The notes below the pieces were generated by a model. It was not told the origin of the DNA and made no database searches. It saw only the letters and a program-made list of their open reading frames with translations. A DNA stretch of 64,000 nucleotides from Halobaculum sp. MBLA0147 (GTDB lineage: Archaea > Halobacteriota > Halobacteria > Halobacteriales > Haloferacaceae): positions 1,178,001 to 1,242,000 of the forward strand of contig NZ_JBGKAD010000001.1 in NCBI RefSeq assembly GCF_041361345.1, written 5' to 3'. Both the position numbers and the translations under genes were made by a program. Each line of letters starts with the position of its first letter. Position 1 is the stretch's first letter. Shown piece by piece: positions 1 through 64,000 of this stretch.

Positions 1-1
1 C

Positions 2-298
2 AACTCGTCCGACCTGTCACGGTGGTTGGCGTCTCGGTTCGACGAGATCGCGACGACCGCCACGGGTGAGCGGGCGAACTCGACCACCGTCGGGAGGGTG
101 AGACGGGCGCTGTCGAAGTTCGGTAAGGATCGGATCGAGGTGACGGAGAAGAAGGGACGCGGCCACGAGACGAAGATCGTCGTCAACGCCGAACTCGCGG
201 ACCGGTGCCAGAAGTTCGGGAACGCGAACGTCGACGCCAGCATCGTGAACGAGTTGAACGCCGTCGACGCCGGGAATCACGACCCGGTGACGGGCTGA
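2..298 (+). CDS. C-terminal fragment of an unrecognised protein (cut by window edge)
   Basis: The frame is open from the first bases of the window to a TGA, so the gene starts upstream. The visible 98 residues are basic to mixed and helical (R, K and E rich around residues 30-70) and contain an Ala-Asp-Arg-Cys segment; there is no membrane segment or motif I can name. A winged-helix tail of a replication or plasmid/virus protein is possible but not shown. It precedes a toxin-antitoxin pair and provirus-like genes, so an accessory origin is plausible. A small hairpin (stem CACGG/CCGTG, 300-314) follows the stop and could end transcription. Confidence 0.6.
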   Translation, partial: NSSDLSRWLASRFDEIATTATGERANSTTVGRVRRALSKFGKDRIEVTEKKGRGHETKIVVNAELADRCQKFGNANVDASIVNELNAVDAGNHDPVTG

Positions 299-411
299 CC
301 ACGGAGGCCCCGTGATACCCCCCCATCCCAGCCGGGACACCAGGCTAACCCACCACTAACCACCGCACCGCAGGCCGCTGTAAGTTTGTTCGCTGTAGCA
401 ACAGCAGGCGG

Positions 412-464
412 GAGCCGTTCTCTCGATTCAGTAGTGCTACACGGAAGAATCGCGAGAACGGCTC
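412..464. repeat. Imperfect 18-bp inverted repeat
   Basis: The arms at 412-429 and 447-464 match at 17 of 18 positions as reverse complements, beginning GAGCCGTTCTC, around a 17-nt loop. It could be a terminator hairpin, a protein-binding site or the trace of a mobile-element end. No T-tract follows directly, so a simple intrinsic terminator is not clear. Confidence 0.7.
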
Positions 465-599
465 TGATTCAGATTCTGGACGGTCACGGGTTCGTGATTC
501 TCGTATCCTGCCCCTCCGCGGCGCGGGGGTGGGGTCGACTGGTGCCGATCGGCTCGTCAGCTTCGTTCTGGTGCGCGCGGCCGTCGACGACGATCGTCG

Positions 600-623
600 T
601 CGAGGCGCGCGGCGACCAGGAGG
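600..623 (+). repeat. Direct repeat, left copy flanking vapBC
   Basis: These 24 bases recur at 1407-1430 with one mismatch (C to A at the ninth base); both end with GCGGCGACCAGGAGG. The pair encloses the whole vapBC operon and its promoter, so it may mark the limits of a mobilised cassette. Confidence 0.7.
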
Positions 624-667
624 ACCCCGTGTTCGCGCTCGCGCTGGGAGTAAATTCGGACGCAAAT

Positions 668-688
668 TTCTTCACTGTCGGTGAAGAA
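668..688. promoter_or_regulatory. Likely VapB/VapBC operator
   Basis: A perfect 8-bp inverted repeat, TTCTTCAC and GTGAAGAA with a 5-nt spacer, ends 9 bp before the vapB ATG. A TATA-like sequence lies about 15 bp upstream, so the palindrome would cover the expected transcription start. VapB antitoxins of the AbrB fold usually bind such palindromes to repress their own operon. That it is the binding site is inferred. Confidence 0.6.
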
Positions 689-697
689 CTGAGGTGT

Positions 698-937
698 ATG
701 CAAGAAGTCAGTGAGACGAAGGTGAACGACAGCGGTTCAGTGGCGATCCCGGCGGCGGTGCGGGAGGAGGCGGAGATCGAAGCGGGTGACAAACTGAGGT
801 GGACAGTAGACGAGGGCGGAAATCTGTCGGTGGAGGTGATTAGAGAGCGGTTCGGAGCGTTCGACGACTTCGAGCCATTCGAGACGGAGGAGCCGGTGGA
901 CGGGGTCGAGGCGAAGCACACTGCTGGTGTGGAGTGA
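698..937 (+). CDS. vapB: VapB-type antitoxin, AbrB/SpoVT fold
   Basis: A 79-residue protein. Residues 1-45 form a swapped-hairpin AbrB domain: an ETKVNDSGSVAIPAAVRE segment followed by AGDKLRW and a Val-rich strand. The remaining acidic tail (FDDFEPFETEEP) is the kind of disordered segment that wraps the toxin. The start is the ATG at 698, since upstream codons in the same frame have no protein-like composition and the operator palindrome ends just before it. It is 3 bp upstream of the PIN-domain gene, so the two form one operon. Family behaviour: neutralises VapC and represses the operon. Confidence 0.85.
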   Translation: MQEVSETKVNDSGSVAIPAAVREEAEIEAGDKLRWTVDEGGNLSVEVIRERFGAFDDFEPFETEEPVDGVEAKHTAGVE

Positions 938-940
938 CGA

Positions 941-1378
941 ATGCAGCAGGCGTTGGTAGACACGTCGGTTCTGATTGCGGGTACGTTCGAGAAGGACGAT
1001 AACCACGAGAGGGGGTTAGAGCTACTGCGGGGGTTCGACAGGGGGAAACTACCGAGGGGAGTCGTCCCGACGCCGATGCTGAAGGAATTGTTGGATTTCA
1101 CGCTGGAACGGAAGTCACCAGAGGACGCGGAGGACGTGCTGGATCGACTTCAGGAGAGCGGTGGATTCGAGATCGTGTACCCTGCGCGAGGTGACTTCGA
1201 GCGGGGGAAATTGCTGTTCCGTAAGCACGCCGACTTGGGGCTGGCGGACGGGATGTTGGTAGGGTTGGCAGAGCGAACAGAGACGAGGTACGTGTTCTCT
1301 TTCGACGATGATTTTGATGATCCGGGTGGAGTGACCCGTCTAAATTCGGCTGTAAATCCGTACGACAGTAGTGAGTAG
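941..1378 (+). CDS. vapC: VapC-type PIN-domain ribonuclease toxin
   Basis: A 145-residue PIN domain of usual family length. The acidic residues expected for metal binding are visible: Asp7 in VDTSVL, Glu49 in the second helix, Asp98/Asp103 in ADLGLAD and Asp122-124 in SFDDDFD. PIN toxins of this type cleave tRNA or rRNA when the antitoxin is lost; the target cannot be read from sequence. It lies directly behind vapB. All catalytic positions are intact, so the toxin is probably active. Confidence 0.88.
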   Translation: MQQALVDTSVLIAGTFEKDDNHERGLELLRGFDRGKLPRGVVPTPMLKELLDFTLERKSPEDAEDVLDRLQESGGFEIVYPARGDFERGKLLFRKHADLGLADGMLVGLAERTETRYVFSFDDDFDDPGGVTRLNSAVNPYDSSE

Positions 1379-1406
1379 TGTCGAGGGGTTCAGGGGTGCG
1401 GCGTGA

Positions 1407-1430
1407 TCGAGGCGAGCGGCGACCAGGAGG
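1407..1430 (+). repeat. Direct repeat, right copy flanking vapBC
   Basis: This is the second copy of the repeat at 600-623, starting 29 bp after the vapC stop. The sequence between 1379 and 1575 otherwise shows no gene. Confidence 0.7.
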
Positions 1431-1575
1431 CGAGCGTCGACGACTGATTCACTGGGGCGGTCTTACCGACGTAGGGTACGACAGCGTGCCACCTGCCGAC
1501 AGTCGTCGCACCGGTCTCGATGCCCGGAGACCGAGCTTCGACTCCTGTGTCGTCAGCGACCAGGGGTGTCGCCGA

Positions 1576-1863
1576 CTACTCCGGCGCTGTTTCCGGTGCT
1601 ACGTCCGTCTCGGAGTGCTGGGGGATATCTAAACGAGAGTCCGCTAGCGCCGTCCTGTGCTCCTCTGTTCGTCGCTCGACCCGTCGGAGGCGCGGGATCA
1701 CGCCGTCACCTTCTACCTCTTCCTCACCCGTCAGGAGTCGGACCGCCTTGTGGGCGTCACGGCGCGTGTCGAGCAGCGCCTTCGCGACCGGGATCGCGAT
1801 GGTCACCAGCGCACCGAGGAACCCGGCGATCGCGCCGAGTACCCCAGGAGGGACGGGAGCCAT
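1576..1863 (-). CDS. Small membrane protein with coiled-coil tail, virus-like
   Basis: A 95-residue protein: residues 5-31 form one Gly/Ala/Ile-rich membrane segment, followed by a charged helical stretch (RRVERRTEEHR) and a polar tail. Its ATG overlaps the stop of the upstream repeat protein (ATGA), so translation is coupled. Such short, tightly overlapping genes for single-pass membrane proteins are typical of haloviruses and proviruses. I do not recognise a family; a virion membrane or lysis-related role is only a guess. Confidence 0.6.
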   Translation of the reverse strand: MAPVPPGVLGAIAGFLGALVTIAIPVAKALLDTRRDAHKAVRLLTGEEEVEGDGVIPRLRRVERRTEEHRTALADSRLDIPQHSETDVAPETAPE

Positions 1864-2357
1864 CAGACCACACCCGCCGAGATGTCGCTGTCCGACTGCG
1901 CGTACAGCAGTAGGACCCCGGCGACCACGGCCGCCACGAGGTACGCGCTCGAGCCGCCCAGCAACTCGTCCCAGGGACCCGCCATGTCGTCCGCCACCGC
2001 GGCGGCGTCGGAGTAGGCGTCACCGGCGACGTCCGCGACCGGCTCGGAGACGTTGCCCGCCATGTCCGCGAACCCGCCGCCCTTCTCGTCGTCGAACTGC
2101 CGCGCCACCGACTCGTCGATCGACCCCGCGGCGTGGTCCGCCACGCTGTCGATCCCGTCGAAGACACCGCCGCCAGCCTCGTCGTCGAAGCTCCGTCCAA
2201 CTGCCTCGTCGACGGACCCGGCCGCGTGGTCCGCAACGCCCGCAGCGCCGTCGACGAGACCACCGCCCGGTTCGTCGTCCGTCGCCCGAGCGACCGCTTC
2301 GTCGACGGAACCAGCCGCGTGGTCCGCGGCCGCCGCGAGGCCGTCGAAGACGCTCAC
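1863..2357 (-). CDS. Repeat protein with C-terminal membrane anchor, virus-like
   Basis: A 164-residue acidic protein with three clear copies, and a fourth partial one, of a roughly 30-residue unit: DHAAGSVDEAVxR, then an acidic DDExGGG turn, then xDGxxxVA. A hydrophobic segment (YLVAAVVAGVLLLYA) lies near the C terminus, suggesting an extended repeat domain anchored in a membrane. The GTG start overlaps the preceding small gene (GTGA) and its own stop overlaps the next start, so three genes form one coupled unit. Repeat-rich membrane proteins occur in haloarchaeal tailless viruses; assignment to a virus is inference. Confidence 0.6.
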   Translation of the reverse strand: MSVFDGLAAAADHAAGSVDEAVARATDDEPGGGLVDGAAGVADHAAGSVDEAVGRSFDDEAGGGVFDGIDSVADHAAGSIDESVARQFDDEKGGGFADMAGNVSEPVADVAGDAYSDAAAVADDMAGPWDELLGGSSAYLVAAVVAGVLLLYAQSDSDISAGVV

Positions 2358-2476
2358 GACGCCACCGCCACGACGACGGCCAGCAACGCGAGGCCGCCGA
2401 TCGCCATCGTCTGTGTCCCGATCTCTCCGAGTCCCTCGCCGCCACTGCTCTGGGTCGTGCCGGTGGACGTCGACAT
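2354..2476 (-). CDS. 40-residue single-span membrane protein
   Basis: This is a very short gene starting at an ATG (MSTSTGTTQSSGG). It encodes a Ser/Thr/Gly-rich head and one membrane segment (AIGGLALLAVVVAVAS) running to the C terminus. Its TGA overlaps the GTG start of the repeat protein. The overlap, the single clean hydrophobic helix and the shared direction with its neighbours support it as real. Confidence 0.55.
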   Translation of the reverse strand: MSTSTGTTQSSGGEGLGEIGTQTMAIGGLALLAVVVAVAS

Positions 2477-2499
2477 CGACGCCGACGAGCCGCCCGATA

Positions 2500-2652
2500 C
2501 CCGCCCGAGTCCACGATCAGGTCGTCCGTGCCCGGGACGTGGATCGAGAACCCGTTACCGGGGTCGGTGTACGCGACGCCGGCAGAGACGAGCACCGGCC
2601 AGTCCGTCGACAGGCCGTCGTGGTGGTCGGTCTGTCCGGTGACGTAGTGCAT
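2500..2652 (-). pseudogene. N-terminal fragment resembling a tRNA-guanine transglycosylase-like protein
   Basis: From the ATG at 2652 about 50 residues read as a folded-protein start (MHYVTGQTDHH...) and end in an IVDSGGY motif that resembles the active-site DSG(G/S)F/Y region of TGT-family proteins. After that the frame becomes Arg-rich nonsense without a stop until about 2020, and the next real gene is read in another frame. I take it as a truncated gene; TGT paralogues occur in haloarchaeal viruses. The family assignment rests on one short motif. Confidence 0.35.
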
Positions 2653-2812
2653 CGTCGGCGCACTCGCGGCCGGATCACGCTCGCCGCACCGCCTCCGCAC
2701 CGCGACCGCACCGCCTCCGCACCGTCTCCGCATCGGAAGTGTTCTGTGGCGTCGTACGACGCGACACCACCTTTCCAGGCACGCTCCCCGACCGGCCCGT
2801 CTGTTCGGTCTC

Positions 2813-3289
2813 TCACTCCGTCGCCGCCGCGACCGTCTCGATCGCTTCGACCCCGATCTGGACGGTGTCCGCGTCGATCTCATTGTCACGTAGCTCGGCG
2901 GCCGTGTACCAGTCCCAGACGCTCGCCGGCGCCTCGCCCGCCGCGGGGTCGATCTCCCGGGTCTCGGCGGCCGCGAAGAACACGTGGTCGACGTGCTGGT
3001 GTGCCACCGACCCGTCCTCGCGAACGTCGATGTCGTACAACATCGTGTGCCGCGGCGACGGCAGCGTCTCTCCCGCCGGCGCCGGCACCGGCTCCGTGTC
3101 GTCGACCAGCGTCGGCTCCAACCCCGTCTCCTCGCGGACCTCCCGGAGGCCACACTCGTGGGGGAGTTCGTCCCGATCCAGGTGGCCACCGGGCGGAATC
3201 CTGATCCCCAACTTCGGGTGTTCGTGCAACGCGACTGCCCCGTCACTGACCACGTAGACGGTCGCCGTGTGGTGGCGTGTCGTCTCCAC
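2813..3289 (-). CDS. NUDIX hydrolase
   Basis: A 158-residue protein with a perfect NUDIX box: the pattern G-x5-E-x7-REVREETGL starts at GGHLDRDE, about residue 35. These enzymes hydrolyse nucleoside diphosphates linked to another group, using Mg bound by the REVREE acids; the substrate cannot be deduced. The GTG at 3289 is chosen because the extension further upstream is Arg/Pro-rich and not protein-like. It stands alone, between provirus debris and tfb. Confidence 0.85.
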   Translation of the reverse strand: METTRHHTATVYVVSDGAVALHEHPKLGIRIPPGGHLDRDELPHECGLREVREETGLEPTLVDDTEPVPAPAGETLPSPRHTMLYDIDVREDGSVAHQHVDHVFFAAAETREIDPAAGEAPASVWDWYTAAELRDNEIDADTVQIGVEAIETVAAATE

Positions 3290-3528
3290 ACTCGGGTCTG
3301 GGGACTGCCTCGCTTCGAGGTTTCGGTGTGGTCTCGGCTGTATCCACCGTGGGACCCGGCGCCGCCGCTCGTCGGTGTCGTGTCGAGTGGGTGACGGTCG
3401 CGGGTTCCGTCGGCACCGCGGGGACCGACCACGGACCGGCACCGAGGTGACGCCCCCAGTGCGTCACCCGACTCGCCCACGGGCGACGGCGGCACGTGGA
3501 CGGGAGACGGCGGCGCGTGCCGCCTCGG

Positions 3529-4518
3529 TCAGGGCATCTGGACCTTCTCCTCGGCCTCCAGCAACTCGTGGTAGCGGTTGCGGATCGTGACCTCGGAGAT
3601 GTTCGCGACCTCGCTCACCTCGCTCTGGGTGACCTTCTCGTTGGTCAACAGCGACGCGGCGTACACCGCCGCGGCCGCCAACCCGACCGGGGACTTCCCG
3701 GAGTGGACACCCTGTTCTTTCGCCGTCGAGAGCAACTGCCGTGCGCGCCGCTCGGACTCCTCCGAGAGCTCCAGATCCGACGCGAACCGCGGCACGTAGC
3801 TCTCCGGGTCCGCCGGCTGGATCTCGAGGTTGAGCTCCCGGACGATGTACCGGTACGTCCGAGCGATCTCGTCTTTCTCGACGCGGGAGACGTTCGCGAT
3901 CTCGTCGAGCGAACGTGGCGTCCCCGCCTGCCGTGCCGCCGCGTACAGCGACGACGTGGACACACCCTCGATCGACCGCCCCGGCAGCAGGTCTTCGTCG
4001 AGTGCACGCCGGTAGATCACGCTCGCGGTCTCGCGGACGTTCTCCGGCAGGCCCAGCGCGGAGGCCATCCGGTCGATCTCCCCGAGCGCCTGCTTGAGGT
4101 TGCGCTCCTTGGAGTCGCGGGTGCGGAACCGCTCGTTCCACGTGCGGAGCCGCTGCATCTTCTCGCGCTGGCGACTGGAGAGCTGTTTCCCGTAGGCGTC
4201 TTTGTCCTGCCACCCGATGTTGGTCGACAGCCCCTTGTCGTGCATCATGTTGGTCGTCGGGGCGCCGACGCGGGACTTCTCGTCTTTCTCTTTGGCGTCG
4301 AACGCGCGCCACTCCGGCCCACGGTCGATCTCGTCCTCCTCGACGACGAGCCCACAGTCGCGACAGAGGGTCTCGCCCCGCTCGGAGTCGTTCACCAGGT
4401 TCCCACCACACTCGGGACACTGTACCGACTCGTCGGCGCTCTCCGTCTCCTCCGTCTCCGTCTCGGTCTCGCGGGTCCTGGCTCGTTCGCTAGTGTAGTT
4501 GCGGACGTTCTCACTCAT
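3529..4518 (-). CDS. tfb: Transcription initiation factor B (TFB)
   Basis: A 329-residue general transcription factor that binds TBP-TATA complexes and recruits RNA polymerase. Residues 34-55 form the zinc ribbon (C34PEC37 and C52RDC55), followed by the B-reader/linker (RGPEWRAFD) and two cyclin folds (about residues 120-220 and 225-325). The last has the helix-turn-helix TQSEVSEVANISEVTIRNRY that contacts the BRE. The N-terminal extension is a short acidic TETETEETES tract. Haloarchaea carry several TFBs, so this need not be the only one. The ATG at 4518 is chosen because the longer frame upstream has no homology-like sequence. Confidence 0.96.
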   Translation of the reverse strand: MSENVRNYTSERARTRETETETEETESADESVQCPECGGNLVNDSERGETLCRDCGLVVEEDEIDRGPEWRAFDAKEKDEKSRVGAPTTNMMHDKGLSTNIGWQDKDAYGKQLSSRQREKMQRLRTWNERFRTRDSKERNLKQALGEIDRMASALGLPENVRETASVIYRRALDEDLLPGRSIEGVSTSSLYAAARQAGTPRSLDEIANVSRVEKDEIARTYRYIVRELNLEIQPADPESYVPRFASDLELSEESERRARQLLSTAKEQGVHSGKSPVGLAAAAVYAASLLTNEKVTQSEVSEVANISEVTIRNRYHELLEAEEKVQMP

Positions 4519-4976
4519 AATTGGCTGTGTGGTGCCGTAGGGAGAGTGCCGACTCTCTCCCCCTTCACCGTAGAACTGTACAGGTGCGACAGACACATAA
4601 ACCTGACCCAAATTTCCCCGAAGACTTCTATCGATAACTGCCGTACTGCGTCGGGCCGTATCTGGTGAACATTTGAGCGTTTCGGGACTACTTGAACCCT
4701 CGGTCGCTTCCCGTCGCCCTCTGGTGGTTCTCGGCTGGTCACGACGACGTTCGCTCGCGAGTGGGCTGGCGGTTCGATTCTCACTCGTGAGAACGTCGGA
4801 GAACACGAGACGGGTCGCCTCGGAGAGTGTCGACTCACCTCGACGAGTGGGTGACTGGCCTCGGGACGAGGTGGCGACCGACCCCGACGAGGCGGCGGCC
4901 GACCCAGTGTTTCCGTGGCGAGCGGGCTGTCGGGGGTATCGAAACCCTTACTCTCGGTCCGAGTGACCCACGTAGT
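4519..4976. promoter_or_regulatory. Divergent control region between tfb and gatC
   Basis: No gene is evident. For tfb, reading leftwards, a TATA-like TTTATGTG lies around 4590-4600, giving an approximately 50-nt leader. That leader contains a hairpin with stem GAGAGT/ACTCTC (about 4543-4558), unusual in a genome where leaders are mostly absent. For gatC, the segment GAAACCCTTACT at about 4950-4962 is a plausible TATA/BRE region some 20-25 bp before the ATG. Confidence 0.45.
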
Positions 4977-5336
4977 ATGAGCGAGACGCCGGACGACGCC
5001 GACGCGGCCGGAGACGACCCCGCCGCGGACGGCGGTAGTGAGGCTGCCGACGCGGCGTCGGCACCGTCGACGGTCGCACCGGACGACGTGCGACACGTCG
5101 CCGAGTTGGCGCGTGTCGCCCTCAACGACGAGGAGGTCGCGACGTTCACCGACCAGTTCGGGGACATCCTCGAGTACTTCGACGCGCTCGACGAAGTGCC
5201 CGAGCAGGACGCCGAGCCGGAGCTGGTCAACGTCATGCGGGCCGACGAGGTCCGCGAGAGCCTCTCGCAGGAGGCGGCACTGTCGAACGCACCGGAGTCC
5301 GAGGACGGGTACTTCGTGGGGCCACGCGTCTCATGA
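4977..5336 (+). CDS. gatC: Asp-tRNA(Asn)/Glu-tRNA(Gln) amidotransferase subunit C
   Basis: A 119-residue protein. The GatC core (about residues 36-119: VRHVAELARVALNDEE, then FDALDEVPEQD and MRADEVRESL) wraps around GatA and stabilises it. An acidic, Ala-rich N-terminal extension precedes it. The start at 4977 fits the promoter spacing. Its stop overlaps the gatA ATG (ATGA), so the two are translationally coupled. gatB is not in this window. Confidence 0.93.
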   Translation: MSETPDDADAAGDDPAADGGSEAADAASAPSTVAPDDVRHVAELARVALNDEEVATFTDQFGDILEYFDALDEVPEQDAEPELVNVMRADEVRESLSQEAALSNAPESEDGYFVGPRVS

Positions 5337-6673
5337 GCGACACGGTCGACGCCTTCGTGACGGAGACGGAGCTCGCCGGCGCCGACGACGGGCCGCTGTC
5401 GGATCTCACGGTCGCGGTGAAGGACAACATCTCGACGGAGGGTGTCCGGACGACCTGTGGTTCGGCGACGCTGGCGGACTACGAGCCGCCGTTCGACGCG
5501 ACGGTCGTCGAACGCCTCCGAGAGGCGGGCGCGACCATCGTCGGCAAGACGAACATGGACGAGTTCGGGATGGGTGGGACGACGGAGACCTCCGCGTTCG
5601 GGCCGACGGCGAACCCGGTCGACCCCGACCACGTTCCGGGTGGCTCCTCCGGTGGCTCGGCGGCCGCGGTCGCCGCCGGCGAGGCGGACGTGGCGCTCGG
5701 CTCCGACACCGGCGGCAGTGTCCGGAACCCGGCGGCGTTCTGTGGCGTCGTCGGCCTCAAGCCCACCTACGGGCTCGTCTCCCGGTACGGACTCGTCGCC
5801 TACGCCAACTCGCTGGAGCAGATCGGTCCGCTCGGCGCGACCGTCGCGGACACCGCACGCCTCCTCGACGTCGTCGCCGGGCCGGACGAGCGCGACGCGA
5901 CGACGCGGTACGGAGCCGCGGACGCCGGCCCCGAGACACACCCGGCGACGGAGACGACGTACGCGGACGCCGTCGTCGACGACGCCGACGCCGCGACGGC
6001 GGCCGCGGAGGGACTCACCGTCGGCGTCCCGACGGAACTCGTCGAGGGAGCCGCCGAGCCGGTCCGCGAGCGGTTCGCGGCGACGCTCGAGACGCTGCGC
6101 GAGCAGGGCGCCGAGACGGTGGACGTGTCGCTGCCGTCCGTCGAACACGCCGTGCAGGCGTACTACGTGATCGCCATGTCGGAGGCGTCCTCGAACCTCG
6201 CGCGCTTCGACGGTGTCCGCTACGGCGAGGCGGGCGAGGCAGACGGGAACTGGAACGAGCAGTTCGCCGGCGCTCGCGAGGCCGGGTTCGGCCCCGAGGT
6301 GAAGCGGCGCGTCCTGCTGGGGACGTTCGCGCTGTCGGCCGGCTACCACGACGAGTACTACGAGAAGGCCCAGGACGCCCGAGCGTGGGTGAAGCGGGAC
6401 TTCGACGAGGCGCTCGCCGAGGCGGACGTGTTGGCGACGCCGACGATGCCGGTCCTCCCGCCGGAGCGCGGCGAGAGTCTCGACGACCCGCTGCAGTTGT
6501 ACCTGATGGACGCCAACACCGTCCCGGTGAACCTCGCGAACCTCCCGGCCATCTCCGTCCCCGCCGGCCGCGCCGAGGGGCTCCCGGTCGGGTTCCAGCT
6601 GATCGGCCCGGCGTTCGGCGAGGAGCGACTCCTCCGCGTCGGGAGTGCCGTCGAACGCCTCCGCGAGGCGTAG
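5333..6673 (+). CDS. gatA: Asp-tRNA(Asn)/Glu-tRNA(Gln) amidotransferase subunit A
   Basis: A 446-residue amidase-signature protein that releases ammonia from glutamine for amidation of misacylated tRNA. The Lys-cisSer-Ser triad is visible: Lys30 in VAVKDN, the Ser pair at 105-106 in GGSSGGSAA, and Ser129 in GSDTGGSVRNPA. An acidic stretch near residues 195-235 is expanded as is usual in haloarchaea. It is the second gene of a gatCA operon, and length and motifs are complete. Confidence 0.96.
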   Translation: MSDTVDAFVTETELAGADDGPLSDLTVAVKDNISTEGVRTTCGSATLADYEPPFDATVVERLREAGATIVGKTNMDEFGMGGTTETSAFGPTANPVDPDHVPGGSSGGSAAAVAAGEADVALGSDTGGSVRNPAAFCGVVGLKPTYGLVSRYGLVAYANSLEQIGPLGATVADTARLLDVVAGPDERDATTRYGAADAGPETHPATETTYADAVVDDADAATAAAEGLTVGVPTELVEGAAEPVRERFAATLETLREQGAETVDVSLPSVEHAVQAYYVIAMSEASSNLARFDGVRYGEAGEADGNWNEQFAGAREAGFGPEVKRRVLLGTFALSAGYHDEYYEKAQDARAWVKRDFDEALAEADVLATPTMPVLPPERGESLDDPLQLYLMDANTVPVNLANLPAISVPAGRAEGLPVGFQLIGPAFGEERLLRVGSAVERLREA

Positions 6674-6696
6674 TCGGCGGATCGAGTGGGTCCGAC

Positions 6697-7050
6697 CTAC
6701 GGAGCCACGTCTGCTTCGAGGTACGCCGCGGCACGTTCGGCCACCTCGCTCGTGAACGACGCCGTCAACGCTCCCTGTGGCTCCGCGACCGCGTCGTGTT
6801 TGACCGTCGCGATCACCCAGGGCGAACAGTAGGAGGTCACGTCCGGAACACGTCCGAGCACCCAGTCACCGTCGTCGACACGGACGTTGTCGGGGAGGTC
6901 ACTCGTCGTCAGCGCCAGACAGACGTACTCCTCCCCGGCGTACGGTACCCCGTCGGCCGTCACGACCAGCCAGGGTCGTGGTCCGCCACCGTTGCCGTAC
7001 GGGTTCGGCGCCCAGAACACGTCACCCGACGCGAATCGCTCACTCGTCAC
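6697..7050 (-). CDS. MazF/PemK-like endoribonuclease toxin candidate
   Basis: A 117-residue protein with the MazF/PemK layout: a first strand GDVFWAPNPYGNGGGPRPWLVV, a middle LALTTSDLPDN segment, and SPWVIATVKHDAV towards the end. This matches the plasmid-maintenance-toxin fold that cleaves mRNA at short motifs. The usual catalytic Arg after the first strand is represented by the Arg in GGGPRPW. It overlaps the upstream winged-helix gene by 11 bp, so the two form a coupled pair. Activity and target are not known. Confidence 0.7.
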   Translation of the reverse strand: MTSERFASGDVFWAPNPYGNGGGPRPWLVVTADGVPYAGEEYVCLALTTSDLPDNVRVDDGDWVLGRVPDVTSYCSPWVIATVKHDAVAEPQGALTASFTSEVAERAAAYLEADVAP

Positions 7051-7405
7051 GGTGCTCCCGTGGGTCGACTGCGTGGCGTCGCCAGCGCTCGAACGCCGGC
7101 GACTCGTCGTCGCCCGCCGCAGCGGTCTCGCTCGCGTGCCCGGTGGCGGCCGCGAGACTCCGGTCGTGGTCGCTCGCTCGCCAGTAGACGCCGCGGTGGT
7201 CGACGCGGCCTCGCTCGCGGAGGCGGACGAGCGTCGGCCCGACCGAGCCCGTCGTCACGTCCGTCGCCGCCGCGATCTCGCTCTGTGTGAACGCCTCGTC
7301 CGAGTGCTCGCGGAGGAACGCGAGGATGGTCGCCGCGTTCGTCCCCGGCGTCGGCTCCTCGTCGTCGTCCGACAACGAGTCGAACCGATCACTACTGATG
7401 GGCAC
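7040..7405 (-). CDS. Winged-helix regulator, partner of the MazF-like gene
   Basis: A 121-residue protein whose residues about 18-75 form a winged helix: PGTNAATILAFLREH, QSEIAAATDVTTGSVGPTLVRLRERG, then a DHRGVYW wing. A charged, Ala-rich tail follows, possibly the toxin-binding part. A GTG start at 7405 fits an almost leaderless transcript from a TATA-like sequence at about 7431-7440; a GTG at 7414 is the alternative. It resembles the protein at 16281-16709, but here it is fused by overlap to a toxin gene. Most likely it is the antitoxin/autorepressor. Confidence 0.7.
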   Translation of the reverse strand: MPISSDRFDSLSDDDEEPTPGTNAATILAFLREHSDEAFTQSEIAAATDVTTGSVGPTLVRLRERGRVDHRGVYWRASDHDRSLAAATGHASETAAAGDDESPAFERWRRHAVDPREHRDE

Positions 7406-7421
7406 ACCGAACACGACGTAT

Positions 7422-7450
7422 CGACTCGTATTGATTGTATCGACGAGTCG
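7422..7450. promoter_or_regulatory. Probable operator of the winged-helix/MazF pair
   Basis: A perfect 8-bp inverted repeat, CGACTCGT and ACGAGTCG, is separated by 13 bp that include the TATA-like ATACAATC of the leftward promoter. Binding there would block TFB/TBP, as expected for autorepression by the winged-helix protein. Confidence 0.5.
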
Positions 7451-7581
7451 GGGGCGTGTCGCGTACCGAGTGCTGAGCGAGTCTCGATCGGGTGAGGTCG
7501 AGTACCGGGAAGAACGTCGTCGCGAGTCGAGTCGCCGACCACCCGGCGACAGAGGTGAGAAGCGTCGGCTCGCGCCGCCGG

Positions 7582-8148
7582 TCAGTCGTCGCCGGTCGGG
7601 TCGACGATCTCGACCTCGCCGTCGACGACGGCGACGTTGATCAGCGTCTTCACGTCGAAGTCCGTGTCGTCGAGTTCGTTCTCGCCGGCCTTCTTGATCA
7701 CCGCGACCACGTCCTGGACCTCCGCGCCGATGTCGTCCAGCGCCGTGAGGATCCCCTTCATCGTCCCGCCGGTCGAGAGCACGTCGTCCAACACGAGCAC
7801 GCGGTCGCCGGCCTCCACGTCGTTGATGTACATCTCCCCCTCGGAGTAGCCGGTCACCTGCGTCAGCGACACCTCGCCGTCGAGACCGTACTGCCGCTTG
7901 CGGATCACGACCAGCGGGATGTCGGTCATCAGCGACACCGCCGTGGAGATGTGGATCCCCATCGCCGCCGGCGTGACGATCTTGTCGACGTCCTCGATCT
8001 GCGCCTTGCGGATGATCTTGATGACGATCTCCCGCAGCAGTTCGGGTTCGAGCATCGGCACCCCGTCGCTGATCGGGTGGACGAAGTAGTTGTAGCCGTC
8101 CTTCTCGATGATCGGGGCGTCGAGGAGCGACTGCTGTAACCGATCCAT
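7582..8148 (-). CDS. hpt: Hypoxanthine/guanine (or adenine) phosphoribosyltransferase-like enzyme
   Basis: A 188-residue type I PRTase. The PRPP-binding loop [13 protein letters not shown] lies near residues 118-130, preceded by VIRKRQYG and a flexible-loop region. Archaeal members of this group convert purine bases to nucleoside monophosphates (salvage). The haloarchaeal versions are usually named Hpt but are close to APRT, so base specificity is uncertain. It is a single gene; the 170-bp gap upstream contains only the operator-bearing region of the preceding pair. Confidence 0.85.
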
Positions 8149-8202
8149 GTCGTGGGGTCGCCGGGCGTCGGCAAAAGCGTGGTGGATCGGATCGCGCCCC
8201 GT

Positions 8203-8355
8203 TCGGGCGTCTCGACGCCGCAGACGACGGTTCCCGCCGCCGGTTCGGCGTCGCGACCCCGACGGCGACTGGTCGTCTACCGGTCCGGCATCACGACCTC
8301 GGGGACGACGGCTCGGTCACTGGTTCGGCGTCGCGACCCCGGCGGCGACTGGTCG
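8203..8355. repeat. Three degenerate tandem units between hpt and asd
   Basis: A 34-base block at 8242-8275 recurs at 8322-8355 with one change, and a weaker copy lies between them, giving units of about 40 bp (core GGTTCGGCGTCGCGACCCC). The array lies between the hpt start and the asd stop. No gene or promoter function is evident. Confidence 0.7.
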
Positions 8356-8364
8356 CGCCGCCGC

Positions 8365-9405
8365 TCAGATCCAGCCCTCGTCGGCCAACAGCTCCCCGTT
8401 GAGCAGCGAGGCACCCGCCGCGCCGCGGATCGTGTTGTGTGCGAGACAGTTGTACTTCACCCCGGCGTCCGTCGCCGTCACGCCGCCGGCGACGACGGCC
8501 ATCCCGTCCCCGCGGTCGCGGTCCATCCGCGGCTGGGGGCGTTCGGGTGCGTCCTCGCCGAACACGTGGATCAACTGGTCGGGCGAGGACGGCAGCGGCG
8601 CGCTCTCGACGGCACGCATCGCCTCGCGGACCTCGGCGGCCGTCGGGTCTGCCTCGAGTTCCGCGAAGACGTTCTCCAGGTGGCCGTCGACGGTCGGGAT
8701 GCGGTTACAGGAGGCGGTCACGTCGGCGTCGAGCCGCGAGACGCTCGCGCCGTCGAACTCGCCGAGCAGCTTCCGACTCTCCGTCTCCATCTTCGCCTCC
8801 TCGCCGCCGATGTGCGGGATGGCGTTGTCGATGATCTCCATCGAGGTGACGCCGGAGTAGCCCGCGCCGGAGACGGCCTGCAGCGTCGACACCTGGACGG
8901 ACTCGATCCCGAACTCCGTCAGCGCCGCCAGCGTCGGCACCATCGTGATCGTCGAACAGTTCGGGTTCTTGACGAGTGCGCCGTCCCAGCCGCGCTCGTC
9001 GCGCTGGCGCTCGATCAGCCCGAGGTGGTCCGGGTTCACCTCCGGGATGGTCAGCGGCACGTCCTCGGCGAGGCGTTCGTTCGAGGAGTTCGAGGAGACG
9101 ACGTACCCCGCCTCGCACAGCGCCGGCTCGACCTCGGCGGCCACGTCGGAGGGGAGCGACGAGAACAGGAGGTCCAGATCGTCCGGCAGCGCCTCGGGGT
9201 CCGTCTCGCGGACGGTCAACTCGGCCACCTCCTCGGGGATCGCCGTGCCGAGGCGCCACTTGGCGGCCGCCTCGTACCGCTGGCCCGCGCTCGCTGGACT
9301 GGCGGTCACCGTCTCGATCTCGAAGCGTGGCGTCCGTTCGATCAACTGGACGAACCGCTGTCCGACCGCACCGGTCGCGCCGAGCACGCCGACTCGTAGT
9401 GACAT
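8365..9405 (-). CDS. asd: Aspartate-semialdehyde dehydrogenase
   Basis: A 346-residue NADP-dependent enzyme reducing aspartyl phosphate to the semialdehyde, at the branch to Thr, Met and Lys. The N-terminal Rossmann motif is VGVLGATGAVGQ (residues 5-16). The nucleophile is Cys150 in NPNCSTI, and the substrate-binding SGAGYSGV segment follows near residue 185. This is the archaeal/fungal-type length. The ATG at 9405 is preferred over an upstream in-frame one because it directly precedes the first strand. It is transcribed alone; thrB lies far away at 47 kb. Confidence 0.95.
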   Translation of the reverse strand: MSLRVGVLGATGAVGQRFVQLIERTPRFEIETVTASPASAGQRYEAAAKWRLGTAIPEEVAELTVRETDPEALPDDLDLLFSSLPSDVAAEVEPALCEAGYVVSSNSSNERLAEDVPLTIPEVNPDHLGLIERQRDERGWDGALVKNPNCSTITMVPTLAALTEFGIESVQVSTLQAVSGAGYSGVTSMEIIDNAIPHIGGEEAKMETESRKLLGEFDGASVSRLDADVTASCNRIPTVDGHLENVFAELEADPTAAEVREAMRAVESAPLPSSPDQLIHVFGEDAPERPQPRMDRDRGDGMAVVAGGVTATDAGVKYNCLAHNTIRGAAGASLLNGELLADEGWI

Positions 9406-9514
9406 TGCACGAGAGGTGGTCACACGCGCCTAAACCCCTTCGGGTTCCGGGAACGACGGCGGCACTCGCCGGTTCCGGTGACGGACGACGGAGTGGACCG
9501 GACTGGACTGGTAC

Positions 9515-10897
9515 TCACTCCTCGCCGACGAACCGGACGCGTCCCTCCACGGGCGGGACCGGGTTGTCGCGGAGGTAGTCGGCGAGCACCTCGTGTTGGA
9601 CGCCGTGCTCGCCCGCGCGGTGGCGCTCGCCGATCGCCGGGAACTCGTGGTCGGAGTGGAGGACGTACTCCGGGGTCGCGACCGTGTACAGGCGGTCGTC
9701 GACGACCGGCTCGCCGCCGACGCGCAACTCGCGGACGGTCTCCGTCTCGCGGTCGAACAGCAGTTCGAGCCCGGAGACGTGACCGTGCCACCACTCCGGG
9801 TCGCCGAAGTCGACGACGGACGCCGACATCTGTCGGGCCACATCGCGCAGTTCCGCGCCGGTGAGTTCACAGACGACGACCGGCTCCTCGAACGGGAGCA
9901 CGCCGATACAGTCTGCTAGCGTCACGTCGCCGGTCAGCGGCTCGCCGAGTCGGAGCCCGCCGGCGTTCTGGAGCCCCACGTCCACGTCCGCCGCCGCGCG
10001 GTAGGCGTCCGCGACGAGGTTCCCGATCCGCGACTCACCGCCGTGGGCCGTCGTCTCCGTCCGCTCGATCCGGTCGTCGACGTGCGCGACCGTCCGGTCG
10101 AGACCGGCCTCGCTCACGCGGTCGGCCAACGCCGTCGCCACCGACGCGGCGGGCTCGACGGACTCCGCGGCGACGACCTCGTCGACGTGGAGCAGGTCGC
10201 CGGTCGCGCCGTCAGCCGTCAACTCCACGGCGACCACGCAGGTGCCGTTGACGCCGGGGCGCGTCACGAGCGTCCCGTCGACGTGGTCGACGCGACGACT
10301 GTGGACGTGACCGCCCAACACCGCGTCCACGCCGTCGAGTCGGGCGAGGTCGTCGTCACCCTGTCCGAGGTGCGAGAGGGCGACGACGTGGTCGACACCG
10401 GCTGCTCGGAGGTCCGCGACCGCCTCGCGAGCGGCCGGGAGCGGGTCGTCGAAGGACAGCTCTGCTGCCTCGGGGTTCAGCGAGTCCGTCGCGGGATCGG
10501 TGACGCCGAAGAAGCCGACGCGCTCGTCGCCGACGGTGCGGACCACCCACGGTTCGACGCCGTCGTGGACCGCGAACGGCTCCCCACGTTCGTCGCGGAC
10601 GTTCACCGTCACCCACGTCGGGGGAGCGTCCGCGACCAACTCGCGGGTCGCCTCGACGCCGAAGTCGAAGTCGTGGTTGCCGAACGTCTCCAGCGCCGTC
10701 CCGGCCGCCTCGAAGAACGGGATCGCCTGTCGACCCCCCGTGACGAGCGGGAGCACACCCGGCGCGGTGTCGTCGCCGGTGCCGACGACGAGCGCGTCGT
10801 CACCTGCGCGAGCCGCCAGCAATCCGGCGAGTCGCGCCGCGCGGTCGTGGTCGTCGTAGACGTTCTCGACGTCCGAGTGGTGGAGGAGCGTGACCAT
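9515..10897 (-). CDS. 5'-nucleotidase/UshA-type metallophosphatase
   Basis: A 460-residue two-domain protein. The N-terminal calcineurin-like domain shows LLHHSDVENVYDD, a GNHDFDFG motif and LSHLGQGDDD / GGHVHSRRVDH (two-metal ligands). The C-terminal 5'-nucleotidase domain shows RIGNLVADAYR and NAGGLRLGEPLTGDV. Homologues hydrolyse nucleotides or 2',3'-cyclic phosphates. Unlike bacterial UshA there is no signal peptide after the ATG at 10897, suggesting a cytoplasmic enzyme. The 9406-9514 gap holds nothing evident. Confidence 0.88.
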   Translation of the reverse strand: MVTLLHHSDVENVYDDHDRAARLAGLLAARAGDDALVVGTGDDTAPGVLPLVTGGRQAIPFFEAAGTALETFGNHDFDFGVEATRELVADAPPTWVTVNVRDERGEPFAVHDGVEPWVVRTVGDERVGFFGVTDPATDSLNPEAAELSFDDPLPAAREAVADLRAAGVDHVVALSHLGQGDDDLARLDGVDAVLGGHVHSRRVDHVDGTLVTRPGVNGTCVVAVELTADGATGDLLHVDEVVAAESVEPAASVATALADRVSEAGLDRTVAHVDDRIERTETTAHGGESRIGNLVADAYRAAADVDVGLQNAGGLRLGEPLTGDVTLADCIGVLPFEEPVVVCELTGAELRDVARQMSASVVDFGDPEWWHGHVSGLELLFDRETETVRELRVGGEPVVDDRLYTVATPEYVLHSDHEFPAIGERHRAGEHGVQHEVLADYLRDNPVPPVEGRVRFVGEE

Positions 10898-11045
10898 GTG
10901 GTGGGTGTCACCGCCTTCGTGTGGGCACGCCTGAGCCCGTCGGTTCGTCGTCGGGAGCGGTGGCACGGCGTCGCCCGGATCGTGCCGCAGTCGCCGACGA
11001 GGTCGTCGCCCGGAGCCCCTCGTGGTCGCCGAGGAGGGCGGGTTC

Positions 11046-11354
11046 TCACCCGAGGAACGTCACGGCACGCCGACCGACCCACCCCAGCCCGACCGCCAGC
11101 AGGTAGTAGTACGCGAGGACGACGAGCAGTCCGAGCGCGTCCGGGACGACCCCGTAACCGACCGTCCGCGCGAGTAGATCGACCGGCGCGTTGACGAGCG
11201 ACAACAGCGGATCGAGACCGGGGAGCGGTCGCCCGAGGACGAACTGGAGGTAGTGAGCGACGACCAGTCCCAGTAGCACTCCGAAGGCGGCCACCACCGA
11301 CGGACGGGGACGACAGAGTCCGACGACTGTCGCGAGGAGGTCGGAGTCGGTCAC
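11046..11354 (-). CDS. Small membrane protein, unknown function
   Basis: A 102-residue hydrophobic protein from a GTG at 11354. Two or three membrane segments are visible: residues 22-42 (VVAAFGVLLGLVVAHYLQFVL), a weaker one around 55-70, and 77-97 (ALGLLVVLAYYYLLAVGLGWV). There is no catalytic motif. The gene follows a Zn-ribbon gene in the same direction with a 72-bp gap. I do not recognise the family. Confidence 0.6.
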   Translation of the reverse strand: MTDSDLLATVVGLCRPRPSVVAAFGVLLGLVVAHYLQFVLGRPLPGLDPLLSLVNAPVDLLARTVGYGVVPDALGLLVVLAYYYLLAVGLGWVGRRAVTFLG

Positions 11355-11426
11355 CGCCGGAGACACGGTTTCGAGTGGGTCGGGACGGCTCGTAAGCCTT
11401 CTGTCGAGACCGGTGTGCAATCGTCT

Positions 11427-11669
11427 CTACTCGTGGGCGTCGTCCCAGCCGTCGGGTTTCTTCAGGTTGCCGCAGGTGTTACACTCGATGCGCCCCATCG
11501 TGTCGACGGCGTTGGCGGTGCCGTCGCAGTTGCCACAGACGTACCCCCAGCGGCGTTGGCCGCCGTCGTCCTCGTAGGCGTGGAAGAACGGCGCCTTCGA
11601 CCCGCGCTCCCCGGCGGCGCGGTCGACGAACAGCTCTCCCGCCTCCGTGCCGAGCAGTTCCAGGTTCAC
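11427..11669 (-). CDS. Small zinc-ribbon protein (haloarchaeal DUF5816-like)
   Basis: An 80-residue protein with two Cys pairs, YVCGNCDG and IECNTCGN, about 20 residues apart, forming a zinc ribbon. The N-terminal half has the pattern GELFVDRAAGERGSKAPFF, which I recognise from conserved haloarchaeal proteins of unknown function (DUF5816-like; family number from memory). A GTG at 11669 is taken as start because the upstream extension is not conserved-looking. Confidence 0.7.
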   Translation of the reverse strand: MNLELLGTEAGELFVDRAAGERGSKAPFFHAYEDDGGQRRWGYVCGNCDGTANAVDTMGRIECNTCGNLKKPDGWDDAHE

Positions 11670-11778
11670 ACTCGCAGTACGCACCGCGAGGACAAAAAGC
11701 CGCACCGTTCCGAGGAGACGGGGTCAGTTCCGACGAGAACACGACGGTGCCACGAGTCTCGACGAACGACGGCTGCGA

Positions 11779-12150
11779 TCAGGTCCGGAAGCTCTCGCCG
11801 CAGCCGCACTCGCTGACGACGTTCGGGTTCTCGACGTGGAACCCGGCCGCCTGGAGTCCGTCCTCGTAGTCGAGCGTCGAGCCGCCGACGTACTCCAGCG
11901 ACGCCGGGTCCACGAACACTCGCAGCCCGTGGTGTTCCGTCACGCGGTCGTCGTCCTCCGGCGCCGTGTCGAAGCGCATCCCGTAGGAGAGGCCCGCACA
12001 GCCACCCTGCTGGACGTACAGCCGCAGCCCACCCTCGTCGACGTCCATCCCCTCCGACTCCATCAACGACAGCGCCTGCTCGGCCGCCGCCGGTGTCACC
12101 ACGACCGGCTCGTCGACGCCGGTGCCGCCGTCGCTCGCGTCCGTGCTCAT
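11779..12150 (-). CDS. A-type iron-sulfur carrier (IscA/SufA/HesB family)
   Basis: A 123-residue protein that delivers or holds Fe-S clusters during assembly. The three conserved cysteines are present: Cys51 in QQGGCAGLSYGM, and Cys115 and Cys117 in SECGCGESF at the C terminus. The N-terminal 15 residues are an acidic extension. It stands between the Zn-ribbon gene and a KaiC-like ATPase, all in the same direction, but with gaps of over 100 bp on each side; no suf genes are adjacent. Confidence 0.92.
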   Translation of the reverse strand: MSTDASDGGTGVDEPVVVTPAAAEQALSLMESEGMDVDEGGLRLYVQQGGCAGLSYGMRFDTAPEDDDRVTEHHGLRVFVDPASLEYVGGSTLDYEDGLQAAGFHVENPNVVSECGCGESFRT

Positions 12151-12286
12151 ACCCGCCCTTCGACCGTCGCCCGCTTAGTCCTGACGCCGCGCCGTAACCG
12201 GTTCCGGTTGCGTCCACGGCGACGAGCAGACGCGAGTGGTGTCGAGCACGGCGGGGCACGGTGTGGGTCACCGCACGCGGTGACGA

Positions 12287-13054
12287 TCACAGTCTGACGA
12301 CGACCCGGTCGTCGATCACGATGCCGGCGCCGGGGCGGATGCGGAAGCGGATGCGGTCGTCGACGGGTGCCGTCGTGCCGGCGAAGCGGCGCACGTCGAT
12401 CCAGCGCTCGGCCGTCCGCTCGGTCGGCTGGCGGGCGAGTTCGAGCACACAGTCGGCGAGGCGCCGGAACGGGTCGACGACCGGCTCCGGCAGCCCCGTC
12501 GGGTCGAGTGTGACCACGACCGTCCGGCCGTTGTCCGTGATCGACGAGAGGAACGACACGACGCGACGGGCGGCCCGTCGTCGGTCGGTGGCCGATCGGA
12601 GGCGGTCGAACCCGGCGTCGTACCGCAACACGTCGTCGAAGGAGTCCAGCAACACCACGTCGGCGGCCCACATCCGCTCGCTCGCCGCCAGTCGCGCGAG
12701 CAACTCCCGAGCCGGCGTCCCCTCCGTCCCGGCCACGTCGCCGTGGAGGTACAAGAGCTGCGAGGCGGCGAGGTGGCGACCGACCTCGTACCCCAGCGCC
12801 CGCATCTGCGAGAGGAACCGCCGGACGGGGCGGTCCGTCGACAGCAGGGTGACGGGGTGTGACTCCGAGCAGAGCCCGTGTGCGAACCGCCCGGCGAACG
12901 CGCTCTTGCCCGCACCCGTCTCTCCGGTCAGGAGGACGAGACTCCCGCGCGGGAGCCCGCCGCCGAACGCACGGTTCACCTGGTCGTGTCGGTGGAGCCC
13001 CAGCGAGTACGGGCCGCCCCCGCGCCACTGCCGCACGCGCGATCGCCGTGTCAC
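12287..13054 (-). CDS. RecA/KaiC-superfamily ATPase (FlaH-like)
   Basis: A 255-residue single-domain P-loop protein. Walker A is GETGAGKSAF near residue 44 and a Walker B-like VVLLDSFDDVL near residue 130. Single KaiC-like domains occur in ArlH/FlaH and in many haloarchaeal signalling proteins. The usual catalytic glutamate after Walker A is not obvious, so it may bind rather than hydrolyse ATP. The GTG at 13054 is taken; a start 9 codons further upstream is possible. No archaellum genes are nearby, so its role is open. Confidence 0.7.
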   Translation of the reverse strand: MTRRSRVRQWRGGGPYSLGLHRHDQVNRAFGGGLPRGSLVLLTGETGAGKSAFAGRFAHGLCSESHPVTLLSTDRPVRRFLSQMRALGYEVGRHLAASQLLYLHGDVAGTEGTPARELLARLAASERMWAADVVLLDSFDDVLRYDAGFDRLRSATDRRRAARRVVSFLSSITDNGRTVVVTLDPTGLPEPVVDPFRRLADCVLELARQPTERTAERWIDVRRFAGTTAPVDDRIRFRIRPGAGIVIDDRVVVRL

Positions 13055-13136
13055 GCCCCACACTGCGTGTGACGGCGACAAAAACGCTCCCCCCGCCGTC
13101 CGCGACCGGCACCCCGAGTGTCGACAGCCCGGTGGT

Positions 13137-13288
13137 CACTCTTCGTCCGAGCGGTCGTGAACGCTCGCGGCGGTCACTCTTCGTCCGAGCGGTCGTGAAC
13201 GCTCGCGGCGGTCACTCTTCGTCCGAGCGGTCGTGAACGCTCGCGGCGGTCACTCCTCGTCCGAGCGGTCGTGAACGCTCGCGGCGGT
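13137..13288. repeat. Four 38-bp tandem units derived from the hisD 3' end
   Basis: Units start at 13137, 13175, 13213 and 13251, nearly identical to each other. Each, read leftwards, spells AASVHDRSDEE and a stop, a diverged copy of the hisD C terminus (AASVRERLDEE-stop), which sits immediately next to the array. The array begins at the stop codon, so it appears to have grown from the end of the gene. Confidence 0.9.
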
Positions 13289-14577
13289 CACTCTTCGTCG
13301 AGGCGTTCGCGGACGCTCGCGGCGTGTGCCTCCAGCCCCTCGGCGTCGGCGAGCGTCGTGATCGTTTCCGAGAGGTCGTCAAGTGCGTCCCGCGAGAGTC
13401 GCTGGACGGTCGACGACCGCAGGAACGTGTCGACGGAGAGCCCGCCGAACGTCTTCGCGCCGCCGTTCGTCGGGAGGACGTGGTTCGTCCCGGCGGCGTA
13501 GTCGCCCGCCGCGACGGGGCTGTACGGCCCGAGGAAGGCGCTGCCGACGTTGTCGATCCGGTCCAGGATCGCCTCCGGGTCAGCGGTCTGGATCGAGAGG
13601 TGTTCGGCGGCGTACTCCTCCGCGAACAGCACCGCCTCCGGCATCGAGCGGGCGTACAGGACGCCGCTGGCGTCGTTGCCGAGCGCCTCCCGGATCGTCT
13701 CCGTCCGCTCGCGGTCGGCGACGCGGTCCGCGACCGCCTCTGCGATCGCCGTCGCGACCGCCTCGTCGTCCGTCACGGCGACGACGGAGGCGTTCGGGTC
13801 GTGTTCCGCCTGCGCCAGCAGGTCGCTGGCGACGTGGCCAGGGTCGGCGGTGTCGTCGGCGACGATCAACACCTCGGAGGGACCGGCGAGGAAGTCGATC
13901 TCGACGGTGCCGCGGACCTCCGCCTTCGCGGCCGTCACCCAGCGGTTCCCGGGCCCGACGATCTTCCGGACGGCGTCGACGGTCTCCGTGCCGTACGCCA
14001 GCGCGCCGACCGCCTGGGCACCGCCGACGGAGTAGACGGCGTCGGCACCCGCCTCGTGGATCGCCGCCAGCGTGACGGGGTCGAGCTCGTCGGCCGGTGG
14101 CGTGACGACGGCGACGTGTTCGACACCGGCCACCTTCGCCGGGATCACGCCCATCAGCGCCGAGGAGGGGTAGGCGGCGGCGCCACCGGGGACGTAGACG
14201 CCGACGCGGTCGAGCGGCCGGAACCGGCGCCCGAGTTCGCGGCCGTCGGCGAACGTCTCTGTCCAGTCGTCGGGTACCTGTCGTTCGTGGAACGCCCGGA
14301 CGTTCGCGGCCGCCTCGCGAATGGCGGTCAGCGTCTCCTCGGGCACCTCCTCGACGGCTCGTTCCGCCTCGTCGGTCACGTCGAGGTTGGCGACGGTCAC
14401 GTCGTCGAACTCCTCGGAGAACTCGCGGAGTGCCACGTCACCCTCCTCGCGGACGCGGTCGAGGATCTCGCGGACGTCGCCCCGGACGGCGTCGACGCCC
14501 GCGTCGCGACCGAAGAAGGCCCGTCGCTCGTCCGGCCCCAACTCCGCCACGGCGCGTGGCTGCAGTGTGTCGCTCAT
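13288..14577 (-). CDS. hisD: Histidinol dehydrogenase
   Basis: A 429-residue NAD-dependent enzyme for the last two oxidations of histidine synthesis (histidinol to histidine). The signature is complete: YVPGGAAAYPSSALM, VGGAQAVGALAYGTETV, KIVGPGNRWVTAAKAEV, IDFLAGPSEVLIVAD and the Zn-binding region QAEHDPNA; the catalytic Glu-His pair is in the AEHLSIQT segment. The ATG at 14577 ends a 111-bp divergent gap to birA. No other his gene is adjacent. Its last codons are copied in the tandem array that follows. Confidence 0.97.
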   Translation of the reverse strand: MSDTLQPRAVAELGPDERRAFFGRDAGVDAVRGDVREILDRVREEGDVALREFSEEFDDVTVANLDVTDEAERAVEEVPEETLTAIREAAANVRAFHERQVPDDWTETFADGRELGRRFRPLDRVGVYVPGGAAAYPSSALMGVIPAKVAGVEHVAVVTPPADELDPVTLAAIHEAGADAVYSVGGAQAVGALAYGTETVDAVRKIVGPGNRWVTAAKAEVRGTVEIDFLAGPSEVLIVADDTADPGHVASDLLAQAEHDPNASVVAVTDDEAVATAIAEAVADRVADRERTETIREALGNDASGVLYARSMPEAVLFAEEYAAEHLSIQTADPEAILDRIDNVGSAFLGPYSPVAAGDYAAGTNHVLPTNGGAKTFGGLSVDTFLRSSTVQRLSRDALDDLSETITTLADAEGLEAHAASVRERLDEE

Positions 14578-14688
14578 ACCTCTCGGTGGGGTCGTGAGGC
14601 GAATAGTCGTTCCGACTCTCGCGGTGCGGTGGCGACGGACGGCCGTCGCGTCGGGACACTCTTTGTGACCGGGACCCGACGCGGGGAC

Positions 14689-15624
14689 GTGACAGACGAG
14701 GCCGAGACGACGGGGGACGAAGAGTCGGCGGAGGGGGAACCGACGGCCGACGAGGCGACGGACGGGGAACCGACGGCCGACGAGGCGACGGACGACGGGT
14801 ACGAGTACGACGCCGACGGGATCCGCGCCGGGTTGGACGCGGACTTCGCCGTCGAGTACCACGAGACGCTGGGGTCGAGCAACGACCGGGCGAAGACACT
14901 CGCGGCCGAGGGGGCGCCGGAGACGGTCGTCGTCGCGGACGAACAGACCGCACCGCGGGGGCGCGAGGGCCGCGAGTGGTCCTCGCCGGCCGGCGGCGTG
15001 TGGGTGTCGCTGTTGGTGTGGCCCGACGCCGAGCCGGCGGCGACGCCGCTGTACACGCTGGCGACGGCGGTGGCGATCACGGAGGCCTGCCGCGAGGCCG
15101 GCGTCCGCGCCCGGATCAAGTGGCCCAACGACGTGCTCGTCGGCACGGACGGCGACCGCGGCGGCGCGAAGCTGTGTGGCGTCCTGACGGAGTCCGGGCA
15201 GACGGACGGGTCGGGGACGGACGAGAGCAGTCGAGACGACGACACGGCCCAGTCCGGCGACCGCTGGCTGGTGATCGGGATCGGGCTCAACGCCAACGTG
15301 GACCCGGCTGCGCTCCCCGCGGAGGCGGACGCGACGAGTCTCCGGGCCGAGCGTGGGGCGGACGTGGACCGGCGGCGACTCCTCCAGACGGTGCTCGACC
15401 GCTTCGACGAACTGCGCGGGGACCCCGACGCGGTCCTCCCCGCGTGGCGCGAGTACGCGGACACGCTCGACCGGCGCGTCCGGGTCGAGACGCCCGGCGG
15501 GACGGTCGTCGGCGAGGCGGTCGACGTACGGTTCCCCGGCTCGCTCGTCGTCCGGACCGACGACGGCGATGAGGTGGTCGTCACGGCCGGGGACTGTGAA
15601 CACCTCCGTCCGATCGGGAACTGA
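14689..15624 (+). CDS. birA: Biotin-[acetyl-CoA-carboxylase] ligase
   Basis: A 311-residue biotin protein ligase that activates biotin as biotinyl-AMP and attaches it to the carboxyl carrier. Motifs: QTAPRGREGREWSSPAGG (adenylate loop), RIKWPNDVLV and IGIGLNANV; a C-terminal SH3-like domain follows (VRVETPGGTVVGEAV). There is no N-terminal DNA-binding HTH, so it is not a repressor. The N-terminal tail contains two copies of a 30-bp unit encoding EPTADEATDG. An acidic insertion (around residues 180-200) is haloarchaeal. The GTG at 14689 is chosen as the first start giving a sensible tail. Confidence 0.93.
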   Translation: MTDEAETTGDEESAEGEPTADEATDGEPTADEATDDGYEYDADGIRAGLDADFAVEYHETLGSSNDRAKTLAAEGAPETVVVADEQTAPRGREGREWSSPAGGVWVSLLVWPDAEPAATPLYTLATAVAITEACREAGVRARIKWPNDVLVGTDGDRGGAKLCGVLTESGQTDGSGTDESSRDDDTAQSGDRWLVIGIGLNANVDPAALPAEADATSLRAERGADVDRRRLLQTVLDRFDELRGDPDAVLPAWREYADTLDRRVRVETPGGTVVGEAVDVRFPGSLVVRTDDGDEVVVTAGDCEHLRPIGN

Positions 15625-15685
15625 GTGGTCGATCCGAGAGCGACGACCGAGGGTCGGTCGCCGACGCTTCCGGCTGGCGACGCGA

Positions 15686-15753
15686 GTCAGTGGGCGACGC
15701 GAGTCAGTGGGCGACACGAGTCAGTCGTCGACGCGGGTCAGTCGTCGACGCGG
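15686..15753. repeat. Four 17-bp tandem units at the 3' end of the UspA gene
   Basis: Units start at 15686, 15703, 15720 and 15737, with a partial one before. The last contains the stop codon and final codons (RVDD-stop) of the UspA gene. The outer two carry GTGGG where the inner two have TCGTC. As at hisD, the array extends outward from a stop codon. Confidence 0.9.
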
Positions 15754-16178
15754 ACGGTCAACACCGGCACGTCGGCCGACCGGAGCACCTTCTCGGCGGT
15801 CGACCCCAACAGCAGGCGGTCGATCCCGCCGCGGCCGTGCGTCGCGGTGACGATCAGGTCGCAGTCGTTCGTCTCCGCGTAGCGGACGATCCGCTCGCTG
15901 GGCGAGCCGTCGCGGATCGCCGTCTCACAGGGCACGTCGTAGTCGTCCGCGATGGACGCGACCGCCGCGACGGCGTCCTCGGCGTCCGCCCGGAGCATGT
16001 CGTCGACACCCTCCAGCGCGGCCTCCGTCGGCAACCCCGCGTACGCCCCGGCGTTGACGACGTACACCGTGTGCAGCGTCGCGCCGTGTTCGACCGCGAG
16101 GTCCACCGCGTGCTGGACGGCCCGCTCGACGCCCTCGGAGCCGTCCGTCGGGACGAGAATCCGGTCGTACAACCCCAT
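15738..16178 (-). CDS. Universal stress protein, UspA family
   Basis: A 146-residue Rossmann-like ATP-binding protein. The start is [13 protein letters not shown] and the ATP-binding G-x2-G-x9-G(S/T) pattern is near the end in [20 protein letters not shown]. Haloarchaea carry dozens of these; the specific stress is unknown. The ATG at 16178 removes an unlikely upstream extension. It converges on birA, with a 17-bp tandem array between the two stops. Confidence 0.93.
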
Positions 16179-16280
16179 GTGAACGTATGTCGTACTCCGT
16201 CGCCGTGTGGCAAAAGGGTTGCTCCGGTCAGATGACACCTACACTGACGGAGACGACGGCACCGCGCCCGTACCGTTCGG

Positions 16281-16709
16281 TCACCGTGTCTCGCTCCGTT
16301 CGGAGTCCGTCGACGCGACCTCGTCGACGAGTTCGTCGACCTCGTCGGCGGTGGCGATCGGGTCGTCACCGTCCGTGTCGGGGGGAGTCGCCGACGCGTC
16401 GGCGGCAGCCATCTCGGCGTTGTGGAGATCACCGAGCACACCTCTGATCTCGTCGACACGTTCCTGGACGACGAAGTAGTAGCCGTCGTGGCGGTCGAGC
16501 AACCCCTTCCGGTACAGCCTGTCGAGTGTCTTCCCGACGCTGTTCGGGGCGACCTCCGTCTCGTCTGCGAGCGCCCGCGGTCGATACGCCGTATCGGCGT
16601 TCGTCGCGAGGTGCCGCAGCGCGGTCTCCTCGTTGGTCCCGGGCGACACTGGGAACGCCTCGTCGGCCCGACGCTGGAGTTCCTCGACCGGAATCGTCGA
16701 CGACGACAT
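16281..16709 (-). CDS. Winged-helix protein without a toxin partner
   Basis: A 142-residue protein. Residues 22-75 have the same organisation as the winged-helix protein at 7040-7405: PGTN, a long helix, then PRALADETEVAPNSVGKTLDRLYRKG and a DRHDGYYFV wing. The C-terminal half is acidic and helical (DEVDELVDEVASTD) and could be a dimer or partner-binding arm. There is no MazF-like gene next to it. It may be an orphan antitoxin or an independent regulator. Confidence 0.75.
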   Translation of the reverse strand: MSSSTIPVEELQRRADEAFPVSPGTNEETALRHLATNADTAYRPRALADETEVAPNSVGKTLDRLYRKGLLDRHDGYYFVVQERVDEIRGVLGDLHNAEMAAADASATPPDTDGDDPIATADEVDELVDEVASTDSERSETR

Positions 16710-16880
16710 CTCGTGTCACCCTCTGTCACCGCTCGTCATCAACGCTTCGGTGGGTTCCTCTAGTGAGGTGACCGGCCGAGAAGAGAGCCACTCCCGAACC
16801 GCGAAGGGCGGTGGAACACGGACGAGAGTCGACGACGGTCCCCACCCTTGAAGCGTCACTGCACGTCGGCCCTCGGATCG

Positions 16881-18227
16881 TCACCACTCTTCGGGCGACG
16901 GGTCGTCGACGCCGGCCGCCAGCGCGCGGACGTAGCGGCCGACGTGGTCGTCCATCCGGCGTTTGAACCCGGCGCGTCGGGCGAGCCGGTCGAGTTCGCG
17001 CGAGACGTAGGTGCCGTACTGGACCGCCTTCTTGTCGGCCGTCCGAACCGCGGGCGGGACGAAGCCGTCGGCCGCCCGGCGGAGCGCCACCTTCCGCTCG
17101 TCCGGGGTGGCGATGGCCTCACCAGGGAGCCGGAGCGCGGCGGCGACGACGTCGTCGTGTAACAGTGGCGCGACCGGTTCGACGCCGGCGGCCCGCAGCG
17201 TACACACGTCTCGTGGGAGTTGCTCGGCCAGCGACTCCACCACCTCCCGGCGTGCCCCGCGGACGGTCGTCGCGTCGACGCGGTCGTCGGACGCCGGCTC
17301 GACGAGTTTCGCGTAGCCGCCGAACAGCTCGTCCGCTCCCTGCCCGACGGCCAGACGGTCGTAGCCGTCGGCGGCGGCACGTTCCGCGACGAGGAACAAC
17401 GGGACGGCGATGCTCACGTCCATCGGGTTCGTGCGCCCCGTCGCCGCCGTCACCGCCCGCACGGCACGGCGGAGGTCCTCGTGGTCGATCTCGACGATCC
17501 GGAGGTCGCCCTCGCGACCGACGGCCGCCGCCGCCTCGCGTGCCGCGGCCACGTCGTGACACCCCTCGAAGCCCGCGACGTACAGCGGTGCCTCGGGGAG
17601 CCCGGCCGCGACGACCGCCGAGTCGACCCCGCCGGAGAACGCCACCGCCGTCTCCACGCCGTCGGCGGCTACCGTCTCCGGCTCGGAGGCTACCGTCACC
17701 GGTTCGGAGCCTGCCGTCTTCGGACCGGGTGCAGTCGACGCCGCGACGGCGCGGGTCCGCGACAGCACCGCGGTCTCGACGCGGTCGAGCGCCTCCTCGA
17801 CCGGAAGTGGTTCCGGATCTGGCAACGACCAGACGTGTTCCGCCTCGTCGACCGGGTCGCCGAGCCGGAGTGCGTGGCCTGCCGGGAGCAGTTCCGGGTC
17901 CGCGAGCGTCGTCGGCTCGAACGCCCACCGACGCGGTCGCTCCCGGTCGACGTACAGCGGTCGCCGTCCGAGACAGTCGCGAACCAGGAGGTCGACACTC
18001 GCGGCCGTGTCCTCGCCACGCGCCCCGTCTGCCGTGTCGAACGGCGCGGGCGGATCGCGGACGCCACACACCAGCCCGGCGAAGCCGGTCGTCCCCGGCA
18101 ACGGGTCGCCGTCGGCGAGTGCCGTCCGGACGACCGCCTCGTCGGCCCCGTCGAGTGTCGTTCGGACGACAGCCTCGTCGGTGCCGTCGAGTGTCGTGTC
18201 GCCAGAAGCGTCGGTGTCGTCGGTCAC
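16881..18227 (-). CDS. Asparagine synthase-like protein lacking the glutaminase nucleophile
   Basis: A 448-residue protein. The synthase half has the PP-loop AVAFSGGVDSAVVAAGL and the later GQGADELFGGYAKL motif, so it can adenylate a carboxylate. The N-terminal part resembles a reduced class-II glutaminase domain, but no MCG-type N-terminal Cys is present, so glutamine may not be the ammonia source. Residues 10-35 consist of tandem copies of a 12-residue unit (TTLDGTDEAVVR). The GTG start overlaps the stop of the PHP gene (GTGA). A haloarchaeal asparagine synthetase or another amide-forming enzyme are both possible. Confidence 0.8.
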   Translation of the reverse strand: MTDDTDASGDTTLDGTDEAVVRTTLDGADEAVVRTALADGDPLPGTTGFAGLVCGVRDPPAPFDTADGARGEDTAASVDLLVRDCLGRRPLYVDRERPRRWAFEPTTLADPELLPAGHALRLGDPVDEAEHVWSLPDPEPLPVEEALDRVETAVLSRTRAVAASTAPGPKTAGSEPVTVASEPETVAADGVETAVAFSGGVDSAVVAAGLPEAPLYVAGFEGCHDVAAAREAAAAVGREGDLRIVEIDHEDLRRAVRAVTAATGRTNPMDVSIAVPLFLVAERAAADGYDRLAVGQGADELFGGYAKLVEPASDDRVDATTVRGARREVVESLAEQLPRDVCTLRAAGVEPVAPLLHDDVVAAALRLPGEAIATPDERKVALRRAADGFVPPAVRTADKKAVQYGTYVSRELDRLARRAGFKRRMDDHVGRYVRALAAGVDDPSPEEW

Positions 18228-18907
18228 AACAGTTGGGCGAGCCGTCGTCGGACGCGTCGTTTCGCGCCGCCGGCGGCCTGACGGAAGGAGACGAGCCACG
18301 GGGTGCGCCGGCCGACGACGCTGGTCCGGCCCTCGCGGATCGCCCGCAACACCGCCTCGGCGGTGCGCTCGTCCGTCCCGATCTGCGTGACCGCCTGCCC
18401 GACCATCTCCGAGACGTGTGCGTCGCTCCCGGCGACGGTCGGGAGGCCACGACCGACGGCGAACGACTCCGCACGCCGGTTGCCCCGCCCGGTCAGCAGG
18501 CGCGAGTTGAACACCTCGATCGCGTCGGCCCGCGCCAGTTGCTCCTCGGAGACGTGTGGGGCGACGCCGTGACGCGACTTCTGGAAGGGGTGTGGGACGA
18601 CGGCGATACCACCCGCGTCGTGGATACGGTCGATCGTCTCGTCGAAGGACAGGCCCGCCGGGATCGACTCGTCGATGCCGAGTCCGAGGACGTGGCCCGC
18701 CGCACTCGTCACCTCCATCCCGACGATACCGACGAGGCCGTAGTCTGCCGCCAGCGTCGCCGCCTCGCGGCTGGCCGCGATCTCGTCGTGGTCCGTCACC
18801 GCGAGCACGTCCAACCCGACGCCGGCCGCCTGCTCGACCAGCAGTTCCACTGGGTCGCGGCCGTCGTGGGACAGCTCGGAGTGGCAGTGCAACTCGGCGG
18901 CTAACAC
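18224..18907 (-). CDS. PHP-domain metal-dependent phosphoesterase
   Basis: A 227-residue PHP protein with the metal-binding series ELHCHSELSHDGRDP at the start, VTDHDEIA, the GMEVTS strand, VVPHPFQK and GSDAHVSE. PHP proteins of this length (TrpH/YciV-like) hydrolyse nucleoside 3',5'-bisphosphates or oligonucleotides; a histidinol-phosphatase-like role is less likely. The GTG start is at 18907. It overlaps the asparagine synthase-like gene by 4 bp, so the two are co-translated. Confidence 0.88.
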   Translation of the reverse strand: MLAAELHCHSELSHDGRDPVELLVEQAAGVGLDVLAVTDHDEIAASREAATLAADYGLVGIVGMEVTSAAGHVLGLGIDESIPAGLSFDETIDRIHDAGGIAVVPHPFQKSRHGVAPHVSEEQLARADAIEVFNSRLLTGRGNRRAESFAVGRGLPTVAGSDAHVSEMVGQAVTQIGTDERTAEAVLRAIREGRTSVVGRRTPWLVSFRQAAGGAKRRVRRRLAQLL

Positions 18908-19054
18908 GCCTCCGTCTTCGCGAGCGGGAGAGAAAAGCGGTCCGGTCGGCGTGTCGGTGCGACTCTCGCATCCTCGCCCCGCGGTGTGGTCTTCCCGGGA
19001 GCGCCGCCGACACCGCCTGTCGCGGTCGTCTCCGCCGAGCGCGGTATCAAACCG

Positions 19055-19060
19055 TTTATA
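19055..19060 (+). promoter_or_regulatory. TATA box of the aIF5A operon
   Basis: TTTATA lies 28 bp before the aIF5A ATG, preceded by a purine-rich BRE-like ATCAAACCG. With the usual spacing the transcript would start within about 5 bases of the ATG, so it is leaderless or nearly so. Confidence 0.6.
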
Positions 19061-19088
19061 CTGACGCCGGGGGAATCGAGGGGTAGGA

Positions 19089-19466
19089 ATGCCGCGAGAA
19101 CAGAAGGAGGTCCGCGAACTCCAGGAGGGGAGCTACGTGATGATGGACGACGCGCCGTGCGAGATCGACGCCTACAGTACGGCGAAGCCGGGGAAACACG
19201 GCAGCGCCAAGGCACGGATCGAGGGGACGGGCGTGTTCGACGACCAGAAGCGCTCGCTGTCCCAGCCGGTCGACGCGAAGATCTGGGTCCCGATCATCCA
19301 GCGCAAGCAGGGCCAGGTCGTCTCCGTCGACGCCGACGAGGTGCAGGTGATGGACCTCGACTCCTACGACACGTTCACGATGCTCGCGCCAGACGACCAG
19401 TCGTTCGAGGCCGACGAGAACATCGAGTTCCTCGAGTACGAGGGCCAGCGCAAGGTCGTCGGGTGA
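19089..19466 (+). CDS. eif5a: Translation factor aIF5A
   Basis: A 125-residue factor that helps ribosomes at difficult peptide bonds. The hypusine loop is present with Lys36 in [10 protein letters not shown], followed by the C-terminal OB fold ([18 protein letters not shown]...). In archaea this lysine is converted to deoxyhypusine/hypusine by deoxyhypusine synthase. The stop overlaps the start of the agmatinase-family gene (TGATG), an arrangement established in haloarchaea and functionally meaningful because that gene supports the modification. Confidence 0.97.
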
Positions 19467-20452
19467 TGCCGTTCCCCGGTGCGACCGCCGCCCGCGCGAC
19501 CGACCGCCACTCGTCCGAGGACACCGACGCCGACGGGGCGACGGACCACGAGGCGGGAGCCGACGGCTCTGGACCGAACTACGTCCTCGTCGGTGCCCCG
19601 TTGGACGCGACGACGACGTTCCAGCCCGGCACCCGGTTCGGGCCCGACCGCGTCAGACGGTTCGCGCGGACGTTCGACGACTACGACCACCACACGGGTC
19701 GCTCCTTCTCCGCGTGTGGCGTCCACGACGCCGGCGACGTGGCGCCGTGGGACGACACCTCCGCGTACCTCGACCACCTCGCCGCAGAGCTCCGTGCGGC
19801 GGTGCTCGACGACGCCGTGCCGCTGACGGTCGGCGGCGAACACCTCGTCTCCTGGTCCGGCGTGCGCGCCACGGAGCCGGACACCTTCGTCGTCCTCGAC
19901 GCGCACCTCGACCTCCGCGCGGCGTACGACGGGAACCCGCTGAATCACGCCTGTGTCACCCGTCGCATCCTCGACGGGCTCGGTGGAGCAGACGACGACG
20001 CAGACGACGGCGGTGAGACCCACGACGACGCCGCAGACGGCGGTGGCGACGGCGAGTCGTACCCGACGGTCGACGAGGTGGTGATCCTCGGAGCACGCAC
20101 CGGGTCGCCCGAGGAGTGGGAGCGAGCCGAGGCGACGGACGTGACGGTCGTCCCACCCGCGGAGGTGAGCGAGTGGGAGCCGTCGTTCTCCGGATCGGCG
20201 TACCTCTCCGTCGACGTGGACGGCGCGGACCCGGCGTACGCGCCCGGGACGGGGACGATGGAGCCGTTCGGCCTCGCCCCTCGCGAGATGCACCGTGTCG
20301 TCCGTGCCGTCGCACCCGAGTGTGTCGGGTTCGACGTGGTGGAGGTGAACGACCGCGACGACGGCCAAGCCGCCGCGTTGGCCGGGAAGCTACTCCGCGC
20401 GTTCGTCTACGAACACGCCGACGCACACCGCGGCGCGTCTGGCGGGAACTGA
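19466..20452 (+). CDS. speB: Agmatinase/arginase-family ureohydrolase
   Basis: A 328-residue protein with ureohydrolase metal ligands: the His of VGGEHLVS, DAHLD, and SVDVDGADPAYAPGTG. It is expected to remove urea (or a related group) from agmatine or an aminopropyl derivative. Work in Haloferax volcanii linked the equivalent gene beside eIF5A to polyamine supply for hypusination. An Asp/Gly/His-rich insertion of about 30 residues (around 170-200) interrupts the fold without disturbing motifs. It is coupled to aIF5A by a TGATG overlap. Confidence 0.9.
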   Translation: MPFPGATAARATDRHSSEDTDADGATDHEAGADGSGPNYVLVGAPLDATTTFQPGTRFGPDRVRRFARTFDDYDHHTGRSFSACGVHDAGDVAPWDDTSAYLDHLAAELRAAVLDDAVPLTVGGEHLVSWSGVRATEPDTFVVLDAHLDLRAAYDGNPLNHACVTRRILDGLGGADDDADDGGETHDDAADGGGDGESYPTVDEVVILGARTGSPEEWERAEATDVTVVPPAEVSEWEPSFSGSAYLSVDVDGADPAYAPGTGTMEPFGLAPREMHRVVRAVAPECVGFDVVEVNDRDDGQAAALAGKLLRAFVYEHADAHRGASGGN

Positions 20453-20478
20453 CTCATCGAGTCCGCCGCCCGACGAGA

Positions 20479-21039
20479 TCACTCGACCAGCGCCGCACGG
20501 ACGCGGCGGGCCGTCGCCTCGTCTTCGAGACTGAGCACGAACTCGCCGTCGTACTCGCCGGTCGCGATCGCGTCCGCGAGCGACGGTGCGATCCCGAACT
20601 GCTGGACGGTCTCGCCGTCGACCGCGACGACCACCTCGAACGCGTCCGGGTCGTCGGCGACGCCGGCCTCGCGGAACCGCTCGGAGACGCGATCCGCGGC
20701 CGCCGCCGTGAGCGTGAGTGGGACGACGTACCCGCCGGTCTGACGGGCCCGTACCGCTCCGACCTCGGCACTGTCTCCCTCGTCGAACAGTGTCCTCTCG
20801 GTGTCGGGCCCGCGGAGCGTCAGCGTGAGCGAGCCCGCCGCCGGTGCAGCGTCGGTAGACGCCGTGGTGCCGTCACTCCCTATGGTGTCGCCGCCGGTAC
20901 CCGTGGTGTCACCGTCGCTCGGCGTCGTGTCACCGGTCGTCTCGCCGCTCGATCCGCCGACTCCGAGCCCGCCACAGCCCGCGACGGCCACACTCGTGGC
21001 CGCCGCGACACCGACGAGCGCGTCGCGTCTGGAGGGCAC
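20479..21039 (-). CDS. Tat-exported lipoprotein with a SecD-like domain
   Basis: A 186-residue protein from a GTG at 21039. It begins with a Tat signal (SRRDALVG) and a lipobox (VAVAGC) whose Cys would be lipid-modified. A Thr/Ser/Gly/Asp-rich linker follows (residues 20-60), then a folded domain with LTLTAAAADRVSERFREAG, reminiscent of the periplasmic domain of SecD. It acts on the outer membrane face; function unknown. It converges on speB. Confidence 0.75.
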   Translation of the reverse strand: MPSRRDALVGVAAATSVAVAGCGGLGVGGSSGETTGDTTPSDGDTTGTGGDTIGSDGTTASTDAAPAAGSLTLTLRGPDTERTLFDEGDSAEVGAVRARQTGGYVVPLTLTAAAADRVSERFREAGVADDPDAFEVVVAVDGETVQQFGIAPSLADAIATGEYDGEFVLSLEDEATARRVRAALVE

Positions 21040-21159
21040 GCCCGGCGTGTCGGCGAGGGCTGGCAAGAACGTTCCGTGTCGTCTCGCGTCGTCGACACCG
21101 AGTGTGGTGGTCGTGTCACCGAGACAGGTGTGCCGTACGGGGAGGTGCTCTCCGATCGA

Positions 21160-21708
21160 CTACCCCGTCGCGTGGGCCGCCACCGCACCGATCGCGCCGA
21201 ACACGAGCGGGTAGACGACGCCCGCGAGCAGGACCCCCGTCACGGGGTCGACGGAGACGTTCTCCGTCGGGAAGACGAGCACACCGACCGCGCTCGCCGC
21301 GCCGTACCCCACCGCGACCGCCGCCCCCGCCAGCGCCGCCGACTCGGTCGACCCGCCCTCGACACCCCCGGCGCGTCCGACCGCGAGTCCCGCGACGAGC
21401 AGGAGCACCGGCGGCAGCACGTACAGGAGTGCGGTGAACCCGTCCTCGCCGCCGACGAAGTTCGCCGTCCCACCGACGAGCGGGATCTCGACCACCGCGT
21501 TCACGAAGTGTGCGTTGAAGACGATCCACCCGACGGCCTTCCACGTCGGGATGTCGGTGAACTGGCCGATGATCGAGTTCTGGATCTCCGAGGCCGCGAG
21601 CAGGTAGGTGAACAGGTACGTCGCCAGCCACGCTCCCAGTCCGGCGCCGGCCGCCGGCGCGAGCGGAAGCCCCGCGAGCCGTCCCCCAGTCTCTGACTCT
21701 GTCGCCAT
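21160..21708 (-). CDS. Multi-pass membrane protein, unknown function
   Basis: A 182-residue protein with about four membrane segments: around residues 20-37, 87-106 (LLYVLPPVLLLVAGLAV), 120-143, and 155-178. A conserved-looking amphipathic loop (SEIQNSIIGQFTDIPTWK) lies between the first two. Haloarchaeal genomes often carry such proteins. It shares direction with the lipoprotein downstream. No transporter signature is seen. Confidence 0.65.
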   Translation of the reverse strand: MATESETGGRLAGLPLAPAAGAGLGAWLATYLFTYLLAASEIQNSIIGQFTDIPTWKAVGWIVFNAHFVNAVVEIPLVGGTANFVGGEDGFTALLYVLPPVLLLVAGLAVGRAGGVEGGSTESAALAGAAVAVGYGAASAVGVLVFPTENVSVDPVTGVLLAGVVYPLVFGAIGAVAAHATG

Positions 21709-21761
21709 ACCCTCGGGTGACGCACGACGGGTAAGTGCGTTGTGGGGGCGAAAAGATTGTA

Positions 21762-21998
21762 TCAGTCGGTTGAGTCGTCAGTAGGAGATTGTTCTGTGTC
21801 ATCAGGCACACTAGGGACCACAGGCTCGTCGAGAAATTTGCTTTTTTCGTATGTCGATTCTCTGCTATTTTTCTGTATAATATATACTAATAATATAGCT
21901 AAATTAGTTAAAAATATACTAACCATAATATTGAAAATTGGAGAGAGGAAGTCGACAATCGGCAGCAGTCGTGGCCGCATAAACGTTGGAATTAGCAC
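21762..21998 (-). CDS. AT-rich small membrane protein (second gene of cassette)
   Basis: A 78-residue protein from a GTG at 21998. One strong membrane segment (residues 16-42: FLSPIFNIMVSIFLTNLAILLVYIIQ) is followed by a charged Asp-rich tail. It lies 13 bp behind the larger membrane gene. Composition is far more AT-rich than the rest of the window (runs such as ATAATATATACTAATAATAT), a sign of recent acquisition. Function unknown. Confidence 0.6.
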   Translation of the reverse strand: MLIPTFMRPRLLPIVDFLSPIFNIMVSIFLTNLAILLVYIIQKNSRESTYEKSKFLDEPVVPSVPDDTEQSPTDDSTD

Positions 21999-22011
21999 AG
22001 TTTCTGCTATT

Positions 22012-22668
22012 TCATCGGGAAAAAGGAAAATAAATACTTATAAATAATGTTAGAAGAGTCATCTTTTTTAAATCAGACACATTTTCTTCCACGGCGGTAA
22101 AGGTAGTAGCTGCGATAAGCTTAGAACTAAATGTTTTGAAAGTCTGTACTGTGACTAAGAATTGCTTGACACCTAGACGGACAATCACTGCACCCAATAC
22201 GGCACCGATACTCAGGAAAACAACCATCCGGAATGAAATATCGATGACCGACGCCGAAATTCCGAGGAGTATCAGTGGTGTCGACACTGCGGTCAGGAAC
22301 TCCGTGATCCCGATGTAGTCCGTAATCTCCACCTCAATATCGTTCGTCTCTGCTGATCGGGTGACCGATTCGTCGGATTTGTCTCTCATTTCAAAAGAGT
22401 TTGATATCATTGCCTGGCGTGTTCGAAGTTGTATCATCAGCAGCGTCATCCCAGCAGATCCGACGGCAACGGCCGATAGACACAGTCCGAATGCAGTCAC
22501 GGGTGAAGTGAGTATCTCAGACAGTGAGACAATCTCGTTCTCAAACAGCACCGCAGATGCGGGGACGAAGGCTGCGTACACGAGGAGGTTGGTGCGGACG
22601 ATAGCGAGTGCTCGCTCCCTCAGCGAGAGGTAGAAGTCGTAGTCTCGAGAGTGCCGTTCACGATTCAT
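22012..22668 (-). CDS. AT-rich four- or five-span membrane protein (first gene of cassette)
   Basis: A 218-residue protein with membrane segments at about 27-42, 56-78, 122-140, 148-165 and a hydrophobic C terminus. A soluble loop lies between spans 2 and 3. N-terminal residues ([21 protein letters not shown]) form a charged helix. I find no known domain. The layout recalls membrane effectors of defence systems such as SLATT proteins, but there is no sequence proof. Composition and codon use differ sharply from neighbours, and the cassette separates two core genes. Confidence 0.65.
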
Positions 22669-22790
22669 TTACAGTTGCAATTGCCACTCGTAGAGGTAAT
22701 TATCTGTCGGAGCGGTACACCTCGTGCCACTGCGGTGCCGAGACGAGACGGACCGAAACCCACATCGCCGGGCGTCACCCACGCCGTCGC

Positions 22791-24275
22791 ATGCGCGACC
22801 ACTTCGAGGTCCGTGCGTGGGACGCACGCGCCAGACTCGGCGACCTGAGCGTCCCGCGGGCGGGCGTCACCGTCCGGACGCCGGCGCTGATGCCGGTGGT
22901 CAACCCCAACCTGGAGACGATCGCTCCGGGGCGGCTCGACGACGAGTTCGGGGTACAGGTGCTCATCACCAACTCCTACATCGTCCGGACGACCGACGGG
23001 CTCCGCGAGCGCGCCGAGCAGCAGGGACTCCACGAGTTGCTCGAGTTCGACGGCGCCATCGTCACCGACTCCGGCTCGTTCCAACTCGCGGAGTACGGCG
23101 ACATCGACGTGACCACCGAGGAGATCGTCCGCTTCCAACGCGAGATCGGCTCCGACGTTGGGACGCCGGTGGACGTACCCACACCGCCGGACGCGAGCTA
23201 CGAGGCGGCGGCGGCCGACTTGGAGACCACCGAGCGGGCGCTCGCGGACGCCGCCGCGGTCGACACCGGGGAGATGCTCGTCAACGCGCCGGTCCAGGGG
23301 AGTACACACACGGACCTGCGCCGGCAGTCCGCCGAGACCGCCGCCGCGACGGACCACGACGTGTTCCCCATCGGTGCCGCGGTGCCACTGCTGAACGACT
23401 ACCGCTACGACGACCTGATCGAGGTGATCGTCGCCGCCAAGCGCGGCCTCGACGCCGACTGTCCGGTCCACCTGTTCGGCGCCGGCCACCCGTCGATGTT
23501 GGCGCTGGCGACCGCCGCCGGCTGTGACCTGTTCGACTCCGCCGCCTACGCCCTGTACGCCCGCGACGACCGCTACCTCACCGTCGCCGACACGCGCGAG
23601 TTGGACTCGATCGAGGAGTTCCCGTGCTCGTGTGCGGTGTGTACGAGCCACTCCGTCGACGAGGTGTGCGGAGCGGACGACGACACCCGCGAGCGGCTGT
23701 TGGCGGAACACAACCTCCACGTCACGCTCGCGGAGATGCGGCGGATCCGCGACGCGATCCGCAACGGGCGGCTGTTGGAGCTGGTCGAGCGGCGGGCACG
23801 CGGCCACCCGGGGCTGCTCGACGGCTACCGGACGCTGTTGGACCACGCCGACTGGTTGGAGGGGACGGAACCCGCCTCGGCGGGAACCTTCTTCCACGTC
23901 TCACACGAGTCGGCGCGTCGGCCGGCGGTGCGGCGCCACCACGAGCGGCTCGGGCGCCTCGACGCGCCGGAGACGCTGCTCGTGACGGCGTACGGCGACC
24001 CGAAGGACCACTCGTACGACGGCGTCTGGCGGCTCCAACCGCCGTTCGGCCCACTCCCACGAGCGCTGTCGTCGACGTACCCGCTGACGGCGACGGTGCC
24101 GGATCGGACGGACGCCGCCGCCGAGCGGGCCGCGGCCGACGGCGTCGCCGCGCTCGCCGCGGCGAACCCCGAGACGGAGCTCACCGTCGCACACGAGGAC
24201 TGGGCCGCGTCCGCGCTGGACGCGCTCCCGGCGGACGTGACGACGGAGAACCTCCACGACCTGGGCAGCGAGTAG
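22791..24275 (+). CDS. tgtA: Archaeal tRNA-guanine transglycosylase
   Basis: A 494-residue enzyme that exchanges guanine-15 of tRNA for preQ0, the first step to archaeosine. The catalytic Asp nucleophile region is [15 protein letters not shown] near residue 85. [10 protein letters not shown] and [28 protein letters not shown] are further active-site segments, and the zinc site is CSCAVC plus the following His. The ATG at 22791 matches homologue starts ([11 protein letters not shown]). The second pathway enzyme, arcS, lies 1.9 kb downstream in the same direction. Confidence 0.96.
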
Positions 24276-24348
24276 CGGACGGGGGGTCGTCGGGGATGCC
24301 GGCGGGTCGGAAGAGAGATCGGCAGGTCGATCGAGAGAGGCCAGCGAC

Positions 24349-25347
24349 TCACAGCAGGTAGCCGGGGATACGAGCGAGCACGAGTCCGGTGAGGACGATC
24401 CCGACGCCGAGCGCGCGGTTGACCCCGACGTACCAGTCGGTCGGCTCCACGTCGCGGGTCCCGCGGTAGCCGATCAGCTCCGCGCGTGCCGACAACTGGA
24501 GGACGAACCGCGGCGCGAACGCCAGCGGCGTCCCGGCCAGCGCGAGGACCAACCCGGCCGACAGCGACCCCGTCGGCGGCGCGCCGACGAGCAGTCCCGT
24601 CGCCAGCACCGCCGGGCCGATCACCGGCGCGGCGACGCCCGACACCGACGCCAGTCGGTCCCGCGCGACGCCGTACAACACCACGCCGCTCCAGCAGAGC
24701 GCGACCAGCGAGGCGACGAGTACCAGCGTCGACACGCCCCCGAACGACGGGTCGAACAGCCAGTACGGGAACGAGCCACCCCACCCGGCGAAGCCGCCGC
24801 CGGTGGACGGCACCACACCGACGGCGAGCTCACGCGCCTCTCCGACGACGCCGGAGAGCGTCCCGGCCCAGGTCGCGTCCGGCGCGACGCGCACCGCGAC
24901 GAGCGCGCGGGCGAGTGCGGGCAGCGTCAGCGGTGGGAGCGCCCACGCGACCGCCGGGGCGACTTCCTCGAGTGCGCCGCCACTCGCGAACAGCGCGGCG
25001 AACGCGAACCAGATCGCCAACACGGCGACGACCGTGCCGGGGAGCAGTTGCCGGACGGCGGTCGCCGCCTCGGCGGCGCGCGACACCTCGACCTCCGCGG
25101 GGAGCGCACAGCCGGACGGGGTCCCGATCTCGCCGCCGGACTGTTGGTCACACACCCAGTCCGGCGGGCGCGAGGGGTTGTCGACGGTCTCCGTGCCGGT
25201 GACGCTGCCGGCGACGGCGTCGGCGGTGACGGCCACCGCGCCGCCACAGACGACGGCGGTGACGACGACCGCCAGGATCGCGCCACGAGTGCCGAGGCGA
25301 CGGTACGGCCAGAGGACGGCGACCAGCGAACGTGGGAGGGCAGACAC
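24349..25347 (-). CDS. Multi-pass membrane protein, Yip1-like layout
   Basis: A 332-residue protein with five or six membrane segments: about 22-42, 105-125, 130-150, 205-225, 235-255 and 300-320. Between the first two is an extracellular loop carrying two Cys (DWVCDQQ and SGCALP) that could form a disulfide. This layout resembles Yip1-domain proteins but is not decisive. The GTG at 25347 is preferred to a start 9 codons upstream. It lies between tgtA and a LURP-one-like gene, on the opposite strand from both. Confidence 0.6.
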   Translation of the reverse strand: MSALPRSLVAVLWPYRRLGTRGAILAVVVTAVVCGGAVAVTADAVAGSVTGTETVDNPSRPPDWVCDQQSGGEIGTPSGCALPAEVEVSRAAEAATAVRQLLPGTVVAVLAIWFAFAALFASGGALEEVAPAVAWALPPLTLPALARALVAVRVAPDATWAGTLSGVVGEARELAVGVVPSTGGGFAGWGGSFPYWLFDPSFGGVSTLVLVASLVALCWSGVVLYGVARDRLASVSGVAAPVIGPAVLATGLLVGAPPTGSLSAGLVLALAGTPLAFAPRFVLQLSARAELIGYRGTRDVEPTDWYVGVNRALGVGIVLTGLVLARIPGYLL

Positions 25348-25502
25348 GTCTCGCGGTGGCGGCGGCGCCGACAAGTGTCTTTTCGACTCGCGGCTCGGCG
25401 GGGAGTGGCCTCTCGGTGCGGCGCGCGACCGAGGAGTCGGCTCGCCTCGTCGCCCGACCGAGAGTCACCAGCGTTAACCGGGCGGCACCGACGACGTGCG
25501 GT

Positions 25503-26078
25503 GTGACCGACGAGTACGACATCGCGGGGCTCGCCCTCACCGACGACCGCTACACCGTCGTCCAGTCACTGGTTCGCAACAAGTACCGCGCGGAGGACGC
25601 CGCCGGGAACGTGGTGCTCCGGGGGAAACAGAAGATGTTCAAACTCCGCGAGGAGTTCCCGTTCGTCGACGGCGACGGCGAGGACGTGTTCACCGTCGAG
25701 GCGGGTGGGATCGTGGACGTGGCCGGCAACTACGTGCTCACGGACGCCCAGACCGGCCGCGAGGTGGTCGTGTTGGACAACGACTTCTCGATCCTCAGAG
25801 ACGTGTGGACGATCCGCGACCCCGAGACCGGTGCCGAACTGGCGGGGATCGCCTCCCGCGGTGCCGTGACGACGCTCGCGCGCAACGTCGTCCCGTTCGG
25901 CGAGTTGATCCCGCACAAGTACGAGATCACCGCGCCGGACGGGAGTCACGTCGGCCGGATCGACGGGCAGTTCTCCGTGCGTGACACCTACGAGATCGAG
26001 ATCGACGACGCGAGCGGCGTCCCGAAGGAGGCCGTCGTCGCCGCCGCGATGGTGATCGACGCGATCCAGGGGAACTGA
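25503..26078 (+). CDS. LURP-one-related (tubby-like) protein
   Basis: A 191-residue beta-rich protein. Repeated strands such as LRGKQKMFKLREEFPFVD, GGIVDVAGNYVLTD, REVVVLDNDFSIL and VGRIDGQFSVRDTYEIEID match the LURP-one/tubby C-terminal barrel fold, which binds membrane lipids or scaffolds in other groups. The GTG at 25503 is directly upstream of the first strand. It sits between tgtA and arcS but shares no obvious function with them. Confidence 0.75.
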   Translation: MTDEYDIAGLALTDDRYTVVQSLVRNKYRAEDAAGNVVLRGKQKMFKLREEFPFVDGDGEDVFTVEAGGIVDVAGNYVLTDAQTGREVVVLDNDFSILRDVWTIRDPETGAELAGIASRGAVTTLARNVVPFGELIPHKYEITAPDGSHVGRIDGQFSVRDTYEIEIDDASGVPKEAVVAAAMVIDAIQGN

Positions 26079-26179
26079 GTCCGCGGGCCGAACGCTGCCT
26101 GGGACCCCGCGCTCCCGTCCACACCGCGACGCGCGTCCGACTCGGAAGGCATTTCGACCGCGCACCCCGACGAGCGGGC

Positions 26180-27982
26180 ATGACCGACCACTTCGAGGTC
26201 CACGACCGGGACGGGGCGGCCCGGCTGGGCGAACTCCGACTCGGCGCCGGGACGACGACGCCGGCTCTCGTCGCGGACGCCGACGCCGACCCCGGCCACC
26301 CGGACGAGGCCGCCGTCCTACGCGACGCCGGCAGTCTCTGGACGGAGCACCGCGAGGTGCCCGCGGGGGACGACGACGTACTCACACTGTTGCCACACCG
26401 CGCGTTCCCGTCCGGGACGCGCGAGGAGGTGATCGACTCGTTCGCACCCGACTACCCCGAGATCGACGGCCCGTCCGCGGCGGTCGTCACGAGCGACGCC
26501 CCCGACGCCGGCGGCGCCGCCGAGGCGCCCGTCGACGCCTACGTGCTCTCGGACGCACAAGGGGTGGTGGGCCACGCGAGCGCCTTCGTCGACGCCGTGA
26601 TCCGCACCCGCGGGACGGTGCCACCGGACACCGCCGTCTACCTCGCCGGGGTCGCCACGCCGCGCAACGTCGCCGCCCTCGTCTACGCCGGCGTCGACCT
26701 CGTCGACGCGACGGCCGCCCGCGTCGCCGGCTCGCGCGGTCGGTACCTCACGACGGACGACGAGCGATTCCTCGAGGACCTCGACGAGTTGCCCTGTGCG
26801 TGTCCGGCCTGTCGCGGCCCGCGGGCGGAGTTCGACCGCCGCGACTGTGAACGCCACAACGTGAACGCGCTGGCGGCGGAACTGCGCCGCGTTCGACGGC
26901 GGATCCGCGAGGGGCGACTCCGGGACTACCTGGAGGGGCAGAGTCGCCACGAGCAGTGGGTGACGGCGACGATGCGGGAACTCGACCAGGAGTACGCCTA
27001 CCTGGAGCGGCGGACGCCGGTCGTCCGCGAGAACGAGGTGACGGCGGCGACGGACGACACGCTGCGGCGCGTCGAGATCCAGCGGTTCGCCGAGCGCGTC
27101 ACCGGGCGGTACCGGTGTCGGTTCGACCAGCCGCTCGTGTTGGTGCCGTGTTCCGCGAGCAAGCCGTACTCGGAGTCGCAGTCACACGCGCAGTTCCACG
27201 ACGCGATCCAGTACCGTGGACACACCGTCTCGATGACCTCCCCCATCGGCGTCGTCCCGCAGGAGTTGGAGCTGACGTACCCCGCACAACACTACGACAC
27301 GGTCGTCACCGGCGAGTGGACGGAGACGGAGAAGACGTTCGTCGCGGACGTGCTCCGGGCGTACCTCGACCGCACCGACTACCCTCGCGTGATCGCCCAC
27401 GTCCCGCCGGAGGGGTACCGCGACATCTGCGAGCGCGTCGCCGCCGAGGTAGACGTGCCCTTCGAGTTCACGGTCGAGGACCACCCGACGACGACGGAGT
27501 CCATCGGCAACCTCATGCGGACGCTCGACGGGGAAGAGAAGTACCGCAAGCGCGAGCGCCAGCACAACACGATCCGTGCCATCGCGGACTACCAGTTCGG
27601 CGACGGCGCGGGCGACGCGCTGTTCGAGGAGTTCACGACGACGAGTCGCTACCCGAAACTCCAGGTGCGTGACGACGACGGCGAGCAGTTGGCGACGATG
27701 GTGCCCAACTACGGCGTGTTGTCGTTCACCCTCGCCGGGGCTCGCCGGTGGGGCGACGGTGACGCGCCGACGAAACGCGTGGAGATCGACGACTTCGTCC
27801 CGAGCGGGAGCGTGCTCGCGCCGGGCGTCGTGGACGCGGACGACGACGTGCGCGTCGGCGACGAGGTGATCGTCGAGGGGCCCAGCGCCTTCGCCGTCGG
27901 CCGCGCGCAGATGTTCGGCCGCGAGATGCGCGACTCCACGCGTGGCGTCGCGGTGAAAGTACGTCACTCCGAGGAGATCTGA
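26180..27982 (+). CDS. arcS: Archaeosine synthase ArcS (TgtA2)
   Basis: A 600-residue enzyme that converts preQ0 in tRNA position 15 to archaeosine by amidation. The N-terminal half is a decayed TGT domain without the DSGSF catalytic motif but with the zinc-binding CACPACRGP. The ArcS-specific block with PCSASKPYSESQSH is near residue 318, and a PUA domain closes the protein (about 520-600: KRVEIDDFVPSGSVLAPGVVD...). It pairs with tgtA at 22791. Confidence 0.96.
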   Translation: MTDHFEVHDRDGAARLGELRLGAGTTTPALVADADADPGHPDEAAVLRDAGSLWTEHREVPAGDDDVLTLLPHRAFPSGTREEVIDSFAPDYPEIDGPSAAVVTSDAPDAGGAAEAPVDAYVLSDAQGVVGHASAFVDAVIRTRGTVPPDTAVYLAGVATPRNVAALVYAGVDLVDATAARVAGSRGRYLTTDDERFLEDLDELPCACPACRGPRAEFDRRDCERHNVNALAAELRRVRRRIREGRLRDYLEGQSRHEQWVTATMRELDQEYAYLERRTPVVRENEVTAATDDTLRRVEIQRFAERVTGRYRCRFDQPLVLVPCSASKPYSESQSHAQFHDAIQYRGHTVSMTSPIGVVPQELELTYPAQHYDTVVTGEWTETEKTFVADVLRAYLDRTDYPRVIAHVPPEGYRDICERVAAEVDVPFEFTVEDHPTTTESIGNLMRTLDGEEKYRKRERQHNTIRAIADYQFGDGAGDALFEEFTTTSRYPKLQVRDDDGEQLATMVPNYGVLSFTLAGARRWGDGDAPTKRVEIDDFVPSGSVLAPGVVDADDDVRVGDEVIVEGPSAFAVGRAQMFGREMRDSTRGVAVKVRHSEEI

Positions 27983-28052
27983 CGCGAAAGTCGATAAAGA
28001 ACCCCGAAAGGGACACCTCCCGCAGTCCAAGCCCGGCCGACCGAACGAAGAG

Positions 28053-28226
28053 TTACTCGAAGAGCGACCGTACTGCGTCCGCGAACGTCGTCTCGTTCAC
28101 TGGGTCTCGGAGTTGCTGGCCGTACGCTTCACGGCGCTCGGCGTCGGTTCGGTCGACAGTTATCACCCTGAACCCACCGTCGGGCTGTGTATCCGACCCG
28201 TCCGAGTTCGACGATTGGCTGTCCAC
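28053..28226 (-). CDS. Small hypothetical protein interrupted upstream by the mobile element
   Basis: A 57-residue open frame from a GTG at 28226: a Ser/Asp-rich head followed by VITVDRTDAERREAYGQQLRDPVNETTFADAVRSLFE. The frame continues rightwards into the transposon-like element at 28290, whose left end lies 64 bp upstream, so the promoter or an earlier start may have been lost. No family recognised. Confidence 0.45.
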   Translation of the reverse strand: MDSQSSNSDGSDTQPDGGFRVITVDRTDAERREAYGQQLRDPVNETTFADAVRSLFE

Positions 28227-28289
28227 GATGGTCTCACTTGCTTCTATTCTTGTAAAACCCACCCTACGGTCGGCGATAGTGTCAGAACG

Positions 28290-28674
28290 ATAGTGTTCAG
28301 ATAAGGGTGAGCAGTCGGACGAGACTCCCACTCAGGAAGCCCCGAGGGAATCGCGGTCGCTCGGCGACATATCGCGCCTCTTGTGCCCGGCTTCGCCGGT
28401 TACATCGAGGCGCGGCGCAGCCGCGCCTCGCAGGCACCGCTCGGCGCGATAGGGGTCGCCGAGACGACTGAACTGAACGCGATCCCCTCTACGGGAGAGC
28501 GGAGCTCTCCCGAGCTCACGGCGGCGCAGCCGCCGTGACCGCCCCTTCCGGTCCCGCCCGAATCCGCCCCGCACAGCGCCTCTTCCTCCCCAGCCTCGTC
28601 GCTCGCTGCGCTCGCTCCTCCCTCGCGCGTTTCTCGCGCGCCACCCGCAGCTATCGGCTTATCCGAACACCGCC
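28290..28674. mobile_element. 385-bp transposon-like element without transposase (MITE-like), hairpin-rich
   Basis: The left end GATAGTGTTCAGATAA (28290-28305) and right end TTATCCGAACACCGCC (28659-28674) are inverted repeats matching at 12 of 16 positions. Both are flanked by the same 8 bp, GTCAGAAC (28282-28289 and 28675-28682), a target-site duplication. Inside there is no credible gene but a chain of perfect hairpins: 28407-28429, 28493-28511, 28516-28538 and 28624-28640. A diverged relative begins at 60310 with a 16-bp end identical to the right end. Terminal repeats and target size suggest mobilisation by a DDE transposase encoded elsewhere. Confidence 0.75.
28360..28463. ncRNA. Candidate multi-branched structured RNA inside the element
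   Basis: An outer stem pairs CTCGGCGAC (28360-28368) with GTCGCCGAG (28455-28463) and continues as ATCGCGCC (28371-28378) with GGCGCGAT (28443-28450). Inside, GTGCC (28383-28387) pairs with GGCAC (28433-28437). That stem encloses two hairpins, CGGC-TTC-GCCG (about 28388-28398) and GAGGCGCGGC-GCA-GCCGCGCCTC (28407-28429). Nested perfect pairing of this kind is rarely accidental, even at high GC. Transcription is unproven and the strand is unknown; a DNA cruciform is the alternative. Confidence 0.4.
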
Positions 28675-28801
28675 GTCAGAACAGGCGTGGGTTTTGTATC
28701 ATCAGTTATCGAGTGGATCGACTGTTCGCCGTCGTGTCGTGTTCGCCGCCGACGATGCCGCGTCCCGAACACGTAGGTCGCTCCGTCACGTCGCTGGGAG
28801 C

Positions 28802-30997
28802 GTGTCACGAGACGTACGCGTCGGTGCGGACGTCGGGGGGACGTTCACCGACCTCGTGACGGTCGCGGACGGGACCGTCACGGTCGAGAAAGTACCGTCG
28901 ACCCCGGGCGCGCCGGCGGACGGAGTCGTCGACGGCCTCGCGGCCAGTGCCGCCGACCCGGCGGCGATCGGGTTCCTCGGCCACGGCACCACCGTCGCCA
29001 CCAACGCCGTCTTGGAGGGCGAGTGGGCCGACACCGCGCTGGTGACGACCGAGGGGTTCGCGGACGCACTGGAGATCGGGCGCCAGACCCGCCCGGACAT
29101 CTACGACTTCCGAGCGACGCGGCCGGACCCAGTCGTCCCACGCGACCGACGCCACGGCGTCCCGGAGCGACTCGACGAGCGCGGCGGGGTGGTCGAGCCG
29201 TTGGACGAGGACGCGGTCCGTACACTCGGGCGAGAACTCGCCGCCGAACCCGTCGAGAGTGTCGCCGTCGCGACGCTGTTCGCGTTCGAGAACCCGACCC
29301 ACGAGCGACGGATCGCGGAGCTGTTGCGGGACGCGGGCGTCGAGGCGCCGATCTCGTTGTCCTCGACCGTCCTGCCGGAGATCCGCGAGTACGAGCGGAC
29401 GCTGGCGACGGCGCTGAACGCCGGTCTCGTCCCGGTGTTCGACGAGTACGTGGGGAGTCTGGCGGCGGAGACGACCGCGATGGGTATCGAGGCCCCGCTG
29501 CGGATCATGGGGTCGAACGGCGGACTGATGGCCGTCGACGCCGCACGCGAGCGGCCGGTCGAGACGCTGCTGTCTGGGCCCGCCGCGGGTGTCCGCGCGG
29601 CGGCGTACGTCGCCGCCCGTGCCGGCAGTGGGGCGGACGAAGCTCCCAACCCCACGGGCGGAACCGGTACCGCCACCCCCGCAGACGGCCCCGGTTCTGC
29701 CGGCTACGACGACGTACTCACGATGGACGTGGGCGGCACCTCCTGTGACGTGTCGGTCGTCACGGACGGGGAGCCGGCGGTGTCGACGGAGACGACCGTC
29801 GGCGACTACCCGGTCGCGGTGCCGACCGTCGACGTTCACACCGTCGGGGCCGGCGGCGGCTCGATCGCACACGTCGACGCCGGCGGGGCGCTGCGCGTCG
29901 GGCCACAGTCGGCCGGCGCCGATCCGGGGCCGGTGTGTTACGGCCGCGGCGGCACCGAGCCGACGGTGACGGACGCCCACCTCCTGTTGGGGCGACTCGA
30001 CCCGGAAGCGTTCGTCGCGGACGCGCTCGACGCCGACGCCGCGGACGTGCGGGCAGCCTTCGAGCCGCTGGCCGACGAGCTGGGCCAGAGTGTCCGCGAG
30101 ACCGCCGCGGGTGTGATCGAGGTGGCGAACGCGGCGACCGAGCGGGCGCTGCGGGTCGTCTCCGTCGAGCGGGGCCACGACCCACGCGAGTTCGCGCTGG
30201 TGGCGTACGGCGGCGCGGGGCCACTCCACGCCGCGGCGTTGGCGGACCGTCTCGACGTGCCGGAGGTGATCGTGCCGCGAGCGGCGGGCGTGTTGTCCGC
30301 GCTGGGACTACTCGTCTCCGACGTGACGTACGACTACGCGAGTTCGACCGTGCGGCCGTGGGCGGACGTGTCGCTGGCGACGCTCCGGGAGACGTTCGCG
30401 GGGTTCGAGGCGGAGGGACGCGAGGAGTTGGCCGCCGCGGGCCACGACGACGACGCCGTCGAGATCGAGCGGGCGGCGGACCTGCGGTACGTCGGGCAGT
30501 CGTTCGAGTTGCGCGTGCCGGTGCCGGACCCGGCGGGGTTCGACGACGCCACGAGCTACCGCGAGACGGTCGCGGAGCGGTTCCACACGGCCCACCGGCG
30601 GCGGTACGGCCACGCGGAGCCGTCGGAACCGGTCGAGTTGGTGACGCTGCGACTCCGGGCGCGGGGTGTCGTCGAGCCCCCGGCGCTCGCGGTCGGGGAC
30701 GACGGCGAGGCGGGTGGCGCCGACGGCGCCGAGGCCGACGGGGCGAACGGTGGCGGGGACGACGGAGGCGCGACGGCTGCGGACGCCGTCCGGACGACCC
30801 GAGGTGTGGTGTTCGACGGGACGGAGCGAGACACGCCAGTGTACGACCGCGAGCGACTGGTGCCCGGTGTCGCCTTCGACGGGCCGGCGGTCGTCGAAGG
30901 ACCGGAGAGCACGATCGTCGTCCACCCCGAGCAACGGGCGCGCGTCGACGACCACGCGAACGTGATCGTCGCGGTCGACGGAGGTGACGACTCGTGA
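28802..30997 (+). CDS. hyuA: Hydantoinase A / 5-oxoprolinase-type subunit
   Basis: A 731-residue ATP-binding subunit of the hydantoinase/oxoprolinase family. Motifs: VGADVGGTFTDLV at the start (phosphate loop), GHGTTVATNAVLEG, SSTVLPEIREYERTLATALNA, GSNGGLM, LSGPAAG, and DVGGTSCDVSVV in the second ATPase half. It opens cyclic imides or lactams using ATP; hydantoin, N-methylhydantoin and 5-oxoproline are candidate substrates. Acidic/Gly low-complexity insertions occur near residues 285-305 and 640-665. The GTG at 28802 is the first start after the element-derived upstream sequence. Confidence 0.93.
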   Translation: MSRDVRVGADVGGTFTDLVTVADGTVTVEKVPSTPGAPADGVVDGLAASAADPAAIGFLGHGTTVATNAVLEGEWADTALVTTEGFADALEIGRQTRPDIYDFRATRPDPVVPRDRRHGVPERLDERGGVVEPLDEDAVRTLGRELAAEPVESVAVATLFAFENPTHERRIAELLRDAGVEAPISLSSTVLPEIREYERTLATALNAGLVPVFDEYVGSLAAETTAMGIEAPLRIMGSNGGLMAVDAARERPVETLLSGPAAGVRAAAYVAARAGSGADEAPNPTGGTGTATPADGPGSAGYDDVLTMDVGGTSCDVSVVTDGEPAVSTETTVGDYPVAVPTVDVHTVGAGGGSIAHVDAGGALRVGPQSAGADPGPVCYGRGGTEPTVTDAHLLLGRLDPEAFVADALDADAADVRAAFEPLADELGQSVRETAAGVIEVANAATERALRVVSVERGHDPREFALVAYGGAGPLHAAALADRLDVPEVIVPRAAGVLSALGLLVSDVTYDYASSTVRPWADVSLATLRETFAGFEAEGREELAAAGHDDDAVEIERAADLRYVGQSFELRVPVPDPAGFDDATSYRETVAERFHTAHRRRYGHAEPSEPVELVTLRLRARGVVEPPALAVGDDGEAGGADGAEADGANGGGDDGGATAADAVRTTRGVVFDGTERDTPVYDRERLVPGVAFDGPAVVEGPESTIVVHPEQRARVDDHANVIVAVDGGDDS

Positions 30998-32994
30998 GCG
31001 ACGAGCGTGTGGACGGGGAAGAGGGCGAGCGCGAGGGTGACGACCACGTCGACGACGGGTCGCGTGCCGACGCCACGTCCCGCGTCGACCCGGTGACGCT
31101 GGAGGTGATCCGCAACGGCTGCGAGGCGGTCGCCGAGGAGATGAACGCGGACCTCGTGCGGACGGCCCACTCCCCGAACGTCACCGAGCGGCGGGACTGT
31201 TCGACGGCACTGTTCGACGCCGACGGGAAGATGGTGGCACAGGCGGAGACGATGCCGGTCCATCTCGGCGCGATGCCGTTCTCCGTGGCCGCAGCCGTGG
31301 AGGCGTTCCCGCCCGAATCGCTACGACCGGGCGACTCGATCCTGCTGAACGACCCGTACCGGGGCGGCGCACACCTCCCAGACCTCACACTGGTGACACC
31401 GGTGTTCGACCGCGACGGCGAGTCGGTGGTCGCGTTCGCGGCCAATCGCGCTCACCACGCCGACGTGGGCGGCGGGACCGCCGGCAGCGTCGGCGCGACG
31501 GCGACGGAGATCTACCAGGAGGGGCTGCGGATCCCGCCGGTGAAGTTCGAACGCGGACGGGGTCACGAGGGAGACGGCGACGAACACGTCGGAGACACCG
31601 GTTCCGAGTCGGTGTCGGACGACGACAGCGAGTGGACTGCGGACGACGACGACGGCCCGTGCGTGGCGAACGAGGTGAACGAGGACGTGTTGTCGCTGAT
31701 CCTCGCGAACGTGCGGACGCCCTCGGAACGGCGCGGCGACCTGCGCGCACAGACCGCGGCGAACGCGACCGGGCGACGGCGGGTCCACGACCTGCTCGCG
31801 GAGCACGGGGAGACACTCACGATCGCCTTCGAGGCGCTGAAAGACTACTCCGAGCGGCGGATGCGCGACGCGATCGCGGACCTCCCGGACGGCACCTACG
31901 AGTTCGCGGACGCGGTCGAGGGTGACGGCCACGGGAACGGTCCGCTCCCGATCCGCGTGACCGTCGAGATCGACGGGACGGACGTGCGGGTGGACTTCGC
32001 CGGGACCGCCGACCAGACGCCGGGGCCGGTCAACGCCGTCCGAGCGGTGACGGCGTCGGCGACGTACTACGCGGTGCGGTGTGTGACGGACCCGGAGATC
32101 CCTCCGAACCACGGCTGTTACCGCCCGGTCGAGATCGAGACACCCGACGGGAGTCTCGTCGACCCGGAGCCGCCGGCGGCGGTCGTCGGCGGGAACTTGG
32201 AGACCTCCCAGCGCGTGACGGACGTGGTGTTCGGCGCGTTGGCGCAGGCGGCCCCGGAGTCGGTGCCGGCGGCGGGACAGGGGACGATGAACAACGTCAC
32301 CTTCGGCGGGACGGACCCGCGCGAGACGGTGCCGGGCGACGACCAGTACGCCTTCTACGAGACGGAGGCGGGTGGATTCGGAGCCCACGCGTCGGGTGAC
32401 GGGCTCGATGCGGTCCACGTCCACATGTCGAACACGCTGAACACGCCGGTGGAGGTGTTGGAGACGGCGTACCCGCTGCGGGTCGAACGGTACGCGCTGC
32501 GGCCCGACACCGGCGGCGCCGGGGAGTTCCGCGGTGGGTTGGGACTCCGGCGCGACGTGCGTGTCCGGGACCACACGGCGCGGTTCAGTGTGCTCGCGGA
32601 CAGACAGGCGTCGCGGCCGTACGGACTCGCCGGTGGAGAGCCGGGCGCGTCCGGTGCGGTCGCGCTGGTGGACGACGACGGAGCGATCACGGAACGACTC
32701 GATCCGAAACAGACCCGGGATCTGCCGGCGGGGAGCGTCGTCAGCGTGCGAACGCCGGGCGGCGGCGGGTTCGGCGATCCCGCGGATCGGGACGTGGCGC
32801 GGATCGTCCGGGACCTCCGACTGGGGAAACTGTCGGTCGAGCACGCACGGGAGGCCTACGGGATCGACCCGGACGACGTGGTGGGGACGGTCGTAGACGA
32901 GAGCGAGGACAGAGGCGACGGGACCGAAGCCGACGAGGACGAAGCGAACGAGGGCCGGTCCGATCACGCCGAGGGGTCGGCGAGCGACGAGTGA
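30994..32994 (+). CDS. hyuB: Hydantoinase B / 5-oxoprolinase-type subunit
   Basis: A 666-residue second subunit, coupled to hyuA by a GTGA overlap. Typical blocks are DPVTLEVIRNGCEAVAEEMNADLVRTAHSPNV, ILLNDPYRGGAHLPDLTL, FAANRAHHADVGG, and GQGTMNNVTFGG. An acidic insertion (GDGDEHVGDTGSESVSDDDSE...) sits around residues 190-215 and a long acidic tail ends the protein; both look like halophilic additions without catalytic meaning. Together the two genes encode one ATP-dependent cyclic-amide hydrolase. Confidence 0.94.
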   Translation: MSDERVDGEEGEREGDDHVDDGSRADATSRVDPVTLEVIRNGCEAVAEEMNADLVRTAHSPNVTERRDCSTALFDADGKMVAQAETMPVHLGAMPFSVAAAVEAFPPESLRPGDSILLNDPYRGGAHLPDLTLVTPVFDRDGESVVAFAANRAHHADVGGGTAGSVGATATEIYQEGLRIPPVKFERGRGHEGDGDEHVGDTGSESVSDDDSEWTADDDDGPCVANEVNEDVLSLILANVRTPSERRGDLRAQTAANATGRRRVHDLLAEHGETLTIAFEALKDYSERRMRDAIADLPDGTYEFADAVEGDGHGNGPLPIRVTVEIDGTDVRVDFAGTADQTPGPVNAVRAVTASATYYAVRCVTDPEIPPNHGCYRPVEIETPDGSLVDPEPPAAVVGGNLETSQRVTDVVFGALAQAAPESVPAAGQGTMNNVTFGGTDPRETVPGDDQYAFYETEAGGFGAHASGDGLDAVHVHMSNTLNTPVEVLETAYPLRVERYALRPDTGGAGEFRGGLGLRRDVRVRDHTARFSVLADRQASRPYGLAGGEPGASGAVALVDDDGAITERLDPKQTRDLPAGSVVSVRTPGGGGFGDPADRDVARIVRDLRLGKLSVEHAREAYGIDPDDVVGTVVDESEDRGDGTEADEDEANEGRSDHAEGSASDE

Positions 32995-33019
32995 GTCAGC
33001 CGAGGGACGAGAGTGTCGT

Positions 33020-33170
33020 GCGGTCGCGGTGCGGTGGAGCGTGTCGTTGAGCGGTGCGGTGCGGTCGCGGTGCGGTGGAGCGTGTCGTCGAGCGGTCCGG
33101 GGCGGTCGCGGGGGGTCGCGGGGCAGTCGCGGTGCGGTGGAGCGTGTCGTTGAGCGGTCCGGGGCGGTTG
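33020..33170. repeat. Irregular tandem repeat after hyuB
   Basis: Three copies of a block containing TCGCGGTGCGGTGGAGCGTG start at about 33023, 33064 and 33126, joined by GCGGT-rich filler. Similar GCGGTGCGG-rich DNA lies, inverted, at about 2690-2745. There is no open frame of interest. Together with the hairpins that follow, it fills the 342-bp gap before the next gene. Confidence 0.75.
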
Positions 33171-33203
33171 CGGTGCGGTCGCGGTCCGGCACCGGGACAC
33201 CGA

Positions 33204-33257
33204 CCGCGAGCGCGCCCTGCGGGGCGCGCTCGCGGCCCTTCTTGATCGAGCTTTTTT
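33204..33257 (+). terminator. Probable terminator of hyuAB
   Basis: A perfect 14-bp stem, CCGCGAGCGCGCCC with GGGCGCGCTCGCGG around a TGCG loop (33204-33235), is followed 16 bp later by TTTTTT at 33252-33257. Archaeal termination mainly uses T-tracts, so this could stop the hyuAB transcript. Confidence 0.45.
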
Positions 33258-33290
33258 CCTCGGGTGGCGCGCGGCGCGCGCCACCCGAGG
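33258..33290. repeat. Perfect 15-bp palindromic hairpin
   Basis: CCTCGGGTGGCGCGC (33258-33272) and its exact complement (33276-33290) are separated by 3 bases. It directly follows a T-run on the left and precedes AGTGAAAAAG on the right, so the pairing nearly extends outward in both directions. It lies 47 bp before the ATG of the small gene at 33337. A cruciform or regulator site is possible. Confidence 0.7.
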
Positions 33291-33336
33291 AGTGAAAAAG
33301 GTCGGTTTCTTTGCGTTGTGGCTCCAAGCGACACGC

Positions 33337-33537
33337 ATGACAACGCTCCTGGGGATCGACGACACGGGCGGGATGGCGGTCTTCGGACTCCACGTGGTCG
33401 TCGGGATGCTGCTGCTGGTACCGGGTGTGCTCAACCTCGTCGGTGGGAACCTCCCGCAGGGTGGGTTGATGACACTCATCGGCCTGATGGTGGTCGTGGC
33501 GGGGCGGTCCGTCGGGCGGATCATGGCGCGGCGCTGA
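33337..33537 (+). CDS. Small two-span membrane protein
   Basis: A 66-residue protein with two membrane segments, at about residues 12-32 (AVFGLHVVVGMLLLVPGVLNL) and 40-58 (LMTLIGLMVVVAGRSVG), and a basic C terminus. It ends 3 bp before the AAA ATPase, so co-transcription is likely. A TTTCTTTG stretch about 25 bp before the ATG may be its TATA region. No known family. Confidence 0.6.
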   Translation: MTTLLGIDDTGGMAVFGLHVVVGMLLLVPGVLNLVGGNLPQGGLMTLIGLMVVVAGRSVGRIMARR

Positions 33538-33540
33538 GCG

Positions 33541-35703
33541 ATGGGCGTGACCGACCACACCGCGACCGTCGTCGGCGTCGCGACGGACGACGAGCGGATC
33601 GTCCGACTGCCGGCGGGTGACGCCGGCGACGCGGGACTGGCGGACGGCGACCCCGTCGTCGTGCGGGGCGACCGCGAGACGGCGGCACGGGTCCGTATCG
33701 ACGGGGAGCTGGCGGCACGGAGCGCACTGCCTGCAGAGCGAGTCGCGGACGACGCCGGACTCGGCGTCGGCGACACCGCGAGTGTGCGCGCCGTGACGCC
33801 GGCGACGGCGACGACGGTGCGGTTCGCACCCGTGCCAGACCTGTCGATCCGCGGTGGGGAGGACGCCGCGCGGCGTGCGGCCGTCGAGACGCCGTTGACG
33901 ACCGGCGATCGGATCGGCGTCTCGCTGTTCCGCGGGGCCCTGGACGTGCCGGTCCGGGTGACCGACACCGATCCCGACACCGTCGTGTTCGTCGACGACG
34001 ACACGGAGATCGAACTCGTCGCCGGGCCGGCGTCGGCCGTCACCGCGGACTACAGCGTCCCGCACGTCCCCGACCGCGACGTGGGCGGGTACGAGAGCGT
34101 CCGCGAGACGCTGGCGGGGCGGATCGTGCGGCCGCTGACCGGCAGTGACGCCTACGAGGCCGCCGGGCGGCGCCCGCCGAACGGGCTGACGCTGGTCGGG
34201 CCCAGCGGCGTCGGGAAGACACACTTGCTCCGGCACGCCGCGTACACGGCGGACGCGACGCTGATCGCACCCGAGCCCGGTGCGCTGGCGAGCGGGAGCG
34301 ATCTGGGAGCGACGCTGGAGGACCTCCGGCGCGCGGCCGAGCGGTCACCGCGCGCGGTGGTCCACCTCGACGACCTCGACGCGTTGGGTGGGAGCGGCGG
34401 CGCCGACCGGAGTCGCGTCGCGCGACTCGCCGAGTTCGTCGACACGCTCCGCGAGACGGACGGCGTCGTCGTGGTCGGCGAGGCCGACGCGGCCGAGGCG
34501 GTGCCGAGCGAACTCCGCCGCGGCGACCGACTGGCCCGGACCGTCGAGGTGGCACCGCCGGACCGCGAGGACCGCGCGGCGGTCTTGGACGCCGTCACTA
34601 CCGGCGTTCGGCTGGCCGAGGACGCCGATCCGGCCGCCGTGGGGGCGCGAGCCTTCGGGTACACCGCCGCCGACCTCCTGACGCTGGTCGACCAGGCGTT
34701 GGAGTCGGCCGTCGAACGGGCGGCCGCGACCACACCGAGCGGCGAGACGCCGTCGCCGGTGGTCGCCGCTCGGGACCTCGAGACGGCACTGTCGGAGACG
34801 GAGCCGAGTTCGCTGCGCGGCGCGGCGGTCGAGCGCCCGGACGTGACGTTCGACGACGTGGGCGGGCTCGCCGGAGCCAAGCGGGAGTTGACCCGCTCGG
34901 TGGAGTGGCCGCTGCGCCACCCGGAGGCGTTCTCCCGGCTCGGGATCGACGCCCCCAACGGGGTGTTGTTGTACGGTCCGCCGGGGACCGGGAAGACGCT
35001 GCTCGCGCGCGCCGTCGCCGCGACGACGGACGCCAACTTCCTCCCGGTGAACGGGCCGGAGTTGCTCGACAAGTACGTCGGCGAGAGCGAACGGGCGGTC
35101 CGCGAGCTGTTCGAACGGGCCAGAGCGAACGCCCCCGCGGTGTTGTTCTTCGACGAGATCGACGCGCTCGCCCCGTCACGGGCGACCAGTTCGGAGTCCG
35201 CCGCGCCGGAACGCGTCGTCTCACAACTGTTGACGGAACTGGACGGACTCGTCCCGCGCGGCGGGATCACGGTGATCGCGGCGACGAACCGACCGGACCG
35301 CCTCGACGCGGCACTGCTGCGGCCCGGTCGGATCGACCGGTTGGTCGAGGTACCGATCCCGGACGAGGCGGCGCGTCGTGCGATCTTCGAGGTCCACACT
35401 CGCGACCGGCCGGTGGGTGACGTGGACTACGACCGACTGGCCGCGGCGACGGAGGGGTACACAGGGAGCGACGTGGAGGCGGTCGTCCGCGAGGCGTCGC
35501 TGCTGGCGCTGGAGGACGTGTTGGACGCCGCGCCCGGTGCCGCGGACGCGGCCGACCCACGAGAGTTAGACGGCGTCGTCGTCCGTGCCGACCACTTCGA
35601 CCGCGCGTTGACCCGCGTCGCCCCGTCGGTCGACGAGGAGACGCTGGCGAACTACGAGTCCGTCGTCGAGGGGATCGCCGGACGGGCTCGCGGCGACGAC
35701 TGA
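33541..35703 (+). CDS. Cdc48/VAT-type AAA ATPase with a degenerate first ring
   Basis: A 720-residue protein: an N-domain (1-170, double-psi barrel-like), D1 (about 180-430) and D2 (about 445-700). D2 is canonical with GPPGTGKT, FFDEIDAL, ATNRPDRLD and an LLRPGRIDR arginine finger, and can unfold proteins. D1 keeps Walker A (GPSGVGKT, 220-227), but Walker B reads HLDDLDAL with Asp for Glu. Sensor-1 Asn and the paired arginine fingers are not seen, so D1 may bind without hydrolysing ATP. Haloarchaea have several Cdc48 paralogues; this is a divergent one. Confidence 0.9.
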   Translation: MGVTDHTATVVGVATDDERIVRLPAGDAGDAGLADGDPVVVRGDRETAARVRIDGELAARSALPAERVADDAGLGVGDTASVRAVTPATATTVRFAPVPDLSIRGGEDAARRAAVETPLTTGDRIGVSLFRGALDVPVRVTDTDPDTVVFVDDDTEIELVAGPASAVTADYSVPHVPDRDVGGYESVRETLAGRIVRPLTGSDAYEAAGRRPPNGLTLVGPSGVGKTHLLRHAAYTADATLIAPEPGALASGSDLGATLEDLRRAAERSPRAVVHLDDLDALGGSGGADRSRVARLAEFVDTLRETDGVVVVGEADAAEAVPSELRRGDRLARTVEVAPPDREDRAAVLDAVTTGVRLAEDADPAAVGARAFGYTAADLLTLVDQALESAVERAAATTPSGETPSPVVAARDLETALSETEPSSLRGAAVERPDVTFDDVGGLAGAKRELTRSVEWPLRHPEAFSRLGIDAPNGVLLYGPPGTGKTLLARAVAATTDANFLPVNGPELLDKYVGESERAVRELFERARANAPAVLFFDEIDALAPSRATSSESAAPERVVSQLLTELDGLVPRGGITVIAATNRPDRLDAALLRPGRIDRLVEVPIPDEAARRAIFEVHTRDRPVGDVDYDRLAAATEGYTGSDVEAVVREASLLALEDVLDAAPGAADAADPRELDGVVVRADHFDRALTRVAPSVDEETLANYESVVEGIAGRARGDD

Positions 35704-35815
35704 GACTGCGCCGGAGCGGCGCGACGATCACCGAGACTGCAGCGGGTCGGCGCGACGACGACTCTCGCGAGGGCCCGGCAGAGTCACAGAGGCCGGCGGC
35801 GGAACCGCCGGTCGG

Positions 35816-36049
35816 TCAGTCGTACAGTCGGCGTGCAGAGACGCCGACGCCGACGGCGGCGACGAACTCGACGGCCAACACTGCCCAGAAGGCGGCTTCG
35901 GTGTCGTAGCCGAGTGCTTCGATGGCGGGCAACACGAACAACCCGAGCAGTGCGAGGAAGAACGATCCGACCAGCCCCACAACTGCGACGCGGTTGAGCG
36001 ACTGAACCTCCAGATCGGTCTCGACGTCCGGGTCCTCGTTGCGGCTCAT
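35816..36049 (-). CDS. Small two-span membrane protein
   Basis: A 77-residue protein: an acidic head (residues 1-17), membrane segments at about 20-45 (VAVVGLVGSFFLALLGLFVLPAIEAL) and 52-70 (AAFWAVLAVEFVAAVGVGV), and a short basic end. It converges on the AAA ATPase; bop lies upstream on the same strand with 180 bp between. I do not recognise it; a link with bop is unproven. Confidence 0.65.
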   Translation of the reverse strand: MSRNEDPDVETDLEVQSLNRVAVVGLVGSFFLALLGLFVLPAIEALGYDTEAAFWAVLAVEFVAAVGVGVSARRLYD

Positions 36050-36229
36050 CGTTCGGTCCCGTGTGTGTAGTACTGGCGACTGTAGGGTGCGGTGTGGTTC
36101 ATCGGCGCAGTGGTGACGGCGCGAGCGAGCGACCGTGCTGCCGCTGGCGGGGTCGTCCGTCGCGTCGAAGAAAACGGCGGTGTGGTCGATCGCACTGTCG
36201 GGTGGGAACTGGTCCCTGCCCCTACGTGA

Positions 36230-36988
36230 TCAGTCGGCGGCCTCGCCCTCGGCGGACGGCGTCGGAGCCGAGGAGTCGCCGACGATCGCGCGGCTGCGCA
36301 GCAGGATGAACCCGAACCCGACCTTCGCGGTCACGTCGAGCACCATGTACAGGAGCGTCTCCGTGAACAGCGGGACGATCCCTGCGCCCTCGGTCCCGAC
36401 GATCCACACGATCGGGTAGAACACCCACAGGACCAGGACGATGTTCCGGAGTTGGATGAACGTGGTCTTCGTGTCCTCGTCGAAGTCCTCCACACGGGAC
36501 GTGAGTGCCCCGAACAGCATGTACAGGAGGAAGACGAACGAGATCGTACTCACGGTCCACCAGACGTACCGGAAGATGAAGGCGTTGTTCTCGAGCGCAC
36601 CCACGAGGCCGGTGACGATCATGAACGCGTCCGTCAGGACGAGCGCGTAGATCGTGTTACGGTCGGCGTTGGCGAGCAGCGCCAGGTCCAGCAGCAGCAA
36701 CGGCGTGGTGAACAGCCAGTCCGCGTACCGTGCCCAGTAGATGTCGAGCACTCTCCCACCGACTTCGACTTCGGTGACACCGAAGCCGAGGAACATCGAC
36801 AGGTAGGAGGCGGCGGCGATGGCCGGCACCATGATGGTCAGGATGTAGAACTCCTGCTGTTCCGGGTCTGTGACTCCCCAGCCCTTCGCGATGAAGTAGA
36901 AGGTGCCGAGGAGCATGGCTACGAATCCGATACCGAGCCAGATCGACTCTGGCCGTTCGCTCAGGATCTGCAACGCAGCTAGCGACAT
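36230..36988 (-). CDS. bop: Bacteriorhodopsin, light-driven proton pump
   Basis: A 252-residue seven-helix retinal protein. Key residues map clearly: Asp90 (BR Asp85) and Asp101 (Asp96) in [19 protein letters not shown] mark an outward proton pump rather than a chloride pump or sensor. Lys222 (Lys216) in [10 protein letters not shown] binds retinal, and Glu200 and Glu210 (Glu194/204) form the release group. It sits in the cytoplasmic membrane and drives ATP synthesis in light. No bat, brp or blh gene is adjacent, unlike Halobacterium, so retinal supply genes are elsewhere. Confidence 0.97.
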
Positions 36989-37018
36989 GGTACATTGTAG
37001 ACACAGGGGTTCCTCCCA

Positions 37019-37040
37019 CTTAAAACCTAACTCCCTTGTT
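37019..37040 (-). promoter_or_regulatory. bop promoter: TATA box and UAS-like element
   Basis: Read on the minus strand, TTTTAAG (37019-37025) lies 30 bp before the ATG, so transcription should start just before it. Immediately upstream is AACAAGGGAGTTAGG (37026-37040), which partly resembles the Bat-dependent UAS of Halobacterium bop (ACC/GTT half sites next to the TATA box). The match is only partial and from memory. Confidence 0.5.
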
Positions 37041-37652
37041 ATGTCTTTGGGGCGGTAGCTTCTCGCCGGGAGACAACGGTCCGTTCACCCGGGTGCACGT
37101 CGGTTCGTGCCTGTCACACGTTCACAATGGTCAGCGCGTTGTCAAGCCGAGCGGCAATCGCGGGGAACGGCTCACTGGCACGACGCCCCGGACGACGGGT
37201 AGTACCGCGACGATGGTGACTCGCTCCGCGACGACGACGGGGCGCCTCGCGGCCGCAGGCGGACGACGACAGAACGACTCCTGGCCGCAGACCTGAACGA
37301 CTCCTAGTCGCAGACCTTCGTCGCGTACGTGCGCTCGCGTGTGAAGTGTCCGGAACACGGCGTCGGACACGGCGGTGTCGGTAGGGCGTGGATGCGGACC
37401 GTTCCGTCCCGCCACGAGCGCGGACGACCACCGTCACGTCGGGCGAGCGGCAGGGGAGACGGGTGCCCCGTGCGAGAGGACACGTCGTCGGAGTCTCGGT
37501 TCCAGGGTCGAACCGGACTTCTGGCTGGCCGTCGAGTGCCCGTGACACGCCACGAGTGACTCCGCCGTCACACCGGCACGCTCGCCAGACGGTGCCACGA
37601 CCCCGTCGGTACGAGGCGCATATTGAAGGCAACCCGCCCCATACTCCAGGTT
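37041..37652. other. 612-bp gene-poor region upstream of bop
   Basis: I find no believable gene: frames on both strands are Arg/Pro/Ser-rich and lack starts near promoters. The right end carries the promoter of the next gene, with CATATTGA about 34 bp before its ATG. The size is unusual for this window, where most gaps are under 300 bp; it may contain decayed genes. Confidence 0.5.
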
Positions 37653-38030
37653 ATGACAGAAAACACCGCGGACGGAGCGGCCGAGACGGCCGAGGTGCAG
37701 GAGACGACGGAGACGGAGACCGAGACGGAGGTGGAGGTGGAGACCGAGACCGAGACCGAGACGGCCACCGAGGAGACGGCGGTCGTCGACTTGGAGGCCG
37801 CCGCAGAGTACGAGACGGTCGCGGAAGACCTCGCGGAGACCGTCGAGGAACAACAGGAACAGATCGACGAGCTGTCGGACATGGTGATGGACCTCTCGGC
37901 ACGACTCGCCGACAACGACGGCGTCGGTGTCTGTCCCGACTGCCGCGGCCCAGTCGTGAAGTCCGGCGGGCTCCTCCGTGCGACGAAGATCAAGTGTACC
38001 GACTGCGGGCGCGTCTATCACGAGTACTGA
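37653..38030 (+). CDS. Acidic coiled-coil protein with C-terminal zinc ribbon
   Basis: A 125-residue protein. Residues 14-45 are almost entirely Glu and Thr with some Val, a repetitive ETET stretch. Residues 48-85 form a coiled coil (YETVAEDLAETVEEQQEQIDEL). The C terminus has two Cys pairs, CPDCRGP and CTDCGRVYHEY, forming a zinc ribbon. A DNA/RNA- or protein-binding adaptor is likely, but I cannot name it. The ATG at 37653 fits a TATA-like CATATTGA upstream. Confidence 0.75.
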   Translation: MTENTADGAAETAEVQETTETETETEVEVETETETETATEETAVVDLEAAAEYETVAEDLAETVEEQQEQIDELSDMVMDLSARLADNDGVGVCPDCRGPVVKSGGLLRATKIKCTDCGRVYHEY

Positions 38031-38198
38031 TACCACGAGCACTGGTGTCTACCACGAGCACTGGTACCCACCACTGGCACTGGTACAGTGGTCACGTGCG
38101 TGTGTCGCACGGCGACACGGGCCCAATTCGCCGGACGGCACCGGAGATGGAAAGCCATTTATTCCTCACCCGGGTAGCGAGTGACGCAGTGGACGTGT

Positions 38199-38283
38199 GC
38201 GTGGGTAGCCAAGCCAGGCCAACGGCGCAGCGTTGAGGGCGCTGTCCTGTAGAGGTCCGCCGGTTCGAATCCGGTCCCACGCA
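38199..38283 (+). tRNA. tRNA-Leu (GAG)
   Basis: An 85-nt class II tRNA. The acceptor GCGTGGG pairs with CCCACGC followed by discriminator A. The anticodon stem-loop CAGCG-TTGAGGG-CGCTG has anticodon GAG, a long variable arm follows, and the T-loop is GGTTCGAATCC. There is no intron and CCA is not encoded. A TTTATT TATA-like sequence lies about 40 bp upstream. Confidence 0.95.
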
Positions 38284-38345
38284 TCTTCTCTCCGACGCGA
38301 CGACCGAGAGCGACGACTGGGTCTGTAGACTGGTTCGCGAGCGGG

Positions 38346-38888
38346 CTAGCAGTACCGGTCGGGCGAGAGTACGTCGCGCGAGACCGTCTGGCGTGTGACC
38401 GTCTCGTCGGTGACGAGGTACGTGGTCAGTGTGCTCGCGCCGTCGAGTGCCTCCTCCGGTTCGCCGTCGGTGTCACAGTCGAGTTCGACGCTGTACCCGA
38501 CCTCGACGCGGACGCGGACGCCGTCGGCGGTTCGCTCGACGATCTCGAACTCCGGCGGGACGATGATCCCGAGTCCCAGCCCCCCGACCCTGTCGTACTC
38601 GTCGATCCGCGCACGGATCCGGTCCTCCTCGGCCGCGACGGCTCGGTCGCCGGCCCGCTCGGCCGACTGCGTCGGCGTCGGTGAGGAGGTCGTGGTGGGC
38701 GACGGCGTCGTCTGGGCGGGTGTGTCCTGCGGTGGTTCGGTGTCCGTCTGGGTGGTCGTCCGTGTTGCCGTGTCCGTCTGTCGGGTCGTCTGTGTCGCGT
38801 CTGGTGTCGGTCCGTCCGCCACGCCGCCGAGGCAGCCGGCGGTGACGGCGAGGAGACAGACGACGGCGACGGGGAGGGTTCTGCGCAC
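38346..38888 (-). CDS. Lipoprotein of unknown function
   Basis: A 180-residue protein with a Sec-type signal peptide (MRRTLPVAVVCLLAVTAGC) ending in a lipobox whose Cys19 would be lipidated. It is followed by a long Thr/Gln/Pro/Ser-rich stalk (about residues 25-78), then a folded domain of about 100 residues with Val-rich strands (VRVRVEVGYSVELDCDTDG). It is anchored at the outer face of the membrane. It converges with tRNA-Leu and stands alone. Confidence 0.75.
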   Translation of the reverse strand: MRRTLPVAVVCLLAVTAGCLGGVADGPTPDATQTTRQTDTATRTTTQTDTEPPQDTPAQTTPSPTTTSSPTPTQSAERAGDRAVAAEEDRIRARIDEYDRVGGLGLGIIVPPEFEIVERTADGVRVRVEVGYSVELDCDTDGEPEEALDGASTLTTYLVTDETVTRQTVSRDVLSPDRYC

Positions 38889-38954
38889 GTCGTCCCATCC
38901 ACCGCTCAGCAGCGTAATCTTTTATATTTTCCACGATAGATGCAGAATCGTGTT

Positions 38955-39278
38955 ATGAACGTTGTGAGCTACACAGACCACTCAAACGGCGAGATCAGAC
39001 TCTCAAATAATTGGTTTATAAGAGTTGATGTTGATAGTGATAAACCGAAATACAAGACAGTTATTGAGGTTTCAGACCCTAATGGGGGACAATACGACGT
39101 ATCAACTGTCCTTATAAATTTAGAATCACCGCCTAACGTTGTGCAGGAATTTGAGAAGAGTGCCAGTCAGTTACCAGACATCGGTGAACTTGGCCGGCTT
39201 GAGACCCATAATTCGCAAGTAATACGAGAATTAGTGCGTATACTTCCAGAGTTCGATTCCCAAGGAAACCGTATCTAG
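38955..39278 (+). CDS. AT-rich hypothetical protein at the 3' side of tRNA-Thr
   Basis: A 107-residue protein of mixed composition, unusually rich in Asn, Ile and Ser for this genome (NNWFIRVDVDSDKPKYKTVIEV...). A strong TATA box, TTTATATTTT at about 38921-38930, predicts a start near 38950, making the ATG at 38955 nearly leaderless; an ATG at 38940 is the alternative. It lies next to the 3' end of tRNA-Thr, a common integration site, and has much lower GC than its neighbours. No family recognised. Confidence 0.65.
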   Translation: MNVVSYTDHSNGEIRLSNNWFIRVDVDSDKPKYKTVIEVSDPNGGQYDVSTVLINLESPPNVVQEFEKSASQLPDIGELGRLETHNSQVIRELVRILPEFDSQGNRI

Positions 39279-39320
39279 CATTAGTACCCCACTGAAAATA
39301 TTATTAAGTGGTTCAGCAAA

Positions 39321-39392
39321 AGCCTAGGCCGGGATTTGAACCCGGGCTCTCGTCCTTACCAAGGACGCGCTTTACCGCTAAGCTACCCAGGC
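39321..39392 (-). tRNA. tRNA-Thr (GGT)
   Basis: A 72-nt tRNA on the minus strand. The acceptor GCCTGGG pairs with CCTAGGC with one G-T wobble, discriminator T. The anticodon arm CGTCC-TTGGTAA-GGACG reads anticodon GGT, and the T arm has GGTTCAAATCC. No CCA is encoded. The 249-bp gap to the next gene (39393-39641) holds nothing else that I can identify. Confidence 0.95.
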
Positions 39393-39641
39393 AGGCACCA
39401 CAACGTACTCCGGTCGCGTTGTTATGGGTTTCGATACGACGCGCCGGAACCACGTGACGGCGTGCCAGTCGACCGCGTCCGACCACCACACCAGACAGAG
39501 GGACACGCGGGGTGTCGATCTCCGATCGCGTCGAGAGAGACGCCCGTCCTCGAACGAGATGAGGTCCTACGGACCACTGGAACACGTTGAGGAACACGAG
39601 ACACACCGCGAGGAGTAGCGTCGAGCCGACTCGTCTCCGCC

Positions 39642-40484
39642 TCAGGAGTCGGCGGAGGAGGCGACGCGGTCGTCGTCCGCGATGGCGGCGATCCGGTCGG
39701 GCGCCGACTCCGGCAGCGCGTGGACCGGCGGGAGCCCCTCGGCGTCGCGCGCCAGGCCGGCGGCGTACGAGCGGAGGCCGTCCGGCGCGTCGCCGGTGAC
39801 CGCCGAGCTGCCGGCGACGACCGCGAGTTCGAACACGTCTGCCTCCAACTCGCGGTCGAGTTCCGTCGGGTCCGCGGCCGAGCGGCGGAGCGTCTGGTCG
39901 CGCCCGAACCGGCGCACCACCTCGACGGCGTCGTGGGCCGCCTCCGTCCGCGCCAGCAGGTAGAAGCCGCGGGCGACGAACACGTCCGCCGCGAGCACGC
40001 CCAGATCCGCCGCGATGGCGTCCCCGTCGGGGGTGACCCGCGCCGCCGCCGTCGGGTCCGCCGCTGGATCGGCCACCCCGTTCGGATCTGCCGTCGGGTC
40101 GACCGCTGCCTCGGCGCTCGTCGTCGAGTCGCCCGCCCCGTCCAGGTCCGTCACCGAGTCCGCCGACGACTCCGCGGCCGCTCCCGCACCGTCCGTCGAC
40201 AGCCCCTCGTCCGTGGTACCGTCGAGCGCGGCCCACGGCGGGTCGTGCGAGAGTCGCCGCGTGAGGCGGAGCCCCTCGTAGATCAGCTGGACGCCCGCGG
40301 CGCGTTCGGCGATCGCGAGCGTCTCCCGGTCCGGGGCGAGCGCGCGGGCGCTCCGGAGGGTCAACACGCCCGGGGTCATCTCGGAGTCGGCGAGCCGGCG
40401 ACGGAGGGTGTCGTGGAGTCCGGCCGGTTCGATGTCGGCCAGCGCCTCCTCGGCGGCCTCGCGGACCCGCACGGCGTCGTCCAT
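39642..40484 (-). CDS. Haloarchaeal conserved protein of unknown function
   Basis: A 280-residue, mainly helical protein. The N-terminal block (residues 1-88: VREAAEEALADIEPAGLHDTLRRRLADSEMTPGVLTLRSA...) and the C-terminal block (VLAADVFVARGFYLLARTEAAHDAVEVVRRFGRDQ...) look conserved. They are separated by about 60 residues of Asp/Ala/Thr/Ser low-complexity sequence. The helical layout slightly recalls polyprenyl-synthase-like folds but lacks DDxxD motifs. It is divergent from the enoyl-CoA hydratase gene with only 61 bp between. Confidence 0.65.
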   Translation of the reverse strand: MDDAVRVREAAEEALADIEPAGLHDTLRRRLADSEMTPGVLTLRSARALAPDRETLAIAERAAGVQLIYEGLRLTRRLSHDPPWAALDGTTDEGLSTDGAGAAAESSADSVTDLDGAGDSTTSAEAAVDPTADPNGVADPAADPTAAARVTPDGDAIAADLGVLAADVFVARGFYLLARTEAAHDAVEVVRRFGRDQTLRRSAADPTELDRELEADVFELAVVAGSSAVTGDAPDGLRSYAAGLARDAEGLPPVHALPESAPDRIAAIADDDRVASSADS

Positions 40485-40545
40485 TGTAGTCCAGTTAGCG
40501 CAGGGACGGGCAAAGACCTTTGGAAACCGCGGGCCACCGCCAGAC

Positions 40546-41292
40546 GTGATCCGGACGAGCGACCCCGCACCCGGCGTCCGTCGGGTGTGTCTCGATCGCC
40601 CCGACGCCCGCAACGCCGTCCGCCCCGCCGACCTCGACGCACTCGCGAGAGCCGTCACCGCGGCCACCACACCCGTGGTCGTGGTGACCGGCGCCGGGTC
40701 CGCGTTCTGTGCCGGGGCCGACCTCGGCGTGGTTCGAGACCTCGCGGACCCGGCCGCGTTCGCCGCACACGGGCAGCGAGTGGCACGCACTATCGAGACG
40801 GCGGAGCCCGTCGTGATCGCCGGTGTCGACGGGCCAGCACGCGGCGGCGGCGTCGAGTTGGCACTCGCCTGTGACCTCCGCGTGGCGACCCCGGACGCGA
40901 GCTTCGCCGAGTCCGGCATCGACCACGGACTGTTCGGCGCGTGGGGCGGGACACACCGGCTCCCGGCGATCGTCGGCCCCTCGCTCGCGGCCGACATGCT
41001 CCTCTCCGGACGCGTCGTCGACGCCGAGACCGCACGCGAGGCGGGACTCGTCTCGCGTGTCGTCGAGGAGCCGCTGGCCGTCGCTCGGGAGCTCGCGGAG
41101 CGACCACACGACGCCGTGCGACGTGTCCGTGGGCTCGTCGGCGACGACGGATCGACCCGGATCTCGCAGGGCGTCGCCCGCAGCGAGCGCGCCGAGCGGG
41201 CGGCGTTCGCCGAACTCCACGCGGCACACGTCGCAGAGACCGGTCCCGAGCCCGACCGCGACTCGAACGACCACGTGTCGTCGTCTCGGTGA
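40546..41292 (+). CDS. Enoyl-CoA hydratase/isomerase (crotonase) family protein
   Basis: A 248-residue crotonase-fold protein. The CoA-binding segment is LDRPDARNAV, followed by VVTGAGSAFCAGADLGVV, and the oxyanion-hole region VDGPARGGGVELALACDLRVATPDASFAESGIDHGLFGAWGG. The second catalytic Glu of hydratases is represented by the Glu in FAESGID. The substrate is unknown. The GTG at 40546 lies just after a CTTTGGAAA stretch. The C-terminal tail is acidic. Confidence 0.85.
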   Translation: MIRTSDPAPGVRRVCLDRPDARNAVRPADLDALARAVTAATTPVVVVTGAGSAFCAGADLGVVRDLADPAAFAAHGQRVARTIETAEPVVIAGVDGPARGGGVELALACDLRVATPDASFAESGIDHGLFGAWGGTHRLPAIVGPSLAADMLLSGRVVDAETAREAGLVSRVVEEPLAVARELAERPHDAVRRVRGLVGDDGSTRISQGVARSERAERAAFAELHAAHVAETGPEPDRDSNDHVSSSR

Positions 41293-41504
41293 TCGGACAC
41301 GTCCCGTCGACGGTCCACAGGTGGACCGCGTGTGGGCAGTCGACGAACGACTCACCGATCCCGAACGAGTCCGGCCGCGGGAGACGAATGTGTTTCGCGA
41401 AGATCAGAGCTGATAACTGTCGGACAGAGGTGCGACAGACCGGCCACAGCCGCCGTCAGCGGTGGCGCCAGTGTTTTACCTCTCGACATCAAATCCGATA
41501 CCGA

Positions 41505-41846
41505 ATGGCCGAGGAAGACGAGGAGATCATCCAGGTGCTGGGGAACAAGTACAACCCGGAGATTCTGGACGCCACCGGGGAACCGAAGTCGGCACAGGAA
41601 CTGTCGGACGAACTGGAAGTTCCGATCGCCACCTGTTACCGACGGATCAACGAACTCGAGGAGACGGATCTCCTCGAACTCCACGACCGGCCGTTGTCGG
41701 ACGAACACCGGCGGATCAAGGTGTACCGGCGGTGTGTCGACTCGATCGAGGTGACGTTCAGAGACGGACTCGACGTCGAACTCGAGGAGCGATCCGAGGT
41801 TCAGAACAAACTGGACCAGGTGTGGCGGACGATGACCGAAGGGTGA
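41505..41846 (+). CDS. Winged-helix transcription regulator (ArsR-like), partner of the KaiC-like gene
   Basis: A 113-residue protein. The helix-turn-helix (SAQELSDELEVPIATCYRRINELEE) occupies residues 27-52, followed by a wing (DEHRRIKVYRR) and a C-terminal strand/helix pair. A GTTTTACC TATA-like sequence 30 bp upstream gives a nearly leaderless message. It converges on the KaiC-like gene with only 40 bp between the stops; this HTH plus KaiC-like neighbourhood recurs in haloarchaea. Target genes unknown. Confidence 0.8.
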   Translation: MAEEDEEIIQVLGNKYNPEILDATGEPKSAQELSDELEVPIATCYRRINELEETDLLELHDRPLSDEHRRIKVYRRCVDSIEVTFRDGLDVELEERSEVQNKLDQVWRTMTEG

Positions 41847-41886
41847 GCTCGTCACCGGGACGACCGGGTACGACTCGGACGGCCGA

Positions 41887-42618
41887 TCAGAAGCCAGCGG
41901 CCGGGTCGTCCCCGCCCATCATCGAGAAGCCACTGGCCTTGTCGTAGACGGTGAGGCCGCCCTCGGCGATCTCCATCGGGAAGATGTCCGTGTCGATGTC
42001 CTGTTTCCGCATCTTCGCGACCCACGCGTAGCGGTTGACGCCGTCTTCCGTCGGCGTCTGTATGAGGTAGATGTTCCCGTCGGTCAGGAAGTTCTCCAGC
42101 CCGATCTCCGTCTCGGGGAACACCGCACCCTGTTCGTTGATCAACAGCGACGTGAGTCCGTTCCGTTTGAGGATGTCGGAGAACTTCAACAGGTACGTGC
42201 GCTCCTCGGCCTCGTCGTCGAAGAACAACTGGAACATCGTCAGCGAGTCCAACACGAGTCGGTCGTAGCTCGTGTCGGCGAAGTCCTCCAGTAGGGTGTC
42301 GAGCGTCGCGTTGAAGTCGCTCTCTCTGAGCATCTCCGTCTTGTCGTAGATCTTGATGTCGCCGGCCTCGACCATCTCGTCGAAGTCGTCGAAGCCGATA
42401 GAGGTCGCTGCCTCTCGGATCGCCTCGGCGTCCTCCTCGAAGGAGATGTAGATGCCGCGTTCGTCGTGTTCGCTCACCCCAGTGTGGAGGTACTGGATCC
42501 CGAAGAGACTCTTCCCGGTGCCGGGGTTCCCGCTGACGAGTACCGTCGAGTCTTTCACCAACCCACCGTTGAGAATCTCGTCCAGTCCCGTGACGCCTGT
42601 CTCGACCGTCTCGACCAT
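41887..42618 (-). CDS. KaiC/HTR-like RecA-family ATPase
   Basis: A 243-residue single KaiC domain. It starts VETGVTGLDEILNGGL, followed by Walker A SGNPGTGKS (about residues 28-36), ISFEEDAEAI with the catalytic-type Glu pair, and Walker B RLVLDSLTMFQLFF. These haloarchaeal proteins are often labelled HTR-like and are thought to act in signalling or regulation. A TATA-like CTATTTACC lies about 28 bp upstream. The next gene rightwards is a HalX regulator. Confidence 0.85.
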   Translation of the reverse strand: MVETVETGVTGLDEILNGGLVKDSTVLVSGNPGTGKSLFGIQYLHTGVSEHDERGIYISFEEDAEAIREAATSIGFDDFDEMVEAGDIKIYDKTEMLRESDFNATLDTLLEDFADTSYDRLVLDSLTMFQLFFDDEAEERTYLLKFSDILKRNGLTSLLINEQGAVFPETEIGLENFLTDGNIYLIQTPTEDGVNRYAWVAKMRKQDIDTDIFPMEIAEGGLTVYDKASGFSMMGGDDPAAGF

Positions 42619-42714
42619 GTACGTCCAGTTCGGCGGCCCACCGGTAAATAGTTGTGTCGTGGACCGTCCGATGGGTCACGGTGGACCGCCGTCCCGTCGG
42701 GGGGCGACCACGAC

Positions 42715-42798
42715 GACGGAGTGTCCCGGCGACGGATCGTACGACGGAGTGTCCCGGCGACGGATCGTACGATGGAGTGTCCCGGCGACGGATCGCCC
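42715..42798. repeat. Three 28-bp tandem units between divergent genes
   Basis: Units start at 42715, 42743 and 42771 with the core GGAGTGTCCCGGCGACGGAT, differing by one or a few bases. The array lies between the KaiC-like promoter (about 42645) and the HalX-regulator promoter (42858), both outside the array. It could act as a spacer or as binding sites. Confidence 0.85.
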
Positions 42799-42857
42799 GG
42801 TCCGACGGAGGACGGTGGTGTGCGGTCGTCGGGGAGACGGTCGGTGTGTGCGACAGC

Positions 42858-42863
42858 TTTAAT
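42858..42863 (+). promoter_or_regulatory. TATA box of the HalX regulator
   Basis: TTTAAT at this position predicts transcription starting near 42887, just upstream of the ATG of a 14-codon frame at 42889 and about 40 bases before the regulator's own GTG. Confidence 0.55.
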
Positions 42864-42888
42864 AGTCGAATCGGCGCAGTGAGAGTAT

Positions 42889-42933
42889 ATGAGAGCCGAC
42901 GGGACGCGACTGTCGGGGGCGGGTCCACCGTGA
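42889..42933 (+). CDS. Putative 14-residue leader peptide coupled to the HalX regulator
   Basis: An ATG at the predicted transcript 5' end opens a frame encoding MRADGTRLSGAGPP. Its TGA overlaps the GTG start of the regulator (GTGA), the same junction used by several operons here. A leaderless ATG is the standard haloarchaeal initiation signal, so ribosomes would first translate this peptide and reinitiate. The peptide has no codon bias signal I can judge. Confidence 0.4.
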   Translation: MRADGTRLSGAGPP

Positions 42934-43508
42934 CTCGGAGCGTACTCGTCGTCGAGGACGAGCCGCAGGTGGCGGAGCTGTACCGGAGCTACCTCGTGGA
43001 CGACTACGAGGTGGCCATCGCCGAGACGGGCGAGGAGGCGCTGTCGGTCGTCGGTCCCGAGACGGACGCGGTGCTGTTGGACCGGCGCCTGCCGGACAGG
43101 CCCGGCGCAGACGTGCTCGCGGAGATCCGCGACCGCGGACTCGACTGTCGCGTCGCGATGGTCACCGCAGTCGAACCCGACACGGACATCGTCGAGATGG
43201 GGTTCGACCTCTACCTGGTGAAGCCCGCGACCCGCGACGACATCCGCGACGTGGTCTCGCGGCTGGAGACGCGTGCCGAGTACGACGACACGCTCCAGGA
43301 GCTCGCCTCGCTCGTCACCAAGCGGTCGTTGCTGGAGACGGAACGGACCGCCGCCGAGTTGGACGGCAGCGCCGAGTACCACGAACTGCTCGACCGCATC
43401 CGGTCGCTCCAGTCGGAACTCGACGACCTCTCGACCGCGTTCTCGCCGGACGACTACCGTCTCCTCTTCCGCGAGATCGGCGAGGACGCCGAGCCCGACG
43501 GCGACTGA
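42930..43508 (+). CDS. Response regulator with HalX domain
   Basis: A 192-residue protein. The receiver domain (1-115) has the acidic pair Glu9-Asp10 in VVEDEP, phosphoacceptor Asp51 in VLLDRRLPDRPG, Thr79 and Lys98 in LVKPA. The C-terminal HalX domain (about 120-185) is a helical coiled coil with EYHELLDRIRSLQSELDDL and a DDYRLLF end. There is no DNA-binding domain. It receives phosphate from histidine kinases; the partner is unknown. The GTG at 42930 is directly before the first strand, with a GTGA overlap to a short upstream frame. Confidence 0.88.
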   Translation: MTRSVLVVEDEPQVAELYRSYLVDDYEVAIAETGEEALSVVGPETDAVLLDRRLPDRPGADVLAEIRDRGLDCRVAMVTAVEPDTDIVEMGFDLYLVKPATRDDIRDVVSRLETRAEYDDTLQELASLVTKRSLLETERTAAELDGSAEYHELLDRIRSLQSELDDLSTAFSPDDYRLLFREIGEDAEPDGD

Positions 43509-43542
43509 CGCCGGCCGGTGCCGGTACGGCCACACGTCGGAC

Positions 43543-45093
43543 TCACTCGGTCGACACAGAGTCGTCGCCGAGTTGGCGCCCGACGATCTCGTCGACGCGC
43601 GCGAGGAACGCGTCCCGGCTCTCGGCCGGGATCGTCGCCCCCGCGGCCACGTCGTGCCCGCCGCCTTCCCCGTCGACCGCCGCGGCGGCCTCGCTCATCA
43701 CGGTCGAGAGGTCCAGTCCACGGCGGACGAGTCGGTGTGTCCCACGGGCGGACACCTTCACCTCCGACTCCGTCTTCTCCGCGAACGCCAGGATCGGTCG
43801 CGAGCGCGAGATGCCGTCACCCCCCATCGCCATTCCGGCGACGATCCCGACGATCGTCTCTCTGATCCGTGTGCCGGCGTCGAACCACTGGACGTGATCC
43901 GCCGTCGTCACGCCCTCCGTCTGGACCAACTCGACACCCTCCGAGAGGTTCCGGCGGTGTTGCCGCAACAGCGTCCGCGCCCGTTCCAGCGCCGCGTCGC
44001 GGTCGCCGAGACACACCGCCAGTCCCACATCGGCGCGCTCGTAGCGCGCGGTGGCGTTCAACAGCGTCGAGAACTCGCTCACGTCACGTAACTCCGTCCC
44101 CGGCTCCTCGTCCGCGAGGACGTACGTCGTCCCGATCAACTGCTCGACCTGGTCGGAGGGGACACCGGACGCGACCGCGCGCCGCAACAGCGCGCTCGCC
44201 ACGGTCTGGCGCTCGTCGCCGTCCAGGTCCACCCACCGGCGCCACTCGTCGTCGACCTTCAGGTCGACCCCGGTCTCCTGGAGGAACTCGATCGCCCCGT
44301 GTTCGTCGTTCGAGATCCCGGGAATCCGCACGTCGCTCGCGTACTCGAACAGTTTCGGCAACGGACGCGTCTGGCGGCCGTACATCGCGATGTCCGTCTG
44401 TTCTTCGAGGACCCCGGCCGCGACGCCCTCGGCGACGATCCGCCGGTTCGCGCCGGTCAACCCCCCGTCGGAGTCTTGCATGTCTCCGACCGCCCCGACG
44501 ACGGCCAACCCCGCCAGGTCGCGGTTGTCCGTCGGCGGCGGGCCCGCGGTCGGTCCGCCGGCGAGGGCGGTCGTCCCGCCGTCCGCCCGCGGCGCGGTCG
44601 TCGCCGGGGAGCCGGCCGCGTCCTCCAACGCCCGGGCGAGCACGTACGCCGCGCCGGCACCGGACAGCTCCGAGGCGCCGTCGAGTCCCACGAGGAGTGG
44701 ATTGAGGTGGAACTCCGTCTCGGCGTCGGCGGGCTGGTGGTGGTCCGCGATCACCGGCGTGAACGCACCTGCCGCCTCGTGGGGGACGATGGCGTCCAAC
44801 TGGCCGCTGCCGAAGTCGGTGAACAGGACGGTGTCGTAGTCGGTCGCGGCCACCTGCGCGACCGCGGCCTCGTCCAGTTGGTCGAAGAACGTCGTCTCGA
44901 ACGGCAGCCCGGCGCGCCGCAGCGCGGTCGAGGCGACCGCGGCGCTCGTCAGCCCGTCGGCGTCGATGTGCGACGCGAGCAACACCTCGTCCGCGGCCGC
45001 CAGTCGCTCGGCACACGCCGCCGCACGGTCCGCGAGCTCGGGGACCGGCGGCGTCTCCGGCGACGGGTCGGGGTCGACTTCGCCCAGGGTCAT
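43543..45093 (-). CDS. RecJ-like DHH-family phosphoesterase
   Basis: A 516-residue protein of the RecJ/GAN group. DHH-domain motifs are LASHIDADGLTSAAV, TDFGSGQ, the name motif VIADHHQP, and VGAVGDMQD, all metal ligands. The DHHA1 domain near the C terminus has KVSARGTHRLVRRGLDL and GGGHDVAAGATIP. Archaeal relatives degrade single-stranded DNA or RNA, some bound to the replisome through GINS. A Thr/Pro/Gly-rich insertion around residues 155-185 is haloarchaeal. It converges on the HalX regulator. Confidence 0.9.
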   Translation of the reverse strand: MTLGEVDPDPSPETPPVPELADRAAACAERLAAADEVLLASHIDADGLTSAAVASTALRRAGLPFETTFFDQLDEAAVAQVAATDYDTVLFTDFGSGQLDAIVPHEAAGAFTPVIADHHQPADAETEFHLNPLLVGLDGASELSGAGAAYVLARALEDAAGSPATTAPRADGGTTALAGGPTAGPPPTDNRDLAGLAVVGAVGDMQDSDGGLTGANRRIVAEGVAAGVLEEQTDIAMYGRQTRPLPKLFEYASDVRIPGISNDEHGAIEFLQETGVDLKVDDEWRRWVDLDGDERQTVASALLRRAVASGVPSDQVEQLIGTTYVLADEEPGTELRDVSEFSTLLNATARYERADVGLAVCLGDRDAALERARTLLRQHRRNLSEGVELVQTEGVTTADHVQWFDAGTRIRETIVGIVAGMAMGGDGISRSRPILAFAEKTESEVKVSARGTHRLVRRGLDLSTVMSEAAAAVDGEGGGHDVAAGATIPAESRDAFLARVDEIVGRQLGDDSVSTE

Positions 45094-45179
45094 CTACCGG
45101 TACTGGGTCGGCTCCGTACTTAAACCGTGGTTCGACACGGGAGTGGGGGTCGAGTCGGTCGACCGACTCGACCGGCAGT

Positions 45180-46157
45180 TCACAGCCGTTCGGCCACGTC
45201 CTCGGCGAAGTAGGTGAGGATCAGGTCCGCGCCGGCCCGCTTGATCGAGAGGAGCGACTCGTGGGCGGTCGCCGCGAGGTCGAGCCACCCGCGGTCGGCG
45301 GCGGCGTGTAACATCGCGTACTCCCCGCTGACGTTGTACGCCGCGACCGGCCGGTCCGTCTCCTCGCGTGTCGCCGCCACCACGTCGAGGTACGGGAGCG
45401 CGGGTTTCACCATCAACACGTCCGCGCCCTCGGCGTCGTCGAGACGGACTTCGCGGCGCGCCTCGCGGGCGTTCGCGGGGTCCATCTGGTAGTGTCGCCG
45501 GTCACCGAACGCGGGTGCGCCGTCCGCCGCGTCCCGGAACGGGCCGTAGAACGCCGACTCGTACTTCGCGGCGTAGCTCGTGATCGCCACCGACTCGTGA
45601 CCCGCCTCGTCGAGTCCCTCGCGGATCGCCGCCACCATCCCGTCCGTCATCGACGATGGAGCGACCATGTCTGCGCCCGCCTCGGCGTGCGAGACGGCGG
45701 TCCGACGCAGCAGGTCGAGCGTCTCGTCGTTGTCGACGGTGAGCGTGGGGTCGGAGGCGGCGTCCGGTTCCAACACGCCACAGTGGCCGTGGTCCGTGTA
45801 CTCGCAGAGACACACGTCGGTGATCACGTACGCGTCCGTCTCGGCGGCGATTCGTCGCGTCGCGCGCTGGACCACCCCGTCCTCGGCGTAGGCGCGCGAC
45901 CCGCGCTCGTCTTTCGACTCGGGGACGCCGAAGAGGATCACCGCCTCGACACCCGTCTCGCGAATCTCCTCGACGCGTGCCACCGCCTCCGCGACCGGCA
46001 CGCGCTCGTGGCCCGGCATCGACTCGATGGGGACGCGCTCGTCCGTCGTCGCGTCGACGAACACGGGCGCGATGAGGTCCGTCGGCGAGAGTGTCGTCTC
46101 CGAGACGAGCGGGCGGAGCCCGTCCGTCCGGAGGCGACGCGGTCGGTCTCGTCGCAT
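45180..46157 (-). CDS. hemB: Delta-aminolevulinic acid dehydratase (porphobilinogen synthase)
   Basis: A 325-residue enzyme joining two ALA molecules to porphobilinogen for haem and cobalamin. The zinc cluster is present in [14 protein letters not shown], the two Schiff-base lysines are in [16 protein letters not shown] and [11 protein letters not shown], and NVSGEYAML closes the site. Its start at 46157 is preferred over one 9 codons upstream. The divergent gap to the DCC gene carries a 30-bp duplication that includes its promoter-like GGGGTTTTG. Confidence 0.96.
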
Positions 46158-46181
46158 ACCGGCGCTTCGGGCCGTACCGAG

Positions 46182-46241
46182 CAAAACCCCGTCGGTCGCG
46201 GCGGATCACAACAAAACCCCGTCGGTCGCGGCGGATCACGA
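46182..46241. repeat. Two 30-bp tandem units upstream of hemB
   Basis: CAAAACCCCGTCGGTCGCGG and the following eight bases occur twice, at 46182 and 46212. Read towards hemB each contains GGGGTTTTG, the only TATA-like stretch in the gap, so the hemB core promoter may be present twice. Confidence 0.8.
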
Positions 46242-46316
46242 CCCGTGACGGTGCGGAGCGACGGGGTCGTCTCCGACGGCGAGTCGTTGAAGCCGACCGC
46301 GCGCTTACGAGTGGTC

Positions 46317-46838
46317 GTGACAGACGACACAGACTCCGTGGGCGGCGGGTCGGGAGCCGAGCGCGGCACGTCGGACGAGGCAGGGGCGGCCGCGGTCGAC
46401 GCCGAGTCGGTGTTGGCGGCCGTCGACGGCCCGATCCTGCTGTTCGACGGCGTCTGCAACCTGTGTAACGGGACCGTGCGGTTCGTCGTCGACCACGACA
46501 GTACCGGACGGGTGTCGTTCGCGCCGTTGCAGTCACCCGTCGGACGCGCACTGTTGGACCACGTCGGGTTGCCGACGGACACGCTCGACTCCGTCGTGTT
46601 GCTGGAGGGCGAGCGGTACTGGCGGAAGTCCGACGCAGCCCTGCGGGTGGCGCGGTACCTCGACGCGCCGCTCCCGGCCGCGAGCGTGCTCGAGGCGGTG
46701 CCGGAACCGATCCGGAACGCCGCCTACGACATGGTCGCGGACCACCGCTACCGCGTGTTCGGGCGGAAGGACCGGTGTCCGGTACCGGACCCGGAGACAC
46801 GCGAGCGGTTCCTCGACGGGTCGTTCCCCGCAGAGTGA
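46317..46838 (+). CDS. DCC-family thiol-disulfide oxidoreductase
   Basis: A 173-residue protein. After an acidic N-terminal tail of about 35 residues the DCC signature LLFDGVCNLCNGTVRFVVD appears (Cys47 and Cys50), followed by FAPLQSPVGRALL and RKSDAALRVARYLD. It has a thioredoxin-like fold; a redox role is inferred from the family. Several GTG codons precede the tail; 46317 gives the shortest sensible protein. Its last 15 bases and flank are imperfectly repeated after the stop (period about 27 bp, 46823-46873). Confidence 0.88.
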   Translation: MTDDTDSVGGGSGAERGTSDEAGAAAVDAESVLAAVDGPILLFDGVCNLCNGTVRFVVDHDSTGRVSFAPLQSPVGRALLDHVGLPTDTLDSVVLLEGERYWRKSDAALRVARYLDAPLPAASVLEAVPEPIRNAAYDMVADHRYRVFGRKDRCPVPDPETRERFLDGSFPAE

Positions 46839-46978
46839 GTATTGTGCTCGTTCCTCGCAGAGCGAGTGGTGTGACGGACAGACGGTGAGCGGCGTGCGCG
46901 GGGAGACGGCGAGTCGGATCCGCGACGCTTCCGCTGGCCGACGCTCGTCGCCACCCGACTGCGTCCGCTCACACGCCG

Positions 46979-47860
46979 TTACCGGTCGAGAATCCGCGCG
47001 CCGTCACCGACGCCGCTGCGGAACGCCCGCGCGTCGACGCCGGCCGCGTCGAACCCGTCGACGAGCGCCGACGCCACCGCGCGTTGCCGGTCCGACGTGG
47101 TGACGGCCACCACCGACGGTCCGGCACCGCTCACCGTCACGCCGGTCGCGCCCGCCGACAGCGCCTCGCGGCGGGCGCGCTCGTACCCCTCGACGAGCGC
47201 CGCGCGCGCCGGTGTGACGACCGGATCGTCGAGCCCGCGACCGACGAGGTGGGGATCGGAGCGACACATCCCCACCGCGAGCGTCGCCGCGTTACGGACC
47301 GTCTCGACGTGGTCGGCGAGCGACAGCGACTCCGGCACCGCCTCGCGGGCGTCGCGCGTCGAGATCGGATCCTCGGGGAGTCCGACGACCAACCGGAGCG
47401 ACGCGTCCACGACCGTGGTGCCGTCGGGGCGCGTGATCGTGAACCCGCCGAGCAGCGCCGGGGCGACGTTGTCGGCGTGTGCGGCCCCGGAGACGACCGC
47501 CTCTCCCTCGGCGGCGACGGCGACGAGCTCCCGTCGCGTGTACCCGCGATCGTACAGTTCGTTCAACGCGACCGCGGCGGCCGCCGCGGAGGCCGCCGAC
47601 GACCCCATCCCGGAGGACGGACGGACCCCCTTGTCGATCTCGATCCGTGCGGGAGCGTCCAGCGCCGCCGCCACCGCGCCGACGGTGTTGTCCGCGGGCG
47701 TCTCCGGGATGTACCGCGCGCCGGTCCCCGTGACGGAGATCGTCGTCTCCGCCGCCCGCTCGACGTGGACCACGTCTGCCGGCGTCTCCAAGGCGACGCC
47801 GAAGGTGTCGAACCCACTCCCGAGGTTCGCGCTCGTCGCCGGGGCCCGGACTGTGACCAT
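46979..47860 (-). CDS. thrB: Homoserine kinase
   Basis: A 293-residue GHMP kinase phosphorylating homoserine for threonine synthesis. Motif 1 is VRAPATSANLGSGFDTFG at residues 4-21, the ATP loop PSSGMGSSAASAAAA is near residue 82, and the C-terminal GVTVSGAGPSVVAV is GHMP motif 3. Length and start are typical. It is single; asd, earlier in the pathway, is at 8.4 kb. Confidence 0.95.
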   Translation of the reverse strand: MVTVRAPATSANLGSGFDTFGVALETPADVVHVERAAETTISVTGTGARYIPETPADNTVGAVAAALDAPARIEIDKGVRPSSGMGSSAASAAAAAVALNELYDRGYTRRELVAVAAEGEAVVSGAAHADNVAPALLGGFTITRPDGTTVVDASLRLVVGLPEDPISTRDAREAVPESLSLADHVETVRNAATLAVGMCRSDPHLVGRGLDDPVVTPARAALVEGYERARREALSAGATGVTVSGAGPSVVAVTTSDRQRAVASALVDGFDAAGVDARAFRSGVGDGARILDR

Positions 47861-47921
47861 GTCACCGAGTACCGCCCTCCCGGGGTAAAAGCGTGTCCGA
47901 CCGCGCGGAGCGTCGCGTGTG

Positions 47922-48031
47922 TCGGGAGAAGACGAGTGCTGTCGAGAGCGTGGTGATCTCGGGAGAAGACGAGTGCTGTCGAGAGCGTGGTGATCTCGGG
48001 TGGACGAGTGTAGTCGAGAGCGTGGTGGACC
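47922..48031. repeat. 37-bp tandem repeat upstream of thrB
   Basis: Two identical units start at 47922 and 47959 (core GACGAGTGCTGTCGAGAGCG), followed by a diverged third copy at 47996. The array occupies the middle of the 277-bp gap between the thrB start and the stop of a small membrane gene. No gene is seen in the gap. Confidence 0.85.
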
Positions 48032-48137
48032 GTCGAAGAGGGAGTCCGAGTGCGAGAGCGACGAGTTCTGGCAGACGGGTGAGGTCGTCCCGCCGGTGTG
48101 TCTCGGTCGTACCGACTCGAACGTGTGGTGTGGGTCG

Positions 48138-48389
48138 TCAGCGGCTGGCGGTGACGTACAACAACGGGGAGACGACCAACAGCGCGAGCCCGAGGAAGAG
48201 GTAGTGGATCGGGACGAGACTCTGTGGCGTGAGCACGAACACGACGCCGAAGGTGAGCGCGAGCAGTGACAGCACCTTCCGAGACTTCAACGGGAGCACG
48301 GCCGCGACCGACAGCACGAACCCGAGCAGGAGTGCCTGCCCGACGTTGTAGTCGAGCAGGAAACTGTCGATGACCTGTAACGGGAGCAT
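48138..48389 (-). CDS. Small three-span membrane protein
   Basis: An 83-residue protein with membrane segments at about residues 15-32 (VGQALLLGFVLSVAAVLPL), 36-52 (VLSLLALTFGVVFVL) and 60-79 (YLFLGLALLVVSPLLYV). The ATG is at 48389. It follows the phosphodiesterase operon in the same direction with a 145-bp gap. It looks like a conserved haloarchaeal type, but I cannot name it. Confidence 0.65.
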   Translation of the reverse strand: MLPLQVIDSFLLDYNVGQALLLGFVLSVAAVLPLKSRKVLSLLALTFGVVFVLTPQSLVPIHYLFLGLALLVVSPLLYVTASR

Positions 48390-48534
48390 TCTCGTCTCGA
48401 ACGTCGCTCCCCGGGTCTCATCAACGTTCCGTTCCGATCCCGGCACGCGGGACACGCCACGGGGACGAGACCGACTCACCACACGTGCCAGAGTCGACCA
48501 GTCCGTGAACGGGCCACGGTCGACCAGTCCGCGA

Positions 48535-50061
48535 TCACGCCGTCGCGGCGAACTCCGACAGGGAACACGCGAGAAACGGCACGTCCATCTCGTCCGGGTG
48601 TTGCCCGCCGTGTTGCCCGACGAACGCCAGTTTCCGCCCCTCGTCGCCGAACCAGACGCCGACCTCGCGCGGGACGACCACCAGGTCGCCGACGCGCTCG
48701 CGGAGCTTCGGTGATACCTCGCCCGGCCCGAACAACCCCTCGTCGACGGCGGTCTCCCCGTCGTAGATCCGCGCCGCGAACGGGGCGTCGTCGAGTGCCG
48801 CTCGCACCGTCTCACGGGTGCCGTCCGCGAGGTGGAGGTGGAGGTTCCGCGGTCCACCGGTCGGCAACACCGGGCGTCCGTCGTCGTGTGTCGCGAGGTT
48901 GTCCCAGACCTCGGGGTACGAGGACAGGTCGACGCTCGCGGTCGGGTCACTGTCGAGGTGGCCGTGGTCTGCCGTCAGGAGGAGCAGGGTGTCGTCGGCC
49001 GCCCCGCCGGGTCCGGCGAGGTCGGCGGCGAGCACGTCCAGTTCCCGCTCGACGGCGCCGGCTACAGCCGCCAGTTCCGCGCGGTACGGCGCCGCGGTCG
49101 TCCCCTCGGCGTGGGCCGCGCCGTCGACGTTCGGCCAGTAGGCGTACACGTACCCCCGCTCGTCGGCGTCCGCGAGCGACGCGACCCGCCGTCGCGTCTC
49201 CACGGCGAACCCCGCGACGGAGTCGACACCGTGGCTCTCGGCACCCCGCGTCGCGAGACTCCCGTACCCGCCGCCGACGATCCGAGACGGTTGGACGGTG
49301 TGACAGATCACGCCTCGCTCTGCCAGTCGCTGGTACACGGTGTCGCCGTCGAACAGCGTCCGTCCCTCGACGGCGCCGTCCGTCGCCTCGCCGAGGTCGC
49401 GTGCCTCGCGGTCCAACGCCGCGGGCGAGACCGTCCACGGGTCTGCACCTGCCGCCGCCGCGTCCCGTCGCGCGTCGTCGGCGGGCCGCGTCACGAACGG
49501 GAGCGTCTGGCAGGTGCGGCCGACACTCGGGAGGTGGAGGTTCCACCCGAGCAGGCCGTGTTCCGACGGCGTCCGCCCGGTGTGGACGGTGGTGATCGCC
49601 GCGGCCGTCTCCGAGGGGTAGACGGAGGTGAGCCCCGTCGTCTCCCCGGCACGAGCGAGACGGTCGAACAACGACACGGACTCGCGGGCGTCGTGGAAGC
49701 GGTCGCGTCCGAGTCCGTCGATCAGTAGCAACACCACGCGGTCGAAGGAGCCGTCGGGGAGTGTCTCGGGCGGGAGCGAGCGGCCCACGTCGACGCCGAG
49801 CGCGTCGCCGACCGTCCCGGGGACCCGGGCGAAACAGCGGCCACCCCACGCCGGCGTGACGTAGCCGTCCCGTCGCTCCCCGGGTCGTGTGGCGGTCGTG
49901 TCGGCGGCACTCGACGGCGTCCCCTCCTCGCCGTCCTCGATCTCGTCGGTCACGTCGGACACCTCGCCGGTCCCGCCCGTAGCCGTTGTGGTTCGTGCGC
50001 GACCGAGAGCGAGCGCTCCGTCTCGAGTCACCCGCCTCCGCGGACGCCGATCGTCGGTCAC
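48535..50061 (-). CDS. Type I phosphodiesterase / nucleotide pyrophosphatase (alkaline-phosphatase superfamily)
   Basis: A 508-residue protein. After a disordered acidic tail (1-65) come the metal-binding VVLLLIDGLGRDRF and the catalytic Ser/Thr segment SVYPSETAAAITTVHTGRTPSEHGLLGWN. Further ligands are in YWPNVDGAAHAEG, LLTADHGHLDSD and VGQHGGQHPDEMDVP. Such enzymes hydrolyse nucleotide pyrophosphates, phosphodiesters or phosphonates. There is no signal peptide. The GTG start overlaps the stop of the preceding membrane gene (GTGA), so the two are coupled. Confidence 0.85.
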   Translation of the reverse strand: MTDDRRPRRRVTRDGALALGRARTTTATGGTGEVSDVTDEIEDGEEGTPSSAADTTATRPGERRDGYVTPAWGGRCFARVPGTVGDALGVDVGRSLPPETLPDGSFDRVVLLLIDGLGRDRFHDARESVSLFDRLARAGETTGLTSVYPSETAAAITTVHTGRTPSEHGLLGWNLHLPSVGRTCQTLPFVTRPADDARRDAAAAGADPWTVSPAALDREARDLGEATDGAVEGRTLFDGDTVYQRLAERGVICHTVQPSRIVGGGYGSLATRGAESHGVDSVAGFAVETRRRVASLADADERGYVYAYWPNVDGAAHAEGTTAAPYRAELAAVAGAVERELDVLAADLAGPGGAADDTLLLLTADHGHLDSDPTASVDLSSYPEVWDNLATHDDGRPVLPTGGPRNLHLHLADGTRETVRAALDDAPFAARIYDGETAVDEGLFGPGEVSPKLRERVGDLVVVPREVGVWFGDEGRKLAFVGQHGGQHPDEMDVPFLACSLSEFAATA

Positions 50062-50333
50062 TCCTCGTCGTCGCCGTACGTCACGTCCTCGTCGGAGGGA
50101 CCGGAGATGTCGAGTGGACGGAGCCAGCCGTACCAGACGATCAAGATGGTGCCGCCGTACCCGAGCAGGAAGACGAGGCGGCCCACTTGGTTGTAGCCGA
50201 GTAGCCCGAGCTGTCGGCGGACGATTCCGGTGCCGGCGACACCGACGAGCAGGACCACCGCCAACAGGAGTCCGCTTCTGGTCAGCCAGGTGTTCCCGCC
50301 ACCGTCGTCGGCCGCCGCCCCCGCGTCGGTCAT
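50058..50333 (-). CDS. Two-span membrane protein coupled to the phosphodiesterase
   Basis: A 91-residue protein with two membrane segments, about residues 18-38 (SGLLLAVVLLVGVAGTGIV) and 48-66 (GRLVFLLGYGGTILIVWYG), and an acidic end (GPSDEDVTYGDDEE). The ATG at 50333 is preferred to a longer Arg-rich start. Its stop overlaps the phosphodiesterase start. It could anchor or accompany that enzyme at the membrane; this is inferred from the overlap only. Confidence 0.7.
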   Translation of the reverse strand: MTDAGAAADDGGGNTWLTRSGLLLAVVLLVGVAGTGIVRRQLGLLGYNQVGRLVFLLGYGGTILIVWYGWLRPLDISGPSDEDVTYGDDEE

Positions 50334-50442
50334 AGCCGGCGTTGGACGCGTACGACTGTCAACCTCTCGGTCCCACACGGCACGACACTGGTCGTCCCAC
50401 GCGACGCCCGCGACTCGCCACGGCCACCCGTTCTCGAGCGTG

Positions 50443-52524
50443 TCACCGGGTCTCGTCGTCGGTGGGTGACGCGTCCGGGTGGGTGACGGCGGCGTCGGCG
50501 AACTCGAAGCGCGCGCCGCCGGCGTCGCTGGCCGTCGCGGTCGTCGTCCACCCGTGTGCGGCCGCCATCTGCTGGACGATGGCGAGTCCGAAGCCGGTGC
50601 CTCCCTCCGTGGTCGAGTAGCCGGGGTCGAACACCGCGTCGCGATCCGCCGACGGAATCCCCGGGCCGTCGTCGGCGACGTAGAACCCGTCCCACCCTCC
50701 GGCCCCGTTCGCGAGCAGGCCGACCTCGATCCGGACGTCCGCGGCCCCGTGTTCGACGGCGTTGCGGAACAGGTTCTCGAGGACGTGTCGGAGTCGCCGC
50801 GGGTCGGCCGCTAGCGTCGCCTCCTCGGGGACTGCCACCGACAGCGTCGCCTCCCGGGTGTCGACGTTGTCCCAACAGCCGGCCACGAGCGCCGCCAACT
50901 GCACCGGCTCCGTCTCCTCGACGGTCGCGTCCTCGCGGGCCAGTGTGAGTACGTCCTCGGTGATCGCCTCCATCCGGTCGAGCGCCGACGCCACCGCGGC
51001 GAGGTGCTCGTCGTCGCCGTGCGTCTCGCGTGCCAACTCGAGGTGTCCCGTCGCGACGTTCAGCGGGTTCCGGAGGTCGTGGGAGACGACGCTGCCGAAC
51101 ACCTCCGACCGCTCCTTCTCGCGACGGAGTGCCTCGGTCCGTTCGCGGAGTTCCCGCTCGCGATCGAGTCGCGACAGCGTCTCGCGACCGTGTGCGACGA
51201 GCAGTTCGACGAGCTCCAGATCCGTGTCGTCGAAGGCGCCGACCGCACGCGAGACCGCCTGGAACACCCCCACGTCGCCGATCGGGACCGTCAACACGGA
51301 GTGGAACTCCGTACTCGCCGGGGTCGCCGCGCGCGTCGAGATGTCGTCGACGACGGACGGCTCGCCGCTGCGGTACACCGCCGCAGCGATGTTGTCCTCG
51401 GCGTCGATCGGCGTGGTCTCGTAGTACTGGTCCTCCGAGATCGCCGAGGAGATCGCCTCCGGGACGAGCACCCCGTCCTCGACGGAGTCGGCGATTACGA
51501 TGTCGAACGCGAGAATCTGTTCGGCGGCCCGGACGATCTCCTCGTACACCGCCTCGGACGACTCGCAGGCCTCGATCCGCGTCGCCGCGTCGTGGAGCGC
51601 CTCGATCCGGTCTTTCTCCCGCTGGAGTTCCCGCTCGCGTCGCCGCCGGGCGGTCACGTCGTGGAGCGTCCCGAGGACCCGCTCGCGGCCGCCGATCTCG
51701 GCGATCTCGTAGCGTACGTCCAGCCACACCCGCTCGCCGTCGGCGTCCCGGATCGGCCACGTCTCCCGACCGGCGCCGTCCGCGACGGCCGTCTCGAACG
51801 CCGCCCGGCGCCGTGTGCCGTCGGGTGTCGGTGTCTCCACCTGCGCCTCACCCGCGTCCGTCTCCGCCTGCGCCTCACCCGCGTCCGTCTCCGTCCACAC
51901 TTCCTCCGTGTCTGTCTCCGCCTCCGCGACCGTCTCGTCGGCTACGAGTTCGTCGACGGGTGTCGACAGCAGCGTCTCGCGGTCGTACCCGAGAATCTCG
52001 CAGTAGCGGTCGTTGACCGCCAGGAGGGTGCCGTCGTCGACGGTCCTGACCGTGAGCCCGACACCCGCGCGGTCGAACACCTCGCGGCGGCTGACGCGGG
52101 CGTGGCGCTCCCGGACCGCCTCCTCGATCCGCTCGGCGAGTCGGCGGAACCCGTCTCGATCACCTCGCTTCGGGAGGTAGCTCGTCACGGCCGCCTCGAC
52201 GGCCTCGCGTGCGACCGCCTCGGAGCCACGTGCCGTGAGCAGGACGAACGGGAGGTCCGGCCGCCGCTCGCGGACCGCCTCCGAGAACGCGAGGCCGTCC
52301 ATCCCCGCCATCTGGTAGTCGCTCACGACGCAGTCGACCGCGTCCTCCAGGTCGTCGAGCGCGTCGAGCGCCGCCTCTGCCGTCTCGACGTGGTGGACAC
52401 TGAACCCGCCGATCACGTCGGCGAGGAAGCGATCGAGTGTCTCGGCGAACGACTCGTCGTCGTCGACGTGGAGCACACCGATCGGTCCCTCGGGCGCGAA
52501 CGGGCCTCGTCGTGTGTCTGTCAT
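50443..52524 (-). CDS. Hybrid sensor histidine kinase: receiver-PAS-GAF-HisKA-HATPase
   Basis: A 693-residue soluble kinase. The receiver (15-130) has Asp21-Asp23 and phosphoacceptor Asp69 in CVVSDYQMAG. A PAS domain follows (about 145-300; FDRAGVGLTV, RYCEILGYDRETLL, VLGTLHDVTARR), then GAF (about 310-450). HisKA contains the phosphorylated His in VVSHDLRNPL, and the ATPase has RNAVEH, DDGPGIP and GGTGFGLAIV. The PAS domain contains a tandem 10-residue repeat, ETDAGEAQxE. No membrane segment is present, so it senses a cytoplasmic signal. It lies alone, over 7 kb from the HalX regulator. Confidence 0.92.
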   Translation of the reverse strand: MTDTRRGPFAPEGPIGVLHVDDDESFAETLDRFLADVIGGFSVHHVETAEAALDALDDLEDAVDCVVSDYQMAGMDGLAFSEAVRERRPDLPFVLLTARGSEAVAREAVEAAVTSYLPKRGDRDGFRRLAERIEEAVRERHARVSRREVFDRAGVGLTVRTVDDGTLLAVNDRYCEILGYDRETLLSTPVDELVADETVAEAETDTEEVWTETDAGEAQAETDAGEAQVETPTPDGTRRRAAFETAVADGAGRETWPIRDADGERVWLDVRYEIAEIGGRERVLGTLHDVTARRRRERELQREKDRIEALHDAATRIEACESSEAVYEEIVRAAEQILAFDIVIADSVEDGVLVPEAISSAISEDQYYETTPIDAEDNIAAAVYRSGEPSVVDDISTRAATPASTEFHSVLTVPIGDVGVFQAVSRAVGAFDDTDLELVELLVAHGRETLSRLDRERELRERTEALRREKERSEVFGSVVSHDLRNPLNVATGHLELARETHGDDEHLAAVASALDRMEAITEDVLTLAREDATVEETEPVQLAALVAGCWDNVDTREATLSVAVPEEATLAADPRRLRHVLENLFRNAVEHGAADVRIEVGLLANGAGGWDGFYVADDGPGIPSADRDAVFDPGYSTTEGGTGFGLAIVQQMAAAHGWTTTATASDAGGARFEFADAAVTHPDASPTDDETR

Positions 52525-52823
52525 GCTACCTTCTCACCGGCGACCGGGTCTCGACGACGGCCGACACGGCGTGATCTCACTCGGTGTGCGGCCGCATCGC
52601 GTATGAAGGTTGGCCCACCGGCCACCGTCGCGAGACGCCCCGCCGTCGCCGTCCGTGTCTCGTCTCGCCGCGTGACCCCTTCGTTCGCGTCGGGCCGTTC
52701 GGTCCCGCCGGCGTTCGCGTCGGGCCGTTCGGTCCCGCCGGCGTTCGCGTCGGGTCGCACGGCTGCCCGGCGGACGCCGCACCGATCGGCGGAGCGACTC
52801 GAGAGCGGCGACCACTGGCACGA
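52525..52823. other. Gap upstream of the histidine kinase
   Basis: No believable gene. A leftward frame (52521-52760) ends in an ATGA overlap with the kinase but is Arg/Asp-rich, has no homology-like pattern and includes the 30-bp tandem repeat, so I leave it out. Confidence 0.5.
52683..52757. repeat. 30-bp tandem repeat, two and a half copies
   Basis: GTTCGCGTCGGGCCGTTCGG followed by TCCCGCCGGC starts at 52683 and 52713, with half a unit at 52743. Because 30 is a multiple of 3 it stays open in every frame and inflates apparent open frames. Confidence 0.85.
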
Positions 52824-52919
52824 TCACAGGACTTGGATCGCCGCGCCGACGGCGACCGCCAGTGCGGCGAGTATCATCACGATCAGCCCACCGTACTCGA
52901 CCAGTTCACTCGCGTTCAC
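52824..52919 (-). CDS. 31-residue single-span membrane peptide
   Basis: From a GTG at 52919 (or two codons upstream) the sequence reads NASELVEYGGLIVMILAALAVAV and so on: a short polar head, then one strong membrane helix to the C terminus. Its composition and clean hydrophobic profile suggest a real small protein; a promoter is not obvious. It is divergent from the next small membrane gene. Confidence 0.4.
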   Translation of the reverse strand: MNASELVEYGGLIVMILAALAVAVGAAIQVL

Positions 52920-53075
52920 ACCCACCACGACGCCTGCCCCCAGTTTCACCCTTTCGGCGCCGTCCGAGGTCGTGTAGTCTCGCCACCGTCGACGCTCGGA
53001 CGTGTTGAGAGCTCGGGTCGGCGGGTAGGTGACGGAGGCGAAAACGATACCCGGGTGCCGTCGGTGGGTTCGGGT

Positions 53076-53243
53076 ATGGACGACGCACTGCAGGCACGAC
53101 TGGACGGGATCGTCGGACTGCTGGGTCTGTTGATCGCCGCCGTGTTGGTCAGACCCGTGTTGCCGTCGTTCGTCTCCGGCCTCCTCGGGATCACCGTCGC
53201 CGTCGCCACCGTCGGCGTGGTGTTGTTCGGGCTGGAGGAGTGA
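53076..53243 (+). CDS. Small two-span membrane protein
   Basis: A 55-residue protein (MDDALQARLDGIVGLLGLLIAA...) with two membrane segments, at about 11-27 and 33-50, and a short acidic end. The ATG at 53076 follows an AAAACGATACCC stretch about 30 bp upstream that may be the TATA region. No family recognised. Confidence 0.6.
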   Translation: MDDALQARLDGIVGLLGLLIAAVLVRPVLPSFVSGLLGITVAVATVGVVLFGLEE

Positions 53244-53378
53244 GCGGCGGGACGGACGCACGACTACAGGGTGGAGTCGGTGGGCTCGACACGAGAGACC
53301 CGTCGCTGGTCGAGGTGAGTGACGTTGAGTGGCTGGGGAGCACAGCCCCGCGTTCCCGCCGCGTGGACGCGACGGGAG

Positions 53379-53452
53379 TGGGCCAACACGGATTTGAACC
53401 GTGGACCTCCCGGTTATCAGCCGAGCGCTCAACCTGACTGAGCTATTGGCCC
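53379..53452 (-). tRNA. tRNA-Ile (GAT)
   Basis: A 74-nt tRNA on the minus strand. The acceptor GGGCCAA pairs with TTGGCCC, discriminator A. The anticodon loop CTGATAA gives anticodon GAT, and the T arm contains GGTTCAAATCC. There is no intron and CCA is not encoded. It lies between a small membrane gene and the MGMT-like gene, away from any rRNA operon. Confidence 0.95.
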
Positions 53453-53609
53453 AGGTGAGCGCATCCACACGTAACGGGAGGGAGTGTTTAAGCGTTTCCG
53501 TTCGACAGGACCACGCCGTCTTGCGGTTCTCGCGGGGCGACGGCGGCCCCGCCGACCGCGACCCGCCGCGAGCGAGCGCCGTCACACCGGGGCCGCAGGT
53601 GCCGCTGCG

Positions 53610-54086
53610 TCACAGCCGAATCCCCTCGATCTCGCGGAGCGTCGACGCGACGGCCGTCGGCGTCGCGCCGGCGAATCCGCGGACGCGGTGGTCCGGGACG
53701 AGGATCGGGACGGGGTTCTCGCGCAGCGCCGTCTGGACCGTCTCGCGATCCGCCTCGTCGTCCGGGTCGATCCCGGCGGCCATCGTCGCCACCCGGTCCA
53801 AGTCCACTGTCTGGCCGTAGGGGACGTTCCGGACCGCCTCGAGGACGGCACGCTGGGCCGTCGGGACCGTGAGCGCGACCGTCACGTCACGGAAGTCGTC
53901 CTCCTCACCGGCGAGGTACGCGAACAGTCGATCCAACACCGCCCCGTCCGACGCGGCGTCGTCGGGCACCGTGGTCGGGAACGAGACCGCGACCACCCGT
54001 CCGCTCGCGGTGCCGACCTGGACGACTCCGTCGAGGCGGTCGGACTGGCGCGCGTACACACCGGTGTCGTCCGCTGTGAGTGTCAC
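53610..54086 (-). CDS. MGMT-like protein with the active-site Cys replaced by Asp
   Basis: A 158-residue protein with the O6-alkylguanine-DNA alkyltransferase C-terminal layout. RAVLEAVRNVPYGQTVDLDRVAT is the helix-turn-helix that enters DNA, and near residue 130 VPILVPDHRVRGFAG corresponds to the normal (I/V)PCHRV. The nucleophilic Cys is Asp132, so it cannot accept an alkyl group. It may act like alkyltransferase-like (Atl) proteins, which also lack Cys (usually Trp) and flag lesions for excision repair. The start is the GTG at 54086. Confidence 0.8.
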   Translation of the reverse strand: MTLTADDTGVYARQSDRLDGVVQVGTASGRVVAVSFPTTVPDDAASDGAVLDRLFAYLAGEEDDFRDVTVALTVPTAQRAVLEAVRNVPYGQTVDLDRVATMAAGIDPDDEADRETVQTALRENPVPILVPDHRVRGFAGATPTAVASTLREIEGIRL

Positions 54087-54190
54087 ACCGGCGCTACTCG
54101 GCGCAGCCACTTACCGCCGACGGGTGCGGGAGCCGACCAGCTTCGCTCGACGAGTCGTCGCAGATCGGCCGGCACAGCAGCACGCCCGCG

Positions 54191-56701
<2,511 letters not shown>

Positions 56702-56728
56702 CTGTCTCCCGGTTCGTGCCCGACGAAT

Positions 56729-57355
56729 TCACTCTGTCGGTGGCGGGGACGACCCCTGTCGTCCGCGCGCCGCCTCGTCGACGGCCGCAGCCACGGGTTC
56801 GTCGAGGGTGGTGTCGTACAGTGTCGACCAGGCCACGCAGACCCCGTACAACAGGAGTCCACCCGTGACGCCCAGTGAGACCCCGAGGATCGGTGCCGAG
56901 ACGGCGACGACCGGGAACCCCAACGCCCCCCAGTTGACGGCGCCGTAGTGACCCTCCAGTAGTGCGACCCACGCGCGGAACCGATCGTCGATCGCCTCGA
57001 ACGCCGCGAGTGTGCCGTCGCCAGCGGTCGGAAACTCGATTCGAGTGAGCGTCTCGACGGCCGGTGCCGCAGCGACGTGGAGTCCGAGCCAGTAACACGC
57101 GACGCCGAGGCGTCCGACATCGGCGTACACCGACGACTGGTCACCCACCTGTGCCCCCGTACCGAAGAGTGCCGCCGTGGCGCCGAAGACGAGCGTCGCC
57201 CCGACGAACAGCACCCCGCGTCCGAGCGTCGCCCCACTGGACGGAAGCGTGAGGAGTGCTCGTCGCGTCGGCCCCCACAGCAGTGTCCAGAGTGCGAGCA
57301 GCGAGCACCCGAGGGTGATCAGCAGTGCCGTCGGTTCGGAGACGAGTTGTGCCAC
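56729..57355 (-). CDS. Membrane protein between mutS and mutL
   Basis: A 208-residue protein with about four membrane segments: residues 10-28 (LLITLGCSLLALWTLLWG), 42-62 (VLFVGATLVFGATAALFG), 80-100 and 155-185. The GTG at 57355 fits a TAAGAAAC promoter-like stretch upstream; a TTG 17 codons earlier is possible. It lies 27 bp before mutL and 93 bp after mutS, on the same strand. No link to repair is known and no family is recognised. Confidence 0.6.
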   Translation of the reverse strand: MAQLVSEPTALLITLGCSLLALWTLLWGPTRRALLTLPSSGATLGRGVLFVGATLVFGATAALFGTGAQVGDQSSVYADVGRLGVACYWLGLHVAAAPAVETLTRIEFPTAGDGTLAAFEAIDDRFRAWVALLEGHYGAVNWGALGFPVVAVSAPILGVSLGVTGGLLLYGVCVAWSTLYDTTLDEPVAAAVDEAARGRQGSSPPPTE

Positions 57356-57448
57356 GTTCAACTGTTCGTCTCCGACGTAGAGTTTCTTACGGGGTGGCGT
57401 GATCAACCGAGCACCGAGAGAGGACTGTCACCGGCGGCGGCGTCGCCG

Positions 57449-60259
57449 TCACTCCCCGTCGTCCAACTCCCGTTGCCACTCCTGGACCCGCTGGACCAGC
57501 TCGACGGGCGGCGTCTCGGTCACGTCCGTCTCCGTCAACTCCTCGAGAATCGCCGCCGCCTCCGAGTCGACGACCGCTCCGTCGCTCGGCACCCGCCCGG
57601 TCGCCGCCCCGTCGCCGCGACCGCCACCACGAGCACCGCCGGCACCCGCTCGCTTCCCGTCTCCACCCGCCTGCCCACCGTTCGCGTCCGTCGCGCCGAC
57701 GAACTCGCCGGCCGAGAGGTCGAACACCGCCTGCGTCGGCTCGCCGTCGCCACCGCCGTCGCCGCCGCGGGCCTCGATCGCCTCCTCCTCGCGGAGGCGA
57801 CCCAACACCTCGTCGGCGCGGTCGACCACCGGTTCGGGGACGCCCGCGAGGTCCGCGACGTGGACGCCGTAGGATCGATCCGTCGGCCCGTCGCGCACCC
57901 GACGGAGGAACGTCACCTCCCCGTCCCGCTCCTCGGCGGCGACGTGGACGTTGTGGACGCGCGGGAGGTGGTCCGCCAGACTCGTCAGCTCGTGGTAGTG
58001 GGTCGCGAACAGCGTCTTCGCGCGCACCTCGTTGTGGAGGTACTCCGTCGCCGCCCACGCAATACTGATACCGTCGTAGGTGGCCGTCCCGCGACCCACC
58101 TCGTCCAAGATCACCAGCGAGTCCTCCGTCGCGGAGTGGAGGATGTTCGACAGTTCCTGCATCTCGACCATGAACGTCGATCGCCCCTGCGCGAGTTCGT
58201 CGAGCGCGCCGACGCGGGTGTACACCCCGTCGACGACCGGCACCGTCGCCGCCGCCGCCGGGACGAAACTCCCCGCCTGCGCGAGCAACACGATCAGCGC
58301 GCACTGCCGCATGTACGTCGACTTCCCGCTCATGTTCGGCCCGGTGACGATCAGGAACTCCCGGAGTGGGGCGTCGTGGGCCGAGGCGTCCGACCGGCTC
58401 GCGACCGCCGGCCCCATCCGGAGGTCGTTCGGGACGAAGTCCGTCGTCCGCTCGACCACCGGATGCCGGCCGGCACGCACGTCGAGTGTCCGGTCGTCGG
58501 CCAACTCCGGGCGCACCCAGTCGTTGTCCGCGGCGTGCGCCGCCAACGCGGCGAGGGTGTCCACCTCCGCGAGCGTCCGCCCCACGTCCTGTAACAGTTC
58601 GGCGTCGGCCGCCACGCGGTCGCGCACTGCCGCGAACAGTCGCGACTCCACCTCCTCGCGGGCCTCCTCCAGGCGGAGCACCTCCCGCTCGCGCTCCTCG
58701 AGTTCGTCGGTGACGAACCGCTTGGAGTTCTTCAGCGTCTTGATCTCCCGGTAGTGCTCCGGGACGCCGTCCGCCGCCGACTTCCCGACCTGCACGTAGT
58801 AGCCGTCCGTCTTGTTGCGGTCGACGGTGACGTGCGCGAGGTCGTGGCGGTCCGCCTCCCGCTCGGCGAGGTCGTCGAGCCACCCTCGCGTCTCCTCGTA
58901 GTCGGCGACGATCTCGTCCAACTCCGCGTCGTAGCCGCGTGCGATCACGCCCTCGCCCGGACTGCCGGGCGGGTCCGCGACGAGGGCGTCGTCGAGTTCC
59001 TCGTACAGCGCCCGCGCCGCGGACTGGTCGGGTGCCGCCAAGGCGTCCGCCACCGGCCCGTTCGCGAGCGGCGTGTCCGCGACCGCCGCCGCCAACTCCG
59101 GGAGCAGCCCCAGCGCCTCGCGGGCCGCCACGAGGTCCCGCGGGCCCGCGGAGCCGCTCGTCGCGCGTGCCGCGAGTCGTTCGAGGTCCGCCGCCCCCGA
59201 CAGCAGGTCGCGCAGTCGGTCGCGTGCCAGCGGCGCCTCCGCCAGCGCCTCGACGGCGTCGAGCCGACGGGCGATCTCGGTGCGGTCTTGGGTCGGCGCG
59301 GTGAGCCACTCTCGGAGGAGCCGCGAGCCGGCGGCCGTCTCCGTGTGGTCGACCGTCGACAGCAGCGTCCCCGACCGCTCCCCCTGCATCGTCTCGACGA
59401 GTTCCAAGTTCCGGCGGGTGGTCGTGTCCAGCGTCACCCGGTCGTCGGCGTCCAGCGGCCCGAGTCGCGTCATCGACTCCGTCACGCCGACACCCGTGTC
59501 GTCGACGTACGCGAGCACCGCGCCCGCGGCCGTCACCGCCGCGTCGGACTCCAGCCCGACGGCGGTCGTCGCCTCGTCGCCGAACTGGTCGTCCACCCGG
59601 TGGCGTGCCCGGCCGGGTTGGAACGCGTCGGTGCCGTGGACCGTCACCGTCGTGTCCGTCTCCTCGGTGACGGCCTCCACCACCGGGTCCTCGACTCGCG
59701 TGTGTGGCCCGGGCAACAGCTCCACCGGGTCGAAGCGGTGGATCGCGGCCGTCGCCGTCGCCGCGTCCGGGACGCGTCCCGCACGGAACTGCCCGGTGGT
59801 CACGTCCGCGAACGCGAGTCCGTACGCGGGGCCGTCCTCGTCACCCGTGTCGTCGCCGTCGCTCCGAGTGACGTACTCGCCGCCGTCGACGACGACGGCC
59901 GCGAGGTAGCGTGCGGCGGCGTCGTCCGGATCGAGGACGGTGCCGGGCGAGACGACGCGGTCGACCTCGCGGGCGTGTCCGTCGTCCGTCTCGTACTGGT
60001 CGGCGACCGCGACGCGGTAGCCCCGTTCGACCAGCGACTTCAGGTACGGCGTGAGGTCGTCGACCGGCACCCCCGCCATCGGGTACGACGAGCCGTGCGA
60101 GGACTTCTGTGACACCTTCAGGTCCAGTTCGTCCGCGACCGTCTCCGCGTCGTCGCCGAAGAACTCGTAGAAGTCTCCACACTGCATCGCCAGGAGGTCC
60201 GCGTCCGTCTCTCCCTTGAGCGACATGAACTCGCCGACGATCCCCGAGGCTGCAGTCAT
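57449..60259 (-). CDS. mutS: DNA mismatch repair protein MutS
   Basis: A 936-residue MutS1-type protein. It starts with the mismatch-recognition domain including QCGDFYEFFGDDAE (the usual Phe-x-Glu reads Phe-Tyr-Glu). The connector and lever domains follow. The ATPase near residues 640-790 has TGPNMSGKSTYMRQ, LVILDEVGRGTATYDG and ATHYHEL. The C terminus has a Gly/Arg-rich low-complexity stretch and a TETPPVELVQRVQEWQREL helix. It opens the mutS-mutL cluster. Confidence 0.97.
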   Translation of the reverse strand: MTAASGIVGEFMSLKGETDADLLAMQCGDFYEFFGDDAETVADELDLKVSQKSSHGSSYPMAGVPVDDLTPYLKSLVERGYRVAVADQYETDDGHAREVDRVVSPGTVLDPDDAAARYLAAVVVDGGEYVTRSDGDDTGDEDGPAYGLAFADVTTGQFRAGRVPDAATATAAIHRFDPVELLPGPHTRVEDPVVEAVTEETDTTVTVHGTDAFQPGRARHRVDDQFGDEATTAVGLESDAAVTAAGAVLAYVDDTGVGVTESMTRLGPLDADDRVTLDTTTRRNLELVETMQGERSGTLLSTVDHTETAAGSRLLREWLTAPTQDRTEIARRLDAVEALAEAPLARDRLRDLLSGAADLERLAARATSGSAGPRDLVAAREALGLLPELAAAVADTPLANGPVADALAAPDQSAARALYEELDDALVADPPGSPGEGVIARGYDAELDEIVADYEETRGWLDDLAEREADRHDLAHVTVDRNKTDGYYVQVGKSAADGVPEHYREIKTLKNSKRFVTDELEEREREVLRLEEAREEVESRLFAAVRDRVAADAELLQDVGRTLAEVDTLAALAAHAADNDWVRPELADDRTLDVRAGRHPVVERTTDFVPNDLRMGPAVASRSDASAHDAPLREFLIVTGPNMSGKSTYMRQCALIVLLAQAGSFVPAAAATVPVVDGVYTRVGALDELAQGRSTFMVEMQELSNILHSATEDSLVILDEVGRGTATYDGISIAWAATEYLHNEVRAKTLFATHYHELTSLADHLPRVHNVHVAAEERDGEVTFLRRVRDGPTDRSYGVHVADLAGVPEPVVDRADEVLGRLREEEAIEARGGDGGGDGEPTQAVFDLSAGEFVGATDANGGQAGGDGKRAGAGGARGGGRGDGAATGRVPSDGAVVDSEAAAILEELTETDVTETPPVELVQRVQEWQRELDDGE

Positions 60260-60309
60260 CGTGAGTGGTTGGGCCCGTCTTCCCGTAAAGTCCTACGGGA
60301 CGGTGAGCG

Positions 60310-60400
60310 GGCGGTGTTCGGATAAACCGGGAGTTGCGGATGGCGCGCGAGAAACGCGCGAGGGAGGAGGCTGGGGGGTGAGGTGCTGTGCAGGACAGTG
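60310..60400. mobile_element. Diverged end of an element related to the one at 28290-28674
   Basis: GGCGGTGTTCGGATAA (60310-60325) is identical to the inverted right end of the 28-kb element. The next about 60 bases match it as reverse complement with a few changes, including the hairpin CGCGCG-AGAAA-CGCGCG. A 20-base block present at 28 kb is missing here. I cannot find the other end or a target duplication, so this is a decayed or partial copy. It lies 51 bp upstream of the mutS start. Confidence 0.65.
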
Positions 60401-60535
60401 TAGTCTCGGAGACCTCCAGGTCGCGGCGTCTCGGCACCCGTCTCACTGGACGTACCGGCCTTGTTTGGACGCCGCTCTTCTGTGTTGCCACACCACATTT
60501 TTTCCGATGTGCGAACATACTCGTCGAGAGCGACG

Positions 60536-60658
60536 ATGCACGAAGAGTTCGTCGAGGAGTTGGAAGCGGCTGTCAGAGAACTCGAGGAGGAGTACGACAT
60601 CGGACGTAGCGAGGAACTCGAACGGGTCGTCCGTTCCGTCGCCGACTTACAGGATTAG
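60536..60658 (+). CDS. 40-residue acidic helical protein
   Basis: From an ATG at 60536 the frame encodes MHEEFVEELEAAVRELEEEY and so on to VADLQD: a highly charged amphipathic helix, typical of small haloarchaeal proteins and not of random frames, which here are Arg/Pro-rich. An ACATTTTTTCC stretch about 35 bp upstream may be its promoter. Function unknown. Confidence 0.5.
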   Translation: MHEEFVEELEAAVRELEEEYDIGRSEELERVVRSVADLQD

Positions 60659-61115
60659 TCACGGAAACGGCCCGCGTGTCGCCCGACCAGCCGGACACGA
60701 GCCCCTACCCGATATCCGGGCAGTCGGTGCGACGGGCGATAGCGGGAGGTGAGTGGACTTGTCGCTTGTGTTCGTCGCCAGCCTTCGCCGCGACGCGACG
60801 GCCGCGGCCCCCGCGGTGACTCGACAGCCGCCCCCTCCGACACCACGCCGTCACCCCGTTCGAGCGACGAGCCGACGGCTCTGCGGTGTCGCGATATGAG
60901 AGTGAGCGCGGTCGTGCAGGCGCTCGGTCCCCGCCGCGGGGCGTCACCGAGCGTCCGCGACGCGGGCGGTCGTGTCGTCGGGGTCGCCGTCTCGCGAGGC
61001 GACTCGCGGCGACACGGTATGGTGGTGCCCCGAACCCCCTCGTGGCACCGCCCGCGTGGACCGTCTCGGTGGTCGATCCGGCCTCGGCCTCACGCGAAGT
61101 CGAGGTAGCCGGTCG
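60659..61115. other. 457-bp gap before the protease
   Basis: No convincing gene or repeat. The frames that cross it are rich in Arg, Pro and Ser and have no promoter-like sequence ahead of them. Confidence 0.5.
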
Positions 61116-62699
61116 TCACTCGTACTCGGTGATGTCCAGCGTGTAGTCGCCGCTGCCCGAGTAGGAGTCGACGCTGACGTACAGGTCCGTCGACGTGTCG
61201 ACGTTGTCGATGGTGATCGTCTCCTGGCTGTCCGTCGTGTACGACGAGTAGTCCGCGTCGCCGTAGGACGGGCACTCCGCGAAGCCGTCGTTGACGAACA
61301 GGTCGAAGTCCGCGCCGGCCGGCCCCGACAGCTCCAAGACGACCTGCGACGGGTCGGAGTACTCGAAGGCGTACGTCCAGCAGTCCGAGTCCGCGTAACT
61401 CGACAACGAGTCGTTCACCGTCGTCGTGGTGGAGCCGCCACCACCGCCGCCACCGCCGCCACCGCCACCACCGGAGTTGGCGGGGTCGGTCTCGACGGCC
61501 GCCTGTGCGTCGACGATGCCGGCGCCCTCCTCCGTGTCGGACAGGCCCGTGTCGACGGCCGTGTTCTTGAGGTGGGCGCGCGTCGTCGCGTTGTCGGTGC
61601 CCCACTGGTCGATGATGAGCGCCGCGACACCGGCCGCACACGGCGAGGCCATCGAGGTGCCCGAGAGGCGCTCGTACTCGCCGCGGCCCTGCGTCGTCGT
61701 CGAGAGGTAGTCGACACCGGGCGCCGCGACCTCGACCTTGTCGCCCGTGTTGGTGAACGAGGCGAGGTTCCCGTTCGCGTCGACCGCGGAGACGGAGATA
61801 CACTCGCTGTAGGCCGACGGGTACGAGACGGAGTTCGCGCTGTCGTTCCCGGCCGCACAGACGATGGTCGAGCCGTTGTTGTTCGCGTACGAGACGGCGT
61901 TCTTCATCGTGTCCGTGTAGCCGCCGCCGCCCAGCGACATGTTGATCACGTCCGCGCCCTGGTCTGCGGCCCACTGGACGGCGTCCGCGATGTCCGTCAG
62001 CGACCCGCCGCCCGTCTCGTCGAGCGCACGACCGCTGATGAGCTGGGACTGACTGACGCCGGCGACGCCGGTGCCGTTGTCCGTCTCCGCGCCCGCGATC
62101 CCGGCGACGTGCGTACCGTGGTACTCGTCGGTCGCGTCCGGCGCCGGGTCGGCGTCGTTGTCCGCGAAGTCCTCGCCGGGGTCGCTGCCGAAGTTACCGT
62201 CGAGGTCCGGGTGGCTGTACTGTACCCCCGTGTCGATGACGGCCAGCGTCACGTCCGAGGAACCGAACGTCGTGTCCCACGCCGCACGAGCGTTGATCAG
62301 GTCCAGCGAGGACTGGTTCGGCTCGTCCGGATCGTTCACCGTCGCCAACGTCTCGAAGGTGGCGTTCCGCTCGGCGTACTTGACGTGCTCGCGCTTCGTC
62401 ACGTTGTCGATGAAGTTCTCTTTGGCCACGTCCGCCGCCTGGCTCGGGAACTTCACGGCCGCGTACCGCAGCGACTCGTTCGAGTGGACGACCTCGGCGT
62501 TGCCCGGCACCGCCGCCTCGACCTCCTTCTCGAGTGCGTCCGCCGCCGCAGAGACGCCGACCACGATCTCGTCCTTCTTCGGCCCCGGTTTCCGGCCGGG
62601 TGTCGCCGACACCACTCCGCTCGCGGCGGCTGCCCCCGCAGCCGCACCGGTCGTCTTCAGGAATCCACGCCGCAACATGCCCCTGTCGTTCTCTGACAT
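61116..62699 (-). CDS. Halolysin-type subtilisin protease, Tat-exported
   Basis: A 527-residue secreted serine protease. A Tat signal (LRRGFLKTTG, residues 9-18) is followed by an I9-like propeptide to about 120 and the S8 domain. The triad is Asp156 (AVIDTGVQ), His194 (EYHGTHVAG) and Ser349 (SGTSMASP), with oxyanion Asn285. A run of 13 glycines near 410-422 links to a C-terminal PPC domain (about 430-527, YDLxVN/DFDLFVNDG type) that holds a Cys pair. It is folded before export and works outside the cell on proteins in brine. The ATG at 62699 is chosen because it directly precedes the signal. Confidence 0.95.
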   Translation of the reverse strand: MSENDRGMLRRGFLKTTGAAAGAAAASGVVSATPGRKPGPKKDEIVVGVSAAADALEKEVEAAVPGNAEVVHSNESLRYAAVKFPSQAADVAKENFIDNVTKREHVKYAERNATFETLATVNDPDEPNQSSLDLINARAAWDTTFGSSDVTLAVIDTGVQYSHPDLDGNFGSDPGEDFADNDADPAPDATDEYHGTHVAGIAGAETDNGTGVAGVSQSQLISGRALDETGGGSLTDIADAVQWAADQGADVINMSLGGGGYTDTMKNAVSYANNNGSTIVCAAGNDSANSVSYPSAYSECISVSAVDANGNLASFTNTGDKVEVAAPGVDYLSTTTQGRGEYERLSGTSMASPCAAGVAALIIDQWGTDNATTRAHLKNTAVDTGLSDTEEGAGIVDAQAAVETDPANSGGGGGGGGGGGGGSTTTTVNDSLSSYADSDCWTYAFEYSDPSQVVLELSGPAGADFDLFVNDGFAECPSYGDADYSSYTTDSQETITIDNVDTSTDLYVSVDSYSGSGDYTLDITEYE

Positions 62700-62988
62700 A
62701 CTACACACTCCCAGTTCCGAAGCTGGCACTTGATACTTACGAATTACGTGTGAGGATAAGACAGTGCAGTGTAGAAGTACCCTCGCACTGGGTGTATTCC
62801 GATCGTATTCACACCCCGTCGAACAAACGTGCGAGAGAGTCTCAGACGCGTGTTGCGGAAACACCCGAGTAAGTTCCAAGCAGTTACGATCATAAATCGT
62901 TAGAATTATATACTACTTGATTGCGATTCGAGCGGGCCGGCCGTCGGCGACAGCGAGCCCTTTTCACCGCCGGTCGGTCACCAAGTGT
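62700..62988. promoter_or_regulatory. Divergent region between protease and NYN gene
   Basis: It contains AT-rich stretches unusual for this genome: ATACTTACGAATTACG (about 62733-62748), serving the protease promoter, and AAATCGTTAGAATTATATACTA (about 62894-62915). The NYN gene has CCCTTTTCACC about 30 bp before its ATG. No gene is seen. Confidence 0.5.
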
Positions 62989-63666
62989 ATGGAGTGGCTG
63001 CGGCGGTTGTTCGGGAGCGGTGACCGAGACTCCTCGACGGAGGACGGCGGGAGAGCCGCCGGTGACGACGACACCGAGCGGACTGTCGGCGACGACGGCG
63101 ACTCACTCTCGGCGGACGACCCCTACACGTCGGCGGACCCGGAAGCGAAAGTCGAGAGCGACGGCGGCGCGGGGACGACCGAGTCGGTAGTCTCACCGCT
63201 CGACCGTGGCGGGCCACACCCGCCGGGCAGCGTCCCACAGGGAGTCGCACTGTTCGTCGACGGACCGAACGTGTTGCGCGACGAGTTCGACGTGGACCTG
63301 GACGACGTACGCGCGGCGGCGGCGGACGCGGGGCCGCTCGTCGCGACACGGCTGTACCTCGACGAGCACGCGCCACCGGGGCTGATTCAAGCCGCGGAGG
63401 CGCGCGGCTACCGCGTGATCACCACCAGCGGGGACGTGGACGTACGTCTCGCGGTCGACGTGGCCCGGTTCGCCGCCGAGGGGCGCGCCGCGACGATCGC
63501 CGTCGCCTCCCGCGACACGGACTTCAAGCCCGCCGTCGAGGCCGCCAACGAGTACGGACTCGCGACGCTCGCCATCGCACCCGGGAGTCACGGCCGCTCG
63601 GACGCGCTCCGCAACGCCGTCGACCGTGGGATCACACTCGAGGAAGCGACCGACGAGAGCGAGTGA
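62989..63666 (+). CDS. NYN-domain (PIN-like) putative ribonuclease
   Basis: A 225-residue protein. The first 80 residues are a disordered acidic tail. The NYN domain starts VALFVDGPNVLRDEFDVD, followed by DVDVRLAVDVARFA, VASRDTDFKPAVEAANEYG and LAIAPGSHGRSDALRNAVD. The Asp residues in VDGPN, DVDVR and SRDTDF are the family's metal-binding acids. NYN proteins act as endoribonucleases in RNA processing; the target is unknown. The ATG at 62989 fits the promoter spacing. Confidence 0.85.
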   Translation: MEWLRRLFGSGDRDSSTEDGGRAAGDDDTERTVGDDGDSLSADDPYTSADPEAKVESDGGAGTTESVVSPLDRGGPHPPGSVPQGVALFVDGPNVLRDEFDVDLDDVRAAAADAGPLVATRLYLDEHAPPGLIQAAEARGYRVITTSGDVDVRLAVDVARFAAEGRAATIAVASRDTDFKPAVEAANEYGLATLAIAPGSHGRSDALRNAVDRGITLEEATDESE

Positions 63667-63670
63667 CGAC

Positions 63671-64000
63671 TCAGAGCCGACTGTCGCCGCCCGCGAGCGC
63701 GCGTCGGTCACCGCTCGCGGCGACGTGGTCGAGCGCCGTCGAGACGTGTGCCGCCAGCGTCTCCAAGAGGTCCACGTCGTCGTCGCCGTACGCCAGTTCG
63801 GCCTCGGTCGACAGCGAGACGATCAGCGCGCGCCCGCCGGGCGTCGGGACGGGGATCACCAGTGCCGCGTCCGGGTCCGCCGCGCCGAGGCTCACGTCCG
63901 TCTCCGCGTACCGCACCGCCTCCACGTCGTCGTCGGTGTCTACGTCGCGTGCGAGCGCCTCCAACACCCGGAGCTCGTCGTCACCACGGAGCGTGCTGTC
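63671..64000 (-). CDS. C-terminal part of a GAF-domain protein (cut by window edge)
   Basis: The frame is open to the last base of the window, so the start is outside. The visible 109 residues contain the end of a GAF fold: AALVIPVPTPGGRALIVSLSTEAELAYGDDDVDLLETLAAHVSTALDHV. This closing helix pattern is typical of GAF sensors in haloarchaeal bacterio-opsin activators and histidine kinases. It ends convergent with the NYN gene, 4 bp apart. Whether a kinase or HTH domain precedes it cannot be seen. Confidence 0.8.
   Translation of the reverse strand, partial: DSTLRGDDELRVLEALARDVDTDDDVEAVRYAETDVSLGAADPDAALVIPVPTPGGRALIVSLSTEAELAYGDDDVDLLETLAAHVSTALDHVAASGDRRALAGGDSRL

Follow-up and report, generated by a model that had tools for sequence, protein, structure and literature searches.

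The haloarchaeal insertion sequences of the IS6 family, ISH29 and its relatives, are about 697 bp long, carry a transposase gene, end in the terminal repeat GGNNGTGTTCAGATAAG and duplicate 8 bp of their target. REP elements, which are served by RAYT transposases, are dispersed intergenic palindromes. Three kinds of small element have been described in Haloquadratum walsbyi: MITEs, PATEs and palindrome-targeting small mobile repeats (PMC3119063). The passages of that study devoted to MITEs present them as short and transposase-free, with the ends of known transposons, a target duplication and an interior unrelated to the transposon, while those on SMR-A, a small mobile repeat, present units of roughly 110 bp that have conspicuous terminal inverted repeats, make no target duplication and lodge within palindromes of other elements. 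Double-hairpin elements are found in mitochondrial DNA, and those of Allomyces are thought to be mobile without duplicating their flanks (PMC2800124, PMC5910586).

The locus described here, from Halobaculum sp. MBLA0147, shares features with each of these. It lies in the window (the whole 64-kb stretch of DNA that was analysed) between an arcS/TGT-like gene (26180-27982), whose product has TGT and PUA domains and resembles archaeosine synthase, and hyuA, and is most probably (we would put it at about 0.85) a MITE mobilised by IS6, with a widespread structured repeat as its core and double-hairpin units inserted into that core. It has the terminal repeats and 8-bp duplication of the ISH29 group, but has no transposase gene and an interior unrelated to those elements. 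Compared by description, it is of the same type as the H. walsbyi MITEs, although the account of these in PMC3119063, as far as its MITE passages go, describes neither covarying hairpin cores nor double-hairpin inserts. The inserted units are likewise small and without target duplication, as SMR-A is, but are hairpin pairs of about 50 nt. Their likeness to the mitochondrial elements (hairpin pairs, no flanking duplication) is one of form only. The organelle elements reside in organelle DNA (as characterised in PMC2800124 and PMC5910586), and the present units are nested in a MITE on archaeal chromosomes; no double-hairpin element outside organelle DNA was described in the open-licence literature searched. 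The underlying repeat resembles REP elements as a dispersed intergenic palindrome, but lacks their association with a Y1 transposase.

Boundaries and ends of the element

Exact 8-bp direct repeats GTCAGAAC flank the element at 28281-28288 and 28675-28682, and the unit between them is therefore 28289-28674 (386 bp). The first-pass annotation had recognised this duplication and the right-hand boundary, but began the unit one base late, at 28290, giving 385 bp. The terminal inverted repeats GATAGTGTTCAGATAAG (28289-28305, plus strand) and GGCGGTGTTCGGATAAG (28658-28674, minus strand) are imperfect, agreeing at 13 of 17 positions once the start is moved, in place of the 12 of 16 counted before, and the terminal core GTGTTCRGATAAG agrees at 12 of 13 between left and right ends. 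With up to two mismatches this core motif occurs four times in the window against 0.75 expected, and GGNNGTGTTCRGATAAG, with up to one mismatch, occurs 32 times in the genome against none for the reversed pattern. The same MITE family is represented a second time in the window by a lone right-end fragment at 60310-60369, on the minus strand. No transposase gene is encoded within 28289-28674, as had been reported. On inspection hyuA probably starts at about 28803, some 130 bp beyond the end of the element.

The genome (4.29 Mb in six contigs) contains dozens of related places, partial copies as well as several at full length, and those with both ends have lengths that include 285, 335-336, 386-389 and 488 bp. 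The 8-bp duplication is exact in the window copy and in one other full-length copy (L011) and has one mismatch in L008, while in the remaining copies it has diverged or is unclear or unrecognisable. Two IS6 elements in the same genome, 695 and 699 bp long and both degenerate, have ends of the same kind. The better-preserved frame matches the NCBIfam IS6 transposase model with an E value of 1.2e-34, just under the model cut-off, and its best matches on haloarchaeal plasmids, at 71-77% identity, carry the annotation of IS6 or ISH29 family transposases. Intact ISH29-like relatives measure 697-698 bp and terminate in sequences such as GGCAGTGTTCAGATAAG / GGTAGTGTTCAGATAAG; of five that were inspected, four are flanked by exact 8-bp duplications. 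Since both the ends and the duplications match those of ISH29-like IS6 elements, we file the element as an ISH29-type MITE: it is small and multi-copy, has the terminal inverted repeats of its parent insertion sequence and an 8-bp duplication, and encodes no transposase. The earlier suggestion of a non-autonomous transposon is thus borne out, and IS6 is the transposase family that shares its ends.

We propose that an ISH29-type transposase acting in trans would have inserted the MITE and produced the duplication. A search for empty sites found none for the window copy or for L011, as the two flanks of each lie apart in the three congeners compared. No IS6 transposase scoring above the Pfam cut-off was found intact in four genomes of the genus, which makes current mobility doubtful; taken together with the difference of about 8% between the base copies and the window copy, it suggests a family that is old and perhaps stranded, and the element is apparently without an intact helper at present. 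One of the degenerate IS6 elements (L117, C6:77508-78202) has GTCAGAAC, the sequence of the window's duplication, two bases downstream of it, with a mismatched left flank; this is possibly coincidence.

The 285-bp base form and its double-hairpin inserts

The many copies in the genome can be aligned, and resolve into base and longer forms. Among the full-length copies, four have a base form of 285 bp, and the longer ones add discrete blocks of about 50 nt at about six sites. Removal of 28382-28432 (insert C, leaving one C of the base form) and 28489-28539 (insert D) reduces the window copy to exactly 285 bp, which then aligns without gaps to the four base copies at 259-263 of 285 positions (91-92%). 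Each of these 51-nt blocks, both read on the plus strand, consists of two GC-rich hairpins and a short linker. The description of the element as almost entirely hairpins was somewhat overstated, as it comprises a 285-bp core with two double-hairpin inserts and its left 50 bp or so lack a strong hairpin. The perfect hairpins with GCA, GGA and TTTCT loops that had been pointed out are indeed present, and the element folds much more strongly than its dinucleotide shuffles, with z scores of -5.7 (plus strand, DNA), -5.2 (plus strand, RNA) and -6.5 (minus strand, RNA).

Insert C is missing from L008, L009, L011 and L031a, while its site is occupied also in L002 and L004. In L033 and L039 the same unit is found at a different site, inside the hairpin-2 loop, and in L039 a further hairpin pair is nested within it. 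Insert D is likewise missing from the base copies, and its site is occupied also in L005, L031b and L033. Where L031b and L033 carry a pair at one common site, both arms of the second hairpin differ between them (CGGGAGC/GCTCCCG in one, CGAGACC/GGTCTCG in the other). Similar hairpin pairs, with linkers such as TGCCA, occur in Halorubrum, 12 of 15 of them close to a module of the repeat described below. No duplicated flank was seen around the inserts on comparison with the base copies.

Since four copies share the base length, one unit appears at different sites and units are nested, the longer forms probably arose by insertion rather than the base forms by deletion, although the units are seen as differences between paralogous copies and not between strains. 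Inserts C and D, blocks that sister copies lack, would accordingly have entered the core after it was formed. The occurrence of unit C at different sites, together with the nesting, further suggests that such units are tiny mobile pairs that enter the loops and junctions of hairpins with no visible target duplication. In form they are double-hairpin elements, each short unit having two adjacent GC-rich hairpins, and they occupy several sites without duplicating the target.

A structured repeat shared among haloarchaea

The core of the element has the layout CTCCCCAGCCTC-hairpin-CCCTCGCGCG-hairpin-CGCGCC. In the window, the conserved block GAAGCCCC (28336-28343, plus strand) forms the left border of hairpin region 1, and is invariant in the full-length copies of this genome and found also in Halorubrum repeats, while the linker GCCCCTTCCGGTCCCGCCC (28541-28559, plus strand) is kept in the copies of this genome and in other haloarchaeal genera. 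The linker CTCCCCAGCCTC follows at 28586-28597 (plus strand), and then hairpin 2 (28598-28618, minus strand), which when read on that strand has a GCA loop and belongs to a tandem-G.A class defined on 119 distinct homologous hairpins, and hairpin 3 (28624-28640, CGCGCG TTTCT CGCGCG).

We scanned genome contigs for the two linkers, CTCCCCARCCTC and CTCGCGCG, separated by a variable hairpin. Of the 80 loci listed, 74 are haloarchaeal, most of them from Halorubrum and Halorussus but some from Halosimplex, Halobellus and Halobium; the other six, which are bacterial, are isolated and are taken as chance, and the core repeat is thus almost confined to Halobacteria among the loci listed. Single genomes hold up to 98 exact places, compared to none or one for the reversed pattern. 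Related sequence was also found in one viral contig and three haloarchaeal plasmids. Using gene calls made from codon composition, nearly all of 87 modules in 74 loci are intergenic, with no preference of strand relative to the flanking genes (15 ++ and 17 --) and with more modules in convergent gaps (26) than in divergent ones (10). The 285-bp core of the element is a copy of this haloarchaea-wide intergenic repeat, with its conserved linkers and with hairpins that change in sequence yet still pair. Clear IS6 ends were not found in the repeat copies inspected in relatives, with the exception of a congener (L156) that has a seemingly degenerate IS6 end. Related genomes share the interior widely, while only partial matches to the full IS6-ended element were found outside its own genome, L156 being one of them.

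At one orthologous Halorubrum locus, the loci compared include 14 with the repeat in one orientation, three with it inverted, one without it and a few with remnants, and the copies carry differing hairpins between identical linkers. At a second orthologous locus the repeat is likewise present, absent or inverted between species. No target duplication was visible by eye for the repeat outside IS6 ends at two Halorubrum loci, where divergence of the flanks makes this negative uncertain. Three side observations concern individual Halorubrum loci. In one species (L351, genome G204) the left unit, some 60 nt in length and bearing a TTATAAAT-like box, recurs about six times in tandem, and in a close relative (L358) it is single. 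At L315 hairpin 1 seems to have its interior inverted when compared with the orthologous copies of other Halorubrum species. A leuA-Halobacteria RNA (Rfam RF03001; L121:1946-1998) lies near one repeat and is apparently unrelated to it.

The hairpins of the repeat change while remaining paired: hairpins 1, 2 and 3 all pair less well when their arms are exchanged between copies, and none of 1000 permutations reached the observed level. Among the 119 distinct hairpin-2 sequences read on the minus strand, tandem GA/AG with paired neighbours was counted 126 times and TC/CT not at all, although the genomes behind these sequences are related, so that the counts overstate their independence. Their loops are often GNA. 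In hairpin-2 sequences of two length classes the GA/AG positions are near-invariant, the flanking pairs vary among CG, GC, AT and TA, and none of 2000 permutations reached the observed pairing. In DNA, GNA triloops and sheared G.A pairs in tandem are known for their high stability, and RNA too contains tandem G.A pairs. Because the tandem G.A always lies on the same strand, the fold under constraint is that of the G-rich minus strand of the window, as single-stranded DNA or RNA, and the pattern of covariation supports its being a structured nucleic acid under selection. The copies also share conserved minus-strand G-runs (GGGTGGGACTCAAAGGGGCAG...CTGGGG); these might assemble into a G-quadruplex, with hairpin 1 as one of its loops. 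The element and the repeat have no family match in Rfam, and the repeat core has none in the open-licence papers that were searched; the Rfam search otherwise returned a sub-threshold nematode snoRNA match outside the element, and leuA-Halobacteria RNA and a tRNA in neighbouring loci. The idea in the first-pass annotation that the element carries a structured RNA thus holds as far as a selected structure is concerned, with RNA and single-stranded DNA both left as candidates.

Competing explanations and their implications

The strength of the covariation, the conserved linkers and the strong minus-strand RNA fold (z -6.5) would also be expected if the core were a gene family for structured non-coding RNAs, with transcription driven by TATA-like boxes of the left units, and the MITE had simply picked up one member. 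Many Halorubrum left units, sometimes in tandem, indeed have TTATAAAT-like boxes about 27 nt before GAACACC. However, transcription from these boxes would follow the plus strand, not the minus strand indicated by the G.A bias, and many left units have no such box; with the repeat lacking both an Rfam family and a strand preference relative to genes, we consider this explanation possible but rather doubtful. Were the hairpins maintained neutrally, through template switching and correction of quasipalindromes and without any selection for the folded strand, this would account for the fast turnover of hairpin arms and for the inverted hairpin region in L315, which is what template switching gives. 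But correction would be expected to perfect the tandem mismatches, and instead GA/AG is almost invariant, on one strand relative to the linkers, with covarying pairs on either side. This speaks against mere palindrome correction and for a constrained single strand, and we regard the neutral alternative as unlikely.

Movement by a Y1 (HUH) transposase, in the manner of REP/RAYT or of IS200/IS605-related, PATE-like elements, would fit intergenic palindromes without target duplication outside the IS6 ends. Two genomes with more than 50 copies each (G015 and G092) nevertheless have no Y1_Tnp match, and a full repeat module lies near just one of 14 Y1_Tnp loci, in its last few hundred bases. In view of this lack of association Y1/RAYT mobilisation was rejected as very improbable. 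We give still less credence to a cis-acting regulatory cassette of hyuA, which the first-pass annotation had raised and for which the short distance to the likely hyuA start can be cited: the copies adjoin unrelated genes, related repeats show no bias in orientation, and hyuA and the gene on the other side of the element are not neighbours in three congeners.

With the MITE on a structured repeat as the preferred reading, we offer a broader proposal tentatively, and at rather less than even odds. Haloarchaea may host nested hairpin elements of an undescribed kind, in which an intergenic repeat present in many copies, under selection for the folding of a G-rich single strand in which tandem G.A pairs recur, also serves as a landing platform for double-hairpin units of about 50 nt, whose movement would have folded single strands as its substrate. 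The readable series of 285-bp base form, single pairs and nested pairs may allow the spread of tiny hairpin elements to be studied in cultivable archaea, and the locus exposes a very common haloarchaeal repeat whose single-stranded fold shows unusually clear selection.
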